Shown: one piece after another, positions 1 to 64,000 of the stretch
How the letters are laid out: each line of letters begins with the position of its first letter
How positions within the stretch are numbered: the first letter of the stretch is position 1
Notes under the pieces: model-generated
Databases searched by the model: none
Told to the model about the DNA's origin: nothing
The model's input: only the letters and a program-made list of their open reading frames with translations
Position numbers and translations under genes: made by a program
From: an uncultured Thermoanaerobaculum sp.
Lineage (GTDB): Bacteria; Acidobacteriota; Thermoanaerobaculia; Thermoanaerobaculales; Thermoanaerobaculaceae
Direction: 5' to 3'
Length of the DNA stretch: 64,000 nt
Assembly: GCA_937934115.1 (NCBI GenBank)
Contig: CALHAH010000022.1
Location: forward strand, 23,119-87,118

Positions 1-1
1 G

Positions 2-1198
2 GAGGCAAAGCCGCTGCGCATCTTGGCGGTGGCCACCTACTACCGGCCGTACCTCTCAGGCCTCACGGTTTACCTGCAGCGCGTGGCGGAACACGTGGCG
101 GCTTGCGGCCACCAAGTAGTGGTGCTCACCTCCCGATTTCCCCAAGGCCTCCCTGAAGAGGAGGTGCATCAAGGGGTACGGGTGGTGCGCGTTCCGTTTT
201 GGCTGAAGGTGGGCAAGGGCGTGGTTATGCCGGGCCTTTACCGTCGTTTTTGGCAGGAGGCTAAAGCCGCCGATGTTGTCTGGTTGGTACTCCCCCAAGC
301 CGATGCCGCCCCCTTGGCTTGGCTTACAAAAAGAGCACATAAGCCGCTGGTGGTTTCGTACCTCTGTGATGTTACGTTGGGGAAAGGTTGGATGAATCAA
401 GCCATGGAAGGGCTCCTTGCTCTTTCCCATGGGCGGTGTCTGGCTCGCGCCGATGCGGTTGTGGCCTTAAGCGAGGATTACGCGGCATCCTCGCTGCTTT
501 TACAGCAGGTGCGGCAGCGGGTTACGGTCATCCCCCCACCAGTCCCCAGCATTGCCTTTTCGCCCGACGAAGTGACGGCGCTGAAAAAGCGATGGCAACT
601 GCACTCCGAGGCAGCGGTCATTGGCTACGTAGGAAGGGTTTCCCGCGAAAAGGGGCTGCACATCTTGGCTCAAGCCATGCCTGAAGTTTGGGCTGCGTTT
701 CCGCAAGCGCGGGTGATATGCGTTGGTCCCGGGAGTGAAGTTCCGGGAGAAAAAAACTACCGCACAGCGGTACAAAAGCTGGTTCGCCCTTTTGGTAAGC
801 GCTGGCTTTTCGCCGGGGTGCTCACGGAAGAGGAACTAGCCGCCTTTTACGGCCTGTGTACGGTTTTGGTGCTTCCCAGCCTCAACTCCACCGAGGCCTT
901 TGGCATGGTGCAAGTGGAGGCCATGAGCTGCGGCGCGCCGGTGGTTGCCAGTGACTTACCCGGGGTGCGGGAACCTATCGCCATGACCGGCATGGGTCTG
1001 GTGGTCCCGCCAGGTGATCCCCCGGCGCTGGCGGCTGCGCTTCGCCAGGTCCTTGCCGGTGATGTCAAGGTTTTACCTTTTCAGCGGGCAACGCTCAGCC
1101 GTTTTTCCCCGGAGGTTGTAACGCAAGATTTTTTGCAGATCTTCACAGAACTTTCACAAAGGCCCCTTGGCATGGGTGGGGGGAGGGTAGTACAATGA
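2..1198 (+). CDS. GT4-family glycosyltransferase (5' end probably outside window)
   Basis: GYVGRVSREKGLHILAQA and EAFGMVQVEAMSCGAPVVASDLPGVREPI are typical GT-B/GT4 motifs; the frame stays open to the window edge. Confidence 0.8.
   Translation, partial: EAKPLRILAVATYYRPYLSGLTVYLQRVAEHVAACGHQVVVLTSRFPQGLPEEEVHQGVRVVRVPFWLKVGKGVVMPGLYRRFWQEAKAADVVWLVLPQADAAPLAWLTKRAHKPLVVSYLCDVTLGKGWMNQAMEGLLALSHGRCLARADAVVALSEDYAASSLLLQQVRQRVTVIPPPVPSIAFSPDEVTALKKRWQLHSEAAVIGYVGRVSREKGLHILAQAMPEVWAAFPQARVICVGPGSEVPGEKNYRTAVQKLVRPFGKRWLFAGVLTEEELAAFYGLCTVLVLPSLNSTEAFGMVQVEAMSCGAPVVASDLPGVREPIAMTGMGLVVPPGDPPALAAALRQVLAGDVKVLPFQRATLSRFSPEVVTQDFLQIFTELSQRPLGMGGGRVVQ
1141..1158 (+). promoter_or_regulatory. Pho-box-like direct repeat CTTCACA-GAAC-TTTCACA
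   Basis: 7-bp direct repeats with 4-bp spacer, just upstream of TTGGCA-N18-TACAAT (1167-1196); matches the repeat upstream of pstS. Confidence 0.4.
1167..1196 (+). promoter_or_regulatory. Sigma70-like promoter for TonB receptor
   Basis: TTGGCA - 18 nt - TACAAT, 42 nt before the ATG. Confidence 0.4.
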
Positions 1199-1237
1199 CA
1201 ACGTGCACGGGCAGCTTCATTACATAAGGAGGAGGGT

Positions 1238-4099
1238 ATGAGGAATAGAAACGTTTTGGTGGCGTTTTTGGTGGTAACTCTCGCGCTTTTGGCGCTTCCG
1301 AGCTGGGCCCAGTCCAACATCACCACCGGTGAGGTGCTGGGCAACGTCAAGGACGCCGAGGGCGGGGTGCTTCCCGGGGTGACCGTAGAGCTCCGGAACA
1401 TGGAAACCGGTTTGGTGCGGCGGACCGTCACTAACCTCCAGGGCGCCTTCCGGTTTGAGTTTGTACCGGTGGGGACTTACGAGGTCCGCGCCGAGCTTTC
1501 CGGTTTTCGCCCAGAAGTCAAGCAGGGCATTACCGTTTCCCTGGGTACTTCGGTGCGCGTGGAGTTCACCCTCAACGTGGGGACCTTGGCGGAAGAGGTG
1601 ACGGTCACTGCCGCCGCACCGTTGGTGGAAACCACCCGCCCTGATGTGGCCAACGCCGTCGGTGAAATTCAGATTGCCAACCTGCCCCTCAACGGCCGGG
1701 ACTTCTTGGATTTCATTGCCCTGACACCGCAGTCCACGGTGGATGACAACGGTCGCGCTCACATTGGCGGCATGCGCGGCATCCAAAACAACTTCAACAT
1801 TGACGGTGCCAATGCGCAATCCACCTTTTTTGGTGAAGAGAGGGGCGGCACCAGGCCGGCGTTTACGTTTTCTCAGGGGGCAATTAAGGAATTCCAGGTC
1901 ATTGTCTCGTCGTACAACGTACAGTTCGGCAACGCTTCCGGAGGTATCATCAATGCCATTACCAAATCTGGCACCAACAACTTCAAGTTAGAAAGCTGGT
2001 ACTACTTCCGTGATGAGTCCATGATGGAGGATTTCAAGAAGCCACCGGCAGCCACGGTGGCGCCGCAAAAGCGGGCCTTCGAACAGCATCAGTTCGGTCT
2101 CTCGCTGGGTGGGCCGGTTATCAAGGATAAGCTGCACTACTTTCTCTCTTACGACGGACAGCGCTTGGATCGTCCCTTAGCTTTGGAGTTCCGCAACTTC
2201 CCGGCGGGCAGAGAAGCGGACTTTGAGGCCAAAACCGGCCTTCGCCTTTCGCAAGAGAGCTTCCGCACCATCACCCAGACCAACGACGACGACGTGCTCT
2301 TGGGCAAATTGGACTGGCAAGTTTCGCCAAGCCTTTTGGTTACTTTCCGGCACAACTACTCCAACTACGAGGGTCAAAACGCCACCTCTGATTCCATTAC
2401 AACTGGGGTTTCCAACAACGGCTTGGAAAAGAACAAGTTCCACTCCTCGGTTTTGAATCTCAACGCGGTGTTGGGGGCTAACGTCTTTAACGAGCTCATT
2501 CTGCAATACGCCAAGGAAGAACGGCCGCGGTTGGCCAACAACACCTCGCTTCCCGAGGTGGCCATCTCCTCGGATGCTTTCTTTGGGCAAAACAACTTCT
2601 TGCCCAATAACCTCGTTGAGGAGCGCACGCAAATTGCCGACAACTTCAGCTATTACTTGGAAAAGCACGGTATTAAGGCCGGGTTCAACGTTGACCTGGT
2701 AAGCTACGACGACCTCTTCTACCGGTACCAAAGGGGTCGGTACTTCTACCGCTCCTGGAGCGACTTCTTTAACAACAGGCCGAGCCAATACATCCAGAGC
2801 TTCTCGGATTTTGGTGGGCGGGTGAAGTTCGACACCAACTACTACTCCGGCTACCTGCAAGACGAATGGAAGCCCACCCCGCACCTCACCGTTACGGCCG
2901 GTATCCGCTACGACTTCCAGGACAACCCCAAACCCCACGAGACCAACCCCAAGTTCCCCAACACCGGCAAGATCCCTGACGACAAGAACAACTGGGCACC
3001 GCGCGTGGGTTTTGCTTGGGACCCATTTGGTGAAGGGAGGACCGTGGTGCGAGGGGGCTTCGGTTACTTCTACGACATCACACCCACGCTTTTGATTGCC
3101 AACGCCATGCTGACTAACGGTATCCGCGTGGTGAGGGTAACCTTGAACTGCACGTCCACCCAGCCCTGTCCCACGTTCCCCAACATTTTCCCAAGCCTGG
3201 GTTCCCTGCCCATTACCACCCCCGATCTCTTCGTGTTTGCTCCGGGTTTCGAAAACCCCAAGACCAAGCGCTTTTCCTTGGGTGTGGAACAGGAGCTTGG
3301 CGGCAACTACGCCCTGGGCGCTGAGTTTATCTGGTCCTACACCACGCACTTGGAGAGGCTCCGGGATTTGAACCTGGTGCCGGTGGGGTACACCGAGTTT
3401 GGCACCCACTACTACAACCCGAGCTTAAAGAACTACAGGGACTTCGGCCGGATCGGGCAATTCACCGACGATGCCGAATCTCGTTACTGGGCGGTGGTGC
3501 TTAAGACGCGCAAGCGGTGGGCTGACGGTTGGATGCTCGACGCCTCTTACACGTACTCCAAGTGGCGGGACAACAACTCCAACGAGCGCACGGTTTCCAT
3601 TGGTACGTATGGGGCCGGGGATGACCAACTAAACATCATGGATAACTGGGGGCCGGGAGACTACGACCTTGCCCACAAGTTCGTGCTTTCGGCGGTGGTT
3701 TTGTTACCGTGGGATATTCAGCTCTCCACTATTGCCACGGTGCGTTCCGGGTACCCCTTTACACCCACCGACGGGCGTGACCTCAACAACGACACCTACA
3801 CCGGCGACCGCGCGTGGTGGAACGGCGTGCGCTACGGCCGAAACTCCTTCCGGCAGCCATACTACCGCAATGTGGACCTTCGTCTTTCCAAGATTTTCCG
3901 TTTTGGTGCCAGCTACGAGCTGGAAGTCATCGGTGAGGCTTTCAACTTGTTTGACAACTCCAACTTCCGCACTTCCATCACGCAAATGGTCAATTACGAC
4001 CGTACCCGTGGCGTGGCGAGCTACAACGCCAACTTTGGCCGTGCCAACATTGCCGGCTCGCCGAGACAGTACCAGGTAGGGTTGAAGTTCCGCTTGTAA
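1238..4099 (+). CDS. TonB-dependent receptor with N-terminal carboxypeptidase-regulatory-like domain (Oar-like)
   Basis: 953 aa; signal peptide; GNVKDAEGGVLPGVTVELRN, plug-like NLPLNGRDFLDF, C-terminal ...YQVGLKFRL. Confidence 0.9.
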   Translation: MRNRNVLVAFLVVTLALLALPSWAQSNITTGEVLGNVKDAEGGVLPGVTVELRNMETGLVRRTVTNLQGAFRFEFVPVGTYEVRAELSGFRPEVKQGITVSLGTSVRVEFTLNVGTLAEEVTVTAAAPLVETTRPDVANAVGEIQIANLPLNGRDFLDFIALTPQSTVDDNGRAHIGGMRGIQNNFNIDGANAQSTFFGEERGGTRPAFTFSQGAIKEFQVIVSSYNVQFGNASGGIINAITKSGTNNFKLESWYYFRDESMMEDFKKPPAATVAPQKRAFEQHQFGLSLGGPVIKDKLHYFLSYDGQRLDRPLALEFRNFPAGREADFEAKTGLRLSQESFRTITQTNDDDVLLGKLDWQVSPSLLVTFRHNYSNYEGQNATSDSITTGVSNNGLEKNKFHSSVLNLNAVLGANVFNELILQYAKEERPRLANNTSLPEVAISSDAFFGQNNFLPNNLVEERTQIADNFSYYLEKHGIKAGFNVDLVSYDDLFYRYQRGRYFYRSWSDFFNNRPSQYIQSFSDFGGRVKFDTNYYSGYLQDEWKPTPHLTVTAGIRYDFQDNPKPHETNPKFPNTGKIPDDKNNWAPRVGFAWDPFGEGRTVVRGGFGYFYDITPTLLIANAMLTNGIRVVRVTLNCTSTQPCPTFPNIFPSLGSLPITTPDLFVFAPGFENPKTKRFSLGVEQELGGNYALGAEFIWSYTTHLERLRDLNLVPVGYTEFGTHYYNPSLKNYRDFGRIGQFTDDAESRYWAVVLKTRKRWADGWMLDASYTYSKWRDNNSNERTVSIGTYGAGDDQLNIMDNWGPGDYDLAHKFVLSAVVLLPWDIQLSTIATVRSGYPFTPTDGRDLNNDTYTGDRAWWNGVRYGRNSFRQPYYRNVDLRLSKIFRFGASYELEVIGEAFNLFDNSNFRTSITQMVNYDRTRGVASYNANFGRANIAGSPRQYQVGLKFRL

Positions 4100-4121
4100 C
4101 GCAGGGACGGCAACGCGACAG

Positions 4122-4150
4122 GCGGGGCCCTGCGGGGCCCCGCTTTGCTT
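4122..4150 (+). terminator. Rho-independent terminator after TonB receptor
   Basis: GCGGGGCC...GGCCCCGC stem (4122-4143) followed by T-rich tract. Confidence 0.75.
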
Positions 4151-4159
4151 TGGTTTTTT

Positions 4160-5953
4160 TTACTTTGGTGGCGAAAGGCCCAAAAGCTCGCTCACGAAGG
4201 GCGCTACTTGTGTCAAGTGGATCTTGGCCAGCATCTTACGTGGTACGCCGGCGCCCTGGGCCATAAAAACCGCCCCCATTTCTGGGTGGTGGTTGAGGTA
4301 GCCGTGCATGCCCGCGTAGGGGGGAGCAGTTACCAGGGGATCGCCCAAACGCCCGCCCAGCCCCACTCCAGGTTTCGGGAAGACCACTAAGTCCCCACTG
4401 TGGGGGTGGGCCAGCCCCCAGGTGCTGGCCTTTTCCCGCGGGGCAACGGCCTCCAAAGCGGGGCTACCACCCGCCTCTAACCGCGCCAAGGCTTCGGTGA
4501 CTGCCACAAGCAACTTCTCTCGGGCCTGGTGGGTGGCAAGGCCTGTGGGTTCTCGTGTTTCAAGGTGGGTGTAAAGGTGGGCTACGCCTCCTCCCTGCAC
4601 GGCCCAAAGCCGGCATTCGGGGGACAGGCTCTCCCTTTCAGCTTGCCGGGAGATGGGACACCAACCCCCTTGGTCCAACATCGCCTGGAGGTTGAGCTGT
4701 ACCCACACCGGCTGAATGCCATGGTCGGAAACCACCACCAGAGCGTCCCGAGAAAGGTCCAGGGCCCTGGCTAGCGCCCCCACCGCCCGGTCCGCCACCT
4801 GGTAGGTCCAGTCCAAAAACGCAGCGCTGGTTTGAGCAAGGCCCTCGGTGAAGCGTGGCTGCCGGTGGTCGGTGAACAGCAAGGCATGTTGCGCCTGGTC
4901 CACCACCGGTTGGTACGAGAGGAGAAGGTCAAACTCCATGTGGCGCAGGGCCACCAACGTGGCGGCAGTAAAAAACGAGGAAAAGCGCGTAAGCTGTGCG
5001 CCGTACTCCTCCAGCGTGAGGCCTTTTTCCCCTCGCAAGCCGGCTTCCAGGGCACGGTCATCGGGGGGGCCCGGCCAAAACCCGGCCTCTTGTTCCAAGA
5101 GCTCACGAAAGGCCCGTGGGTAAGCGTCCAGAGCGTAAAAGCCGCCCTGGTACAACACCAGCCGGGGCGGGTGGAGCTGGATTTCCTTCAGTAGGCACCA
5201 AGCTCCCAGGGTTTGTTCGCCACCGTCGGCGTGCCGTTCTTTTACCGTGAGGGGGAACCACTCCCCGACGGCGATCACCTGTCGTTGGCTCCCCTCGCCC
5301 ACCACGAGGCGCGGCGTTCCCCGATGGTCGCCGGCGGGCGCAATGAAAAATGGAAACGCCACGGTTTTTTCTCTGCCTTGAAGCGACAGGCGCACCTCCA
5401 GCTTTGACGGATGGGTTTGTGGCTCTGCGGTAAGCTCCCAGAAACGGGGACGGCTGGCCGCTTGATTGACGTAAACCATAAAGAAATCAGCGCTCCGCTC
5501 TGGGGAGGCGCCGTCGCACCCGGGGAAGGTAACCACCCCTACTTTGCCCCCCTGCCTTTTCACCGCGCCCCAAAGGGGTTCCACTTCCCAGGGGTAATCA
5601 AAGCCGGAAACCGTTGCCCCCAGCGAGGTATTGGGCAGGTGGAAACGGTTAGCCACAATGCCGTGCTCTTGCGGGAGACGGCCGGTGGCGATGGTGGCGT
5701 GGCTTACGGAGGTGAGCGTGGGGTTTGGAGGAATGGCCACTTCTGCTGTCAGACCCTGCTTAGCGAAGCTCGCCAAGCCGTGGGTATCTCCGTAGGCTTG
5801 GGCCATCAACAGCTGGCGGTGACGGGCGGCTGCCAATCCGTCCACCGAAAGCAAAACCACCCGTCGCGCTTTTTTCCCTTTGGTGGGTGGGGTGGGTGTT
5901 GGCGCCTGACAGCTGGTTACGAACAAGGCCAGAAGGCAAAGGGCAATTATCAT
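4160..5953 (-). CDS. Lipoprotein alkaline-phosphatase / type I phosphodiesterase-nucleotide pyrophosphatase family protein
   Basis: Lipobox-like LFVTSCQ; VVLLSVDGLAA, PTLTSVSHATIATG, VVSDHGIQ metal-site motifs. Confidence 0.85.
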   Translation of the reverse strand: MIIALCLLALFVTSCQAPTPTPPTKGKKARRVVLLSVDGLAAARHRQLLMAQAYGDTHGLASFAKQGLTAEVAIPPNPTLTSVSHATIATGRLPQEHGIVANRFHLPNTSLGATVSGFDYPWEVEPLWGAVKRQGGKVGVVTFPGCDGASPERSADFFMVYVNQAASRPRFWELTAEPQTHPSKLEVRLSLQGREKTVAFPFFIAPAGDHRGTPRLVVGEGSQRQVIAVGEWFPLTVKERHADGGEQTLGAWCLLKEIQLHPPRLVLYQGGFYALDAYPRAFRELLEQEAGFWPGPPDDRALEAGLRGEKGLTLEEYGAQLTRFSSFFTAATLVALRHMEFDLLLSYQPVVDQAQHALLFTDHRQPRFTEGLAQTSAAFLDWTYQVADRAVGALARALDLSRDALVVVSDHGIQPVWVQLNLQAMLDQGGWCPISRQAERESLSPECRLWAVQGGGVAHLYTHLETREPTGLATHQAREKLLVAVTEALARLEAGGSPALEAVAPREKASTWGLAHPHSGDLVVFPKPGVGLGGRLGDPLVTAPPYAGMHGYLNHHPEMGAVFMAQGAGVPRKMLAKIHLTQVAPFVSELLGLSPPK

Positions 5954-5988
5954 GGGCGTAGTGTAGCCCAGCCCGCGTTTGCTTCCAC

Positions 5989-6006
5989 CTTCACAGAATC
6001 TTCAGA
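5989..6006 (+). promoter_or_regulatory. Pho-box-like direct repeat CTTCACA-GAAT-CTTCAGA between divergent phosphodiesterase and pstS
   Basis: 7-4-7 direct repeat in the intergenic region upstream of pstS. Confidence 0.55.
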
Positions 6007-6054
6007 CGTGTGAGGAAAATGGAGCTGGGGTGGTAAGCACCCCGGGAGGAACGG

Positions 6055-7023
6055 ATGAAAAAAAGAATCACCTGGGGTGTGGCAGTACTTTTGTATGGGG
6101 CCGTGGCTTTTGCGCAAGCCGTGAAGGTGGATCCGGCGATTAAGCCGTACGTGAAGAAACGGCAGGTTTCAGGTAACCTCAACTCTGTGGGTTCCGACAC
6201 CATGAATAACCTTATGACCCTCTGGGCAGAGGCTTTCCGGAAGCAGCAACCGGCGGTGCGGGTGCAGGTGGAAGGCAAGGGCTCATCGACGGCGCCGGCA
6301 GCGCTCATGGCCGGTACCGCCCAGCTGGGACCCATGTCGCGGGAAATGAAGGACTCGGAGGTAGATGCCATCGTTGCCAAATACGGCTTCGAACCCACGC
6401 AAATCATCACTGCTCTGGACGTGCTGGCGGTTTACGTGCACAAGGATAACCCTCTGAACTCCCTGAGCTTGCCGGAAGTGGACGCGATCTTCTCGAAAAC
6501 CCGACGTTTGGGGTTCGGTCGTGATATTACCACCTGGGGCCAGCTGGGGCTTTCCGGGGAGTGGGCCAGGAAGCCCATCTCTCTCTACGGCCGTAACGCG
6601 GCTTCCGGCACCTACGGCTATTTCAAAGACCACGCTTTGGGAGGCGGGGATTTCAAGGACACCGTAAAAGAGCAGCCAGGTTCTGCCTCGGTGGTGCAGG
6701 GGGTCAGTGAGGACCGTTACGGTATCGGCTACTCGGGTATTGGCTACGCCACCTCCGGGGTCAAGGCTCTGGCGCTGGCTAAGAAACCTGGGGAGAAGGC
6801 CTATCCCCCAAACTACGAGGATGCTCTCCAGAAGACTTACCCGCTGGCGCGATCGCTGTACATTTACGTGGTGCAAGACCCACGCAAGCCCATGGACCCG
6901 TTGGTGGAAGAGTTCTTGCGCTTCGTGCTGTCTAAGGAAGGACAGGAGATCGTCATCAAGGACGGTTACTTGCCCCTAGCTGCCCAAATGGTGGAGCAAG
7001 AGCTGGCGAAGCTTTCGCGCTAG
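6055..7023 (+). CDS. pstS: Phosphate ABC transporter substrate-binding protein
   Basis: NSVGSDTMNNLMTLWAEAF, GKGSSTAPAALMAGTAQLGPMSREM, YGRNAASGTYGYF; first gene of the pst operon. Confidence 0.94.
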   Translation: MKKRITWGVAVLLYGAVAFAQAVKVDPAIKPYVKKRQVSGNLNSVGSDTMNNLMTLWAEAFRKQQPAVRVQVEGKGSSTAPAALMAGTAQLGPMSREMKDSEVDAIVAKYGFEPTQIITALDVLAVYVHKDNPLNSLSLPEVDAIFSKTRRLGFGRDITTWGQLGLSGEWARKPISLYGRNAASGTYGYFKDHALGGGDFKDTVKEQPGSASVVQGVSEDRYGIGYSGIGYATSGVKALALAKKPGEKAYPPNYEDALQKTYPLARSLYIYVVQDPRKPMDPLVEEFLRFVLSKEGQEIVIKDGYLPLAAQMVEQELAKLSR

Positions 7024-7032
7024 GGGCAAGCC

Positions 7033-9129
7033 ATGGCTGGGGCTCGGGATCGGGCTAGACGTCGTGAGCTTTGGGCCAAGGCCCTGATTACCGGTGCCGC
7101 CATGGCGGTGCTTTCTTCTACCTTCTTGCTTTTTGCGTACCTGTTGTGGGAAGTGTTGCCTTTGCTTCGCCCGGCTCGTCTGCGGCCATTGGAAACGGTA
7201 GCCGTGAAGGGCTCCGTTTTCGCTTTTCCCGGTGAGCTCCCTGGCTCTTTTTGGACCTTGAGCCAGGAGGGGGTCGTCCGGGTCCGCCCCCAAGGCGAGG
7301 CGGTGCGCCTTCCGCAAGTGGCCCCCCCCCTCACCGCAGCCATCGCCGATCGCTGGGCCCGTTGGTTGGCTGTGAGCGATGCCGAGGGCATTAAGGTTTA
7401 CCGTGTTTCCCTTCGCCCCAGCTTTGTGGGCCAGGAACGGCAGCTCAAGCTGCGCTTGAGCTCGCCTTTTGTGGCCGCAGCCACGGAGGTCAAACTCTTG
7501 GCGGTGGGGGGTGAGGCAACGCCCCTGGTACTGGGGGTCAGGGGGGGCGTAACGTACCTTTGGCGGGCACAGGGGGGTTCCCTGGAAGCTGTGGTTTTAA
7601 GCTCCCAGGAAGGGCACGCCGCCGTGGTGAACGAGGCCGGTGACCGCGTATGGCTGGCCAGCGACCGCCAGCTTACGGTTTGGGACGGTGGCGGCGGGCG
7701 TTTGGCGACGGCCCCGCTTTTGGCTCCAGCCACGGTAGTGACCCTGCTTCTGGGCGACCTCACCTGCCTGGTGGGGGATCGCCAGGGGAACGTGCAGGCC
7801 TTCGGGCTTTTTCAGGGGGAAGGCGGTAACTTCCTCTTGGAAGGCTTTGCTACCTTCCGTGGCCCTGGGCCTGTGCTGGGGCTAGCCCCTTCCCCGCGCA
7901 GCAAGGCCTTTGCGGTTCTCCGCCCGGGCCTGGTGCAGGTGGACTACCTGACTTCCGGCAAAGTTTTGGCGCAACACGCGGTACCTGAAGGTGCCCGCAC
8001 CGGCCTTGCCTTTGCCCCGCGGGGGGAGAGGCTTTTGGTGACCGAAGAATCCGGAGGTGCCCATGTGTTGGCCGCGGATCTTGGGCACCCCGAGGCCACC
8101 CTGGGGACCCTCTTCGGGAAGGTGCGGTACGAAGGGTACCGCAACACCACATGGACGTGGCAGTCCACCGGGGGGAGCAACGCCTTTGAGCCAAAGCTTT
8201 CCTTGGTTCCGCTCATCTTTGGCTCTTTTAAAGGCGCTTTTTACGCCATGCTCTTCTCCGCGCCCTTGGCTTTTTTGGCCGCGCTGTACACCAGCCAGTT
8301 TGCCACCGCCCGTCTGCGGCAGTGGGTTAAGCCTGTGGTGGAGCTTTTGGCAGGAGTGCCTTCGGTGGTGGTGGGGTTTGTGGCGGCTTTAGTCCTGGCG
8401 CCTTGGCTTTCCGCGCACCTGGGTGCGGTTCTTCTCGCTTTGTTCGTGCTTCCAGTTACGCTTCTTACCGCGGCGTGGCTCTGTGAGCTCCGTCCGCGGC
8501 CCTGGCAACTGCGCTTGCAAGAGCGGTGGGAACGGGTGCTCACCCTGGGCCTTTTGCTCGTGGGGCTGGGAATCGTTTGGCTTTTTGCCCCAGGCGTAGA
8601 GCGGTTGCTTTTCCCGGGCGGACTTTTGGAGTTCTTGCATACCCGCCTGGGCGTGTCCTACGATCAAAGGAACGCCCTTGTGACGGGCTTTGCCTTGGGT
8701 TTTGCGGTACTGCCCGTGATTTTTACGCTGGCGGAAGAGGCCTTGAGCAACGTGCCGGAGAGCCTGGTGAACGCAGCGTTGAGCCTCGGGGCTTCGCGAG
8801 CAAGGGCAGCGTGGACGGTGGTGGTACCGGCGGCGGCACCGGGTCTGGTGGCGGCCCTGCTTTTGGGTTTTGGAAGGGCGGTGGGCGAGACCATGATCGT
8901 GCTCATGGCTTCTGGTAACGCCCCGGTGCTTTCCTTTTCGCCCTTTTCTGGTATGCGCACGATGGCGGCGTGCATTGCGGTGGAGCTGCCAGAGGCCGCT
9001 TACGGTGAAACCTTATACCGAGTGCTGCTTTTGGTGGCCTTGCTTCTCTTTGCCTTTACGCTGGTCACTAACCTTTTAGGTCAACGGATCGCGCGCGGTT
9101 TGCGCCGTCGCTTTGGGGTGGCAAGGTGA
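7033..9129 (+). CDS. pstC: Phosphate ABC transporter permease PstC with long N-terminal extracytoplasmic domain
   Basis: C-terminal permease motif SLGASRARAAWTVVVPAAAPGLVAALLLGFGRAVGETMIV; about 370-aa N-terminal domain. Confidence 0.9.
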   Translation: MAGARDRARRRELWAKALITGAAMAVLSSTFLLFAYLLWEVLPLLRPARLRPLETVAVKGSVFAFPGELPGSFWTLSQEGVVRVRPQGEAVRLPQVAPPLTAAIADRWARWLAVSDAEGIKVYRVSLRPSFVGQERQLKLRLSSPFVAAATEVKLLAVGGEATPLVLGVRGGVTYLWRAQGGSLEAVVLSSQEGHAAVVNEAGDRVWLASDRQLTVWDGGGGRLATAPLLAPATVVTLLLGDLTCLVGDRQGNVQAFGLFQGEGGNFLLEGFATFRGPGPVLGLAPSPRSKAFAVLRPGLVQVDYLTSGKVLAQHAVPEGARTGLAFAPRGERLLVTEESGGAHVLAADLGHPEATLGTLFGKVRYEGYRNTTWTWQSTGGSNAFEPKLSLVPLIFGSFKGAFYAMLFSAPLAFLAALYTSQFATARLRQWVKPVVELLAGVPSVVVGFVAALVLAPWLSAHLGAVLLALFVLPVTLLTAAWLCELRPRPWQLRLQERWERVLTLGLLLVGLGIVWLFAPGVERLLFPGGLLEFLHTRLGVSYDQRNALVTGFALGFAVLPVIFTLAEEALSNVPESLVNAALSLGASRARAAWTVVVPAAAPGLVAALLLGFGRAVGETMIVLMASGNAPVLSFSPFSGMRTMAACIAVELPEAAYGETLYRVLLLVALLLFAFTLVTNLLGQRIARGLRRRFGVAR

Positions 9130-10628
9130 AACCGTTTCATTTAGTGGTCGGGGAAGATCTTCCCAAGCGCTTTCTCTCGGCAGCGGCGCTCCTGGTTGCC
9201 TTAGGTCTTATGTTTGGCCTGACCTTTCTGGTGGCGTGGGGTGCTGGCTGGGGCTTTTGGCCCAAGCCTTTGGAGCTCCTCACGCTGGCTGATGGCACCA
9301 AGGTTTTGGGGGAGCTTTGGGATCGGGAATCGGACCCCGTGGGAACTGGCCTTCGTTGGCGGGTGAAGGTAGGCAACCGTGACCTTTGGGGCAGTGACTT
9401 TCGCGTGGTGCGGCAAGCAGAGGTAGTAAAGGTGGAAAGGCCCACAGATGCGTGGGTTCTGGAGCGCTGGGAGTACGGGAACTTTTACGGCTTCGTTTTG
9501 AGTCTTGACGCTGATGGTCAGGTTTTTGATCCAAAAACGCCGGGGTTTCAGGCTATCTTAAGTCGCAAGCTCAGAGAAGTGGCGAGCCTTAAAAGGCAAA
9601 GTGACAAGCTGGCTGCGAAGGTGGCACGGAAGGCGCAAGCCTCAGAGGAGGAGCTGGCACGTCTTGCAAGCCTGCAGCAAGCGCAGGAGGGATGTACCTT
9701 GCTCATGACCACGGCCGGTGGCGAGCGCAAGGATATCCCCTGTGCCCAGGTGGTCCACGCCCGCCCCATGAACCGGTTGGGGTTTTGGGGCAAACTGGCG
9801 GTTTTTGGCGAAAGGTGGCTTGAGTTTATCACCGCCGAACCGCGAGAGTCCAACACCGAAGGAGGGATTTTTCCCGCCCTTTTTGGAACCTCGCTTTTGG
9901 TTTTGCTCATGACGGTGGGTGTGGTGCCGTTGGGGGTGCTCACGGCGGTGTACCTACGGGAGTACGCCGGCGATACCCGTTTTACGCGGGCGGTGCGGCT
10001 TTCGGTTACCACTTTGGCCGGTGTTCCCTCCATTGTCTTTGGGGCTTTTGGGTTGGCCTTTTTTGTGTATACCTTAGGCGGCACGGTGGACAAGCTGTTC
10101 TTCGCGAGCTCGCTGCCTACCCCCACCTTTGGGACCGGCGGCATCCTCTGGGCCTCGGCCACCCTTGCCCTGCTCACCTTACCAGTGGTGGTGGTGGCCA
10201 CGGAGGAAGGCTTGGCGGCAGCACCCGTGGAGGTGCGGGAGGGGGCGCAGGCTCTGGGGGCTACCCGCTGGGAGACCCTCCGCTACGTGGTGTTGCCTTA
10301 CGCCAAGCCAGGAATCTACACCGGCATGATCTTGGCGGTGGCGCGAGCTGCCGGGGAGGTGGCGCCCTTGATGCTCACCGGTGTGGTGAAGTTGGCGCCG
10401 GCCTTACCCCTGGATAGCTCCCCTCCCTTTTTCCATCTGGAGCGCAAGTTCATGCATTTGGGGTTCCACATTTACGACGTGGGGTTTCAGTCACCAAACG
10501 TGGAGGCGGCAAGGCCCGTGGTTTTTGCCACCACCCTGGTTCTCCTGGTGTTGGTGGTTTTGCTAAACCTTTTGGCACTGATCCTGCGCAACCGGGCGCG
10601 GAACCGGGTTATGAGCCAAGCCCTATGA
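9126..10628 (+). CDS. pstA: Phosphate ABC transporter permease PstA
   Basis: GVPSIVFGAFGLAFFV, QALGATRWETLRYVVLPYAKPGIYTGMILAVARAAGEVAPLMLTG. Confidence 0.9.
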   Translation: MKPFHLVVGEDLPKRFLSAAALLVALGLMFGLTFLVAWGAGWGFWPKPLELLTLADGTKVLGELWDRESDPVGTGLRWRVKVGNRDLWGSDFRVVRQAEVVKVERPTDAWVLERWEYGNFYGFVLSLDADGQVFDPKTPGFQAILSRKLREVASLKRQSDKLAAKVARKAQASEEELARLASLQQAQEGCTLLMTTAGGERKDIPCAQVVHARPMNRLGFWGKLAVFGERWLEFITAEPRESNTEGGIFPALFGTSLLVLLMTVGVVPLGVLTAVYLREYAGDTRFTRAVRLSVTTLAGVPSIVFGAFGLAFFVYTLGGTVDKLFFASSLPTPTFGTGGILWASATLALLTLPVVVVATEEGLAAAPVEVREGAQALGATRWETLRYVVLPYAKPGIYTGMILAVARAAGEVAPLMLTGVVKLAPALPLDSSPPFFHLERKFMHLGFHIYDVGFQSPNVEAARPVVFATTLVLLVLVVLLNLLALILRNRARNRVMSQAL

Positions 10629-11380
10629 GTGCCGCTTTGGAGTGTCGGAACCTGAAAGCTGGGTTTGGCGACCACCTGGTGCTGCAGGGGGTAACGCTTG
10701 CGGTTCCCAGCGGCGGCGTGACCGCGGTTATGGGGCCTTCGGGTTGCGGCAAGTCCACGCTTTTACGTTGCTTCAACCGCATGAACGACCACTTACCGGG
10801 ATTTTTCCGCGAAGGCGAGGTGCGGGCTTTGGGGCGGGATGTCTACGACCCTACCTGGCCGGTGGACAGCCTTCGTTTTTCGGTGGGCATGGTGTTCCAA
10901 AAGCCAAACCCCTTCCCCATGAGCGTTGCCGATAATGTGCTCTTTGGCCCGCGACTTTTAGGGATTCGGCAAAAGCAGGAGCTTTCAGAAATCTTGGAAC
11001 GTTCCCTGCGCGCCGCGCACCTTTGGGATGAGGTTAAGGATAGCTTGTCGAGCTCGGCTCTTAAGCTTTCGGGGGGTCAGCAACAGCGCTTGTGCATTGC
11101 TCGCGCCTTGGCCTGCAAGCCGCAGGTTTTGCTATTGGACGAGCCTTCTTCCGCCTTAGATCCCATTGCCACGGCTCGTTTGGAAGAAACGGTCCTTGAC
11201 CTTGCCACCAGTGTGACGGTGCTGTGGGTTACACACGATCTGCAGCAAGCAGCCCGGGTTTCCCAGCATGTGGCGTTTCTGTACCTGGGGGAGCTGGTGG
11301 AAGAGGGCCCCACGGCGGAAGTTTTCGCAAACCCGAAAAACCAGCTCACCGAGCGCTACCTCACGGGGAGATTCGGCTAG
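10625..11380 (+). CDS. pstB: Phosphate ABC transporter ATP-binding protein (copy 1)
   Basis: Walker A GPSGCGKST, LRCFNRMND, signature LSGGQQQRL, Walker B LLLDEPSSALDP. Confidence 0.94.
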   Translation: MSAALECRNLKAGFGDHLVLQGVTLAVPSGGVTAVMGPSGCGKSTLLRCFNRMNDHLPGFFREGEVRALGRDVYDPTWPVDSLRFSVGMVFQKPNPFPMSVADNVLFGPRLLGIRQKQELSEILERSLRAAHLWDEVKDSLSSSALKLSGGQQQRLCIARALACKPQVLLLDEPSSALDPIATARLEETVLDLATSVTVLWVTHDLQQAARVSQHVAFLYLGELVEEGPTAEVFANPKNQLTERYLTGRFG

Positions 11381-11389
11381 GAGGCGGTG

Positions 11390-12064
11390 ATGGAACGGCC
11401 TATAGATTTGGAACTCAAAAAGCTCAAAGAGCAACTTTTAACCATGGCTGGGGAAGTGGAGCAACAGCTGTCCCTGGCTGTGCGTTCGCTGGTGGACAGG
11501 GACTCGCAGGCAGCGGAGGCGGTCATTGCCGCCGACGAGCGGGTGGACGCCAGGGAAAAAGAGGTGGATCGCACGGCTGTGGAAATCATCGTGCGGGAAA
11601 GACCATTGGCGTCGGACCTACGTCTCGTCATCACCGCGACCAAAATTGCCCCGGATTTGGAGCGGGTGGGGGACCACGCGGTGAACATTGCCGAGCAGGC
11701 GTTGGTTTTAAACCGCATGCCGCCCTTGAAGCCCTTTGTGACGCTGCCACGCATGGCGGACATTGCCAAGGAAATGCTGCGCCAAGCGCTCACCTCCTAC
11801 GTGGAGCACGACGCGAGGTTAGCTCGCCAGGTCATCGCTCGTGACGATGTGGTGGATGCCCTCCACGAGGAGGTTTTCCGCGAGCTTCTGACCTACATGC
11901 TGGGGGACCCGCAAACCATTCCGCGCGCTTTGGCCTTGATCTTGATAAGTCGCTCTTTGGAGCGTATCGCCGACCAAGCCACAAACATTGCCGAGCAAGT
12001 GGTGTACCTGGTGGAGGGACAAGACATCCGGCACGTCCACGGAGGTGAGGAGCGCGGTGTCTGA
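11390..12064 (+). CDS. phoU: Phosphate signalling protein PhoU
   Basis: Two repeated helical domains with DLERVGDHAVNIAEQ and SLERIADQATNIAEQ. Confidence 0.93.
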   Translation: MERPIDLELKKLKEQLLTMAGEVEQQLSLAVRSLVDRDSQAAEAVIAADERVDAREKEVDRTAVEIIVRERPLASDLRLVITATKIAPDLERVGDHAVNIAEQALVLNRMPPLKPFVTLPRMADIAKEMLRQALTSYVEHDARLARQVIARDDVVDALHEEVFRELLTYMLGDPQTIPRALALILISRSLERIADQATNIAEQVVYLVEGQDIRHVHGGEERGV

Positions 12065-12818
12065 AAACGTGCGTTTTTCCTTGCAAAACCTCACCTGTGC
12101 CTACAGCGGCCAGGTGGTGGTGAGGGATGTGAGCTTGGACATTCCCGCTGCAGGGGTGACCGCATTTATTGGTCCTTCGGGCTGTGGCAAATCCACGATC
12201 CTGCGATGCCTCAACCGCATGAATGACGTGGTTCCCGGTTTTTCCCTTAGCGGACGGGTGCTTTTGGATGGAGAAGACCTTTACGGCGATTCCCAGGACC
12301 CGGTGCTGATACGCCGCCGGGTGGGAATGGTGTTTCAGCGCTCCAACCCCTTCCCCACCTCCATCTTTAACAACGTGGCTTACGGTTTAAAGTTGCACTT
12401 TAAGCTCACCCGCGCCCAGTTGGAGCTGGAGGTGGAGCAGGCCTTGCGCGCGGCGGCCCTATGGGATGAAGTGAAAGACCGTCTCCAGGCGCCGGCCACG
12501 AGTCTTTCCGGCGGGCAGCAGCAGCGACTGTGCATTGCCCGCGCGTTGGCGGTGAAGCCCGAGGTGATGCTGTTTGACGAACCAGCCTCGGCCTTGGACC
12601 CTGTGGCTACCGGCAAGGTGGAGGAGCTGGTCATGGACCTGGGGCGGCGCATGACCGTGGTAATCGTGACCCATAACCTGGCGCAAGCCAGCCGTGTGGC
12701 CGATCGCACCGCGTTTTTCCTGCGCGGCGAGCTCATCGAGTTCAATCGCACCGTGGCGTTGTTTACCAACCCCCAGCGTCCCGAGACCGAGGCGTACCTT
12801 CTGGGTAGGCTTGCATGA
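12057..12818 (+). CDS. pstB: Phosphate ABC transporter ATP-binding protein (copy 2, diverged paralogue)
   Basis: GTG start at 12057 overlapping phoU stop, RBS GGAGGTGAGG; GPSGCGKST, LRCLNRMNDVVPGF, LSGGQQQRL, LFDEPASALDP. Confidence 0.9.
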   Translation: MSENVRFSLQNLTCAYSGQVVVRDVSLDIPAAGVTAFIGPSGCGKSTILRCLNRMNDVVPGFSLSGRVLLDGEDLYGDSQDPVLIRRRVGMVFQRSNPFPTSIFNNVAYGLKLHFKLTRAQLELEVEQALRAAALWDEVKDRLQAPATSLSGGQQQRLCIARALAVKPEVMLFDEPASALDPVATGKVEELVMDLGRRMTVVIVTHNLAQASRVADRTAFFLRGELIEFNRTVALFTNPQRPETEAYLLGRLA

Positions 12819-13501
12819 GCAAAAAGGTCTTCTTAGTGGAAGACGACCCGGATATTGGCCGGCTGGTACAGTCCCGCTTGGAAAAAGGGGGGGAGTTTTC
12901 GGTTCGTGTCTTTGCCCGTGGGAATGATTTTTTGCAGGCGTGCGAAACCGAACTCCCGGATGTGGTCATCTTGGATTTAGCTTTGCCCGACACCGATGGT
13001 CTCACCCTCTGTCGGGAGCTACGCAGCTGGGAGGCCAGCCGCACCATCCCCATTCTCATGCTCACAGCTCGTGCTGGGGAAGCGGACCGTGTCACCGGTT
13101 TGTCCCTTGGTGCAGATGACTACCTGGTAAAGCCCTTTTCCCTGGCGGAGCTGGAAGCCCGGGTAAAAGCCTTACTGCGGCGCGTGGGGTGGGAACGGGG
13201 GACGCCGGAAGAGCGTTTCCAGGACCGTCGCCTAAAGGTAGATGCTGCCAGTTTCCAGGTTTGGCTGGACGGCAAGGCGGTGCATCTTACCCGCCGGGAA
13301 TTTGCCGTTCTTTGGTACCTCATCACCTTGAAGGGGCGCGTCGCCAACCGCGAGCAAATCTTGGACGCAGTTTGGGGATTGGCGGCCTCGGTGGACGCTC
13401 GCACCGTGGACGCCCACATTCGCACCTTGCGGAAGAAGCTGGGGGATGAGGTTATCGAAACGGTGTTAGGTGTAGGTTACCGATTTCGAGGGTGGCCGTG
13501 A
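12815..13501 (+). CDS. phoB: OmpR/PhoB-family response regulator
   Basis: Receiver VEDDPDIG...VILDLALPDTDG...LVKPFS plus winged-helix LTRREFAVLWYL...VGYRFRG; pst context. Confidence 0.85.
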   Translation: MSKKVFLVEDDPDIGRLVQSRLEKGGEFSVRVFARGNDFLQACETELPDVVILDLALPDTDGLTLCRELRSWEASRTIPILMLTARAGEADRVTGLSLGADDYLVKPFSLAELEARVKALLRRVGWERGTPEERFQDRRLKVDAASFQVWLDGKAVHLTRREFAVLWYLITLKGRVANREQILDAVWGLAASVDARTVDAHIRTLRKKLGDEVIETVLGVGYRFRGWP

Positions 13502-15186
13502 GCTTCCGTTTTCGCCTGGCCTTCACCGCGTCGGTCTTGGCCTTTGCTCTCGGCCTTGTGGTGCTCCTTGGGTTTTTTGCCTCCTGGGAGAAGGCCGGAA
13601 GATATAAAGAGGTCTTCGAACTCCGCACTGCCGCTCGCCGGCTTGTGCCGCAGGTACCGGAGCTTTTACAACTGGCCCCCGAACAACGCAACCAAAGGGT
13701 TGAACAGCTTGCCGCTGTCCTGGGGGTGCATGTTACCGTGTTGGCCGCGGACGGCCAGGTAGTGGCTGATTCCCGCATGCCCTACCCGCATGTGTCGGTG
13801 CTGGAAAATTACGGGCAACGTCCTGAGGTGCAAATGGCCCTAGCCGTGGGAGAGGGCAGCACGTGCCTCCGCCCTTTGAGCGCGGGACTCCGCACCTGCT
13901 ACGTAGCTTTGCGAGGCGAGGAGCAAGGTCATGTATGGGTGTTGCGGTTGGCCAAGGAAAGCGCGCGCTCTCGTCTCCCATGGCTGTGGCTTTTGCTTTT
14001 GGCTTTGGGGTCAGTGGGTGTGGGGTGGACGTGCCGGCGGTTTTTAGCTTCGTGGGAGCGCCGGATTTACCAGCATTTGGCCCCCTGGTGCGAGCTGCCG
14101 GAAAGCTCCGAAATTGACGCGGTGGCCTTTGAGGCCGACCGTCGCTTCCGCAGCCTCATGGAGGAGAGGAACCGTGAATTGGATGCGTGTCGGCAAGCGC
14201 TTTCCCGCGTGACGGACGCGGTTGTCCTTTTGGACCGCGAGCAGGTGGTGCGTTTTGCCAACCCTGCCGCCCATGAGCTTTTAGGAAAGCTGCCGGAGGG
14301 CAGCCCCCTTTGGGAGCACTGCCCCAATCCCCAGCTGTTGGCTTTGGTGGGCGAGGGGCTTTCGGGAGCGGCAAACCGGCACGGCGAAATCACCCACAAC
14401 GGCCGCACCCTGGCCGTAACCGTTTCTTCCTTGCAACACCCGGTGTTGGTCCTGGCCATCCTCGTTCGGGACATCTCGCCGCAAGCGCGTTTTGAAGCAG
14501 CCCGTCGCGCCTTTGTGGCCGACCTGGCCCATGAGTTACGAACGCCCGTGACGGTTTTAGGGGGAGTTCTGGAGGAGCTTAAAGATCGCGGGGTTGCTCC
14601 TGAGCTCGCTGAGATGCTGGGTCGCCAGGTGCAGAGGCTTTCCCGTTTTGCTGCGGACTTGGAGGAGCTGGTGAGCATCGAAACGGGCCGTCTGCAGCTG
14701 GTTTCATCGCCGGTGGAGTTGTTGGCGCTGGTGCAGGAAGTGGCTGCCGACTTTGCACCCATGGCGCACGCGCGGGAGCTCAGTCTGAAGGTGGAGGGAC
14801 AGCCAGTAACGGTGGTCACCGATCGCACGCGGTTGGCCCAGGTTATCTCCAATTTGCTGGACAACGCCATCCGTTACAACCGCCCAGAAGGCCAGGTGAC
14901 CGTAACCGTTGCTGCCCGGGAAGAAGGTGCCCAACTGGTGGTGGAGGATACGGGACTGGGCATTCCAGAAAATGAAATCCCCTTGGTTTTCCAGCGCTTC
15001 TACCGGGTGCGTCGCGCTGAAGGTGAAGCCGCCGGATCAGGACTGGGCCTGGCTATCGTCAAGCATCTGGTAGCACGGCTTGGGGGACGGGTGCACCTTG
15101 CTTCAAAACTCGGTGAAGGCACGCAAGTGACGGTAGAACTCCCCGCCGAGGCCCCTCGCGAGCCTTCCGCTCCTTCAGCGGCTTGA
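13492..15186 (+). CDS. phoR: PhoR-like sensor histidine kinase
   Basis: TM segments, PAS, H-box FVADLAHELRTPVTVL, N-box DNAIRYN, G-boxes DTGLGIP/GSGLGLAIVKHL. Confidence 0.85.
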   Translation: MAVSFRFRLAFTASVLAFALGLVVLLGFFASWEKAGRYKEVFELRTAARRLVPQVPELLQLAPEQRNQRVEQLAAVLGVHVTVLAADGQVVADSRMPYPHVSVLENYGQRPEVQMALAVGEGSTCLRPLSAGLRTCYVALRGEEQGHVWVLRLAKESARSRLPWLWLLLLALGSVGVGWTCRRFLASWERRIYQHLAPWCELPESSEIDAVAFEADRRFRSLMEERNRELDACRQALSRVTDAVVLLDREQVVRFANPAAHELLGKLPEGSPLWEHCPNPQLLALVGEGLSGAANRHGEITHNGRTLAVTVSSLQHPVLVLAILVRDISPQARFEAARRAFVADLAHELRTPVTVLGGVLEELKDRGVAPELAEMLGRQVQRLSRFAADLEELVSIETGRLQLVSSPVELLALVQEVAADFAPMAHARELSLKVEGQPVTVVTDRTRLAQVISNLLDNAIRYNRPEGQVTVTVAAREEGAQLVVEDTGLGIPENEIPLVFQRFYRVRRAEGEAAGSGLGLAIVKHLVARLGGRVHLASKLGEGTQVTVELPAEAPREPSAPSAA

Positions 15187-15338
15187 GCCCACCCTTACCG
15201 CAAGCCAACCTTCACCCCCGGCCCTGCCGTAAGCCAACGGGTATCATGGGGTGATATGAGATATGGATGCGCGATGGCGTGTCAAACCGCCGTTGGTTGC
15301 GCCAATGGGCGGTGTGAGAGGAGCGCTTACCGAGGATC

Positions 15339-16062
15339 TTGGAGGCGAGCTTGTCAGTGCACGATGCATTTCGGCTGAAGCTTCTTCGGGACACGCCCTT
15401 CGGGAGGATGCCTGAAGAAGCAGTGGCACGCGTTGCCCACCTTACGGCGCTTCGGGAGGTGGGGGCGGGCAAGATCCTGTGCCGGGAAGGCAAGACTGGG
15501 GGCGTGTTTTGCGTCGTGGCCGCAGGCTTACTTAAGGCATACCGCGGTCTTGCTTCTGGTCGGGAAATCACGATCTTCCTCCTTCGGCCCGGGGATTCCT
15601 TTGGTTTTTAACCACTCTTGGACGGTGGCCCTTGTCCCATGAGCATTGCAACCTCAAAAACCCCCACGTTGCTCACCCTCCGAAGCAGTGCGCTGCTCGC
15701 GCTTTTCCACAAAGCGCCAAAATTTTCGCGGTTTTTTTGGAGCATTTCGCTGGGGAAAAAGCAAGCCCGTGAACCGCGTAGGTATGGTCACAAGCCAGGG
15801 CGCCGCGGCACGGGTGGCTCACGCCTTGTCGAGCTTGGCGTCCCTCGCTGTTGATGGTCGCTCTGGGGAGGCCCTATTACCTGTAAGCCAGAGGGAGCTG
15901 GCGCAAACCTTCGGGCTAGCGCCAGAAAACCTTTCTCGGGCCTTGGCGCGACTCCAAACTCAGGGGCTCATCCGCAAAAGTGGCAAGCAGCGCTTCGTCA
16001 TCTTTTTCCGTGCAGCGGCTTGCGCAGCTGGCAGAAACCTGAGGCCTGCTCCTTCCCCTTGA
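15339..16062 (+). pseudogene. Crp/Fnr-family regulator, in-frame stop plus frameshift
   Basis: cNMP-like half ...KILCREGKTGGVFCVVAAGLLKAYRGLASGREITIFLLRPGDSFGF*PLLDGGPCP; HTH half in another frame ...VGMVTSQGAAARVAHALSSLASL...LPVSQRELAQTFGLAPENLSRALARLQTQGLI. Confidence 0.78.
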
Positions 16063-16201
16063 CGCCCGTCAATGCGCAGGTAGCACTCCCCGTTTACCTT
16101 ACGTATGCGGGGCGCAGAGAAGCGCCCTTTTCCGGGGCTGGGACCTAGGTCTCAAGGACACGTCCTCATCTTTTTGGTGCCGGTGATACAGCTACGGGGG
16201 C

Positions 16202-16414
16202 TTGGCTCGGCTTTTCGGGGACCTTTCTCGTCCCTTGCCTGTGCGGGTTTGGTGTCAGCTCTTGGTGGAAGGGGAGGCGTGCGTGCGCACCATGGCGCGA
16301 AGGCTTGGCGTGGAGCAACCTACCCTTTCGCACCACCGGAGAATTTTTAACGATCACGGCGCCGTGGGGGCCCGGTGTAAAAAGGCAAATATTTTTTTGG
16401 CCCACGGACGGTAG
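16202..16414 (+). pseudogene. Remnant ArsR-like winged-helix regulator
   Basis: LARLFGDLSRPLPVRVWCQLLVEGEACVRTMARRLGVEQPTLSHHRRIFNDHGAVGARCKK resembles ArsR HTH; no good start, short. Confidence 0.4.
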
Positions 16415-16477
16415 CGCCGTGGCTTTGCTCGCCGCCCTCGGTCCGAGAAACCCGCAGGTGCGGCAGAAGGGGGAGTC

Positions 16478-17809
16478 ATGAAGCTTTTTCCTTTCTCCTG
16501 GGCAGTTGTTGGCCTTTTTCACGGTCTTTTGTGGGTGGGCACGGCTTGGGCTTCTGAGCCGTTGCCCCTCGCGCAAGAAGAAACCAAGGCCCTGGCTGCT
16601 AATCCCGTATGGCAAGCGGCCAAGCTAAGGGCGTCGGCAGCGCAGGAACGAACCAAAGAGGTTTTCGGTCGCCACTTCGGGGAGTTGAGCCTCATAGGTT
16701 CCTACAACCACTTCGCACGGGACCGGTTGCTTGTGCCCATGGCCATCGATCTCTTCGCGGACCCTAGCAAGGGCATGGGTCAACTTCCTTGGGACCGTAA
16801 CCAGGTACACTACGGGCTCACCTGGCAGGTGCCGCTTCTGGCAGCGGGCGCGCTGCGCGAGGGCGATGGCATGGCCCGCCTTGCGGAAAGTGCCAGCGAG
16901 CACCTGGCCTTTTTTTGGGGATCAGGTCCGCTACAACGTGCGCGCGGCATACCGCAACGCCCTCATTGCCCGCCACGCCCTCATTGCGGCCCAGGCGTAC
17001 CGGGAGGCGTTGGCCAAGGACGAGGCCGATGCCCAGGCAAAGCTCAAAATTGGGGCCATCGCGCCGGTGGACGCTGCAAAAATAACCTACGTTTTGCCAG
17101 GGGCAGAGGCGCAGGTGGCGCAATGGGCGGCAGAGGCCGAAACCGCCCAAGCGTACCTCGCCGCTTTGCTGGGGGAGGACCTGCCCGCTGGTGGTTTTGA
17201 GCTTGTGGATCTTCCGGAAAAGCCACCAGCTCCCCCAACGGTGGCGGAAGAAAGTGTCTCTGTTGCCCTAAAGACGCGAAATGACCTGCTGGCAGCCAGG
17301 GCCACAACGCCAACGGCGACGCATAAGAAGCGCTTGGCGGTCAAGGCGTTTACCCCGCAACTGCTGCTGCAGGCGAGTTACCTAAGAAATGAGGCCCCTT
17401 CGGTGGAACCGTTGATGACGCGGGAGTGGACCCTGGCGCTCAAGCTGCCGCTTTTTACAGGTCTGCGCCGAATTCATGCTGTGCGCGCAGCCGACGCCGA
17501 GCTTTTGGCCGCCAAGAAGCGGGAACGCGCTAAGGAACTGGAAGTGGCGACCCAAGTGAGAGAGGCTCAGTCCCGGCTTGAGGCTGCCAAGGCTCTTCTG
17601 CAAGTGGGTAAGGCCCAACGTGCACTTGGGCAGGAGGTGGCTCGTGTGGAACACCTCAAGCGGGAGCAGGGTACGGGGAAAGTGGACACCTAGCTGCCCG
17701 GGCCCAGGAGATGGCAGGCGAAACCTCCTACGGGAGGGGGTTGTACGTGTACCAATCGGCTCTGGAGGACCTGGCCTTTGTGGTGGGGCGGGGAGGAAAC
17801 CATGATTAA
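16478..17809 (+). pseudogene. TolC-like outer-membrane efflux protein, frameshifted at least twice
   Basis: Signal peptide and N-half in 16478 frame to ...SEHLAFFWG; continues as DQVRYNVRAAYRNALIARHALIAAQAYREAL... in the 16731 frame; final part AARAQEMAGETSYGRGLYVYQSALEDLAFVVGRGGNHD* in a third frame. Confidence 0.78.
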
Positions 17810-18910
17810 GAAATCCTTGGCCATCGTGATGGTCGGCGCGGTCGAGGCTGCGGTAGCGATCGTTGTTCCCAAAAAGCGTGCCCTGCCCTTGCTTCCGCCC
17901 CCGGAAAGCCCACCGCTGCCTGTGCTTACGGCCACAGTGTACGAGGGCGCGGTGGGAAGCACCGTGGACACCGTGGCCCTGATCGTTGCGAAAACGGCAA
18001 CAACGGTGGCCGCGCACGTGTCCGGAACGCTGTTGGAGGTTCGCTTCCCAGAAGGCCACACCGTGCGCCAGGGCGAGGTTATGGCCCAGATTGATCCAAG
18101 GCTGTTGGACGATGCCGTGCGCGCAGCAAAGGCCCGGGTGGCAGCGACCGCCGAAGATCTTGCCAAACAGCAAGCCATTTGCGAGCGGGACAAGGTTCTT
18201 TACGAGAACCAAGCTATTTCCCGACAAGCTTTCGAAATGAGAGCGGCTCAGTTGGCCGCAGTGAAGGCAGCCCACGTGGTTGCCGAACAAGCTTTAGAAA
18301 GCGCTAAAACCCTTCGCGCCTACGCGGATGTACCCGCACCTTTCACGGGAGTGGTCACCTCTCCCTTGGTGGAGCCGGGGGATTTGGCAGTGCCCGGGAA
18401 ACCTTTGTACTCCTTACAGGTCCAGGGGCCGGTGAAGCTCATCTCTAAGCCTTCCCAGGAGAACCTACAAAAGCTCCGGCCTGGCGATCCGGTTGTCTTC
18501 CAAGCTCTTGGGCATTCCCTTGCGGCAAAAACGCGCGCCTTTACCTGGCTTTTAATGCTAACCACTTGGGGACCGTGGAAACCGAGCTGCCAGAAGCACC
18601 TTTTGGCCTACAACCTGGGGCCACGGTCTCGGCCAGGTACAGCGCGGTTGTGACTTCTGGGCTGGTAGTCCCTGGGTCCCCCCTGCTCCAAGGACTGGAA
18701 GAAACGGTGGTGATCCGCGTGAAGGACGGTAAAGCCGATCCGGTACCGGTAGCGGTTCTCGCGCCAAAGGCCACCGAGGCGGTTGTCCGTGGCCAGTTGC
18801 ACCCCGGCGAAACGGTGGTGGTTGGCCCGCCTAGCCAGCTTGTGGCTCTCACCGCCGGTACTCCTTTGGCCCCCCAGGCATCGGCTGCAGCGGCTGCCGC
18901 CGGGAGGTAA
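17802..18910 (+). pseudogene. RND membrane-fusion protein (HlyD/AcrA-like), frameshifted near 18545
   Basis: VSGTLLEVRFPEGHTVRQGEVMAQIDPRLLDDAV...APFTGVVTSPLVEPGDLAVPGKPLYSLQ, then frame change to GTVETELPEAPFGLQPGATVSARYSAVVTSGLVVPGSPLL. Confidence 0.78.
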
Positions 18911-18913
18911 ACC

Positions 18914-21108
18914 ATGCGTCTCGTGGATAGTTACGTTAAGCGGCCTCATCTTTTGCTTTCTTTGGTGCTGCTGTTGGCGGTGGTGGGCATGGTGGGCTTT
19001 TTCCGTATGCCGGTGAACCTTTTTCCGGATAGTGAGCGCCCCCAAATTGCGGTGGTGACGGTGTGGCCCGCGGCCTTTGCCGACGACGGGGAGGCGATGT
19101 AAGCCGCATTATTGAAAAAGAACTCAAAACCATCCAGCTGGTACGGCGCGTCACCTCCACCTCCAACGATGAAGTTTCGGTGGTGCTTGCCGAGTTTCAC
19201 TACGAAAAGGGGCTGGACTCGGCGGCCACTGATCTCTCCAACGCTTTGCACAAGATCCGTCCCCTGTTGCCGCGGGACAGTAGCCCTTTCCAGGTTTACA
19301 AGGTTTCCTCGGCAACGCCAGCGGTGCTCACCTTGGCTCTCACCCCTAAAGAGGGCTCACACCTGGACCTTTCCATGGTCCGCCAGCTGGCCGATAACCC
19401 CATTAAAGAGGCCCTCCTGCGGTTGCCGGACGTGGCCAACGGGGAGGTTTTTGGCGGTTACCAGCAGGTCCTCCGCGTCACATTAGACCCGGACAAGCTG
19501 CAAACCTACCGTTTGCGTCCCGGGCAGGTCATGCAAGCACTGAAGGCTTGCAACCGCAATACACCCGAAGGTTTGCTGGTCACGCACCAAACTCATTTTT
19601 TGCTCAAAAACCGAGGGGAATTTATTCGCCCCGAAGAGGTGGGGGCGGTGGTGGTGCGTGCGGGGGCAGGTCCCCCTGTTTACCTTCGCGATGTGGCCAC
19701 CGTGGAGCGGGGGATCCAAGAGAGGCTTTCGGCCTTTCACGGTAACGGCAAGCCAGCCATTGGTATCAACATCCAGCGACGGCTCTCGGGATTTGCTCTG
19801 CCTACGATTGCCTCCGTCACCAAGTACCTTCCGCAACTGGAGCGCCAATTTCCTGGGATTCGCTTGGAAATTGCCCACACCCAGGGGGAGCTTATCCATA
19901 CCAGCGTTACCAACATGGTAGACGCCCTACGCGACGCTATCATCATGACCGTCATCGTCATTTTCCTGTTCCTTGCGGACGTGCGCGGGGTGATCCTGGC
20001 GGGCATCTCGATTCCGTTTACCTACCTCATCACTTTTGCCTTCATGTGGCTTTTTGGTTTTGAGTGCAACATGGTCACGCTCACCGGCGTCATCCTGGGG
20101 GTGGGCATGCTGTTGGACGACGCCATTGTGGTTTTGGAAAACATCGAACGGCACTACCGCAAGCTAGGAGAGGATATCAGGGAGGCCACCATTGGCGGCA
20201 CCGAGGAGGTTATGCTGGCCATTCTCTCAGGTACCTACGCTACGGTGGTCGTGCTCCTGCCCATCATTTACATCGGTGGGTTTGTGCAAACCGTGCTGCG
20301 GCCCTTAAGCCTTACGCTTTCCATAGCCCTTATTGCCTCGTACCTGGTTTCCGTCACGATCCTTCCCATTTTGGCACCTACCCTTCTCAAAATCGGCGGG
20401 CGCCTCGGCTGCCACCGTGGCTGCGCAAGTGAGCGCGCAGGAAAAGGGTTTCCCGGCCACGCTTTTCTGCCTCGCCGGGCAGGATTCCTTTGCCCTGTGG
20501 GTGCAGGCGGAAGCCACTCGCCGGCAAACACCCCTCCCGTTGGAAACGCTGCCCATGCAAACCCCTGGCGGGACGGTGCCCCTCTCAGCTTTGGGTAAGG
20601 TGGAGGCAGCGTTAGTCCCCACTCGCCACACCAGACAAAACCTCCACGCCACGGTGGACGTCTTAGGCTATCGCGGCACTGCTGCCGTCACCCACATCAA
20701 CGCCAACGTCGCCAAGGCTTTGGAAGGTTTGCACTTGCCCCTTGGGGGAACGATTACCGAGGAAGGGGAACGCAAGACCATGGACGAGGCCTTTTCGGCC
20801 CTCATGAAGGCGCTCCTTTTAGGGCTGATCCTCCTTTACTTTTCCTTGGTTTCGGCGTTTCGCTCGTTTGTGCATCCCCTCACCATCATGGTGGCCGTTG
20901 CGCCGTAGGCATGCTGCCCATTGCCCTGGAACGGGCCACAGGCTTGGAAAGGCTTAGCCCGTTGGCGGTGGTGGCCATCGGCGGGTTGATGGTTGCCACA
21001 TTCCTTACCCTGATTTACGTTCCGCTTTTTTACGAGTTTTACCGGGTAACGGCGCAAGTCGCGGCTTTTTTCGGAAAAAAGACCCAGCAAACAGGTGAGA
21101 TAGCCTGA
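18914..21108 (+). pseudogene. RND efflux pump inner-membrane protein (AcrB/HAE-like), frameshifted and internally deleted
   Basis: VDSYVKRPHLLLSLVLLLAVVGMVGFFRMPVNLFPDSERPQIAVVTVWP, frameshift, ...TGVILGVGMLLDDAIVVLENIERHYRK..., then truncated C-half in other frames ending MLPIALERATGLERLSPLAVVAIGGLMVATFLTLIYVPLFYEFYR; total length far below about 1000 codons. Confidence 0.82.
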
Positions 21109-21109
21109 A

Positions 21110-21405
21110 ATGCCACAGGCTTTGGATGAAAGGGGGAGCGACAGCATGGCTGAGGAAAAAAATCGGTATCTGCCACCACCGTGGGCTTACGAGTTTTACG
21201 GGCATAAATGCCCTTTCATGCCTTTGGGCTACCGTATGGGGGTATTGGCCTTGGAACGCCTAGGTTTTCAGCGGGAAAAGGATCACACCTTACGGGTTTT
21301 TCTCAAGATCGGCGGGGGTCACCCGCAGATGTGCCTGGGCGACGGCATCCAGGTAGCCACTGGTGCTATAAGATGGCCTGGGACTTGATTGTCCAAGGGG
21401 ACTAG
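21110..21405 (+). pseudogene. FmdE-like (formylmethanofuran dehydrogenase subunit E family) fragment
   Basis: YEFYGHKCPFMPLGYRMGVLALERLGFQREKDHTLRVFLKIGGGHPQMCLGDGIQVATGA then frame break and stop. Confidence 0.55.
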
Positions 21406-21503
21406 CGACGAGGGTGTCTGTCGGTGAAAGAATCGCGAGCCTTGGGAGCAAGACACGAGCGTAAACAGAAGTGGTGGAGCTTTGCCAAGGGGCTGCAACC
21501 TTT

Positions 21504-22928
21504 TTACCGGACCTCTCGCTCTTTGAGTGCCTTAAGCAAAGCCATACCAAAAGCGGTGACCTGCGGCTCAGGCTTGGCCTTCTTTTCCTCCGCCCACTGA
21601 CGGAACTCCTTGGTGGCCTTCTTTTCTTTTGCTTTTTTGATGGAAAGCGACAGCCGGCGTTGCGCCGGATCCACGCTTAAGACCACTGCTGCCACTTTGT
21701 TTCCAGGGAGGAACGTCTCCGCCAGCGACTTCCCCTTGGCTACGTCGCTTTCGGAGGCCGGAATGAGAGCCTCTAAACCCGGCTCCAGCTCTACGAACAC
21801 CCCGAAGGGTGCCACGCGGTCCACCGTGCCTTCTACCAAAGTGCCTTCCGGATAGCGCTCCCGCGCATCAACCCAAGGATCCGAGGTGGCCACCGGCCGC
21901 AAGCTCAAGCTGATGCGCCGCCGTTCCAAGTCCACCTCACGCACAAATCCTTTGATTTCGTTTCCTTCGGACAAGGACGGGTCGTCTAAGGTCACCCCCG
22001 CAGGCAGTTGGGTTACGTGCAGCAACCCATCTACGCCTTCGGGGAGCTCCACAAACACCCCAAAATCGGTCTTGCGCGCCACTCGGCCGGTGAACTGGGA
22101 GCCGGCTTGGTAGCTTCTTGCCACCTGCTCCCAGGGGTCGGGCTGGAGCGCTTTAAGGGAAAGGGCAATGCGCTCTTTTTCCCGATCCGCTTCAATGACC
22201 TTTACCCGAATCTTCTCGCCAACCTTCACCACTTGGGAAGGCTTCACCGGCTGTTTGTGGGATAGCTCGGTTACGTGGATCATGCCGTCCACGCCCCCCA
22301 AGTCCACGAACACTCCAAAGTCCCGGATGGTTTTGACGGTCCCCTCCAGCTCCGCCCCCGCAACGATCTTTTCCCAGGCCTTACGCTTAGCTTCTTCCCG
22401 CTCTTCCTGCAAGACCGCCGCGCGGGACACCACCATGGTGGAGAGGTCCTCGGCCATTTCCGTAATCAAGAACATGAAGGTCTTGCCCAAATAGGCATCC
22501 ACGTTTTTGGGATAGCCCAGTTCAATTTGGGAGTAGGGGCAAAAGGCGCGGATACCCGCAATGGAAACGTCATAACCGCCCTTATTCCGGCCGGTCACTT
22601 TCCCTTGCACCGGAATACGGTTGGCAAAGGCACCTCGCAAGGCCTCGCGCTCCCGTCGCTCGATGGCCAGACGGTGGGAAACCTTAACCTCTGGAGCGGT
22701 TGCCACCACGATAGCCTCAAGGTTATCCCCGGGGCGCAGCTCCCCCAGTTCCGCCCGGTCCATGAGGGCTTCGGTTTTGCCCCCGACGGCGATGAGAGCC
22801 ACATCGCCGGACACCGCCACGATTTGCCCGGAGACCAGTTGGCCAACCTGCAGTTCCTCGCTGGAGAAGCTCTCCGCCAAGGCCTCCATGAAACGTGCCT
22901 TTTGCTCTTGGTGGTTGTGTTGCGTCAT
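21504..22928 (-). CDS. S1 RNA-binding domain protein (ribosomal protein S1-like)
   Basis: 474 aa, four S1-like repeats (GTVKTIRDFGVFVDLGGVDGMIHVTELS; GRVARKTDFGVFVELPEGVDGLLHVTQL; etc.). Confidence 0.85.
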   Translation of the reverse strand: MTQHNHQEQKARFMEALAESFSSEELQVGQLVSGQIVAVSGDVALIAVGGKTEALMDRAELGELRPGDNLEAIVVATAPEVKVSHRLAIERREREALRGAFANRIPVQGKVTGRNKGGYDVSIAGIRAFCPYSQIELGYPKNVDAYLGKTFMFLITEMAEDLSTMVVSRAAVLQEEREEAKRKAWEKIVAGAELEGTVKTIRDFGVFVDLGGVDGMIHVTELSHKQPVKPSQVVKVGEKIRVKVIEADREKERIALSLKALQPDPWEQVARSYQAGSQFTGRVARKTDFGVFVELPEGVDGLLHVTQLPAGVTLDDPSLSEGNEIKGFVREVDLERRRISLSLRPVATSDPWVDARERYPEGTLVEGTVDRVAPFGVFVELEPGLEALIPASESDVAKGKSLAETFLPGNKVAAVVLSVDPAQRRLSLSIKKAKEKKATKEFRQWAEEKKAKPEPQVTAFGMALLKALKEREVR

Positions 22929-23042
22929 GGGCTGTCCCTCGTCCCGCTCGCAAGCGGGGAATGTATTTTACACCATTGCCTCGGTGAGCTGGGAAGGCCG
23001 GCGGGTTACCTTTGCCTCTGCCCTTGAGGTTACACTTCCCAG

Positions 23043-23600
23043 GTGCAGGTGAAGGGTCCCACGGATCAGGAGCTGCAAACGCTCATGGAGGCCTACCAGC
23101 AAGGCCAGCTGGAGGCTTTCGAGAAGCTTTACAGCTGCCTTGCCGGGGAGGTGGGTAGTTACCTTCGCAACCTCGTACGGGACCCCCACCGTGCTGAGGA
23201 CCTCCTCCAAGAAACCTTTTTGCAAATCCACCGGGCGCGGCATACCTACTGGCCAGGCAAGCCGGTGCGCCCTTGGATCTACGCCATTGCCCGCAACGTC
23301 TTCCTTATGAGCGAACGGGCTCGGCGCCGGCGGCAGGCCCACGAGCAGTTGGCCGAGGGGGAATTGCCGGAACTGCCGGTGGCGTCCCCGGTGACGGCCT
23401 GGGAAGGACAAAAGGACCTCCTTCGGCTGCTGGCCCGTCTGCCGGAGAAGACCCGGGAGGTGCTCATGCTGCACCATGTGGCAGGGTTGAGCTTCAAGGA
23501 GGTAGGCGAGGTTTTGGGGCTTTCGGAGGGCGCGGCCAAGGTGCGAGCCCATAGGGCCATGGAACAGCTCCGGCGGGCTGCCCGCGGGGAGGGTACATGA
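23043..23600 (+). CDS. RNA polymerase ECF-type sigma-70 factor
   Basis: RDPHRAEDLLQETFLQIHRARHTYWPGKPVRPWIYAIARNVF (region 2) and HHVAGLSFKEVGEVLGLSEGAAKVRAHRAMEQLR (region 4). Confidence 0.88.
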   Translation: MQVKGPTDQELQTLMEAYQQGQLEAFEKLYSCLAGEVGSYLRNLVRDPHRAEDLLQETFLQIHRARHTYWPGKPVRPWIYAIARNVFLMSERARRRRQAHEQLAEGELPELPVASPVTAWEGQKDLLRLLARLPEKTREVLMLHHVAGLSFKEVGEVLGLSEGAAKVRAHRAMEQLRRAARGEGT

Positions 23601-24277
23601 GCCAGCGCGTTCCCCAAAAGCTTCGGGAAAGGGTGTCCCGGGACCTGCGCCCAGTGCGGCCAGTGGCAGCCCCCTCGGTGCGCCTCTTGTTGGTGATTCT
23701 TTGGGCGTGTGCCGCCCTCGTGGCGGTTCCCGCCGTGATGGGTTTGCGCTTTAACGCCCCGCGGCTGGGTTTCTGGTTACTTTGGGGCGCCACCGCGTGT
23801 GAAACAATAGCGGGGCTTTCTTTGATCTTTTTGGCGCTGCGGGAGGGTATTCCCGCTTGGGGTGCGCCGCGAGGAGTGTTGGTTTCGGCACTCTTAGGTG
23901 CTTGGGTGGTGCAGCTGGGCGTGGCGCTTTTCACCCACGCTCGCTGCCCCTGTCCGGCCATTGCCGGCATGGGTGACATGGCGTGCTTCACCACCGAAAC
24001 GCTTCTGGGAATTCCCGCTTTGTTACTGACGCTTGTATTGGTAATAAGGGCCTACCCGCTGTCGCCGCCGCGAGCTGGGCTTTTTGGGGGGGTGGGTGCG
24101 GGCTTGCTGGCGGATGCGGTGCAGCATTTGGTTTGCCCGGTTTCCGACCTGCGCCACGTGCTGCTTTGGCATTTGGGAGCGGTGGCAGCGCTGGGGTTTT
24201 TGGGGCTTTTGTTTGGCTTTGCTTGGGAGGGTTTGCGACTGCGCCGCTTTCGGCGGGACATGGAGCAAGATCCGTGA
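23597..24277 (+). CDS. Putative NrsF-like (DUF1109) membrane anti-sigma factor
   Basis: Six TM segments, conserved Cys/His pairs, overlaps ECF sigma gene by 4 nt. Confidence 0.6.
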   Translation: MSQRVPQKLRERVSRDLRPVRPVAAPSVRLLLVILWACAALVAVPAVMGLRFNAPRLGFWLLWGATACETIAGLSLIFLALREGIPAWGAPRGVLVSALLGAWVVQLGVALFTHARCPCPAIAGMGDMACFTTETLLGIPALLLTLVLVIRAYPLSPPRAGLFGGVGAGLLADAVQHLVCPVSDLRHVLLWHLGAVAALGFLGLLFGFAWEGLRLRRFRRDMEQDP

Positions 24278-25299
24278 GCAACGCCGCTTTTGCGCTTTTT
24301 CGCGGTCACAGCGAGAGGGTGGGGGTGCTTCTCGTAAACCTGGGGACGCCGACGGCGCCCACGCCACGAGCCCTTCGTCGCTACCTCAGGGAGTTCCTTT
24401 CGGATCGCCGGGTGGTGGAGCTGCCGCGCTGGCAATGGGGGCCCATTCTTTACCTTTTTGTTTTAACCCTGCGTCCCCGGCGCTCGGCAGCGCTGTACCG
24501 CCGCATTTGGTGGCCGGAAGGTTCGCCGCTTTTGCTGATTTCCTTAAGGCAACGAAACGGTTTGGCTCAGCGCCTCGCCAGCACCTTTGGTGACCGTGTG
24601 CACGTGGCTTTGGCCATGCGTTATGGACAGCCTTCCATTGCCCAGGGCCTTCGCGAGCTGACAGCGGCGGGGTGTGGCAAGCTTTTGATTTTTCCTTTGT
24701 ACCCTCAGTACGCCTCCGCCACTACCGGCTCTAGCCTAGAAGCAGCATTTTCTGCCCTGGCGTCACTGCGCCTCATTCCGGAGTTGCGCACCGTGAATAG
24801 CTACTTTGATCACCCGGGCTACATTAGGGCTTTGGCGTCCTCGGTACAGGAAGTTTGGGAACGGCACGGGCGCTGCGACTACGTGCTCTTTTCCTTTCAC
24901 GGGATTCCTGAAAAAGGCGTGCTTGCAGGCGATCCTTACCCCCACCAGTGTCGGGCCACGGCTCAGCTGGTTGCTGACCAACTCCGCCTGGCACCCCAGC
25001 AATGGGGTGTGGCGTTTCAATCCCGCTTTGGCAAGGAAAGGTGGGTGGAGCCGGAAACCATAGCTGTGGTCCGGGAGTTGGGTGCAAAGCGGATTTCCCG
25101 ACTGGATGTACTGTGTCCCGGATTCGCGGCCGATTGCTTGGAAACCCTAGAAGAAATTGCCATCTCCAACCGGGAAGCGTTCGCGGCGGCAGGAGGCGGC
25201 CACTTCCGCTACATCCCCGCCCTCAACGACCGGCCTGACCACCTCCAAGCGTTGGCGGATATCGTGACCACCCATCTGCAGGGGTGGTTGTCCCGTTGA
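24274..25299 (+). CDS. hemH: Ferrochelatase
   Basis: GVLLVNLGTPTAPTPRALRRYLREFLSDRRVV, FPLYPQYASATTGS, FSFHGIPEKGV, FQSRFGKERWVEP; GTG start 24274 in an ATGA-type overlap. Confidence 0.93.
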   Translation: MSNAAFALFRGHSERVGVLLVNLGTPTAPTPRALRRYLREFLSDRRVVELPRWQWGPILYLFVLTLRPRRSAALYRRIWWPEGSPLLLISLRQRNGLAQRLASTFGDRVHVALAMRYGQPSIAQGLRELTAAGCGKLLIFPLYPQYASATTGSSLEAAFSALASLRLIPELRTVNSYFDHPGYIRALASSVQEVWERHGRCDYVLFSFHGIPEKGVLAGDPYPHQCRATAQLVADQLRLAPQQWGVAFQSRFGKERWVEPETIAVVRELGAKRISRLDVLCPGFAADCLETLEEIAISNREAFAAAGGGHFRYIPALNDRPDHLQALADIVTTHLQGWLSR

Positions 25300-25337
25300 C
25301 GGCACCTACAGACCAAGGCCTCGAGCCTGTGGGGTTG

Positions 25338-27170
25338 CTACGATTTGGCGTCGGAAAGGCAAAGCACCAACTGCTGACGCGCCTGCGTTTGGGTTTGCCG
25401 GTAAGCGGTGCTTTCTACTTGCTCGCAGAGCCGCGAAGACACGGGCAACACCATGGGGAAGGCGCCCCAATGTACGGGTTTGCCAGTGTGAGCATCTACA
25501 ACCTTGCCCTCGTGGACGAGGCGGGAGGCTTCAGCTAAGGGCTTGTCTTGGAGGAGCTGGGAAAGGGCATCGAAAAGCGCGGCCTCTCGTGGGTTTAGGA
25601 AACTAGCATGCTTGCGGGCCAAGGCTGCCAAGTGAAAGTGCGAGGGGCGAAAGTAAAGTCCGTCCAAGCCCAATTTTTCGCAAAGCAAGACCAACCAGGC
25701 AAAAACCTCCGCCAACAAGCCTAAACCCGGGTGCGCCTGGCCGGGGAGGCGCGGCCGCTGGGGTGTGAACGAAGCCCGTGGGTTCTGCAGCAGCAGCCAC
25801 TCCACGGCCAAAAGCTCAAACCCCGGGACCGCCCCGGAAGTACGGGCCAAGCGTAGCTCCATGAGTAACTCCCGTTTGTGGGGGTCGGCAAAGATGCGCA
25901 AGGTGTGCCCCAGAGGGTGGTCCAGTTCCAGCGTGACGGTGGGGCAAACAAAACCCTTGGCGCGAATTTGCTGGAGAAAGCCCATGCGTTCCAGCATCAG
26001 CTCCACACCCACCTGGGAAAAGGTGCCCAAAAACTTGCGCTCCACCGAGATTCCGGGAAGAATACCGGCCAAGTCTTCTTCCGTAAGTCCCCAAGAGTCA
26101 TCCGTGGCTTCTTCTGCCAGGAAACCTGGCATTTGCCGCAGACGCGCCAGGGCCACCACCTCGTCGGCGGGAGGTTCGTAAACGTCGCCGCTGAGCACCC
26201 AGGCGATGAAGCGAGCGGGGTAACGCCAGGCGTTTTCACCGTAGCCGCCACCCAAAAGCACGATGACCGGAACCTTGCGCTCCCGGAACGTGTTTAACAC
26301 AAACTGGTCCCGGTCGAGAACACCCTCCGGGGAAATCCGCCAGTTGCCGAGAGCATCGTCGTGCGCCACGTCGCTGCCGGCTACGTAGAACACCAGCTCG
26401 GGCTGGAAGTGCCGCAGTACGTGTTCCAAGGACTCCCGCACGGCGGCCAAGTACTGCCCATCGTCCACGCCACTGCCCAGGGCCAGGGAAAGCGAGGCTA
26501 GGGCTTCCGGCTCATCCCAGTGTTGATTGTGGATGGAAAGCGTGAACACCGAAGGGTCGTGCGCAAAAATTTCCCGCGTACCGTTCCCATCGTGGAGGTC
26601 CAAGTCCACCACGAGCACGTTCCCCCCAAACCCCCTTTGGCGTAGCCGCAGGATCGCCACGGCCATATCGTTGAAGACGCAGAAGCCTGCTCCCCGACGG
26701 CGCCCGGCGTGGTGAAAACCGCCCCCCAAATGCACCACCACCTGTTCCCCGCGGGCCACCAAGCGCGTGGCTTGAATGGTGCCACCCACCATCAAGCGTT
26801 GCAAAGCCAAGATCGTGTCGCGGTCCCCGGGATTAACCGGCACCCCAAGGATCGAAGTGAGGGTACTGGGGAGCTGGAGGCTCTCCAAATAAACGGGGTC
26901 GTGGGCCAGCAGGAGGTTTTTGAGGGCGGCGGGGAGAGGGCGGCTGAGCCCCTGGTTGGAAAGCAGCCTTTCCAACCGCAGGAACGCCACAATCTTCTCA
27001 CCGCGGAGGGGATCCAGCGGCGCGCCCTGGATGCTTTGGCGATACGCGGGGTCAAAAACCAAAAACGGCGAGCGGTGGCCAAAACGGAGCGCCACAGCCC
27101 GCAAAAGCCTACGCACTCGTTGCAACATCGTAAATGGCAAATGGTGCGAGAACGCTTCAGGTTTATCCAT
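25338..27170 (-). CDS. Histone deacetylase-like (class II HDAC/AcuC) amidohydrolase with long C-terminal extension
   Basis: HLGGGFHHAGRRRGAGFCVFNDMAVAI, VLVVDLDLHDGNGT, GSDVAHDDALGNWRIS, LLGGGYGENAWR; about 300 further residues without recognised family. Confidence 0.85.
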   Translation of the reverse strand: MDKPEAFSHHLPFTMLQRVRRLLRAVALRFGHRSPFLVFDPAYRQSIQGAPLDPLRGEKIVAFLRLERLLSNQGLSRPLPAALKNLLLAHDPVYLESLQLPSTLTSILGVPVNPGDRDTILALQRLMVGGTIQATRLVARGEQVVVHLGGGFHHAGRRRGAGFCVFNDMAVAILRLRQRGFGGNVLVVDLDLHDGNGTREIFAHDPSVFTLSIHNQHWDEPEALASLSLALGSGVDDGQYLAAVRESLEHVLRHFQPELVFYVAGSDVAHDDALGNWRISPEGVLDRDQFVLNTFRERKVPVIVLLGGGYGENAWRYPARFIAWVLSGDVYEPPADEVVALARLRQMPGFLAEEATDDSWGLTEEDLAGILPGISVERKFLGTFSQVGVELMLERMGFLQQIRAKGFVCPTVTLELDHPLGHTLRIFADPHKRELLMELRLARTSGAVPGFELLAVEWLLLQNPRASFTPQRPRLPGQAHPGLGLLAEVFAWLVLLCEKLGLDGLYFRPSHFHLAALARKHASFLNPREAALFDALSQLLQDKPLAEASRLVHEGKVVDAHTGKPVHWGAFPMVLPVSSRLCEQVESTAYRQTQTQARQQLVLCLSDAKS

Positions 27171-27518
27171 GGATCCTCTGCGCCTTTTCTGGGCCCTGGG
27201 GCGTGTTTTGTACCTCGTACTCACCAACTGCCCCAAGCCAGCATACAACGCAGCGTGGCCAGTTTTTCCGCCTCCTTCTGCGAGGTGTTCGAAAGCAAAC
27301 ACCTTGAAGCGGAAGCAACGCGTGGGCGCCCGACTCACCTCAAACACCGTTGGAACCAGGAGACTGTCGCAAAACAGGAGAAAAGTTCGGGCCCCCAAGA
27401 GCTCCGTTTTCGCCAAAGCACCAAAGGGGTCGCCTTCACCACCACGAGAACAAACAACCGGACCGTAAGTGTCATCGTGCAAAAAACCTTAACACCCCAG
27501 GGGCAAAGCCTCACCCTG

Positions 27519-27546
27519 CAAAAAAAGGCCAGGGAACCCCCTGGCC
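27519..27546 (-). terminator. Rho-independent terminator downstream of tetraheme cytochrome
   Basis: Minus strand GGCCAGGG-GGTT-CCCTGGCC stem followed by T8. Confidence 0.85.
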
Positions 27547-27569
27547 TTTGCCTGGTTTTTATTTGGGAG

Positions 27570-27953
27570 CTACTTCTTATGACACTCAGCGCACTTGACG
27601 GGCCCTTTGGCTTCCTTCTTGTGGCAGTCAATGCAAAGCTTGTGGAAGGGGTTTTTCCCTAAAGACATTTCCCGCATGGAAAGTGTTTCCGGCTTTTCCG
27701 GATCCAAATGGCACTTGAAGCACGGCACCACTTGTATTGAGGAATCAGCCTTAAGATTTTCGTGGTTATGGTGGCACGTGCTGCATGCGTACTTTTCAGC
27801 GTGAGCCTTGTGCGTCAAAACCACCGGGGCTTGCTTCTTTTGCGCTTTATCAATGGTCACGGTTTCTGGAATCTGCACCGCCACCGCTAAGCCTGCCAGA
27901 ACAGACGCCGCCACCAGGCTTAAAACAAACCGACGCTTTGTGGTCATCATCAC
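27570..27953 (-). CDS. Tetraheme class III-type cytochrome c
   Basis: Signal peptide plus CSTCHH, CFKCH, CIDCH, CAECH. Confidence 0.85.
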   Translation of the reverse strand: MMMTTKRRFVLSLVAASVLAGLAVAVQIPETVTIDKAQKKQAPVVLTHKAHAEKYACSTCHHNHENLKADSSIQVVPCFKCHLDPEKPETLSMREMSLGKNPFHKLCIDCHKKEAKGPVKCAECHKK

Positions 27954-28005
27954 CCTCCCTTCGTCGTTTAATATAGCATGACCACGGGGACAATGTGGAG
28001 AGCGA

Positions 28006-28695
28006 ATGTCAAAGGAAGGTGAGCACCATCACTGGAGGGGGCGTTGGGCGTGGCCGCACAGTTGGGAAGAAGCAGAGGGCTTTTTGAAGAGGATTGCCAT
28101 GGAGGTTCGCGAGGAGCCGCTGCCATGGGCACCCCACTGGTTGGTTGGGGTGGATGTGGCGTACGGCGTGACGCGCGCCTTTGCCGGCGTGGCGGCTTAC
28201 GATTTGGAAAAAGCTTCCGTTGCCGCTTCTTGGGTGGTCCCTGGTGTACCACCTTGGCCTTACCGGCCGGGATTTTTCTTTCTCCGGGAGGCACCCTTGG
28301 TGCTGGCGGCTCTAAAAGGTTTGCCGAAAAGGTCGGTGGTGGTCCTCCACGGTCATGGGCGTGCCCATCCCCTGCGGGCCGGGCTTGCCTCCGTGGTGGG
28401 GGTCTTACTTGAGCTCCCGACCATTGGATGCGCCGGCTCGCTTCTTTGCGGAGAAGCGACGGAACCGGGAGCAGCAGCTGGAAGCTGGAGCCCGATTTGG
28501 TGGGAAAAAAGACGGGTGGGTGCCTGGGTGCGAACCAAGGCTGGGGTAAAACCGGTGGTGGTTTCCGTGGGTCACGGGATCCGCTTGCAGGAGGCGGTGC
28601 ACCTGGTAAGCACCGCCAGCGTGTACCGTCTTCCCCAGCCGTTACGGGAAGCGGACCGCCTAGCCCGGCAGGTCATGAGGAGCTGCGGCGGGTAA
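28006..28695 (+). CDS. nfi: Endonuclease V (deoxyinosine 3' endonuclease)
   Basis: WLVGVDVAYG, YRPGFFFLREAPLVLAAL, VLHGHGRAHPLRAGLASVVGVLLELPTIGCA. Confidence 0.85.
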   Translation: MSKEGEHHHWRGRWAWPHSWEEAEGFLKRIAMEVREEPLPWAPHWLVGVDVAYGVTRAFAGVAAYDLEKASVAASWVVPGVPPWPYRPGFFFLREAPLVLAALKGLPKRSVVVLHGHGRAHPLRAGLASVVGVLLELPTIGCAGSLLCGEATEPGAAAGSWSPIWWEKRRVGAWVRTKAGVKPVVVSVGHGIRLQEAVHLVSTASVYRLPQPLREADRLARQVMRSCGG

Positions 28696-28745
28696 GGGTC
28701 GGGGAACCTTTGCTCCAGGATACGCCAGTGACGTAAAATTAGGTG

Positions 28746-29792
28746 ATGGTCAAAAAAGGCGTAGCTGCGGTGGAGGAGGGGGTGCTTGCGCTCCTTTACG
28801 ATGCTGTTCGTTGTTTGCCCGCGGGTCTGATCGTGGTGAGCGAAGACGGCAGAATTGTGTTTTGCAACGAAAAAGCCGACGCCATCCGTGGTGTGGGAGA
28901 ACGATTGGGACGGCCTGTAGCCGAGTGCCATCCAGCCCGTTCGTTGCCGGCTTTGGAAGCGCTTTTGCACCGCTTCCGCGACGCTCCGCCCGACCGTGAC
29001 CACCCGGTGGTGGTGGAACGCGGGGAGAAATGGGAGGTTCTTTACCAACGCATCACCGGTGAGGATGGCAGGTTCCGAGGCGTGGTGTGGTTGGCCCACG
29101 ATATTTCTCGGCACAAGCTTATACAGCAGCAACTCTTGCACCACGAGCGTATGGCGGGCTTGGGGAGCATGGCCGCGCGGCTGGCTCACGACATCAAAAA
29201 CCCTTTGAACGTGGTAGCGGGTGCCGCCCACAACCTCAGGGGACTGGTTAGCGATCCGCTGGCACAGGAAATGGTTGCGCTCATCGAAACCCAGGTGCGG
29301 CGCCTGGAGGAGCTTTTGATGCAACTGCGAGAGATCACCCGTCCCCTAAAACCTCGCTTTGGCCAGGTGCGCGTGAACGAGTTTTTCCAGGAGTTCATGG
29401 GGAAGCAACCGCCGCAGATCCGCAAACAGGTGGAGCTCCTACCCTTGGATGAGGAGGCGGTGGTGCGTTTGGACCCGCAACTTCTAGGTCGCTTTCTGGA
29501 CAACGCCCTCGCCAACGCTCTCCACCACTCGCCCCGGGTTGTGGTGCGTCTTCAACTGGCCACCGAGCCGGAAGGGGAGTGGCTCGTGGTCAGCGTGCGC
29601 GACTTTGGCCCGGGCTTTCCCCAGGAGGTGCTGGAGCGGCTTTTTCAGCCTTTCGTTTCCACCCGACCTGATGGTTTGGGGTTGGGTCTCACCATCATGC
29701 GGGAAATTTGCGTGCTGCACGGTGGGGACCTTAAGGTGGAGAACCACCCCGAAGGCGGGGCAGTGGTCACCGGCCGGTTTGCTACCCGATGA
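28746..29792 (+). CDS. Cytosolic PAS-domain sensor histidine kinase
   Basis: PAS with [13 protein letters not shown]-box [17 protein letters not shown]-box [11 protein letters not shown]; no TM segment. Confidence 0.85.
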
Positions 29793-31129
29793 CGAATCAA
29801 GGCCGAGTTTTCCTCGTGGAAGATGAAGCCGCCGCTGTCCGGGTCACACAGCTGGCCTTAGAACGGGCCGGCTTCGAAGTCCTGGCCTGTGGGGATGCCG
29901 CCGCGGCGCTGCGCCGCTTCGACGAGGTGACCCCGGACGTGGTGGTGGCAGATTACCTTTTGCCTGGCCTTTCTGGACTTGAGCTCTTGCGGTACGTAAA
30001 CCGACGAGCCCCTGATGTGCCGGTGGTCCTCATTACCGGCCACGGCAGTGAGAAGCTGGCGGTGGAAGCGCTCAAGCTGGGTGCCTATTCCTACCTCCCC
30101 AAGCCGTTGGATTTCGAAGAGCTGGTGCTGGTTCTCCGTCGCGCGGTGGAGGTGAAGAGGCTGCGGGAGGAAAGCCGTCGGGTACAGCTGGAGAGCGCCA
30201 CCGCGGAGCTGGTGGGCCGCTCGCAAGCCTTAGCAGAGGTGCGCCAGCTGATCGCCGACTTGGCTCCCACTGAGGTGACCGTGCTCATCTTGGGTGAAAC
30301 CGGAACCGGCAAGGAACTGGTGGCCCGCGCCATCCATCGCGGTTCTCGACGCGCCCGCGGCCGCTTCGTGGCCGTGAACTGCGCTGCTATCCCGGAAACC
30401 CTTCTGGAAGCAGAACTTTTTGGCTATGTGAAGGGTGCCTTTACGGGTGCCGAGGCGCGTCGCGAAGGCAAGTTTGTGGCGGCCTCCGGTGGCACTTTGT
30501 TTTTAGATGAAGTGGGGGAGCTACCCCTTTCCCTGCAGCCTAAGCTTTTACGGGCACTGGAGGAAAAAGAAGTAACGCCACTGGGCTCCGACCGATCTGT
30601 GGCTGTGGACGTGCGTCTGGTGGCCGCCACCAACCGCGATTTGCAGGCTTTGGTCAAAGAGGGCAAATTCCGCCCCGACTTGTACTTCCGCCTCAACGTC
30701 GTGCCCATAAAGCTTGCGCCTTTGCGGGAGCGGCGGGAGGATATTGAGCCTCTGGTGCAGTACCTTTTGCCCCGCATAGCCGCCCGTCACGGAAAGCCCA
30801 TCCGTGACGTGGAGCCGGGGCTTTACGCGTGGCTGGCTGCCCAGGAGTGGCCGGGGAACGTTCGCGAGTTGGAAAACACCTTAGAACGCTTGGTGGTTCT
30901 TGCCGCTGATGGCGTCTTGCGTCCCCCTGCGGGTGCGAAGGGCGTGCTTTTGCCCTTTTATGAGGAAAAGGAGCGCGTGCTGGCGGCGTTTGAAAGGGAA
31001 TACCTGCGTTTCGGCCTGAAGATGGTGGCGGGAAACCTTTCAGAGCTTTCTCGGCGCTCGGGGATTTCTCCCAGGCACCTCTACAACCTCCTGCGAAAGC
31101 ACGGCTTACACCAGGAAAAAAGCGACTAA
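29789..31129 (+). CDS. NtrC-family sigma-54-dependent response regulator
   Basis: Receiver + AAA+ [44 protein letters not shown] + Fis-type HTH. Confidence 0.93.
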
Positions 31130-31231
31130 CGCGCGAGCTTTTGCCCCGCGCCAAAATCCGGCATTGTTTTGCCGTTTTCCAAGATGTCTATGTTCTTTTT
31201 TGTCAGAACCTTACGAAACATAACCAAGTGT

Positions 31232-31249
31232 TCGGCAATGGAATGCCGA
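31232..31249 (+). promoter_or_regulatory. Candidate upstream activator site TCGGCA-N6-TGCCGA
   Basis: Perfect 6-bp inverted repeat about 80-90 bp upstream of the sigma-54-like promoter. Confidence 0.4.
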
Positions 31250-31324
31250 GGGCACCATGCCTCCGCGGCGTCGTCACCAGAGTTAAGCTGTTGCCAAAGC
31301 GTGACATGTCGTCTTTTATGTATC

Positions 31325-31340
31325 TGGCATGCCTTTTGCT
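31325..31340 (+). promoter_or_regulatory. Sigma-54-type promoter TGGCATGCCTTTTGCT
   Basis: GG (31326-27) and GC (31338-39) separated by 10 nt; good match to TGGCAC-N5-TTGCW. Confidence 0.7.
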
Positions 31341-31361
31341 TCCAGACTTGCGGGAGGTGCT

Positions 31362-31805
31362 ATGGCCGAGAGGGATCGTCGGGAGTTTCTGGTAAACCTC
31401 ATCTTGGGTTTGTCTGTGGTCCCAGGTTTTGCCTTGGCAGCTCGGCATGTGTTGCGCTACCTCGTACCGCCGGAAGCCCAGCGGAAAACCGAGGTGCGCC
31501 TCACGCGGCTGGCCGATTTGCCTGTGGGTGGCGGCCGGGAATTCAAGGGGGTTTTGGGCAACGACTTGATTGTCGCGCGTTTGCCTTCCGGGGACGTTAG
31601 GGTCTTTTCCTCTATTTGCACACACTTGGGTTGCCACGTGCAATGGGATCAGGTGGCGGGAAACTTCCTGTGCCCATGCCATCTGGCGCGGTTTGACACG
31701 GAAGGTAAGGTGCTGGGCGGTCCCCCCCCCGCGCCCCTACCGTCGTTTCCGGTGCGCGTGAGCGGGCAGGACGTGTACGTGACGGTGCCGGTAAAGGAGG
31801 GGTAA
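31362..31805 (+). CDS. Rieske [2Fe-2S] protein
   Basis: CTHLGCHVQW and CPCHLARFD motifs, N-terminal TM. Confidence 0.92.
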   Translation: MAERDRREFLVNLILGLSVVPGFALAARHVLRYLVPPEAQRKTEVRLTRLADLPVGGGREFKGVLGNDLIVARLPSGDVRVFSSICTHLGCHVQWDQVAGNFLCPCHLARFDTEGKVLGGPPPAPLPSFPVRVSGQDVYVTVPVKEG

Positions 31806-31808
31806 GGC

Positions 31809-32924
31809 ATGGCCAATCAGCGCGCATTACCGAAGTGGCTGCGGTTTTTGCGGGAACGGGTACCGGTTAACATTGAAATTTTCGAGGAGTTGTCCAAGGA
31901 ACCCATCCCCCACCACATGAAGAACTGGTGGTACTGCTTGGGCGGGACGCCCCTCATGCTGTTGGCCATTCAAGTGGTCACCGGCATTCTTTTGACTTTT
32001 TACTACCGTCCATCCCCCGACGAAGCCTACAACTCGGTGCGCATGATTACCGAAGAGGTTCCCTTTGGTTGGTGGATCCGCTCGGTGCATCACTGGGCTG
32101 CCAACCTCATGGTTTTGGCGGTGGGTCTCCACCTGATCCGGGTGTTTTTCACCGGTGCGTACCGTAAGCCCCGGGAACTGAACTGGGTGGTGGGCACTGG
32201 GTTGTTGTTTACTACCTTAGGGTTCGCTTTTACCGGCTACGCCTTAGTTTACGATCAGCTTTCTTACTGGGCGGCCACCGTGGGCACCAACGTGGCGGAA
32301 CAGTTCCCACTGATTGGCCCATGGATCGCCAAGCTCCTGCGAGGGGGTGAGACCGTTAACCCCACCACCCTTACCCGCTTTTTTGTGTTTCACGTGGGGG
32401 CCATGCCGACCCTGATGGTGATCTTCTTGGGTTTGCACATTTTCCTGTTGCGGATTCATGGGGTTATGGAGTTAGAAGCCCCGCCGGAAGTTCAAGAAAC
32501 ACCCCTTACGGTGGAAGAGGATCGCGAAGGTAAGCGCCGCTTCGACCCTAACCGATTTTTTGCTTTCTTCCCTGACCACGTGACGACCGAGTTGTTGGTG
32601 GGCATGTTCCTCCTCACCCTGGTCACCATGCTCGCCATTGTCTTTCCCGCCCACCTCGGCCCGCCGGCCAACCCCGACGAAACTCCCTTGCATATCAAGC
32701 CCGAGTGGTACTTCTACCCGGTGTTTCGGTGGTTGAAGCTCGTTCCTCTGTGGGCAGCCATGGCCGGTCTACTTTTAGGAGGTGTGGCTTTTGTGTTTTG
32801 GCCTTTCGTTGACGGCTGGATCCGCAAAGTGAAACCACGTAGCGAGTTGGGAACGGTCATTGGTGCGGTGGCGGCTTTGCTTTTGGTGACGTTCCTGCTT
32901 TGGGAAGCTTTAGCGACGCACTAA
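31809..32924 (+). CDS. Cytochrome b (bc-type complex)
   Basis: WWYCLGGTPLMLLAIQVVTGILLTFYY, HHWAANLMVLAVGLHLIRVFFTGAYRKPRELNW, KPEWYFYPVFRWLK. Confidence 0.93.
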   Translation: MANQRALPKWLRFLRERVPVNIEIFEELSKEPIPHHMKNWWYCLGGTPLMLLAIQVVTGILLTFYYRPSPDEAYNSVRMITEEVPFGWWIRSVHHWAANLMVLAVGLHLIRVFFTGAYRKPRELNWVVGTGLLFTTLGFAFTGYALVYDQLSYWAATVGTNVAEQFPLIGPWIAKLLRGGETVNPTTLTRFFVFHVGAMPTLMVIFLGLHIFLLRIHGVMELEAPPEVQETPLTVEEDREGKRRFDPNRFFAFFPDHVTTELLVGMFLLTLVTMLAIVFPAHLGPPANPDETPLHIKPEWYFYPVFRWLKLVPLWAAMAGLLLGGVAFVFWPFVDGWIRKVKPRSELGTVIGAVAALLLVTFLLWEALATH

Positions 32925-32939
32925 AAGGAGGGAGGGTTT

Positions 32940-34313
32940 ATGAGTCTTCAGTTTAAGAAGATCGTCGTGGCCATATTTGCCTTGGCCTTTACTGCTGCGG
33001 TGATCATCGTGGGACTAATCGAAAAAGAGCGGGCCAAGCCCGAAAAGGCGGCGGTAGCTTACGCCGATGAGGTCACCAAGGCGTGTATTAAGTGCCATGA
33101 CGAAAAACACGCGGCGGTGGATTGGAGCCGGCAGTGGGAGCAGTCCCGGCACGCGCAAAAGGGCATTGGCTGTATGGCTTGCCATGAGGCCAAGGACGGT
33201 GACAAAGACCTGTGGCTGCACGAGGGCTACAAGATCGCCACGGTTCCTTCGCCTTTGGACTGCAAATCCTGTCACGAACAGCAGTTTAAGGAGTTTACCG
33301 AGTCGCACCATGCCAAGGCCGCGCAGTTCATTGGCTCCTTGGACAACCTCTTGGGTGAAATTGTCGAGGGCCCCCCAGCGGCCAACTTGGGGTGCAAGCA
33401 GTGCCACGGTTCCACGGTGCAAATCCAACGGACGGGCGACCCGAAGACCGATGGCTTGCCCCTGCCTGGCTCGTGGCCCAACACTGGCATCGGTCGGGTC
33501 AACCCTGATGGGTCCCTGGGAACCTGCACCGCGTGTCATACCCGTCACATGTTTTCCAAAAAGCAAGCCCGGGAGCCCCGTACGTGTGGCCGTTGCCATA
33601 TGGGTCCTGATCACCCCCAGATGGAAGTTTACGAGGAGTCCAAACACGGGATCATGTTTGCCGCCTGGCGCGAAAAGATGCGTTTGGATGCTGACGAGTG
33701 GATCGTCGGCAAGACCTACACGGCGGCACCTACGTGCGTGACCTGCCACATGGGTGCTACGCCTACCATGAAAGCCACCCATGACGTGGGGGCTCGCATT
33801 TCCTGGACTTTGCGGCCACTTTTCTCCAAGCGCTTAGAAAACTGGGAAGAAAAGCGCGACCGCATGAGGAAGGTATGCCTGGAGTGCCACGGCAAAAACT
33901 GGGTGGACAACTACTTCGTGATGTTTGATGACGCCGTGGAGCTGTGGAACAACAAGTTCGCCAAACCCGCCAACGACATCATGGAAAAGCTCAAGGCCGC
34001 CGGCAAGGTCACGGCCACACCCTTTGACGATCCCATCGAGTGGACCTTCTACGAGCTCTGGCACCATGAGGGCCGTCGGGCGCGGCATGGCGCTTCCATG
34101 ATGGGGCCCGACTTTACCCAGTGGCATGGGTTTTACGAGGTGGCCAAGCACTTTTACACCAAGTTCCTGCCTGAGGCGGAACGCCTCCTCCCTGGGGTAA
34201 CCGCAGGTATTAACCAAATCCCTGAGCATGCGTGGCGCCAGGGACTTACCAAGGAGCAAATTCAGCAGATGCTGGACTTTTATCAGAGCCGTTACCAGCA
34301 AAGGGTGCAGTAA
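32940..34313 (+). CDS. Octaheme cytochrome c, hydroxylamine-oxidoreductase-like family
   Basis: Eight CxxCH motifs counted (CIKCH, CMACH, CKSCH, CKQCH, CTACH, CGRCH, CVTCH, CLECH); ELWHHEGRRARHGASMMGPDFTQWHG resembles HAO family. Confidence 0.8.
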   Translation: MSLQFKKIVVAIFALAFTAAVIIVGLIEKERAKPEKAAVAYADEVTKACIKCHDEKHAAVDWSRQWEQSRHAQKGIGCMACHEAKDGDKDLWLHEGYKIATVPSPLDCKSCHEQQFKEFTESHHAKAAQFIGSLDNLLGEIVEGPPAANLGCKQCHGSTVQIQRTGDPKTDGLPLPGSWPNTGIGRVNPDGSLGTCTACHTRHMFSKKQAREPRTCGRCHMGPDHPQMEVYEESKHGIMFAAWREKMRLDADEWIVGKTYTAAPTCVTCHMGATPTMKATHDVGARISWTLRPLFSKRLENWEEKRDRMRKVCLECHGKNWVDNYFVMFDDAVELWNNKFAKPANDIMEKLKAAGKVTATPFDDPIEWTFYELWHHEGRRARHGASMMGPDFTQWHGFYEVAKHFYTKFLPEAERLLPGVTAGINQIPEHAWRQGLTKEQIQQMLDFYQSRYQQRVQ

Positions 34314-34389
34314 GCAAAAAGGGTGGCCAAGGCCTCCCCTTTTCCCCTGGTCTTGCGAAAACAAGACCAAAGATAAGGAGGATGCGGTG

Positions 34390-35901
34390 ATGAAACGATG
34401 GATGGTTGTCATGATGGTCACGGCAGTTGTGGGTTTTGCGTGGGCGCAAACCCCCCCAGCGCAAGCTGGCCCAGAAAAGCCAAAGCTTTCCTTGAGCCTT
34501 TCTGGGTTTTACGAATTTAACGGCTACACTCAAAACAACTTCTTCTTTGGGGCACGGCCTTCGGGTTTGGTCACCGACCATGACGATTACGCCGTTCAGC
34601 TCTTGCGTCTGCAGAGCGAGTTGGCCTACGGACCCAACCTCAAAGCCGTGATGCGGGTGGACTACGCCCAAGGAATCTGGGGCATTGACGATCAATACCG
34701 CGATAATTTCCGTCCGGGATTTTCCAACCTTTACAACAACAAGGACACTAACTCCACCGTCCATGTGGACTGGGCCTACGTGGAGTTTAACGCTACCAAG
34801 CTAGCAAACACCACCTTCCGCATTGGCCGCATGAAGAACGCCTTGGGTAACCTCTTGGTATTGGATCAGGACGGTGATGGGGTGCAGGTGGTCAGGAAAT
34901 TCGGCGACTGGAACGCAACGTTAGCCTGGACGAAGATGTACGAAGGTGCTGATAGCCTCACCGACAATGCGGTGGGAACCACCAACGGCAAGGATGCCGA
35001 TCTTTTCTACTTGAATTTCCAGGGCAAGGTTAAGAATTTTGACCTGGAGCCGTTTTTCGCGTACTACACTGACCGCGGCTACCGCGATGGGACTACCTAC
35101 CTCCCCAACGAGCTCCAGTACTTCAACGCTCGCTTTCGCCCTAACATCACCAGCGCGCAGGTGGCGGGTGTGGCCTTTTCCGGGAAGGTAGGCAAGCTGA
35201 GCCTCAAGGGTGAGGTGGACTATCTGACGGGCAAGGACAAAGTCCGCAACGCTAACTCCGGCCCTTTCCAGCTCTTGGACGTGAACAACGGCGACTTGCG
35301 CGGCTACAACGTTTACGTGGATGCCAGACTGCCGGTGGGCAAGACCACGCTCGGAGCAGTCTTTGGCCTAGGCTCCGGCGATGACGATCTCATGTCCGGC
35401 AAGGGGAACATCAACAAAATCCGCACCAACGGGTTTTTCTACATCACGGAAATTTGGGAAGACTCCATCATGCCCGATGAAGAAGGAATTACGCCTCAGG
35501 GCTTGGGTTCGCCCGCATCCCGTGGCTACCGGGAGTTTGAAAACACCACGCTTTTGCAGCTAAATGCCACCTTCCCCCTGCGCCCGGACCTGAAGCTCTT
35601 CGTTTCGGGGACGTACATTCGCGCCACGGAAGCCCTGCACCCTTGGGCTGATCTCAATCGCAACGGCGCCATTGATCCCGGTGAGTTTGGTGCTGCGTCT
35701 TCCCGCGATCTGGGCAAAGAAATTGATTTCAAGCTGGACTGGACGGTGATGGACAACTTGGTGTGGACGCTGCGGGGTGGCTATTTCTGGCCAGGTGACG
35801 CGGCGTTGTACCTGGTGAACGGCAACAACCTCCACGCCAAGAACGCTTGGGAGCTGCGGACCCAGCTCACCTTTACCTTTGGTGGGCTGAAGATCATGTA
35901 A
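34390..35901 (+). CDS. Outer-membrane beta-barrel porin-like protein
   Basis: Signal peptide; alternating amphipathic strands; terminal ...LRTQLTFTFGGLKIM. Confidence 0.65.
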   Translation: MKRWMVVMMVTAVVGFAWAQTPPAQAGPEKPKLSLSLSGFYEFNGYTQNNFFFGARPSGLVTDHDDYAVQLLRLQSELAYGPNLKAVMRVDYAQGIWGIDDQYRDNFRPGFSNLYNNKDTNSTVHVDWAYVEFNATKLANTTFRIGRMKNALGNLLVLDQDGDGVQVVRKFGDWNATLAWTKMYEGADSLTDNAVGTTNGKDADLFYLNFQGKVKNFDLEPFFAYYTDRGYRDGTTYLPNELQYFNARFRPNITSAQVAGVAFSGKVGKLSLKGEVDYLTGKDKVRNANSGPFQLLDVNNGDLRGYNVYVDARLPVGKTTLGAVFGLGSGDDDLMSGKGNINKIRTNGFFYITEIWEDSIMPDEEGITPQGLGSPASRGYREFENTTLLQLNATFPLRPDLKLFVSGTYIRATEALHPWADLNRNGAIDPGEFGAASSRDLGKEIDFKLDWTVMDNLVWTLRGGYFWPGDAALYLVNGNNLHAKNAWELRTQLTFTFGGLKIM

Positions 35902-35912
35902 AGGAGGTGGTT

Positions 35913-36287
35913 ATGAAGGCAAGACTTCTTGTTGGCCTGCTGGTGGTGTTGCCCTTGGTGTTGGCGGCAGCGCCACCAAAGAAAACGAGGGCAGTGCACC
36001 CCCAGGTGGACACTCAAGAAGCCTGCGACGTCTGCCACCGCGAGGTGACCCCGGAAGTTGTAGAGGCTTGGTACCAAAGCCGCCACGGACTCATGAACGT
36101 GAAATGCTTCGTGTGCCACGGCACGGTTGGACCCGAGTTTGTGCGCCGGGCACCGGTATCCCGGTGTGTGGGGTGCCACAACGACAAGGTGGATTCCTTG
36201 GCCAACCCCTTTTTCAAAGGGAAGGATTGTTTTTCCTGCCATGCGGGGCATGAGCTCAACCCCCATAAGATTGGAGGTGGAAAATGA
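35913..36287 (+). CDS. Small periplasmic tetraheme cytochrome c
   Basis: Signal peptide plus CDVCH, CFVCH, CVGCH, CFSCH. Confidence 0.8.
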   Translation: MKARLLVGLLVVLPLVLAAAPPKKTRAVHPQVDTQEACDVCHREVTPEVVEAWYQSRHGLMNVKCFVCHGTVGPEFVRRAPVSRCVGCHNDKVDSLANPFFKGKDCFSCHAGHELNPHKIGGGK

Positions 36288-38533
36288 GCATTTCCAGAAG
36301 GGAGTTTCTTGAATCAGCGGCTGCTGCTTCCGCTCTGGCCGCACTTTCGGGTTTACCCAGGCCGGTGCAAGCGGCGGGCGGGGAGAAGTGGGTCAAGTCC
36401 GTGTGCCGGTACTGCGGCACCGGCTGTGGCCTCTACATTGGCGTGCGGGACGGCAAGGTCTTCGCAGTGAAAGGGGACAAAGACAACCACAACCAGGGGT
36501 TCCTTTGTCTGAAAGGTTTTCTACTACCGCAAATTCTCACTGCCCCTACCCGTTGCCTGTACCCGATGATTCGCAAGGATGGAAAACTGGTGCGGGCTTC
36601 CTGGGAGGAAGCCATGAGCTTGGTGGCATCCAAGTTCAAGGAAGCCATCGAAAAGTACGGGCCCGATGCCGTGGCTTTTTACGGCTCCGGACAAGGTTTG
36701 ACCGAAGAAACCTACGTTGCCAACAAGCTCTTTAAGGCAGGTATTCGCACCAACAACGTGGACGGGAACCCGCGTTTGTGCATGGCCTCGGCGGTGGGTG
36801 GTTACGTAACCACCTTTGGCAAGGACGAACCCATGGGCTGCTACGAGGACATTGACCACGCCGATGTGTTCCTGCTGGTGGGCACCAACACGGCGGAAGC
36901 ACACCCCATCCTCTTCCAGCGCATCGTGCGTCGCAAGGAAAAAGCCCCGGGCACCAAGGTGATTGTGATGGATCCCCGCCGTACTCCCACCGCCCGCATT
37001 GCGGACCTTCACATTTCTTTCAAGCCCGGCACTGACTTGGCCATCCTTAATGCCATGGCTTACGTCCTCGTGCATGAAGGGTACGTTGATGAGGAGTTCA
37101 TCAAAAACCATGTGGTGTTTGGTGAAGGAACCGAGACCAACAAGAGCTTTGAGGATTACAAGGCCTTCCTGGCCAAATACACCCCGGAAAAGGCAGCAGC
37201 CATCGCTGGCTGCAAAGCGGAAGACATTGTGACGGCTGCACGTTGGTTTGGGGCCAGGGGCAAAGCCTCTATGTCCATGTGGACCATGGGCTTAAACCAG
37301 CGGACCGAGGGTGTTTGGGCCAACAACTTGGTGCATAACCTTCACCTCATCACCGGGAAAATTGGGACACCCGGCTCCACCCCGTTCTCGCTTACCGGTC
37401 AACCCAACGCGTGTGGTGGTGTTCGCGATGGTGGCGCCCTTTCCCACCTCTTGCCCTACGGCCGCTTGATTGCCAACGAAGCCCACCGCAAGGAAATGGA
37501 AAAACTTTGGGGGGTGCCCGAGGGCACTCTCAAGCCCAAACCCGGGCCTTCCACAGTGGAAATGTTCCAAAAGGTCGAGGCTGGCGAGATTAAGTGCCTT
37601 TACATCATGTGCACCAACCCCGGCCAGTCTTTGCCCAACGTCGGCCGCTACCGTAAGGCGCTCCAGCGGGACGACGTGTTCGTGGTGGTGGCGGAAGCCT
37701 TCCACCCCACCCGCACCAGTGAGCTTGCGGACGTGGTTTTGCCAGCGGCAGCGTGGGCGGAGAAGGAAGGCGTCTACGGCTGCGCGGAACGCCGGTATCA
37801 GCTCTTGGAGCAAGCCATCCCGCCCTCGGGTGAGGCCCGTCCCGATTTTGAAATCCTCTGTGATCTGGGTCGGCGTCTCGGTCTTGGACACCTGGTGCCT
37901 TACAAGACGCCCACGGACATCTGGAACGAGATCCTCACCGTTTGCAAAGGTACCGTATATGACTTCACCGGCATGACGCGCGAACGCTTGCGGCAAGCCC
38001 ACGGTTTGCTTTGGCCTTTGCCCACCCCTGATCATCCGGGAACCAACCGCCGTTACGTCAAAGGCGAAGATCCCTTCGTGCCTGCCGACTGGCCGCACCG
38101 CATCAAGTTTTACGGCAGACCGGATGGCCGTGCCGTGGTCTGGATGCGGCCGTTCAAAGGACCCGAGGAAGCACCGGATGCCGAGTACCCCATGTACTAC
38201 ACCACCGGTCGCGTCATCGAACACTGGCACACCGGTACCATGACCCGCACCTGCAAGGAGCTGGTGCACGCCAACGCCGAAGCGGTAGCGGAGCTGCACC
38301 CCGCCGATGCCCAAAAGCTCGGGGTTAAAACCGGGGACAAGGTCAAGATCACGTCCCGCCGCGGGAGCCAGGTATTCAAGGTAAAGGTCACGGATACATC
38401 CCGGGAAAACCTGGTGTTCGTTCACATGCACGATGACCAACACCTGTGTAACCTCATCACCATTGATGCCTTGGACCCCATTTCCAAGCAGCCGGAGTTT
38501 AAGGTTTGCGGTGTTAAGGTTGAAAAGGCTTAA
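36284..38533 (+). CDS. napA: Periplasmic nitrate reductase catalytic subunit-like molybdopterin oxidoreductase
   Basis: Tat signal SRREFL; CRYCGTGCGLYIG...CLKG [4Fe-4S]; NPRLCMASAVGGYVTTFGKDEPMGCYEDI (Mo-ligating Cys region); TPGSTPFSLTGQPNACGG. Confidence 0.85.
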   Translation: MSISRREFLESAAAASALAALSGLPRPVQAAGGEKWVKSVCRYCGTGCGLYIGVRDGKVFAVKGDKDNHNQGFLCLKGFLLPQILTAPTRCLYPMIRKDGKLVRASWEEAMSLVASKFKEAIEKYGPDAVAFYGSGQGLTEETYVANKLFKAGIRTNNVDGNPRLCMASAVGGYVTTFGKDEPMGCYEDIDHADVFLLVGTNTAEAHPILFQRIVRRKEKAPGTKVIVMDPRRTPTARIADLHISFKPGTDLAILNAMAYVLVHEGYVDEEFIKNHVVFGEGTETNKSFEDYKAFLAKYTPEKAAAIAGCKAEDIVTAARWFGARGKASMSMWTMGLNQRTEGVWANNLVHNLHLITGKIGTPGSTPFSLTGQPNACGGVRDGGALSHLLPYGRLIANEAHRKEMEKLWGVPEGTLKPKPGPSTVEMFQKVEAGEIKCLYIMCTNPGQSLPNVGRYRKALQRDDVFVVVAEAFHPTRTSELADVVLPAAAWAEKEGVYGCAERRYQLLEQAIPPSGEARPDFEILCDLGRRLGLGHLVPYKTPTDIWNEILTVCKGTVYDFTGMTRERLRQAHGLLWPLPTPDHPGTNRRYVKGEDPFVPADWPHRIKFYGRPDGRAVVWMRPFKGPEEAPDAEYPMYYTTGRVIEHWHTGTMTRTCKELVHANAEAVAELHPADAQKLGVKTGDKVKITSRRGSQVFKVKVTDTSRENLVFVHMHDDQHLCNLITIDALDPISKQPEFKVCGVKVEKA

Positions 38534-38545
38534 AGTGCAAAGCCC

Positions 38546-38583
38546 GGGCCCCGGGTGAGGCGATCCCTCCCCGGGGCCCTTTT
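38546..38583 (+). terminator. Terminator-like hairpin between napA and napD
   Basis: GGGCCCCGGG (38546-55) pairs with CCCGGGGCCC (38570-79), followed by TTTT. Confidence 0.6.
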
Positions 38584-38593
38584 GGAGGTTGCC

Positions 38594-38830
38594 ATGGTCA
38601 TTGCTGGCGTCTTGATTACCACCAAGCCTGGGCAGGCGCCCTTCGTGGCTGCCAGCCTGGGCGCATCCCCACACGTGCAGCTGGTGGGCGGCGACGGGAG
38701 CGAGAGGCTTGCGGCAGTGGTGAGCCGGGAAAGCGGCGAGGCGTTGGAAGCTTGGGCGGAGGAGCTTTTGCGAGACGATGAAAGAATCTTGGGGGTTTAC
38801 CCCACCTTTGTGGGCCACGATCCGGAATGA
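38594..38830 (+). CDS. napD: NapD-like chaperone
   Basis: MVIAGVLITTKPGQAPFVAASLGASPHVQLVGGDGSERLAAVVSRESGEAL; position after napA. Confidence 0.7.
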   Translation: MVIAGVLITTKPGQAPFVAASLGASPHVQLVGGDGSERLAAVVSRESGEALEAWAEELLRDDERILGVYPTFVGHDPE

Positions 38831-39333
38831 AAGCTTCCCGGCGAGGGCTTTTTCCCGCTCTTTGCGGCCGAGTTCCGTTGCGCCCTCCGGGAGCACGGCC
38901 GGAGCCAGAGTTTGCCGCCCTATGCATTCGCTGTAACCGCTGCATAACCGCTTGTCCCTATAAAACCTTAAAGCCGGCCTCTTGGATTTACGGGGAACGG
39001 GCAGGAACACCTCTGGTGGTGCCTCGGAAAATCCCCTGTTATTTGTGCATGGCGTGTCCGCCCGTTTGCCCCACCGGCGCCTTGGACCCCATTACCGACA
39101 AACGGGCGGTGCGGATGGGTCTGGCAGTGGTGGATCCCGAAAGTTGCTTTGCGCACCAGGGCATCCTTTGCCGCACCTGCGTGGACGAGTGTCCCCTGGA
39201 AGGTGAGGCCATTTACCAAGACGGCGAGCTCAAGCCGGTGGTTACCGAAAAGTGCGTGGGTTGCGGTGTGTGCGAGAAGGTATGCCCCGTGGCGGAGCCG
39301 GCCATCGTGGTGCGTCCACGAGGTGACCAATGA
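38827..39333 (+). CDS. napG: NapG-like ferredoxin-type protein (multiple [4Fe-4S])
   Basis: CIRCNRCITACP, CYLCMACPPVCP, CRTCVDECP, CVGCGVCEKVCP. Confidence 0.8.
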   Translation: MKASRRGLFPALCGRVPLRPPGARPEPEFAALCIRCNRCITACPYKTLKPASWIYGERAGTPLVVPRKIPCYLCMACPPVCPTGALDPITDKRAVRMGLAVVDPESCFAHQGILCRTCVDECPLEGEAIYQDGELKPVVTEKCVGCGVCEKVCPVAEPAIVVRPRGDQ

Positions 39334-40178
39334 ACAAGCCGCGTCGGTGGACACCCCTGCGACGGTCCGTGCAGCTTGCTGTGGCCTTGTTGTATCTGGT
39401 TTTGCCCTTTTTGAACCGCTGGGGCCTTCGGGGTTTCATGGGAAACCTCGCCTCCTTGAAGGTAGGACCGGTGGACTTGCTAGAACCGGCGGTGGCGTTG
39501 TCGGTGGTGCTGGCGGCTGGCAAGATAACAGCCTCGCTAGTTTTGGCACTGCTGCCGGTGGTGGCCTTGGCAGTCGTGCTTGGCCCGGTTTTTTGCTCTT
39601 GGGTTTGCCCCTGGGGTCTCCTATCCGAGGGCTTGGACTATCTTAAAATCCGCACCTTGCACCTGCACCGCACCTGGACCGCGGATGGTTACCGCAAGCT
39701 CCGACCGCTGCGCATGGCAGCCCTCTTGGTTTTCTTGCTGGCGTCTTCTGTGGTGGCCAGTCCCTTGGTGGCACTGCTTGCGCCTCCCCGCTTGGTCACG
39801 GCGCTACCGCAGGAGCTTTTTTATTTGAGCGTGCGCCCTGTGGTCACCGGCAGCGTGCTCTTGCTTTGGCTTCTGGCCGAGCTGTTTTTGCCTCGGCGCT
39901 GGGTTTGCCGGGCCCTGTGCCCGGTGGGGGCTTTGTGGAACTTTTTGCGGCTGCCCTGGACTCTCCAAGTGCGGTTCGAACCAACCCTTTGCGTGGATCC
40001 CAAAGTTGCCCCCTGCCACTTGCATTGCCCCTGGGGCATTGACCCGCGCTCCATGGGGCGCTTTGACGGCTGCACCAACTGCCTGCGCTGCGTGGAAGGG
40101 TGCCCCTCCACCGCGTTGCGTGCCGGCTTTGGAAAACCCATGGACCCTCCGGTGCGCACAAAAAAGGTCAGCACCTAG
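39330..40178 (+). CDS. napH: NapH-like quinol dehydrogenase membrane ferredoxin
   Basis: TM segments, GPVFCSWVCPWGLLSEGLD, CRALCPVGALW, CTNCLRCVEGCP. Confidence 0.82.
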   Translation: MNKPRRWTPLRRSVQLAVALLYLVLPFLNRWGLRGFMGNLASLKVGPVDLLEPAVALSVVLAAGKITASLVLALLPVVALAVVLGPVFCSWVCPWGLLSEGLDYLKIRTLHLHRTWTADGYRKLRPLRMAALLVFLLASSVVASPLVALLAPPRLVTALPQELFYLSVRPVVTGSVLLLWLLAELFLPRRWVCRALCPVGALWNFLRLPWTLQVRFEPTLCVDPKVAPCHLHCPWGIDPRSMGRFDGCTNCLRCVEGCPSTALRAGFGKPMDPPVRTKKVST

Positions 40179-40261
40179 GATACCGGTGCCCTCGCCAGTG
40201 ACGCCTATGCCCCCCTTTACGATTCCGGTGGGCTCCTTTACCATACTGGGCGGTACACACC

Positions 40262-40669
40262 ATGGCTCGTTCGGCTCTTTCCACTCTCGTGCAACGATTT
40301 AAGGCGCTGGCCCACCCGGCGCGTTTGCGGATGGCGGCTATGCTTGCCACGGGTGAGCTGTGCGTATGTCAAATTGTGGCCGTTCTCCAGCTTGCTCCCT
40401 CCACTGTGTCAGCGCACCTTGCAACCCTCCGGCGCGGTGGTCTCGTGGGCCAGCGTAAGGACGGTCGCTGGGTCTTCTACTACTTGGAAGACGAGGGCAG
40501 GGAGCTTCTCGCCCTGATTCAGAATGAACTTGCTGCTATTCCACAAGTGGCCATGGACGCTGTGGTTGTGGCCCGCCTGCGAAGCTTCAGCCCCGAGGAC
40601 TTGTGCCGCGTGGACTTAGATTTGGGCCGGCTGGGCATTTCTCCTGTCTCGCCTTTGCGGAAGGCTTGA
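40262..40669 (+). CDS. arsR: ArsR-family transcriptional regulator
   Basis: FKALAHPARLRMAAMLATGELCVCQIVAVLQLAPSTVSAHLATLRRGGLVGQRKDGRWVFYYL (ELCVC metal-site motif). Confidence 0.88.
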   Translation: MARSALSTLVQRFKALAHPARLRMAAMLATGELCVCQIVAVLQLAPSTVSAHLATLRRGGLVGQRKDGRWVFYYLEDEGRELLALIQNELAAIPQVAMDAVVVARLRSFSPEDLCRVDLDLGRLGISPVSPLRKA

Positions 40670-41060
40670 AGGAGCCGCTACGCGCTCCCCAAAACACACG
40701 TTGCTTCCTGCTCTTGGTCACGGCCAGACGCGGTGGCCCTTTTGGGAAGGTGTCTTTACAACCCCTGGCCTAACCCGTGGGATAGGGGTGGGCCCTGGGT
40801 GCACCCGGTACCCTGATCACGTGTTTTTGGAGAAAAGCGGTGGTGGTTGCACGGGGCTTTTGGGTTGGGTTTATACCCGGCGCTTGCGGCGTAGGGCGCA
40901 CCGCCGGTGGGCGTGGGCGCAATGGTGCTGGTGGTGTCCGTGCACTCTAGGCTGGCTTAAGTGCTTATGAACCATGCCCACGGGGAAAACGGAAAAGGGG
41001 GTGGAACGTAAGCGCAAGCTCTCCGTGGGGAAGATCGAGGCTGTACGCTGGCGTGCGCCC

Positions 41061-41089
41061 TTGACAACAGCCATGGATGCATCTATATT
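41061..41089 (+). promoter_or_regulatory. Sigma70 promoter TTGACA-N17-TATATT upstream of acr3
   Basis: Near-consensus hexamers with 17-nt spacer. Confidence 0.8.
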
Positions 41090-41106
41090 TCGTGAGGGAA
41101 CGAAAT
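41087..41106 (+). promoter_or_regulatory. Operator-like inverted repeat ATTTCGT-N6-ACGAAAT
   Basis: Perfect 7-bp arms overlapping the -10/TSS region; core TTCG-N8-CGAA also at the 47275 promoter. Confidence 0.65.
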
Positions 41107-41129
41107 GAGTCTCCACCCCAGGTTGTTCG

Positions 41130-41175
41130 CCTTCGCTGTCGCCGGCAAATGCTGGCTAGCATTTTGAGGCGAAGG
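41130..41175 (+). other. Nested hairpin in acr3 5' leader
   Basis: Outer CCTTCGC/GCGAAGG (41130-36/41169-75) and inner AAATGCT/AGCATTT (41147-53/41158-64) perfect stems. Confidence 0.45.
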
Positions 41176-41279
41176 GGGAAACTGGCGAAGACTCAAGCCG
41201 AGGGGGGCCAAGGCAACGATGGTGACGGCCGCCAACACAGGTGGCTGACCGAGGAAGAAGGAGGCAGAACGGGAGTGAT

Positions 41280-42371
41280 ATGACAAGCAAGACTGCGAAG
41301 ATGAACGTTTTCGAGCGGTACTTGAGCCTTTGGGTCGCCCTGTGCATGGTGGTTGGGGTTGCCCTTGGTAAGTTATTCCCTGGTTTAACGTCGGCGCTGC
41401 GTGCGTTGGAGTTTGGCGAAGGATCGCAAATCAACGTTCCCATTGCCGTGCTCATTTGGCTCATGGTGTATCCGATGATGCTGAAAGTTGACTTTGCCTC
41501 CGTCGCGCGGGTGAGCCGCAAGCCGAAGGGGCTTTTCATTACGGTGGTGGTGAACTGGCTTGTGAAGCCCTTTTCCATGGCGGTTTTTGGCTGGGTCTTC
41601 TTCAAGCATCTCTTCTTGCCGCTGATTGGACCGGAGCTGGCAAGCCAGTATATTGCTGGTGTGATCATTTTGGCGGCAGCGCCCTGTACTGCCATGGTGT
41701 TTGTGTGGTCGTATCTTGCTGACGGTGATCCCGCCTACACGCTGGTCCAGGTCTCGGTTAATGACCTTATCATGTTGGTGGCCTTCGCGCCGGTGGTGAA
41801 GCTTTTGGTGTCCGGGGCTACGGACTTGGAAGTTCCGTTTAAGGTTCTCATCTATTCGGTGCTTGTGTTTGTGGTGGTACCTCTGGCCTTGGGCTCGTTG
41901 TCGCGTTGGTGGCTCATCCGCACCAAAGGACCGGCGTGGTTCGCTGAGAAGTTTGTGGCGTTTTTCCACCCCATTACCGTCTTTGCCCTTTTGGGGACGT
42001 TGGTGTTGATCTTCGCATTCCAAGCTGAAAACATCACCACGCGCTGGTTCCATGTGTTGCTGATTGCGGTTCCCCTTATCATTCAGGTCTACTTTAACTC
42101 GTCGCTGACCTACGGGCTTATGAGGCTTTTCCGCGTAGAGTACTCAGTGGCGGCTCCAGGGGCGCTCATTGGAGCGTCCAACTTCTTTGAGCTGGCGGTG
42201 GCCACGGCCATTGCCCTTTACGGTCCCGGTTCCGGGGCAGCTTTGGCCACTGTGGTGGGGGTGCTGGTGGAGGTGCCGGTGATGCTTTCGGTGTGCCGGT
42301 TTTGCTTGGCGACCAAGCACTGGTTTGCGGCTGCTCCGGCTGTGACCGCGGAAGGGACGCACCATGTTTGA
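41280..42371 (+). CDS. acr3: ACR3-family arsenite efflux transporter
   Basis: LIWLMVYPMMLKVDF, VIILAAAPCTAMVFVWSYLADGDPAYTLVQVSVNDLIML, SSLTYGLMRLF. Confidence 0.9.
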   Translation: MTSKTAKMNVFERYLSLWVALCMVVGVALGKLFPGLTSALRALEFGEGSQINVPIAVLIWLMVYPMMLKVDFASVARVSRKPKGLFITVVVNWLVKPFSMAVFGWVFFKHLFLPLIGPELASQYIAGVIILAAAPCTAMVFVWSYLADGDPAYTLVQVSVNDLIMLVAFAPVVKLLVSGATDLEVPFKVLIYSVLVFVVVPLALGSLSRWWLIRTKGPAWFAEKFVAFFHPITVFALLGTLVLIFAFQAENITTRWFHVLLIAVPLIIQVYFNSSLTYGLMRLFRVEYSVAAPGALIGASNFFELAVATAIALYGPGSGAALATVVGVLVEVPVMLSVCRFCLATKHWFAAAPAVTAEGTHHV

Positions 42372-43230
42372 AAGGTTAGTTTTTGCCACGGATCTCTCCC
42401 CTGCTTCCGATATGGCCCTTGACTGCGTGGCCCGCTGGAAGGGTCTGGGCTTGCGCAAGGTGACGGTTACCCACGTTCACAGCTTGGCTCGCTCCGCGGG
42501 TTTGGAGGACATATTACGCCGAGACCACGAGCCGAAGCTGGAGCGCCAGGCGCAACGTTTGCGGGACGCGGGTCTTTTTGCCTCCTGGAGGTTGGAGTTT
42601 GGCGTGCCCTACTTGGAACTGGAAGGGATTGCCCGCCAGGAGGGCGCCGAAGCTGTGGTGCTTGGCTCCCATGGCAGCTCCTGGGTGAAGGAAGTTTGGC
42701 TGGGTTCAGTGGCGGATGCCATCTTGCGCCATGTGCAGCTGCCGGTGCTCGTCATTAAAGTTAACCTGCTTGCGGCTATGTCGGGTGCGGAGTGTGGCCA
42801 TTTTTGCGACTCGCTTTTTAGTCGTGTGCTCCTGGCCACAGATTTTTCGCCAGCTTCCAGCGGTGCGATAGCCTTCGCCAAGCTGTTAGCACGGAAAGCA
42901 GCACCTGCCTTTCATCTCCTACATGTGCAAGAACACAGTCGCATCGTCCCTCATTTGACGAGCCGCCTGGACGAATGTAACCGCGAGGATTTGCGCCGCC
43001 TCGATGCTCTCGGTTCTGAGCTTCGCAACGCCGGGGCAAGCGATGTCACTGTGGAGGTACGTTTTGACCATGCGGTCCGTGGCATCCTTTCGGCCATTAA
43101 AGCGTGGAACCCGGGGCTGGTGTTGGTGGGCCGTCATGGGCGGGGGGGGCGGCGTTTGATCGGTTCCGTGGCGCACGATGTGGCCCGGGAGAGTCCGGCG
43201 CCGGTGCTGGTGGTCCCGGGGGAGGTGTGA
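42364..43230 (+). CDS. Tandem universal stress protein (two UspA domains)
   Basis: VFATDLSPASDMA...VLGSHGSSWVKEVWLGSVADAILRHVQLPVLVIK and LLATDFSPASSGA...GRHGRGGRRLIGSVAHDVARESPAPVLVV. Confidence 0.9.
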   Translation: MFERLVFATDLSPASDMALDCVARWKGLGLRKVTVTHVHSLARSAGLEDILRRDHEPKLERQAQRLRDAGLFASWRLEFGVPYLELEGIARQEGAEAVVLGSHGSSWVKEVWLGSVADAILRHVQLPVLVIKVNLLAAMSGAECGHFCDSLFSRVLLATDFSPASSGAIAFAKLLARKAAPAFHLLHVQEHSRIVPHLTSRLDECNREDLRRLDALGSELRNAGASDVTVEVRFDHAVRGILSAIKAWNPGLVLVGRHGRGGRRLIGSVAHDVARESPAPVLVVPGEV

Positions 43231-43231
43231 T

Positions 43232-43447
43232 ATGCCGGTGTACGAGTTTATTTGCCAAAAGTGTGGCAAGCCCAGTGAGTTTCGGGCTACGGTGGCGGAG
43301 TACAGCAAAGGACTGGCAGCACAGTGCCCCCACTGTGGCTCTACGAAGCTTATTCGGAGTTTTTCGTCGGTGGGGCTGGTGACCTCCGCAGGCGGGCGTG
43401 GCCCCGTTTGCGGACCTGGGGCAGGCCCGGGCTGCTGCGGACGGTAA
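43232..43447 (+). CDS. FmdB-type zinc-ribbon protein with C-terminal GPGCCGR
   Basis: MPVYEFICQKCGKPSEF...CPHCGSTKLIRSFSS; Cys-rich tail. Confidence 0.8.
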   Translation: MPVYEFICQKCGKPSEFRATVAEYSKGLAAQCPHCGSTKLIRSFSSVGLVTSAGGRGPVCGPGAGPGCCGR

Positions 43448-43459
43448 AAGGAGGTGACG

Positions 43460-43858
43460 ATGTCCACAGTTCATGAAACGGTAACCCCTGGCGTGGTGCA
43501 GGCGGCCAAGGCACTGGCCGAAGCCATCCAGGGTTCGCCAGCCTGGCAGGCGTGGGAACAAGCTTGTGCCCGCTTTGAGAGCGACGCTGAGCTGCGGCGG
43601 GCGATGGAGCGACTGCAGCAGCTGTCAATGCAGTTTCGGCAAGCACGAGCCCAGGGGCGGGGCCTTTTCGGGCCGGCCGTGGCGGAAATGAACCGCTTGC
43701 AAATGGAAATCCAGCAGTCGCCCTTGGCGCAAAAGCGCGACCAAGCGGCGCAGGCACTATTAAGCTTCTTGCAGGCCACGAATCGGGTTCTCTCCGATGC
43801 GCTGGGAATTGACTTTGCCGCCAGTGCCGCCCCGCGCGGCGGCGGTTGCTGTGGCTAA
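43460..43858 (+). CDS. YlbF/YmcA-like helical protein with C-terminal GGGCCG
   Basis: ALAEAIQGSPAWQAWEQACARFESDAELRRAMERLQQLSMQFR; tail ...RGGGCCG*. Confidence 0.65.
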   Translation: MSTVHETVTPGVVQAAKALAEAIQGSPAWQAWEQACARFESDAELRRAMERLQQLSMQFRQARAQGRGLFGPAVAEMNRLQMEIQQSPLAQKRDQAAQALLSFLQATNRVLSDALGIDFAASAAPRGGGCCG

Positions 43859-43879
43859 CCTTGGGAAAGGAGGTGCTTT

Positions 43880-44278
43880 ATGGCATCTGAGATGGGGCAG
43901 CCGAAGGGCCGGGCGGTGCTCTTTTGTGCCTGTTCGGGCGCGTGCCCAAGTATGGAGAAAATTGATTTTTGGGCCTTGGCGGAGCGCGTACGACTGGAAC
44001 TGGGTGATAAAGTGGAATTCCTCGCTTTGCACCCGCGTTTGTGTGAGGGGGACGGCGAAAAACTCATGGAACGCCTCTTGACACCAACGCTCAAGTTTAT
44101 TACCCCAGCGTGCGCGGAGAAGCGGCAAGAAAAACTGCTGCGCGACGGCTTTGCCAAAGCCGGGGTGCCCATGGATGAAGAGCACTGGATTCCTATTAGC
44201 ATGGCGCAGCAAGATACCGAAGCCGTTTTTGCACGGATCAAGGCGGCGTTGGCTGACGGCGCGCCGGGAAAGGAGTGA
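43880..44278 (+). CDS. Stand-alone HdrA N-terminal-like Cys protein
   Basis: VLFCACSGACPSMEKIDFWALAERV...LHPRLCEGDGEKLMERLL...ITPACAEKRQEKLLRDGFAKAGVP resembles the HdrA N-domain (xxFCxC...CS..G...ACSPR). Confidence 0.45.
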   Translation: MASEMGQPKGRAVLFCACSGACPSMEKIDFWALAERVRLELGDKVEFLALHPRLCEGDGEKLMERLLTPTLKFITPACAEKRQEKLLRDGFAKAGVPMDEEHWIPISMAQQDTEAVFARIKAALADGAPGKE

Positions 44279-44281
44279 CCC

Positions 44282-44599
44282 ATGCCTGGGCGCACGTACC
44301 TGGGTATCCCCCGGGAGCGTATCCCTTGGGCGCCAAAGATTGACGCTGACGCGTGCAGAGGATGCGGTGAGTGCTTGGAAATGTGTCCCAACGGTGTCTT
44401 TGCGCTTAATGAGGATGAGGGCAAGATGACTGTGGTGGCGCCGGAGAATTGCGTGGTTCTCTGTGACAAGTGCGGACCCCTCTGTCCTACCGAAGCCATC
44501 TCTTTTCCCGACAAGGAAGAAACCAAGCGGTTGCTGCAACGCTTGTTGCGGGAGCAACAGGGGCTCCAGGCGGTAGCGGGGGGCGCAAGCGGCCTTTAA
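44282..44599 (+). CDS. 4Fe-4S ferredoxin-like protein
   Basis: CRGCGECLEMCP and CVVLCDKCGPLCP. Confidence 0.8.
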   Translation: MPGRTYLGIPRERIPWAPKIDADACRGCGECLEMCPNGVFALNEDEGKMTVVAPENCVVLCDKCGPLCPTEAISFPDKEETKRLLQRLLREQQGLQAVAGGASGL

Positions 44600-44756
44600 A
44601 GGTAGGAAAGAAGTGGTATGCATGGGGCTAGCTTTTCTGGGAAGCGCGTCCAAGGGGATGCTGAGCTAGTAAAGGCGTAAGCCCGTAAAAACTTCGGTTT
44701 TGTGGTGTTTACGTTAGCACTGGGGAAGGAACGTTGCATGCGGGCGCGGAGGAAAC

Positions 44757-46178
44757 ATGGCTGAGTTTTTTGAAAGTAGACCTAACACCCTGGGCGGTAC
44801 GGCCGAGGGGAAGGGAGCCACCGCCCAAGACACCATGGAAACCCCGGGAGCGGCGGCTACCCACGGGTTTCGTCCCACGCCCACCATGTGGCTGTACTTG
44901 GCTTTGGTGGTGGTGATGTACGTTTCGGCACTGGTGTACGCCGTGCATCATGGGCTTTCCATCAAATCACTGTACCTTTACGGTTTGCTGCAACCCCCGG
45001 GCATTGAAGGGGAGGAAGCCCGCATAGCGGAAATTCCCACGCCCCTGTCCTGGAACGTAGCCCAGGTAGCGTGGTTCATTTACATCAAAGCCGCGGCGGT
45101 TTTGGTGGAGCTCTTTCAGTACTGGGTGGTGGGCATGCTCATTGCCGGGGCGCTAATCGTTTTTGTTTCCTGGGAGAAGGTGAAGGCGAAGATGGGGTAC
45201 GGGGGCTTTAAGGCCAATCTTTTGGCCACCTCCGCCGGAGCCGTGATTCCCATTTGTTCCTGCGGCATTGTGCCGGTGTTGGCCGGTATGGTGGAGGCGG
45301 GTATTCCCTTGGGCCCCACTATGGCGTTTCTGGTGGCGGCGCCCATGCTCAACATCCCCACGGTGTTCATGACTGCGGGGGTGCTGGGCTGGCCCATGGC
45401 CTTGGCTAGGGTGATTGCAACCTTTGGCATTGCTCTGGCGGTGGGTGGGGTTTTGGTGGCGTGGCAGCGGCGCCACCGCAACCCCCGCCATTTCTTGAAG
45501 ATCTACATTCCACCCAAACTTTCCCCGGAACTTGCGCAGTTTGCCTTTCGCTTTGGCATGCTAGCGGCGCAAAACCCCGCAGGGGTACGGGCAGAAGAAC
45601 TGGGTCCCGGGGCCGAGGCCAAGCTTGTGCAGCTGGAAGAAGGTGGGATGGTAGAACGTACGGCCGACGGGCGGTGGAAGCTCTACGAGGCGGAGGAGGC
45701 GCACATTAAAAGCGTGGGGGCTTGCGCGGTGTTACCTACGGGCTCCAGTATGGCGGGTGCGTCCCTCTGGGAAAAGCTTGCGGAAACCGGCCGCACGGGT
45801 TTGCGCTTGTTTATTCAGCTGAATGGCTATCTGCTGCTGGCGGTGCTTATTGCTGGGGCGATTAAGGTGCTTTTGCCCACGTCACTCATTACCAGTTGGG
45901 TGGGAGGTACCGCCCTCAACAGCGTGCTCGTGGCCGCGGCGGTTGCGGTTTTAGCCTACGTGTGCACCTACGTGGAAGTGCCTACTGCTCTGGCACTGAT
46001 GAGCAAAGGCATGGGACCAGGTGCCACCTTGGCGTACCTGTTGGGGGGGCCGGGGTTGTCTTTGCCCTCCATCGCTATGCTTTCCGGAGTTTTTCGGGCG
46101 AAGGTGCTGGCCTTGTACGTGGGGGTTTCTCTTTTCGGTTGCGTGCTGGCCGGGTACGTGTACAACCTTTTCATGTAG
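44757..46178 (+). CDS. ArsP/DUF318 (COG0701-type) permease, copy 1
   Basis: GAVIPICSCGIVPVLAGMVEAGIPLGPTMAFLVAAPMLNIPTVFMTAGVLGWPMALAR; YVEVPTALALMSKGMGPGATLAYLLGGPGLSLPSI. Confidence 0.85.
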   Translation: MAEFFESRPNTLGGTAEGKGATAQDTMETPGAAATHGFRPTPTMWLYLALVVVMYVSALVYAVHHGLSIKSLYLYGLLQPPGIEGEEARIAEIPTPLSWNVAQVAWFIYIKAAAVLVELFQYWVVGMLIAGALIVFVSWEKVKAKMGYGGFKANLLATSAGAVIPICSCGIVPVLAGMVEAGIPLGPTMAFLVAAPMLNIPTVFMTAGVLGWPMALARVIATFGIALAVGGVLVAWQRRHRNPRHFLKIYIPPKLSPELAQFAFRFGMLAAQNPAGVRAEELGPGAEAKLVQLEEGGMVERTADGRWKLYEAEEAHIKSVGACAVLPTGSSMAGASLWEKLAETGRTGLRLFIQLNGYLLLAVLIAGAIKVLLPTSLITSWVGGTALNSVLVAAAVAVLAYVCTYVEVPTALALMSKGMGPGATLAYLLGGPGLSLPSIAMLSGVFRAKVLALYVGVSLFGCVLAGYVYNLFM

Positions 46179-46190
46179 GAGGTTAGGTTC

Positions 46191-46541
46191 ATGAGCGACA
46201 ACAACAAAAACGTGCGTCTTTACTTTGCACCCCAGTCGTTTCCCTGCGGCCCTGATTCCAGTTGCTGCGGGCCGGTGGGCCAAGCTCAGGAGGAGCTGGA
46301 GCAGTGGGCGCAGCAAATCAAAGCGGCCCTGCCGGAGGTGACGGTGGACTTCATTGACGTGACGAAACCCCTCCGGCTGGATCGGGATGGCGCCGTTATT
46401 CGTCTTTTGAATTCCTTTGGCTTGCAGGCGTGTCCCATTTTTGCAGTGGGTCGGGAAATCGTCTCCATGGGCCCGCCGGTGACTGATGAGCTCATCCCGC
46501 TCATTGCTGCGAAGCTGGGGGGCGCGGAGTCTGGCGCTTAG
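46191..46541 (+). CDS. ArsD/thioredoxin-fold-like protein with CGPDSSCCGP motif
   Basis: YFAPQSFPCGPDSSCCGPVGQAQEELEQW...LQACPIFAVGREIVSMGPP; ArsD-like Cys pattern and VDGEIV-like strand. Confidence 0.55.
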   Translation: MSDNNKNVRLYFAPQSFPCGPDSSCCGPVGQAQEELEQWAQQIKAALPEVTVDFIDVTKPLRLDRDGAVIRLLNSFGLQACPIFAVGREIVSMGPPVTDELIPLIAAKLGGAESGA

Positions 46542-46558
46542 CTCTTGCAGGTGGGCCC

Positions 46559-46975
46559 ATGATGCAACAGGCTCTTCAGGTGCTCAAAAATGCCAAAAGC
46601 TTCGCGCTCCTGGGAGCCTCCGCCGAGCCGGGAAAGTACGGCCATAAGGTATTCCAGACACTGAAGGACCATTACCGAGTTTTTCCGGTAAACCCCAAGC
46701 GCACGGAAATTGACGGCACCCCATGCTTTTCTTCTTACGGCGAGGTCCCGGAAAAACCGGATGCGGTGATCCTGGCCTTAGCACCACAGGTCACGGAAGC
46801 GGTGGTGCCAACGCTTGTTGCCCAGGGTGCGCCGCTGCTCTGGCTGCCGCCGGAGTGTTTCACCGATGCAGCTGTGACACGATGCACTGAAGCAGGGGTT
46901 CCTGTGATTTACGACATTTGTCCGGTGGCGGCTTTTGCCACGCTGCAACGGCAGCGGGCGGCTTTCGGTACGTAA
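46559..46975 (+). CDS. CoA-binding (YccU-type) Rossmann protein
   Basis: SFALLGASAEPGKYGHKVFQTLKDHYRVFPVNPKRTEIDGTPCFSSYGEVPEKPDAVILALAP. Confidence 0.8.
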   Translation: MMQQALQVLKNAKSFALLGASAEPGKYGHKVFQTLKDHYRVFPVNPKRTEIDGTPCFSSYGEVPEKPDAVILALAPQVTEAVVPTLVAQGAPLLWLPPECFTDAAVTRCTEAGVPVIYDICPVAAFATLQRQRAAFGT

Positions 46976-47274
46976 CGCTTGGGGTGCACTCCCGTAGCAA
47001 AAAACCCACCTGTAGGCGCCGGTGGCTTGCGACTTTTGGGATTGGCGCCCACGCGTGCTACGCCGCTTTTGGGGATTGGCGACAGGCGCGTTCATCCCGT
47101 AGACGTGCGTTCTTCGCGCGCGCCGCAATTGCCTTCCGACAACAGGAAGGCCACCGGCCTGGGTGGGCTTGTGGCTTTTTTTTCTGCGTGGGGCTGTTTC
47201 GATACGGCTTGGAGAGGGGTTCGTAGGGCCAAAAAGTAGCGGTTCAGGGAGTGTGGTCCCGGGGCGTGATCAAC

Positions 47275-47303
47275 TTGACAAGGTGACGGTGCTCGACTAT
47301 ATT
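47275..47303 (+). promoter_or_regulatory. Sigma70 promoter TTGACA-N17-TATATT upstream of thioredoxin-like gene
   Basis: Same architecture and TATATTTCG as the acr3 promoter. Confidence 0.75.
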
Positions 47304-47318
47304 TCGCAAGATGACGAA
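47303..47318 (+). promoter_or_regulatory. Second TTCG-N8-CGAA operator-like element
   Basis: Identical position relative to -10 and identical 8-nt spacing as at 41089-41104. Confidence 0.55.
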
Positions 47319-47384
47319 CTGTCTGCCCCTGCCATGGAGTGGGGGGAGCTCCTGAATGCGCGGGCGGCGGAAAGGAGGGTTGCG

Positions 47385-47801
47385 GTGAAGAAAACAAAAA
47401 CAAGCTTCGTCCTCGGCACGGTGGTTCTTCTCATGACCGCTTTGAGCTTTGCGGAAGCGCAAGGACCAACATCTCCCCCCGTGGGGGTGGCGTCACCCGC
47501 AGACCTCAGCGCGCTTTTGAAAAGCGGTAAATGGGTCATTGTGGAGTTTGGAGGAGAACACTGCATCCCCTGCCGGGCTATGCAGCCAATTCTGCAAAAG
47601 CTGCGGGATGAGCTTGCGGGGAAAGTGGAGATCCGCAACTTTTGGGTCCAGGAGCATCCCCCGGTGGCCCGCCAATACAGGGTGATGGTGATTCCCACGC
47701 AAGTGGTTTTTAACCCCAAAGGTGAAGAGGTTTTCCGGCACATGGGGTATTACCCGTTGGAGGAGTTTCGGGCGGCATTGGCGGAAAAGGGACTAAAGTG
47801 A
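47385..47801 (+). CDS. Secreted thioredoxin-like protein (CIPC)
   Basis: Signal peptide; WVIVEFGGEHCIPCRAMQPILQKL; RYRVMVIPTQVVFNPKG-type cis-Pro; RBS GGAAAGGAGG, GTG start. Confidence 0.85.
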   Translation: MKKTKTSFVLGTVVLLMTALSFAEAQGPTSPPVGVASPADLSALLKSGKWVIVEFGGEHCIPCRAMQPILQKLRDELAGKVEIRNFWVQEHPPVARQYRVMVIPTQVVFNPKGEEVFRHMGYYPLEEFRAALAEKGLK

Positions 47802-48506
47802 ATGGAAAGCCTGCTTACTGAGCTGGCCCAGCGCGCTGCGGCTGCCCCTCCCTTGCTCACTTTAGCGTTGGTTTTTCTCGGGGGTCTTCTGTCCTCTGCC
47901 AGTCCCTGCGTGCTGGCGGCGGTGCCCTTAATTGTTGCCACGGTGGGCGGAACCAGCACGAGCCGACAGCGAGCCCTGGTTTTAACCCTAGCGTTTGTTT
48001 CAGGTTTGGTGCTGTGTTTTACGCTTTTGGGGGCGTTGGCTGCCCTCACTGGCAGGTTGATTGGCGACGTGGGACCAGGCTGGCTCGTGCTCTTGGGTGT
48101 GGTGGCCGTGGCCATGGGGGCGTACCTAGCCCGCCTTGTGCAGTTGCCTTTACCACAGGTAAGGCCGAGCAGGCTGCGGGGTGCCGGCGTGCTGGGGGCT
48201 TTCGCCTTGGGGGCCTTGACCGGTACGCTGTCGTCACCTTGTGCCACGCCTATCCTCGTGGTGATCCTGTCTTTGGTGGCCTTCGAACGGCAGGTGGCTT
48301 GGGGCATTTTATTGTTGGGAGTTTACGCTTTAGGTCATGTGGTGCTTCTCTTTGCTGCCGGTGCGGTAAGTGGTTTTGCCACGGCTTTTCTTTCAAGCCG
48401 GGCGGCCCGGTGGGGTGAACGCCTCCATCGCGCCTTTGGTATGGTGCTTTTGGGACTTGGTTTGTGGGTACTGATTCCGGCGTTACATCGGTGGTTAGCG
48501 CCGTGA
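47802..48506 (+). CDS. ccdA: CcdA/DsbD-type transmembrane thiol transporter
   Basis: SSASPCVLAAVPLIVA...GALTGTLSSPCATPILVVIL paired TM cysteines. Confidence 0.85.
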   Translation: MESLLTELAQRAAAAPPLLTLALVFLGGLLSSASPCVLAAVPLIVATVGGTSTSRQRALVLTLAFVSGLVLCFTLLGALAALTGRLIGDVGPGWLVLLGVVAVAMGAYLARLVQLPLPQVRPSRLRGAGVLGAFALGALTGTLSSPCATPILVVILSLVAFERQVAWGILLLGVYALGHVVLLFAAGAVSGFATAFLSSRAARWGERLHRAFGMVLLGLGLWVLIPALHRWLAP

Positions 48507-48526
48507 CACAAAGGGGGGAGAAAAAC

Positions 48527-48775
48527 ATGAGCGACGTGAAGGTAATTGAGGTTTTGGGGCCAGGATGTCCGCGCTGTAAAGCCACCTTAGAAGTGGTGCA
48601 GAAGGTGGTAGAAGAGGCGGGCCTTTCCTGCCAAGTGATAAAAAACGAATCCATTGACCGTATGGTGGAGCTGGGCCTCATGGCCACGCCAGGAGTTGCC
48701 GTGGATGGTAAAGTGGTGATTTTTGGACGAATTCCAAAACCAGAGGAGGTCCGTCGCGCCCTTGGTTTGGTGTGA
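48527..48775 (+). CDS. Small redox-active-disulfide (MTH895-like) thioredoxin/glutaredoxin
   Basis: VIEVLGPGCPRCKATLEVVQKVVEEAG...GLMATPGVAVDGKVVIFG. Confidence 0.88.
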   Translation: MSDVKVIEVLGPGCPRCKATLEVVQKVVEEAGLSCQVIKNESIDRMVELGLMATPGVAVDGKVVIFGRIPKPEEVRRALGLV

Positions 48776-48808
48776 GTAGCGGCAGGTCTGTAGCGGGGGG
48801 AATGCACC

Positions 48809-49987
48809 ATGAATGAGCGGACCAAGCTCGGCCTTATAGTCGCGGTTTTCTTGGCGGCGTATTTTCTGCCCATAGAGCACGCGCGCGTGCAGCAGTCCTT
48901 TTTGGAAGGCCTGTTTCTCCTAAAGGACTATGCCCGTCAGCACGTGTTGCTGTGTCTTGTGCCGGCTTTTTTCATTGCTGGAGCTATTGGCGTTTTCGTA
49001 AGCCAGGGGGCAGTGTGGCGCTACCTGGGATCCACTGCTCCCCGGCATGTGGCGTACGGGGTCGCTGCCGTTTCGGGATCTATCCTTGCCGTTTGTTCGT
49101 GTACAGTCCTCCCTTTGTTTGCTGGAATTTACAAGCGAGGTGCCGGGCTCGGACCGGCTACGGCCTTTCTTTACTCAGGTCCTGCCATCAATGTGCTAGC
49201 CATTATCCTCACGGCCCGAGTTTTGGGTCTTGAACTTGGCCTTGCCAGGGCCATAGGTGCGGTTTTGTTTGCGGTGGTGATGGGAGTGCTCATGGCAGTG
49301 ATATTCCGGCGGGAGGAGGCGGAACGGCAGGCGGCGGGGGTGGATCCTTTCGCGTACCAGAGCTCGGAAGAAGGTCGAAAGGGGTGGCAAGACGCTACCT
49401 TCATGGCGGTAATGGTGGGCATTTTGGTTTTTGCCAACTGGGGTGAACCGAATCGGATGGTTGGCCTGTTTGCTTTCATATGGCGAATTCATTGGGTCCT
49501 GGTGGCGGTGTTGGGTGTGGCTTTAGTTTTAATGCTTTGGCGCTGGTACGACCGAGAAGAGTTGCGTAGCTGGGTGGAAGCGAGCTGGGGTTTTGCCAAG
49601 CAAATTTTTCCTCTCCTTTTCGCCGGAGTCTTGGTCTCCGGCTGGCTGTTGGGCCGGCCTGGTCTGGACCACGGAATCATTCCAGCCCGCTGGGTGGCCT
49701 CGGTGGTGGGTGGCAACTCCCTTAGTGCCAACCTTGTGGCGTCGGTGGTGGGGGCGTTTATGTACTTTGCCACCCTCACCGAGGTTCCCATTTTGCAAAC
49801 CCTCCTTGGTGCCGGCATGGGCAAGGGACCAGCTCTGGCTTTGCTGCTTGCGGGACCAGCACTTTCTTTGCCCAATATGTTGGTCATCAACTCTTACCTT
49901 GGCCCTAAGAAGACCGTTACCTATGTTTCTCTGGTGGTGATTATGGCTACCTTGTCGGGACTCATTTTTGGGACCGTGGCAAGCTAA
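48809..49987 (+). CDS. ArsP/DUF318 permease, copy 2
   Basis: SILAVCSCTVLPLFAGIYKRGAGLGPATAFLYSGPAINVLAIILTARVLG; TEVPILQTLLGAGMGKGPALALLLAGPALSLPNML. Confidence 0.85.
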   Translation: MNERTKLGLIVAVFLAAYFLPIEHARVQQSFLEGLFLLKDYARQHVLLCLVPAFFIAGAIGVFVSQGAVWRYLGSTAPRHVAYGVAAVSGSILAVCSCTVLPLFAGIYKRGAGLGPATAFLYSGPAINVLAIILTARVLGLELGLARAIGAVLFAVVMGVLMAVIFRREEAERQAAGVDPFAYQSSEEGRKGWQDATFMAVMVGILVFANWGEPNRMVGLFAFIWRIHWVLVAVLGVALVLMLWRWYDREELRSWVEASWGFAKQIFPLLFAGVLVSGWLLGRPGLDHGIIPARWVASVVGGNSLSANLVASVVGAFMYFATLTEVPILQTLLGAGMGKGPALALLLAGPALSLPNMLVINSYLGPKKTVTYVSLVVIMATLSGLIFGTVAS

Positions 49988-50144
49988 AAAACTTGGCAGG
50001 TGGCCTGCCCCAGGCGCGGCAGGCTGGCTTAGGACGTGCTGGGGTTTTGGGGGCTGTGCTTAGTCCCGCGAACTATTGCGGGCAGGTTCGGTTAGGCCCA
50101 TGATGAAAAGCGCAGCAAGGGCCCCGTTGCCTCTGGGCAAGAGT

Positions 50145-50181
50145 GTTGTGGTTTTCAACTACCGCTGTTGTGTTTTTCAAC
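50145..50181 (+). promoter_or_regulatory. Tandem enhancer-like sites GTTGTGGTTTTCAAC and GTTGTGTTTTTCAAC
   Basis: Two near-identical 15-mers (14/15), GTTG-N7-CAAC, centres 22 bp apart, about 150-190 bp upstream of the sigma-54 promoter. Confidence 0.6.
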
Positions 50182-50330
50182 GCTGAAGCTCTCCACGACC
50201 AACCCCTCATCTCCCTTGAACTACAAGGCTTATTCCTTTGGGGGGTGTTTTTACCTTGCGGCCACCTGTGGTACCGTTGAATTATGAAACACGATTCTTC
50301 GCATTTTCATCGTCTCACGCTTGTGATATA

Positions 50331-50346
50331 TGGCACGACCTCTGCA
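50331..50346 (+). promoter_or_regulatory. Sigma-54-type promoter TGGCACGACCTCTGCA
   Basis: GG-N10-GC spacing; near-identical to the site at 56978. Confidence 0.75.
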
Positions 50347-50417
50347 AAAGCCCAGCAGGGGGTGAGTATGGTGGCCCTGCCCAGGGTCCAAGCGAAGGAC
50401 CGCGAAAGGATGGGAAC

Positions 50418-52007
50418 GTGAGGCTAGCGGCGAAACTGACTACCATTGTGGCTATCGGCTTGGTGGTGGTTTTTGGTGCCATGACCGCGCTCAACTTGTG
50501 GCTCCAAAAACGAGCGACCTTGCGGATCCTGCAGCTCAACGGCAGGCAACTGGGCGACATGGTGGTGGCCGCTACGCGCGACGGCATGCTCCACAATGAC
50601 ACGGAGCGCATTCAAGCCACCGTGGAGGCCTTGGCTCGGCAAGGGGAAATGGGCGTCATCCGCATCATGCGCAAGGATGGCACCATCATGTACTCCAGCA
50701 TACCGGCAGAAATTGGCCGCCGCTTGCGTCTTAACGATGAGCAGTGCGTGGTTTGCCATACCGGTGCCGTACCCCCTCGGGAACTGCCGCCGGAACTTCG
50801 CACCAGGCAAGTTACTGGGGAGGGGGGACGTGCTTTGGGGGTTATCCAAACCATCCTCAACGAAAAGGAGTGCTCGCAAGGGGGTTGCCACGTGCATCCG
50901 GAAACGGAAACCCTTTTGGGAATCTTGGATGTGAATGTGTGGCTCACGCCCCATGAGGAAATCCGAGCCGAGAGTGCTTTGGGGATGACCGTGGTAAGTG
51001 TCCTGGGGATTGCTCTTGGCATTGGCGCTACCGCCCTGGCGGTGCGACAAATGGTGCACCTTCGGGTCCGCACCCTCATCGCTCACACGCAAAAAATTGC
51101 CGCTGGCGATCTTTCCGCGCGCGTTCCGGAAGTGGGTAGCGATGAGTTAGCTGATTTGGCCAAACATTTCAACCGTATGGCGCGCGATCTGGAAACGGCG
51201 CGTGAGGAGTTGCTGGAGTGGGGAAGAACACTGGAAATGCGGGTGGAAGAAAAAGCGCAAGAGCTGGAGAGAGCAAAGGATCACATCCTGCAAGTGGAAA
51301 AAATGGCTTCCTTGGGAAAACTGGCGGCGGTAGTAGCTCACGAGATTAACAACCCCCTTTCCAGCGTCGTAACCTATGCCAAGCTTTTGAGCCGGCGCAT
51401 CAAGGCCCAGCACACATCAGAAGATCGGGAAGAAATCCTGCGTCTTTTAGATGCCATTGCTTCGGAGGCCAGTCGCTGCGGCCGCATCGTGAACCAACTC
51501 CTTTCTTTTGCGCGGAAAAAAGATGGCGATTTTTCCCCCACGAACCTCAACGAGGTGGCAGAAAAAGCTGTTTTTTTGGTTCTCCACAAGCTTGAGTTAA
51601 GCAACGTGAAGGCAGTCATGGAGTTGCAACCTGATCTACCATCCGTAGTCGCAGATGCGGGACAGGTTCAGCAGGCGCTCATGGCCTTGCTGATTAACGC
51701 CGCTGAAGCGATGGCGGGCAGCGGTGGGCACGTGAAAGTGGTAACCGCGCGGGCAGATGGAGGGGTGGCGGTAACCGTTGAGGACAACGGGCCTGGGATG
51801 ACACCCGAGGTGGCTGCCCGTGCCTTTGAGCCTTTTTTTACAACCAAATCCCAAGGCGGGGTGGGTCTTGGCCTCCCCGTGGTGTACGGCATTGTGGAAC
51901 GGCATGGAGGCCACATTGACTTGCAAACCGCCCCAGGTCAGGGTTGCCGGATAACGCTTTTCTTTCCCTTGGTGCCGGCGGCCCTGGAAGGAAAGGAGGA
52001 ATCATGA
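50418..52007 (+). CDS. Membrane sensor histidine kinase with periplasmic c-type heme-binding motifs
   Basis: N-terminal TM, CVVCH and CSQGGCH in sensor domain, HAMP, H-box VVAHEINNPLSSV, G-box GVGLGLPVVYGI; GTG start 50418. Confidence 0.85.
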   Translation: MRLAAKLTTIVAIGLVVVFGAMTALNLWLQKRATLRILQLNGRQLGDMVVAATRDGMLHNDTERIQATVEALARQGEMGVIRIMRKDGTIMYSSIPAEIGRRLRLNDEQCVVCHTGAVPPRELPPELRTRQVTGEGGRALGVIQTILNEKECSQGGCHVHPETETLLGILDVNVWLTPHEEIRAESALGMTVVSVLGIALGIGATALAVRQMVHLRVRTLIAHTQKIAAGDLSARVPEVGSDELADLAKHFNRMARDLETAREELLEWGRTLEMRVEEKAQELERAKDHILQVEKMASLGKLAAVVAHEINNPLSSVVTYAKLLSRRIKAQHTSEDREEILRLLDAIASEASRCGRIVNQLLSFARKKDGDFSPTNLNEVAEKAVFLVLHKLELSNVKAVMELQPDLPSVVADAGQVQQALMALLINAAEAMAGSGGHVKVVTARADGGVAVTVEDNGPGMTPEVAARAFEPFFTTKSQGGVGLGLPVVYGIVERHGGHIDLQTAPGQGCRITLFFPLVPAALEGKEES

Positions 52008-53365
52008 GCTCGCAAAACGCACGCCTCCTGATTGTGGATGATGAGCTCCACATGCGGGAATCGCTCGCGCGCTGGTTTACGGAAGATGGTTACGAAGTGG
52101 AGACTGTGGGCGATGCCAAAGGGGCTTTGGCCGCTTTGGGGAGGCAATCCTTCGATGCCATCATTACCGACATTCGCATGCCCGGCATGGACGGGCTTGA
52201 GCTCTTGAAGCAAATCAAGGAAAAAGACCCCAACGCCACCATTATCCTCGTGACGGCGTATGCTTCGGTGGCATCTGCGGTGGAAGCCCTCAAAGCAGGG
52301 GCTTACGACTATTTGGTGAAGCCCTTTGACCCCGAGGAGCTATCTCGCGTGGTGGCACGCGCTTGTGAGCGGACACGCCTTAAGGAAGAAAACATCGCCC
52401 TGAAGCAGAAATTGGCCGCCGCTGGCCGGGAGTTGGTGGTGGGCGAGAGCGAAGCCATGAAAAAAGTCATGAGCTTGGTGGAATCAGTGGCCCCCACGGA
52501 AACCACGGTCATGATTCGCGGAGAATCGGGAACGGGCAAAGAGCTCATCGCGCGCCTGATTCATGCCAAAAGTCCCCGCGCCTTTGGCCCCCTTGTGGCT
52601 GTAAACTGCGGCGCTCTTCCGGAAGGGGTTTTGGAATCAGAGCTTTTTGGGCACGAAAGGGGAGCCTTTACCGGTGCCGTGAGCCGGCGAAAAGGCAAGC
52701 TGGAGCTTGCTGACGGCGGCACGCTTTTTCTCGACGAAATCGGTGAAATTTCTCCGAAAGTCCAGGTGGAACTCCTACGGGTCATCGAGGAAAAACAACT
52801 GGTGCGCGTGGGCGGCACGCAACCGGTGCACGTGGATTTTCGTGTGGTTTGTGCCACCAACCGCGACCTCGAACAGGCGGTAAGGGAGGGGACCTTCCGG
52901 GAAGATTTGTACTATCGCTTGGCTGTTTTTCGTATTGATTTGCCGCCACTGCGTGAACGCAAGGAAGATATCTTGCCAATTGCCAACCATTACTTGAAGA
53001 AATTTGCCGAAGCCATGGGGCGCAAGGTGTGTTGCTTCTCGCCCAAGGCTAAGGAGTTGCTGCTCTCCTACCCTTGGCCAGGAAACATCCGTGAGCTCAT
53101 CAACGCTGTGGAGCGAGCTTTGGTGCTTTGTCGCGAAGGGGCGGTCCTACCTGAGCATCTGCCCATTGCACCAAGCAAAGCCGTTGCGCCCCCCAAGGAC
53201 GATGACCTGTCCTTGGAAGCCGTGGAGCGCCGTCACATCGAGTATGTACTGGAGCGGTGTGGACACAACGTCACCCAGGCAGCAAAGCTCCTGGGGATTG
53301 ATCGCGTAACCCTTTACAACCGCATGCGGCGTTATGGCATCGCATGGCGTCAACGGGAGTGCTAG
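52004..53365 (+). CDS. NtrC-family sigma-54-dependent response regulator
   Basis: Receiver (DIRMPGMDG), GESGTGKELIARLIH, GAFTGA, FLDEIGEISPKVQVELLRVIEEK, Fis HTH. Confidence 0.93.
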   Translation: MSSQNARLLIVDDELHMRESLARWFTEDGYEVETVGDAKGALAALGRQSFDAIITDIRMPGMDGLELLKQIKEKDPNATIILVTAYASVASAVEALKAGAYDYLVKPFDPEELSRVVARACERTRLKEENIALKQKLAAAGRELVVGESEAMKKVMSLVESVAPTETTVMIRGESGTGKELIARLIHAKSPRAFGPLVAVNCGALPEGVLESELFGHERGAFTGAVSRRKGKLELADGGTLFLDEIGEISPKVQVELLRVIEEKQLVRVGGTQPVHVDFRVVCATNRDLEQAVREGTFREDLYYRLAVFRIDLPPLRERKEDILPIANHYLKKFAEAMGRKVCCFSPKAKELLLSYPWPGNIRELINAVERALVLCREGAVLPEHLPIAPSKAVAPPKDDDLSLEAVERRHIEYVLERCGHNVTQAAKLLGIDRVTLYNRMRRYGIAWRQREC

Positions 53366-53940
53366 TGGCGGCAACGCCTTGGGCGCTGGAGCTTATGCTT
53401 GTGGGTGCGGTTCCCTTGGCCGTGGTGCGCAGGTTGCAAGCTAACCTGCAGGAGATTCTTCACCACCCCGTGTCCATCATGCCGGAAAGGTTAGATCCTA
53501 GCCCTGCTTTTAACCCAGCGCGGCGCCAGTACGACGCCATGACTCTCTTGGGGTTGCTGCAACCCCTACCCGGCAAACACCAGGTTCGCCGTTTGGGTGT
53601 TACCGACGTGGACATTTTCCTTCCGGTCTTCACGCACATTTTTGGTTTGGGTTCGCTTTCGGGGGGTGCGGCGGTGGTTTCTCTTTTCCGTTTGCGCCCC
53701 GAAAACAACGGCTACCCCCCCAACCAGGAACTCCTCCACTGGCGCCTTGCCAAAGAAGCCCTGCACGAGCTTGGTCATTTGTTTGGGTTGAGGCACTGCC
53801 CGGTTCCATGGTGTGCCATGGCCTCATCCCGTAGCGCGGAAGAAGTGGATCTCAAGGACGCGGCGTTTTGTCCAACCTGCGCTGAGCAGATAGGCATTGT
53901 GCCGCTACCAAAAGGCTTTACGGCCCACAAGCCGTGGTGA
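53344..53940 (+). CDS. Archaemetzincin-family zinc metalloprotease
   Basis: HELGHLFGLRHCPVPWCAMASSRSAEEVDLKDAAFCPTC matches HExxHxxGxxH-C-x4-C-x-M-...-K-...-C-x2-C. Confidence 0.85.
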   Translation: MASTGVLVAATPWALELMLVGAVPLAVVRRLQANLQEILHHPVSIMPERLDPSPAFNPARRQYDAMTLLGLLQPLPGKHQVRRLGVTDVDIFLPVFTHIFGLGSLSGGAAVVSLFRLRPENNGYPPNQELLHWRLAKEALHELGHLFGLRHCPVPWCAMASSRSAEEVDLKDAAFCPTCAEQIGIVPLPKGFTAHKPW

Positions 53941-53977
53941 GCCGTGGGTGAAAGGGGAATTGGAAAGGAGGATACCC

Positions 53978-54472
53978 ATGAGCGCATGTTCACACAATCA
54001 CGTAGTCCGCAATTTTGTGGCGGTTCTTCTCGTTTTGATTGGCTTTAGCCCAGGCCCAGCCAGAGCGAGAGGCGACGTGCACGGGAAGCAAAATCCTCCT
54101 GAGGAGCTGGTATTTCCGTCCCCGATTGGAACCGTCACCTTTCCGCACGCCCTTCACGTAACCGATCTGGGAGCATCCTGTACCGACTGCCATCACCCGG
54201 CGGCTGCTCCGGCCCTGGAGACGCCGCACCCGCAATGGCTCCCCAAGGCTGGCCACCAGTGCTTGGCGTGTCACGGGAAAAAGGAAACCACGGCTGAGCA
54301 CTTTGCATGTACGGATTGTCATAGTCAGCCCCTGCCTGCCAGTCACGGGGTGATCCCCAGTCGCAAAGTGGCCATTCATCTCACCTGTGGCCGCTGCCAC
54401 GAATTTGGCACCGGCCCCGTGGCCAGTAAAGCCTGTGTGACCTGTCATAGTGGGGCCAAGGCGCCTTGGTGA
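53978..54472 (+). CDS. Pentaheme cytochrome c (class III/c7-like)
   Basis: Signal peptide plus CTDCHH, CLACH, CTDCH, CGRCH, CVTCH. Confidence 0.8.
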   Translation: MSACSHNHVVRNFVAVLLVLIGFSPGPARARGDVHGKQNPPEELVFPSPIGTVTFPHALHVTDLGASCTDCHHPAAAPALETPHPQWLPKAGHQCLACHGKKETTAEHFACTDCHSQPLPASHGVIPSRKVAIHLTCGRCHEFGTGPVASKACVTCHSGAKAPW

Positions 54473-54486
54473 GAGGAGGAGGGACC

Positions 54487-55341
54487 ATGAATCGGAGAAA
54501 ATTCCTCACACTTGCAGCGTCTGCCACGGCGGTGGCGACGGCGAAGGCGGTAGGCGCCGTCTCGTTTAAGCGCCAGGAGAAGGAGAAAGAAGAGTTTGTT
54601 GGTGTTCTCATCGACACCACCCGCTGCATCGGCTGTCGGCAGTGCGAAATTGCATGCGCTGAGGTCAACCAGTTGCCGGTGCCCAAACCAGGAGAAGACG
54701 AGGGCTTGACCCGGACCCGGGACACGAGCCCCGAACAATTTACCGTGGTAAACGCCTTCAATACCGAAAAGGGCAAGGTGTTTGTTAAAAAACAGTGCCT
54801 GCACTGCTGGCAACCCGCCTGCGCAGCCGCCTGTCCCAGCAACGCCATGGAAAAAACGCCTCAAGGCCCAGTCATTTGGCATCCCGACCGTTGCTTGGGC
54901 TGCCGCTACTGCATGCTGGCCTGTCCGTTTAATATCCCCAAATTCGAGTATTTCAGCCCCAACCCACGGATCCGCAAGTGCACCATGTGCTTTTCTCGGC
55001 TAGAGGAAGGGAAAATCCCAGCCTGTGTGGCTGCCTGCCCCATGGATGCGTTGCAGTTCGGCAAGAAGCGTGAACTCATGGAAATTGCCCGCAGCCGCAT
55101 ATACAACAATCCGGATCGGTATGTTCGCCACATCTACGGCGAATATGAGGCCGGGGGCACGGGCTGGCTTTATTTGGCCGGTGTACCGTTTGAACAGCTG
55201 GGATTCCGTACCGACTTAGGCACGGAAACCTTCCCGGACTATACCCGAGAGTTCCTTTACGCCGTGCCTCTGGTGGACATCCTTCTGCCCAGTGTCCTCT
55301 ATGGCATTTGGGAGCTTACCAAGCAGAAAGGGGGGAAGTGA
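54487..55341 (+). CDS. Tat-exported 4Fe-4S ferredoxin subunit (DmsB/HybA-like)
   Basis: RRKFLTLA Tat motif; CIGCRQCEIAC, CLHCWQPACAAACP, CLGCRYCMLACP; C-terminal TM. Confidence 0.88.
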   Translation: MNRRKFLTLAASATAVATAKAVGAVSFKRQEKEKEEFVGVLIDTTRCIGCRQCEIACAEVNQLPVPKPGEDEGLTRTRDTSPEQFTVVNAFNTEKGKVFVKKQCLHCWQPACAAACPSNAMEKTPQGPVIWHPDRCLGCRYCMLACPFNIPKFEYFSPNPRIRKCTMCFSRLEEGKIPACVAACPMDALQFGKKRELMEIARSRIYNNPDRYVRHIYGEYEAGGTGWLYLAGVPFEQLGFRTDLGTETFPDYTREFLYAVPLVDILLPSVLYGIWELTKQKGGK

Positions 55342-55342
55342 C

Positions 55343-56539
55343 ATGGCTGTTGCCCAATCGCAAGCGCCGGTATCTCGTTGGCAGTTTATTTTGCAAGAAT
55401 TAAAACCTAAAGGCCCGCTCCTAACCCCTTTTAACGTACTAGCGGCTTTCATCATCGTTGGTGGGCTCATTATCACGGCCATTCGCTTCATCTACGGGCT
55501 CGGTGCCGTGACAAACCTCAGCCAAGAGTATCCGTGGGGGCTGTGGATTGGTTTCGATGTGATTACCGGTGTAGCTTTTGCTGGAGGTGCGTACATCATC
55601 ACTCTGTGCGTGTATGTCTTGAATGTGGAAAAGCTCCAGCCCATCGTCCGCCCTGCGGTGCTCAACGGATTTTTAAGCTACGTATTTTACGCAGGGGCCT
55701 TGGTCTTCGACTTGGGCCGACCGTGGCACATCGTAAACCCCATCATTGGAAATAAGTTCGGCTATAACTCCGTGATGTTCTTGGTAGCGTGGCACTTCCT
55801 CCTTTACATGCTGGCCGAGCTTTTGGAGTTTTCGCCCGTCATCGCCGAATGGCTGAACGCCAAAAAAGCAAAGCGCATTCTGGAGCGTCTCACCTTGGGC
55901 ACCGTCATCGTGGGCGTGACCCTATCGACTCTCCACCAGGCCGGCCTTGGTGCGCTCTTCCTCTTTTCCAAGACCAAACTGCATCCCCTTTGGTACTCGG
56001 AGTTCATCCCCGTCCTCTTCGTTGTTTCCAGTGTGTTCGCCGGCATTTCAATGATCCTTTTAGAGGGCACCATAAGCCACAAGGTATTTCGTGACCGCAT
56101 TGACCCTCGGTATCACGCAACCTTTGAGGAAATCGTTTTTTCCCTAGCCAAAGGTGCCGCAGTGACCATGTACGTCTATTTGTTCCTCAAGTTTTTGGTG
56201 TTTGTCCACGGGCAGCATTGGGAACACCTGGCAACTAAGTGGGGGGCGTGGTTCCTCGTGGAGGTGATTATCTTTACCCTCATACCCTGTGCGCTTTTCA
56301 CGCACGGCTACCGCCAGGAACGTCTCGATTTGGTGCGCATAGCAGCGGTGATGACCCTTCTGGGTATTTTGCTCAACCGCCTGAATGTTTCGATCATTGC
56401 CTTTAACTGGAACCTTCCCGTCACGTACTACCCCACAGTGTGGGAAGTTTGGGTTTCCCTCATGGTGGTGTTTGCCGAAATCCTGGTGTTCCGCTGGGTG
56501 GTGAACCGCATGCCGGTTTTTTCCGCGTCCGGCCACTAA
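55343..56539 (+). CDS. NrfD/HybB-family integral membrane quinone-interacting subunit
   Basis: Multiple TM; FVLDLGRPWH-like LVFDLGRPWHIVNPI, YSEFIPVLFVVSSVFAGISMILLEG. Confidence 0.88.
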   Translation: MAVAQSQAPVSRWQFILQELKPKGPLLTPFNVLAAFIIVGGLIITAIRFIYGLGAVTNLSQEYPWGLWIGFDVITGVAFAGGAYIITLCVYVLNVEKLQPIVRPAVLNGFLSYVFYAGALVFDLGRPWHIVNPIIGNKFGYNSVMFLVAWHFLLYMLAELLEFSPVIAEWLNAKKAKRILERLTLGTVIVGVTLSTLHQAGLGALFLFSKTKLHPLWYSEFIPVLFVVSSVFAGISMILLEGTISHKVFRDRIDPRYHATFEEIVFSLAKGAAVTMYVYLFLKFLVFVHGQHWEHLATKWGAWFLVEVIIFTLIPCALFTHGYRQERLDLVRIAAVMTLLGILLNRLNVSIIAFNWNLPVTYYPTVWEVWVSLMVVFAEILVFRWVVNRMPVFSASGH

Positions 56540-56555
56540 AAAGGAGGGGAGGATC

Positions 56556-56699
56556 ATGGAGTACTACCACTATGTAAACATCTTTGAAACGAAGGGACTG
56601 GAAAACATCCTGGTCATTTGCTTTCTCATCACCTTGGTTTTCTTTGTGACAAAAATGCAAAAACCGCGCGGCCACAACGGAGGCAACCACGTTCCCTAG
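56556..56699 (+). CDS. 47-aa single-TM peptide MEYYHYVNIFETKGLENILVICFLITLVFFVTKMQKPRGHNGGNHVP
   Basis: Strong RBS AAAGGAGGGGAGG, 16 nt after the nrfD-like stop; one predicted TM; not in the ORF track (too short). Confidence 0.65.
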   Translation: MEYYHYVNIFETKGLENILVICFLITLVFFVTKMQKPRGHNGGNHVP

Positions 56700-56726
56700 G
56701 TTGCGGCCAGTTCACCTCCGTTCTGC

Positions 56727-56760
56727 GGCGGACAGCGCTGGGGCGCTGTCCGCCTTTTCT
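56727..56760 (+). terminator. Rho-independent terminator
   Basis: 12-bp perfect stem GGCGGACAGCGC/GCGCTGTCCGCC followed by TTTTCTT. Confidence 0.88.
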
Positions 56761-56803
56761 TGTGTGGACGGCCATCCCTCGTTTTTGGGGAGTGTTTACC
56801 GCC

Positions 56804-56902
56804 GTTGACAGTCTCAACATTCGGCGCTTTTCTCAATTACTGTGGGCACGAGCAGGGGGTTAAAAACGACGGCGCCGGCGCCTCGCTGTTGAAAACTTCA
56901 GC
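56804..56902 (+). promoter_or_regulatory. Enhancer-like sites GTTGACAGTCTCAAC (56804-56818) and GCTGAAGTTTTCAAC (minus, 56888-56902)
   Basis: First is GTTG-N7-CAAC; second matches the 50145 site at 12/15; both upstream of the 56978 sigma-54 promoter. Confidence 0.5.
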
Positions 56903-56977
56903 GTTGTAGGCTTGTGCACATCCAGCTCCATTCTGCCATCATCGTGTGGATCAGTAACTTACCTAAATCATCCCCTT

Positions 56978-56993
56978 TGGCACGAACTCTGCA
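56978..56993 (+). promoter_or_regulatory. Sigma-54-type promoter TGGCACGAACTCTGCA
   Basis: GG-N10-GC; one mismatch to the 50331 element across the 16-mer. Confidence 0.75.
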
Positions 56994-57112
56994 AGAGCAC
57001 GAAGCGGAGGTGCACATGAAGCAAGCAGCGGTGGCGAGACACCCGGAACACCCAAAGGAGGGGGAGGGGTCAGCTGCCACGTTGCTTCCTGATCGCCTCC
57101 AGGGAGGGAACC

Positions 57113-57781
57113 ATGACCGTCATTATCGTACTTATCTCGATTTTCCTGTTTGTCTCCATTGAGGCCATTGGCCTCGTGCTGCGCCGTCGCCGCGGGGAAG
57201 CACCTGGCGAGCATGCCCGCGCCTTCGCACCCGTGCATGCACCCAAGGGTTTGTTCTTCAGTCCGGGACACACCTGGGCGTTCCTCACCCCAACTGGCGA
57301 ACTGCGTTTGGGAGTTGACGAGCTACTGGCGCAAGCACTGGGCGGCGCCGACCGCGTGGAGCTGCCCAAGCCGGGGACCACGCTGCGCAGGGGTGAGCCC
57401 ATGGCAAAAATTTTTCGCTTGTCCCGAACCCTTACCGTGCCGGCACCAGTGGATGCCACGGTAGTGGCAGTAAACGATAGCCTCCAACACGGGTCGGTAC
57501 CGCTGGATGCGGATCCCTACGGCGCTTTTTGGTTCGTAACCGCCGTCCCCGTGGAGCACACCGAGGCTCTGGCTTCCCTGAAGGTGGGAGACCGCGCCGT
57601 GCAATGGCTCAAGCGGGAGATGCAAAGGTTTACCGAGTTCTTGGCGGCTCGCTTGACACCTCAAACCTTGGGTGTGGCGTTGCCCGATGGTGCCCGACCG
57701 GTGATGGGTGCGGCGTTGACCCTGGACGAAGAGGCGTTCCAGAAGTTTCAGCAAGAATTTGCAAGCGGGAAGAGCGCCTGA
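57113..57781 (+). CDS. Membrane-anchored GcvH-like protein lacking the lipoyl lysine
   Basis: N-terminal TM; GHTWAFLTPTGELRLGVDELLAQALGGADRVELPKPGTTLRRGEPMAKIFRLSRTLTVPAPVDATVVAVN aligns without gaps to the GcvH core. Confidence 0.7.
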   Translation: MTVIIVLISIFLFVSIEAIGLVLRRRRGEAPGEHARAFAPVHAPKGLFFSPGHTWAFLTPTGELRLGVDELLAQALGGADRVELPKPGTTLRRGEPMAKIFRLSRTLTVPAPVDATVVAVNDSLQHGSVPLDADPYGAFWFVTAVPVEHTEALASLKVGDRAVQWLKREMQRFTEFLAARLTPQTLGVALPDGARPVMGAALTLDEEAFQKFQQEFASGKSA

Positions 57782-57806
57782 ACTTGTCTTCCCACAGGAG
57801 CGAGAT

Positions 57807-57838
57807 GAGCCCACGTTGGTGGGCTCTTTTTTTTTTTT
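57807..57838 (+). terminator. Rho-independent terminator
   Basis: GAGCCCAC-GTTG-GTGGGCTC followed by long T tract. Confidence 0.92.
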
Positions 57839-57942
57839 AAAGCATCCACAATCCTTCTCGTGGAGCTTTTCCGAACAAAAAAACCGCCACCAGCGGCACC
57901 GCCTGCAAAGCGTGAGCAAACGGTGGAGGGAGTGCCGACGGA

Positions 57943-60582
57943 ATGGCTCCACAAACCGGCGGTACAATAAAAATCGTGCCCGAAAGGGGATCCCGCAGCG
58001 CGGCCTTTTTCACGCGGTTTCTGTTGCGCAGGTGGGGTGCCTTTTTGGTGGCCCTCGCGTACGCGTTGGGCGCGGGCCTGTACATTTGGGTTTCGGGGTT
58101 TGTGGTTCAGTCCCTGGCCCACGAAGACGTTGCCGTGCTTCACCGCTGGGAAGTGCTCAAGGGCTGGGCCTATGTTTTCGTCACGGCCGCGGGTCTTTAC
58201 GCCCTCTTGCGGCTGGTGGTACGGGCATCACGAGGAGAACAGCAGGTTGCCCACCAGCTCCTCCGCGCCCACCAACGCTTTCAGCTCTTGGTGGAAGGCA
58301 ACCCGCATTTTTTCTTTTACACCCGCGACGTTCACGGCAACGTCACCTATGTGTCCCCCAGCGTTGAACCCATCACCGGCAGAAGCGTTGCGGAGTGGCT
58401 GAACCAAAAGCACTGGTGGGCCACCGATCACCCCATGAACGAAGAAGCTCGCAGAAAGACCCGGGAACACCTAGCGGGCCAATTTGATGGGCAACCTCTT
58501 TTGTTGGAAATCGCCCATCCTTCAGGGCGGCGGGTTGTGCTCGAGGCTTTTGAGGCGCCCCTTGAGGGTCCCTTCGGCCCTGAAGGTATTCAAGGAGTTG
58601 CCCACGATGTGACCGCCCAAAGGCGGGGAGAGTGGCTTCGGGAGTTTTTCCTTCGCGTTTCCCACGCCACGGCGGAGGCCGAAAGCGTTGCAAGCCTTCT
58701 GGCCGAGGTTCATCGCCACATAGCGGTTCTTTTTCCCGCAAAAAACTTTTACGTGGCGCTTTGGGATGGGAAGGCGTCCGCAGTGCGTTTTCCCTACTTC
58801 CGGGACGAAAAAGATGCGCCACCCCAGCCTCGGCCGCCGCGCCGTGGTCTTACGGAGTACGTCATCCGCACTGGCCGGCCTGTGCTGCTAGATCCAGAAG
58901 AGGAAGCTCGCTTGGTGGCAGCCGGCGAGGTGGAGCTGATAGGGAGCCCGGCGGTTTCCTGGATGGGTGCTCCCCTAAAGGTGGCCGGTACTACCTTGGG
59001 CTGCATGGTGGTGCAGTCCTACGACCCCTCCGTACGCTACTTTCCCGAGGACCTGGATGTCCTCGCTTTGGCAGCGCGGGAAGTGGCCCAGGTGGTGCAC
59101 CGCTTCCAACTGCAGCAAGACCTGGCCGAAACGGCCGCTCAGTATCAGCGCTTGGTGGAGCTTTCCCCTGACGCGATTGTCATCCATCAGGACGGGGTAA
59201 TACAGTTTGCCAACCCTGCCGCTGCTCGCCTTTGGGGTGCTCGCGACCCCGCAGAGCTGGTGGGGCGGCGCGCGTTGGAGCTGGTGGCTCCAGATTTTCG
59301 GGAAACCGTGAAAGAACGAATACGGCTCGCCCTTGAGCAGGGAAAGCCCGCGCCACCTTTGGTGGAGGAGTTTCTGCGGTTGGACGGCACCACCTTTCGC
59401 GGCGAAGCGGCAGCGGCACCCCTTCAGTACCGAGGACGCCCGGCCATGGAGGTAGTCATTCGCGATGTAACGCAGCGGGAAAAAAGCGAAGCGCTTGTGC
59501 GCGAAGCGCAAAAAATGCAAGCCCTTGGCGCCTTAGCTGGGGGCATCGCCCACGACTTCAACAACTTGCTTCAGGCGTTTTCGGCATTGGTTTTTTCCCT
59601 CAAGAGCAAGCTCGAGGAAGGCATGGTCACTGAGGAATTACAGACCTGCGAGGAACTGGTACAGCGCGGTGCGGCATTGACTCGGCAACTGCTCCTGTTT
59701 TCGCGCCGTGAAATTTCTCGGCGAGAAATCCTCGATTTGAACGTGGTGGTGCAAGGGGTGGAGAGGTTGCTCCGTCGCCTGTTGCCCGAGAACATCTCCC
59801 TCGTCCTTTGTCCCTCCCCTGAAGCGTTGACGGTGGAAATGGACCGCAATCAACTGGAACAAGTGATCTTGAATTTGGTGGTGAACGCCATTGATGCCAT
59901 GCCGGAGGGAGGCAGGCTGGCGATCAGCGTAGAACGGCAAGGTGAGGAAGCGCGCTTGATTGTGAGCGACACCGGCTGTGGTATTCCCGAAGACGTTCTT
60001 CCCCGAATTTTTGAACCGTTTTTTTCTACCAAAGGTGCGGAAAAAGGCACGGGCTTGGGTTTGGCTGTGGTGCACGGTATTGTCAGTCAACACGGAGGGC
60101 GGGTGGAGGTGCAAAGCAAGGTGGGAAGCGGGAGTACCTTTACCGTGATCCTCCCTGCCTTGGCGGTTGCCGTGGCGAGTCCTGCCCCTGTCACCTCCCC
60201 GGCTTCGGTGCCAGTGGGTAAAAGGCAGCGGGTGCTGCCGGTAGAGGACGAGGAGGCCGCACGCAAGACCTTAGCCCAGGTGCTGGAGGCTTTGGGCTAT
60301 CAGGTGACCGCGGTTGGGGATGCGGAAACGGCAGGGAAACTGCCAGCCCAACCAGCTTTTGATGTTCTTCTCACGGATTTTCTCCTTCCCGGTGCCAGTG
60401 GTGCCCAGTTGGCCGCAGGTCTTCTGCAGCGGTGGCCGCGGCTTAAGGTAATCGTCATGTCGGGGTATGCCCCTGACCACGTTCTACAGGAAAAGGTGAC
60501 GAGCGGCCACCTTCATTTCCTGCAAAAGCCGTTTACCATGGAAGAGCTCGCAAACGCTTTGGCTTCTGTCCTTGCTGACTGA
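57943..60582 (+). CDS. Hybrid PAS/GAF/PAS sensor histidine kinase with C-terminal receiver domain
   Basis: H-box [52 protein letters not shown], receiver ...[12 protein letters not shown]...LQKPFT. Confidence 0.88.
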
Positions 60583-60610
60583 GGCAGGAGCCGAGCCCTG
60601 GGAGGTGCCC

Positions 60611-61483
60611 ATGGAACTTACCCCCGACCTTCGGCAACGGCTCCTCGCCTTTCAGCAGTTGGAGCTCACCGAATACGAAATCTACGCACGCTTGGCCCGG
60701 GGCCTTCCCGAAGGGGAAAACCGTCGCATCCTAGAGCGCATTGCCGCTGATGAGCTGCGTCACGCTCGGGATTGGCAAGCCATCACCGGCCAGGAGGTGA
60801 AACCCAAACGCTTATGGGTGTGGGTGTACACCTGGATTGCTCGGGTTTTTGGCCTGACCTTTGGCTTGAAGCTCATGGAGCGGGGCGAAGAGCGAGTCCA
60901 AGGGGGTTACAAGGATCTCCTGGGTGTGATACCCAACGTCGAGGCTTGGCTTCAAGATGAGGAAGAACATGAGCACCAGCTTTTGGGCATGTTGGAGGAG
61001 GAGCGGCTCCACTACGCGGGTTCTGTAGTCTTAGGCCTTAACGACGCCCTGGTGGAGCTTACCGGCGCTTTGGCTGGCTTCACACTGGCCCTGCAAAACA
61101 CCAAGCTCATTGCCCTTTCCGGGCTTATTACCGGTATTGCCGCGTCTTTATCCATGGCGGCTTCCGAGTACCTTTCCACCCGCTCCGAAGGTAGCGAAAA
61201 GCACCCCTTGCGGGCAGCTGTCTACACCGGCATTGCCTACATCGCCACCGTTACGTTGTTGGTCCTACCTTACTTGCTCTTTGCCAGCTTCTACCTCGAT
61301 TTGGCTCTTACCCTCCTGGTGGCGGTGGTCATCATTGCGGCGTTTAACTTCTACATTTCCGTGGCCAAGGATGAACCCTTCACCCGCCGCTTTGCGGAAA
61401 TGGCGTTGCTATCTTTTTCCGTAGCTGCGCTTTCCTTTGCTGTGGGGTTTGTGGCCCGCCGGATACTGGGTGTGGACGTGTAA
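60611..61483 (+). CDS. Ferritin-like (rubrerythrin-type) domain fused to VIT1/CCC1-type metal transporter
   Basis: Two helices with E/ExxH (LTEYEIYARLA, ADELRHARDWQ, DEEEHEHQLL) then GLNDALVELTGALAGFTLALQNT...AASLSMAASEYLSTRSEG. Confidence 0.85.
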   Translation: MELTPDLRQRLLAFQQLELTEYEIYARLARGLPEGENRRILERIAADELRHARDWQAITGQEVKPKRLWVWVYTWIARVFGLTFGLKLMERGEERVQGGYKDLLGVIPNVEAWLQDEEEHEHQLLGMLEEERLHYAGSVVLGLNDALVELTGALAGFTLALQNTKLIALSGLITGIAASLSMAASEYLSTRSEGSEKHPLRAAVYTGIAYIATVTLLVLPYLLFASFYLDLALTLLVAVVIIAAFNFYISVAKDEPFTRRFAEMALLSFSVAALSFAVGFVARRILGVDV

Positions 61484-61576
61484 AAGGCACGCAGTGGGTT
61501 TCTAGCTCACACTTCTCGTAGCAAACGTTCATCCGATCTGCTGTCTTCCTCCATGGCGTGGGGCCCCCCTCCGTCT

Positions 61577-61800
61577 GTGCGGCCGCCGCGAGGAAACGGT
61601 GGGGCCCACGCGGGGAAACTGTGGGGCCGCCGGTTATCTGACGCGGGTGGCACGGCCACGCTCCTCCCACCCACCCGTGGCCGGCTTGGCCCCACGTACC
61701 CCCACCGCTCGGCCCAACAAAGCTGGGCCTCGCTTCTGTGGGGCTGCCGCGAAATTGTGGGGCCGCCGCGAAATTGTGGGGCCGCCGCTCCGCGGCGGCT
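61577..61800. repeat. Degenerate GC-rich short repeats, consensus GTGGGGCCGCCGCGAAATT
   Basis: Copies at 61577, 61599, 61621, 61738-61756, 61757-61775 (18/19 identical to previous), 61776. Confidence 0.75.
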
Positions 61801-61932
61801 GTTCACGCCCTTTCTTAAGCCTTGCCGCGAAGGGCTGGCGCCGCATGGTTCTGTGGGTCCCCGGGGTATTGAAAGTTGATAAAAAATCGCTCATATTTTG
61901 TAACGGGCGGCACGCCCGAAGAAGAGGTGCTT

Positions 61933-62916
61933 ATGAAGGACCTATACGCGGTGTTGGGGGTAAGCAGAGACGCCAGTCAAGAGGAAATTAAGAAGGCTTA
62001 CCGGAAGCTGGCGCGGAAGTACCATCCTGACGTCAACCCTGGTAATCCGGAAGCCGAGCAAAAGTTTAAGGAAATTCAAGAGGCGTACCAAGTGCTTTCG
62101 GATCCGGCCAAACGGGCACAGTACGACAAATTCGGTACCGTTGACGAAGCCGAGATGGCGGCCCGTGCTGCCGCGCAAGCCCAGGCGCGGGCGCGGGCAC
62201 GTGCTGGCAGCCCCTTTGGTGGGTTCCGGGTATCCTTTGGGGGCTTCGAGGATCTGGGGGATATCTTCTCGGATCTCTTCGGCCGGGTGCGGGCGCAGGC
62301 GCGGCCGGCGCCGGAGCCGGTGGAAGCCGCGGTGGAGCTTTCCTTTGAGCAAGCGGTGAAAGGAGCCGCGGTGGTGGTTCCCGTGCGGCGGGAGGTGCCT
62401 TGCCCGCAGTGTGGTGGCAGCGGCGTGGCTGCGGGCGCGTTGTGCTTCCGTTGCCGGGGCAGCGGCCTGTTGGTGCACACCGACAGGCTTCGCGTGCGCA
62501 TCCCACCAGGCATCGGCGACGGTGACCGGGTTCGCTCCCGCACACCCGACGGGCGGGAAGTGAGCATTGTCGTAAAAGTTGCCCCTCACCCCTTTTTCGA
62601 GCGCAAGGGAGATGACATTTACACCACGGTCCCCGTGACCTTCACCGAAGCCTATCTGGGTGCAGAAATTGAAATTGGCACCATTCACGGGCCGGTGCGC
62701 ACCCGCATCCCGCCGGGGACGTCGTCGGGCCAGCGTTTCCGTTTGCGGGGCAAAGGCGTGCGCAACGTGCGTACCGGTGTTTTTGGCGACCATTACTACA
62801 CGGTGCAGGTGGTGGTGCCGAAGGTGGTCTCGCCTGCGGGGAGGGAGCTTGCGCAGCGGGTGGCAGATCTCTACAGCGAAAACCCCAGAGCCGGCCTGCC
62901 GTTGCGTTTGGAGTAA
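61933..62916 (+). CDS. DnaJ-family co-chaperone with reduced zinc-finger region
   Basis: J-domain [37 protein letters not shown] (HPD); only CPQCGGSG and CFRCRGSG; C-terminal client-binding domain. Confidence 0.88.
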
Positions 62917-63012
62917 GGGAAACCAAAAGCGGTGTGGGGAACGGGCACGGAGCACGCGTACCCACCGGCAACCGGGGGCAAAAGCGGGTAGCATACCTGG
63001 GCCGGGGAGGAG

Positions 63013-63804
63013 GTGGCCGTGGGCTTTTTCCGGGAACTATGGATGCACAGGCAGTTGGTGCTTACGCTGGCGGCGCGGGCGGTGAAGGCTCGCTACGCCG
63101 GCTCCGTTTTAGGCTTGGCGTGGGCCATCGTAGAGCCGCTTTTGCAGTTTGCGCTTTTCCTTGTGGTTTTTGGCGTGTTCTTGGGTCTGCGCGGCCTGGC
63201 CCCATCGGGAAGTTCCTTTGCCCTGTGGCTTTTGGCCGGGCTCATCCCTTTTCTCTTGCTGCAGGAAGGCTGGGTACGGGCGGCGGGGGTCTTCCGCGCT
63301 CACGCTGGCTTGGTGAAGCACGTGCCGGTGCCCTTGAGCGTGCTTTTGGCTTCTGAGCTTCTCGCCGTTTTGGCCCGCCATGGTGTCACCTTCACGGTTT
63401 TGGTGATTTTAGCCGCCATCACTGGACAGGTACAGCTTTCCGGTGTGCCTTTTTTCCTGGGGGGGCTAGGGCTGGTGCTTATGTTTCTTTTAGCGGGCAG
63501 CCTGTGGCTTGCCACCGCGGGGGCCTATTTGCCGGATACGGTGCCGGTGACCTCGACGGTGATGGGTTTTTTGCTTTACCTCACGCCAATTCTTTACCCC
63601 TTGAGTGTGGTTCCGGAAAGATGGCGCCAGGTTGTGGTGCTCAACCCACTTTTTGGGGTGGTGGAAATCCTTCGCTGCTTTTTGGTGGGTGGGGATGCGA
63701 GCTTCGCAGCCGTGGCCTTCAGCGGCGCCGTAGCGATACCCATGTTGCTGGGAGGCTTTGCCTTTTTTTCGCGACGACAAGCGTACATTCGGGATTTGGT
63801 ATGA
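63013..63804 (+). CDS. ABC-2 type polysaccharide/lipid exporter permease
   Basis: Six TM; RAVKARYAGSVLGLAWAIVEPLLQFALFLVVFGVFL, LTPILYPLSVVPERWRQVVVLNPL. Confidence 0.82.
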   Translation: MAVGFFRELWMHRQLVLTLAARAVKARYAGSVLGLAWAIVEPLLQFALFLVVFGVFLGLRGLAPSGSSFALWLLAGLIPFLLLQEGWVRAAGVFRAHAGLVKHVPVPLSVLLASELLAVLARHGVTFTVLVILAAITGQVQLSGVPFFLGGLGLVLMFLLAGSLWLATAGAYLPDTVPVTSTVMGFLLYLTPILYPLSVVPERWRQVVVLNPLFGVVEILRCFLVGGDASFAAVAFSGAVAIPMLLGGFAFFSRRQAYIRDLV

Positions 63805-63836
63805 AAGCCCGTGCAGAAGTCTGGGGGTGTGGGCCT

Positions 63837-64000
63837 TTACCTTGCCAGGTTTTCCACCAGGGCGATGGCTTGGTCTAAGCTGACGCCTTCGCTGAGCTTG
63901 AGAATCCGCTTAGGTGACCACCCAGTAGCAGTGGCCACCGTGTACTCTACCCCCTCAGGCAGCACGCGGTAAAGCACGGGTTGCAAATCGGCCCCCAAAA
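63837..64000 (-). CDS. C-terminal fragment of an unidentified gene running off the window
   Basis: Open minus-strand frame GADLQPVLYRVLPEGVEYTVATATGWSPKRILKLSEGVSLDQAIALVENLAR*. Confidence 0.5.
   Translation of the reverse strand, partial: LGADLQPVLYRVLPEGVEYTVATATGWSPKRILKLSEGVSLDQAIALVENLAR

Follow-up and report, generated by a model that had tools for sequence, protein, structure and literature searches.

The window, that is, the whole stretch of 64,000 nucleotides analysed here, carries a long ars cluster encoded on a single strand, in which arsR is followed by acr3, usp, fmdB-CC, ylbF-CC, Orf132 and a ferredoxin gene, and which continues with an ArsP_1 permease, an ArsD-like protein, a CoA-binding protein, a thioredoxin, a CcdA-like protein, an ArsE-type protein and a second ArsP_1 permease. 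Its features are as follows:

40262..40669, + strand: arsR-type regulator gene (blastp to ArsR-type genes of related ars loci)
41283..42371, + strand: acr3 arsenite exporter (TIGR00832, 374.9 bits, cut-off 282.8)
42364..43230, + strand: usp, universal-stress-type, also next to acr3 in L021, L023, L029 and L030 (name taken from the sequence-only reading)
43232..43447, + strand: fmdB-CC, FmdB-type zinc ribbon of 71 aa with a C-x7-CC tail (TIGR02605 and PF09723, both above cut-off)
43409..43444, + strand: FmdB-CC tail, CGPGAGPGCCGR (from sequence)
43450..43455, + strand: Shine-Dalgarno GGAGGT of ylbF-CC (from sequence)
43460..43858, + strand: ylbF-CC, Com_YlbF protein with a CC tail (PF06133, 55.9 bits; helical model matching RicA/RicF)
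43838..43855, + strand: YlbF-CC tail, GGGCCG (from sequence)
43880..44278, + strand: Orf132, no known family (75-79% identity to copies in three other ars loci)
44282..44599, + strand: dicluster ferredoxin accompanying Orf132 (Fer4 families)
44757..46178, + strand: ArsP_1-type permease of the COG0701 kind (PF03773, 196 bits)
46191..46541, + strand: ArsD-like thioredoxin-fold protein with a C-x5-CC triad (hhalign, predicted model)
46245..46268, + strand: CGPDSSCC triad of the ArsD-like protein (C19, C25 and C26 invariant in six sequences)
46559..46975, + strand: CoA-binding-domain protein, kept in related ars loci (PF13380)
47418-48775, + strand: thioredoxin, CcdA-like membrane protein and ArsE-type thioredoxin
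48524..48775, + strand: MTH895/ArsE-type thioredoxin (TIGR00412, 82.3 bits, cut-off 62; start codon tentative)
48809..49987, + strand: second ArsP_1-type permease (PF03773, 261 bits)

The sequence-only reading had pointed to adjacent FmdB-type and YlbF-like proteins with Gly-rich Cys-Cys (CC) tails directly downstream of acr3-usp, and both the coordinates and the tails were confirmed in the sequence: fmdB-CC begins one base past the usp stop, and it and ylbF-CC lie on the same strand as acr3 and usp. FmdB-CC belongs to the FmdB family of zinc ribbons (TIGR02605, 49.6 bits against a cut-off of 31.3; CxxC pairs CQKC and CPHC), and its C-terminus before the stop is VCGPGAGPGCCGR. YlbF-CC is a Com_YlbF protein (gathering cut-off of PF06133, 23.9 bits) for which the ATG at 43460, preceded by the GGAGGT at 43450-43455, was preferred as start over the GTG at 43454, and the frame runs to a stop ending at 43858, with the C-terminus RGGGCCG. 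Its nearest NCBIfam model was HcsL (NF041416; 54.1 bits, below the cut-off of 140), and its predicted model consisted of a helical Com_YlbF core and a low-confidence tail, with RicA, RicF and relatives as the best structural matches. In the PDB, the YlbF profile also weakly matched Get1, the partner of the ArsA homologue Get3, but without significance (E about 0.6), and this was kept as an idea only. Since CC stands within the last six residues of just four of the 476 window ORFs of at least 50 aa, and two of these four are the adjacent fmdB-CC and ylbF-CC, the paired tails are more than chance. Across the window's own genome, the GCCG-stop pattern gave no convincing further tailed gene, the remainder being short or spurious frames.

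Directly behind this pair lies Orf132, which begins with CxCSGACPSM and had no Pfam or NCBIfam match. Orf132 and the dicluster ferredoxin were found together in the window (43880-44599) and in three other loci (L021:2958-3647, L023:8058-8784 and L030:5941-6660), with 63-79% identity among distant Acidobacteriota ars loci, a conservation higher than that of YlbF, and they are possibly an electron-transfer pair.

Among the five FmdB paralogues of the window's genome, the tail was present on the ars-cluster copy only. In 31 related genomes (all matches, minus two that were not recovered), CC occurred within the final eight residues of all three FmdB copies at an ars locus and of none of about 96 others, with a naive probability of 6e-6 that ignores kinship and includes a few doubtful frames. 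The FmdB tails neighbouring ylbF at related loci showed C-x7-CC in five cases and the mirrored CC-x7-C in one; fmdB was not detected at L021, L022 or L031.

Com_YlbF proteins are rare in Acidobacteriota: of 396 genomes, six had a match. Within the window's family they were found in four genomes, each of another genus, and they were absent from both congeners searched; of 41 related genomes, the four with YlbF-CC were also the four with the protein encoded at 46191. A single-protein search of the genome contigs gave no match, and a search with a six-row alignment gave eight loci. All eight Acidobacteriota Com_YlbF loci found kept CC and had ars-type genes alongside (tails GGGCCG, QGGCCG, QSSCCG, KSSCCG, GGSCCG, RGGCCG, QGGCCG and TGCC). 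The tail GGGCCG was also present in a Verrucomicrobiae locus with arsR, fmdB-CC, ylbF-CC and ArsP_1, and on a Bryobacteraceae contig where the ars-side neighbours were an arsR-type gene and usp only. CC tails were retained in orthologues as low as 22% identity and rank among the best-conserved parts of divergent YlbF-CC proteins. Tail conservation in orthologues, one of two genomic checks named in the sequence-only reading, was borne out at all eight Acidobacteriota loci and in Verrucomicrobiae and Bryobacteraceae; on the other, enrichment near ars genes, CC-tailed YlbF and FmdB proteins were nearly always found with ars genes, with one clear exception beside sufBC (below). A census of the tail pattern over the 396 genomes was abandoned as too noisy, at least 243 genomes being matched and the reversed control often matching as well. 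On plasmids, close relatives of the window's YlbF and of the 46191 protein were not found.

Three family members have a canonical arsD in the interval from ylbF to the 46191-like gene; there L030 has a tandem arsA-type gene besides arsD, and at the arsD/arsA place of L029 and L031 similar words occur in frames that are broken up. The window has neither a canonical arsD nor an arsA-type gene. A third Cys stands 3-7 residues from the CC pair in one or more tails of most loci; one member of most CC-tailed pairs carries a C-xn-CC triad, a pattern that was noticed post hoc. In a non-ars setting, a Verrucomicrobiae YlbF-type protein (L101:7922-9551) with the tail CGSGCSCGH is divergently encoded from an mnmA-like (tRNA thiolation) gene, a name given from reading the sequence.

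A clear Com_YlbF locus was present in 9 of 301 Chloroflexota genomes, with ars genes in seven of the nine; arsD or arsA accompanied YlbF in G335, G434, G456 and G689, and an ArsP-type permease, ArsE or ArsR in G460, G667 and G680, and the gene order arsD-arsA-ylbF-ylbF was observed. Strict CC was found at three of the seven ars-linked loci (G434, G456 and G689), the other tails being CSC (G335), CGCGG (G460) and SC (G667), and the only copy seen in G680 had no tail Cys. In G648, a fused YlbF pair without tail Cys was not with ars genes. The YlbF pair of G536 (L091:7999-10701) has SufC- and SufBD-type genes, not ars genes, immediately ahead of it, and one of its copies ends in GGCCG; the link between the CC tail and ars genes is strong but not absolute. 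In another Chloroflexota locus (L094:9083-10294), a chromate-transporter gene lies between an ArsP-type permease and the YlbF pair.

A search with the YlbF copy of G111, which like that of G434 has an exact CC terminus, led to annotated hcsL-hcsS pairs on haloarchaeal plasmids; HcsL and HcsS, the 'halo-CC-star' proteins, have already been named by NCBI. A search with one HcsL gave 24 records, and in all 12 haloarchaeal plasmid regions viewed (some plasmids being close kin and not independent) the order was arsD-arsA-hcsL-hcsS, with the last 4 bp of arsA shared with hcsL and with HcsL and HcsS both terminating in CC. One of the 12 is the ars locus of the Halobacterium NRC-1 plasmid pNRC100 (HcsL against NF041416, 150.4 bits), whose pair breaks the C-xn-CC pattern, having no third Cys in either tail. 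There hcsL and hcsS lie between arsA and arsR2-arsM (L080:2971-7890) and are skipped by the name arsADRC. In the consulted passages of a review, this locus is named arsADRC and arsR2M, knock-outs in NRC-1 bear on As(III)/Sb(III) resistance, a novel transporter is proposed because ArsB plays no role in arsenite resistance, and hcsL and hcsS are not mentioned (PMC3600143).

The 46191 protein indeed contains CGPDSSCCGP, as the sequence-only reading had stated; this motif is better read as an ArsD-like reversed thiol triad than as another tail. Neither Pfam (PF06953 included) nor NCBIfam gave a match for the protein, even with E raised to 10. Comparison with the ArsD family by hhalign gave 94%, and the top Foldseek matches of the predicted model (pLDDT 84) were ArsD crystal structures, with modest scores (probability 1.00, E 2.6e-3, TM 0.55-0.65). 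The invariant Cys residues form C-x5-CC, the reverse of the CC-x4-C of ArsD, and no N-terminal CC-x4-C was present.

Other folds do carry tails of this kind. One ArsD, that of L023, has the C-terminus GGGCAPGSGCC. In three haloarchaeal ars clusters, an Rdx (SelW-like) protein is extended by about 20 residues, the last of which read CSPGCC; a fourth close copy with a CSPGCC-type extension had no annotated ars gene within 4 kb (the four genes being L084:5660-5965, L085:5660-5965, L086:6939-7244 and L235:4001-4306), and seven Rdx proteins of more remote kinship, 76-82 aa long, lacked the extension. A like tail is found on folds without detectable relationship, namely Com_YlbF, the FmdB zinc ribbon, one ArsD and Rdx, in agreement with the earlier view that the tails sit on unrelated folds. 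Overall, the interpretation offered in the sequence-only reading is supported in part.

The conservation of paired CC proteins in the ars clusters of several phyla and in haloarchaeal relatives suggests that the tails are add-on arsenite handles. We consider it probable (roughly 0.6) that FmdB-CC and YlbF-CC are accessory proteins of the ars operon with portable C-terminal handles for the capture of As(III)/Sb(III) and its hand-off to efflux. Each protein would display a flexible C-terminus, rich in Gly and Pro and terminated by a vicinal Cys pair; the tail thiols, together with the 46191 ArsD-like protein, would capture trivalent arsenic (or antimony), which would then pass by thiol exchange to exporters encoded nearby, the receiver being ArsA in haloarchaea and Chloroflexota and Acr3 or the ArsP_1 permeases in the window. 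The CC tail itself may be a transferable handle carried by several folds. The sequences show the folds, the tails and their conservation, the ars linkage and, among FmdB and Rdx proteins, a near-confinement of the tail to ars-linked copies; the ligand As(III), its hand-off and the exporter that would receive it are putative, and a metallochaperone role for the tailed proteins is proposed from the ars linkage and the thiol arrangement. The As(III) sites of ArsD (C12, C13 and C18; PMC4562236) and of an ArsR (C95, C96 and C102; PMC2440759) each consist of three Cys; the C-terminal Cys pair of MerA binds Hg(II) and swings inward for delivery (PMC4500099), and in HgcB both C-terminal Cys together are required for full activity, with a delivery role proposed (PMC7305189). 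Counting against handles are the suf-linked CC copy of G536, the strict CC at only three of the seven ars-linked Chloroflexota loci, the use of tail Cys for an Fe-S cluster by RicA/RicF, the best-studied proteins of the fold, and the C-terminal Cys pairs of R773 ArsD, which are linked to regulation (repressor function) and not to the chaperone role (PMC4562236). In a more specific form, to which we would give somewhat less than even odds, the CC pair (HcsL-HcsS in haloarchaea, YlbF1-YlbF2 in Chloroflexota, YlbF-FmdB in Acidobacteriota) would be an unrecognised part of ars systems in two domains of life, an adaptor supplying As(III)/Sb(III) to ArsA or a different exporter and belonging, in NRC-1, to the ArsB-independent route; its tail would be a portable metalloid handle occurring on at least four folds.

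The main rival, still live though rather improbable in our judgement, is an Fe-S role, in which the tails would be putative Fe-S ligands at a protein interface, as in RicA/RicF, and the pair would be an Fe-S sensor or repair arsenite-damaged clusters. In the B. subtilis RicAFT complex, C134 and C146 of RicF and C141 of RicA, near the C-termini, ligate [4Fe-4S] together with RicT, and the authors deem two adjacent Cys unusual as ligands of one cluster, which is the arrangement in the tails here (PMC6751060). The resemblance of the YlbF-CC model to RicA/RicF, the SufBD- and SufC-type genes adjoining the G536 copy and the ferredoxin gene two genes downstream in the window speak for such a role; the ars linkage of nearly all loci and the adjacency of the two tail Cys speak against it. 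A search for RicT (PF04468) gave no match in G000, the genome of the window (96.7% complete), or in four other carriers, although a Haloferax control search was likewise without a match. Membership of the Ric (Y) complex was rejected because this RicT/PSP1 partner was not found in the window's genome.

Less likely still, the tails would be ordinary Cys ends in the FmdB and YlbF families, serving redox or zinc functions in general and having no particular tie to arsenic, their operon position being incidental. One or two spaced Cys are common in the tails of other FmdB paralogues (for example MPCGAPSAASCGSGGFT), so the ars-linked FmdB tail may have descended from such an end, and the non-ars Verrucomicrobiae YlbF beside mnmA has its Cys-rich tail. 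However, adjacent CC was confined to the ars-linked copies among FmdB proteins, the tail is among the best-conserved parts of divergent YlbF-CC, the Rdx extension occurs only in the ars-type copies, and the 4 bp arsA/hcsL overlap in haloarchaea argues for more than incidental position. In Firmicutes, Com_YlbF proteins work with RNase Y. That partnership and the tie of the R773 ArsD C-terminal pairs to repressor function (PMC4562236) would suit regulators in which metalloid binding by the tail alters the FmdB zinc ribbon (binding of nucleic acid or protein) or the YlbF helical dimer (RNA processing) and tunes ars expression, which we regard as very improbable given that the genome of the window gave no match to RicT, the adaptor of RNase Y, that ArsR is already in every cluster and that hcsL-hcsS is coupled to arsA and not to a regulator gene.

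If the tails are metalloid handles recurring across folds, they would constitute a soft-metal hand-off trait that can be transferred, and would serve as a genomic marker of metalloid-handling proteins. Although ars operons are well studied, the papers found assign no role to the conserved pair of small proteins whose genes follow arsA directly in haloarchaea and follow acr3 or arsA in bacteria, and the question of hcsL-hcsS is directly testable because both genes lie in the ars locus of NRC-1, an organism with working knock-out genetics. The open-access literature (subscription papers lying mostly outside) held no report linking HcsL/HcsS, YlbF or FmdB to ars operons; papers naming FmdB and arsenite presumably concern, by their titles, formylmethanofuran dehydrogenase or selenoprotein lists. 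C-terminal vicinal-thiol metal handling is already known, and what we rate as new are the members from bacteria, a linkage to ars genes that spans domains and the occurrence of the tail on several folds.

Among known systems, RicA/RicF (YmcA/YlbF) share the fold and essential Cys in a disordered C-terminal tail with the window's YlbF, which differs in its single copy without a detected RicT, its ars context and its vicinal rather than spaced Cys. With HcsL (NF041416) and HcsS (NF041415) it shares a Com_YlbF-type protein, a C-terminal CC, an ars cluster (acr3, arsR and ArsP_1 in the window, as expected of an HcsL neighbourhood) and a small CC-tailed neighbour; it is nevertheless not an HcsL equivalog, scoring 54 bits against 140, ending in CCG instead of CC and having FmdB-CC, a zinc ribbon, and Orf132 as neighbours instead of HcsS, and the window has acr3 and no arsA, in contrast to the arsD-arsA of haloarchaeal hcsL. 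A tree of YlbF-type proteins had deep branches without resolution, and a single clade of bacterial and haloarchaeal ars copies is for this reason not claimed. ArsD resembles the 46191 protein in fold and in three conserved Cys, and the ArsD proteins of R773 and L023 themselves bear C-terminal CC pairs; the 46191 protein differs in its C-x5-CC and its missing Pfam ArsD match, and FmdB and YlbF are other folds. SaoC (NF040734) is likewise a Cys-Cys-COOH (seleno)protein with C-terminal CC or CU, named with a transporter set whose SaoE model matched the window's ArsP_1 permeases below cut-off; SaoC itself matched none of the window proteins scanned against NCBIfam, and profile matching indicated no homology. 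As an analogy for the CC tails, MerA (with HgcB) fits best: these proteins are not homologous to those of the window, they handle Hg and not As, and the tail is on the enzyme itself instead of on separate small proteins, but they share mobile C-terminal vicinal thiols that bind a soft metal ion and, in MerA, deliver it.
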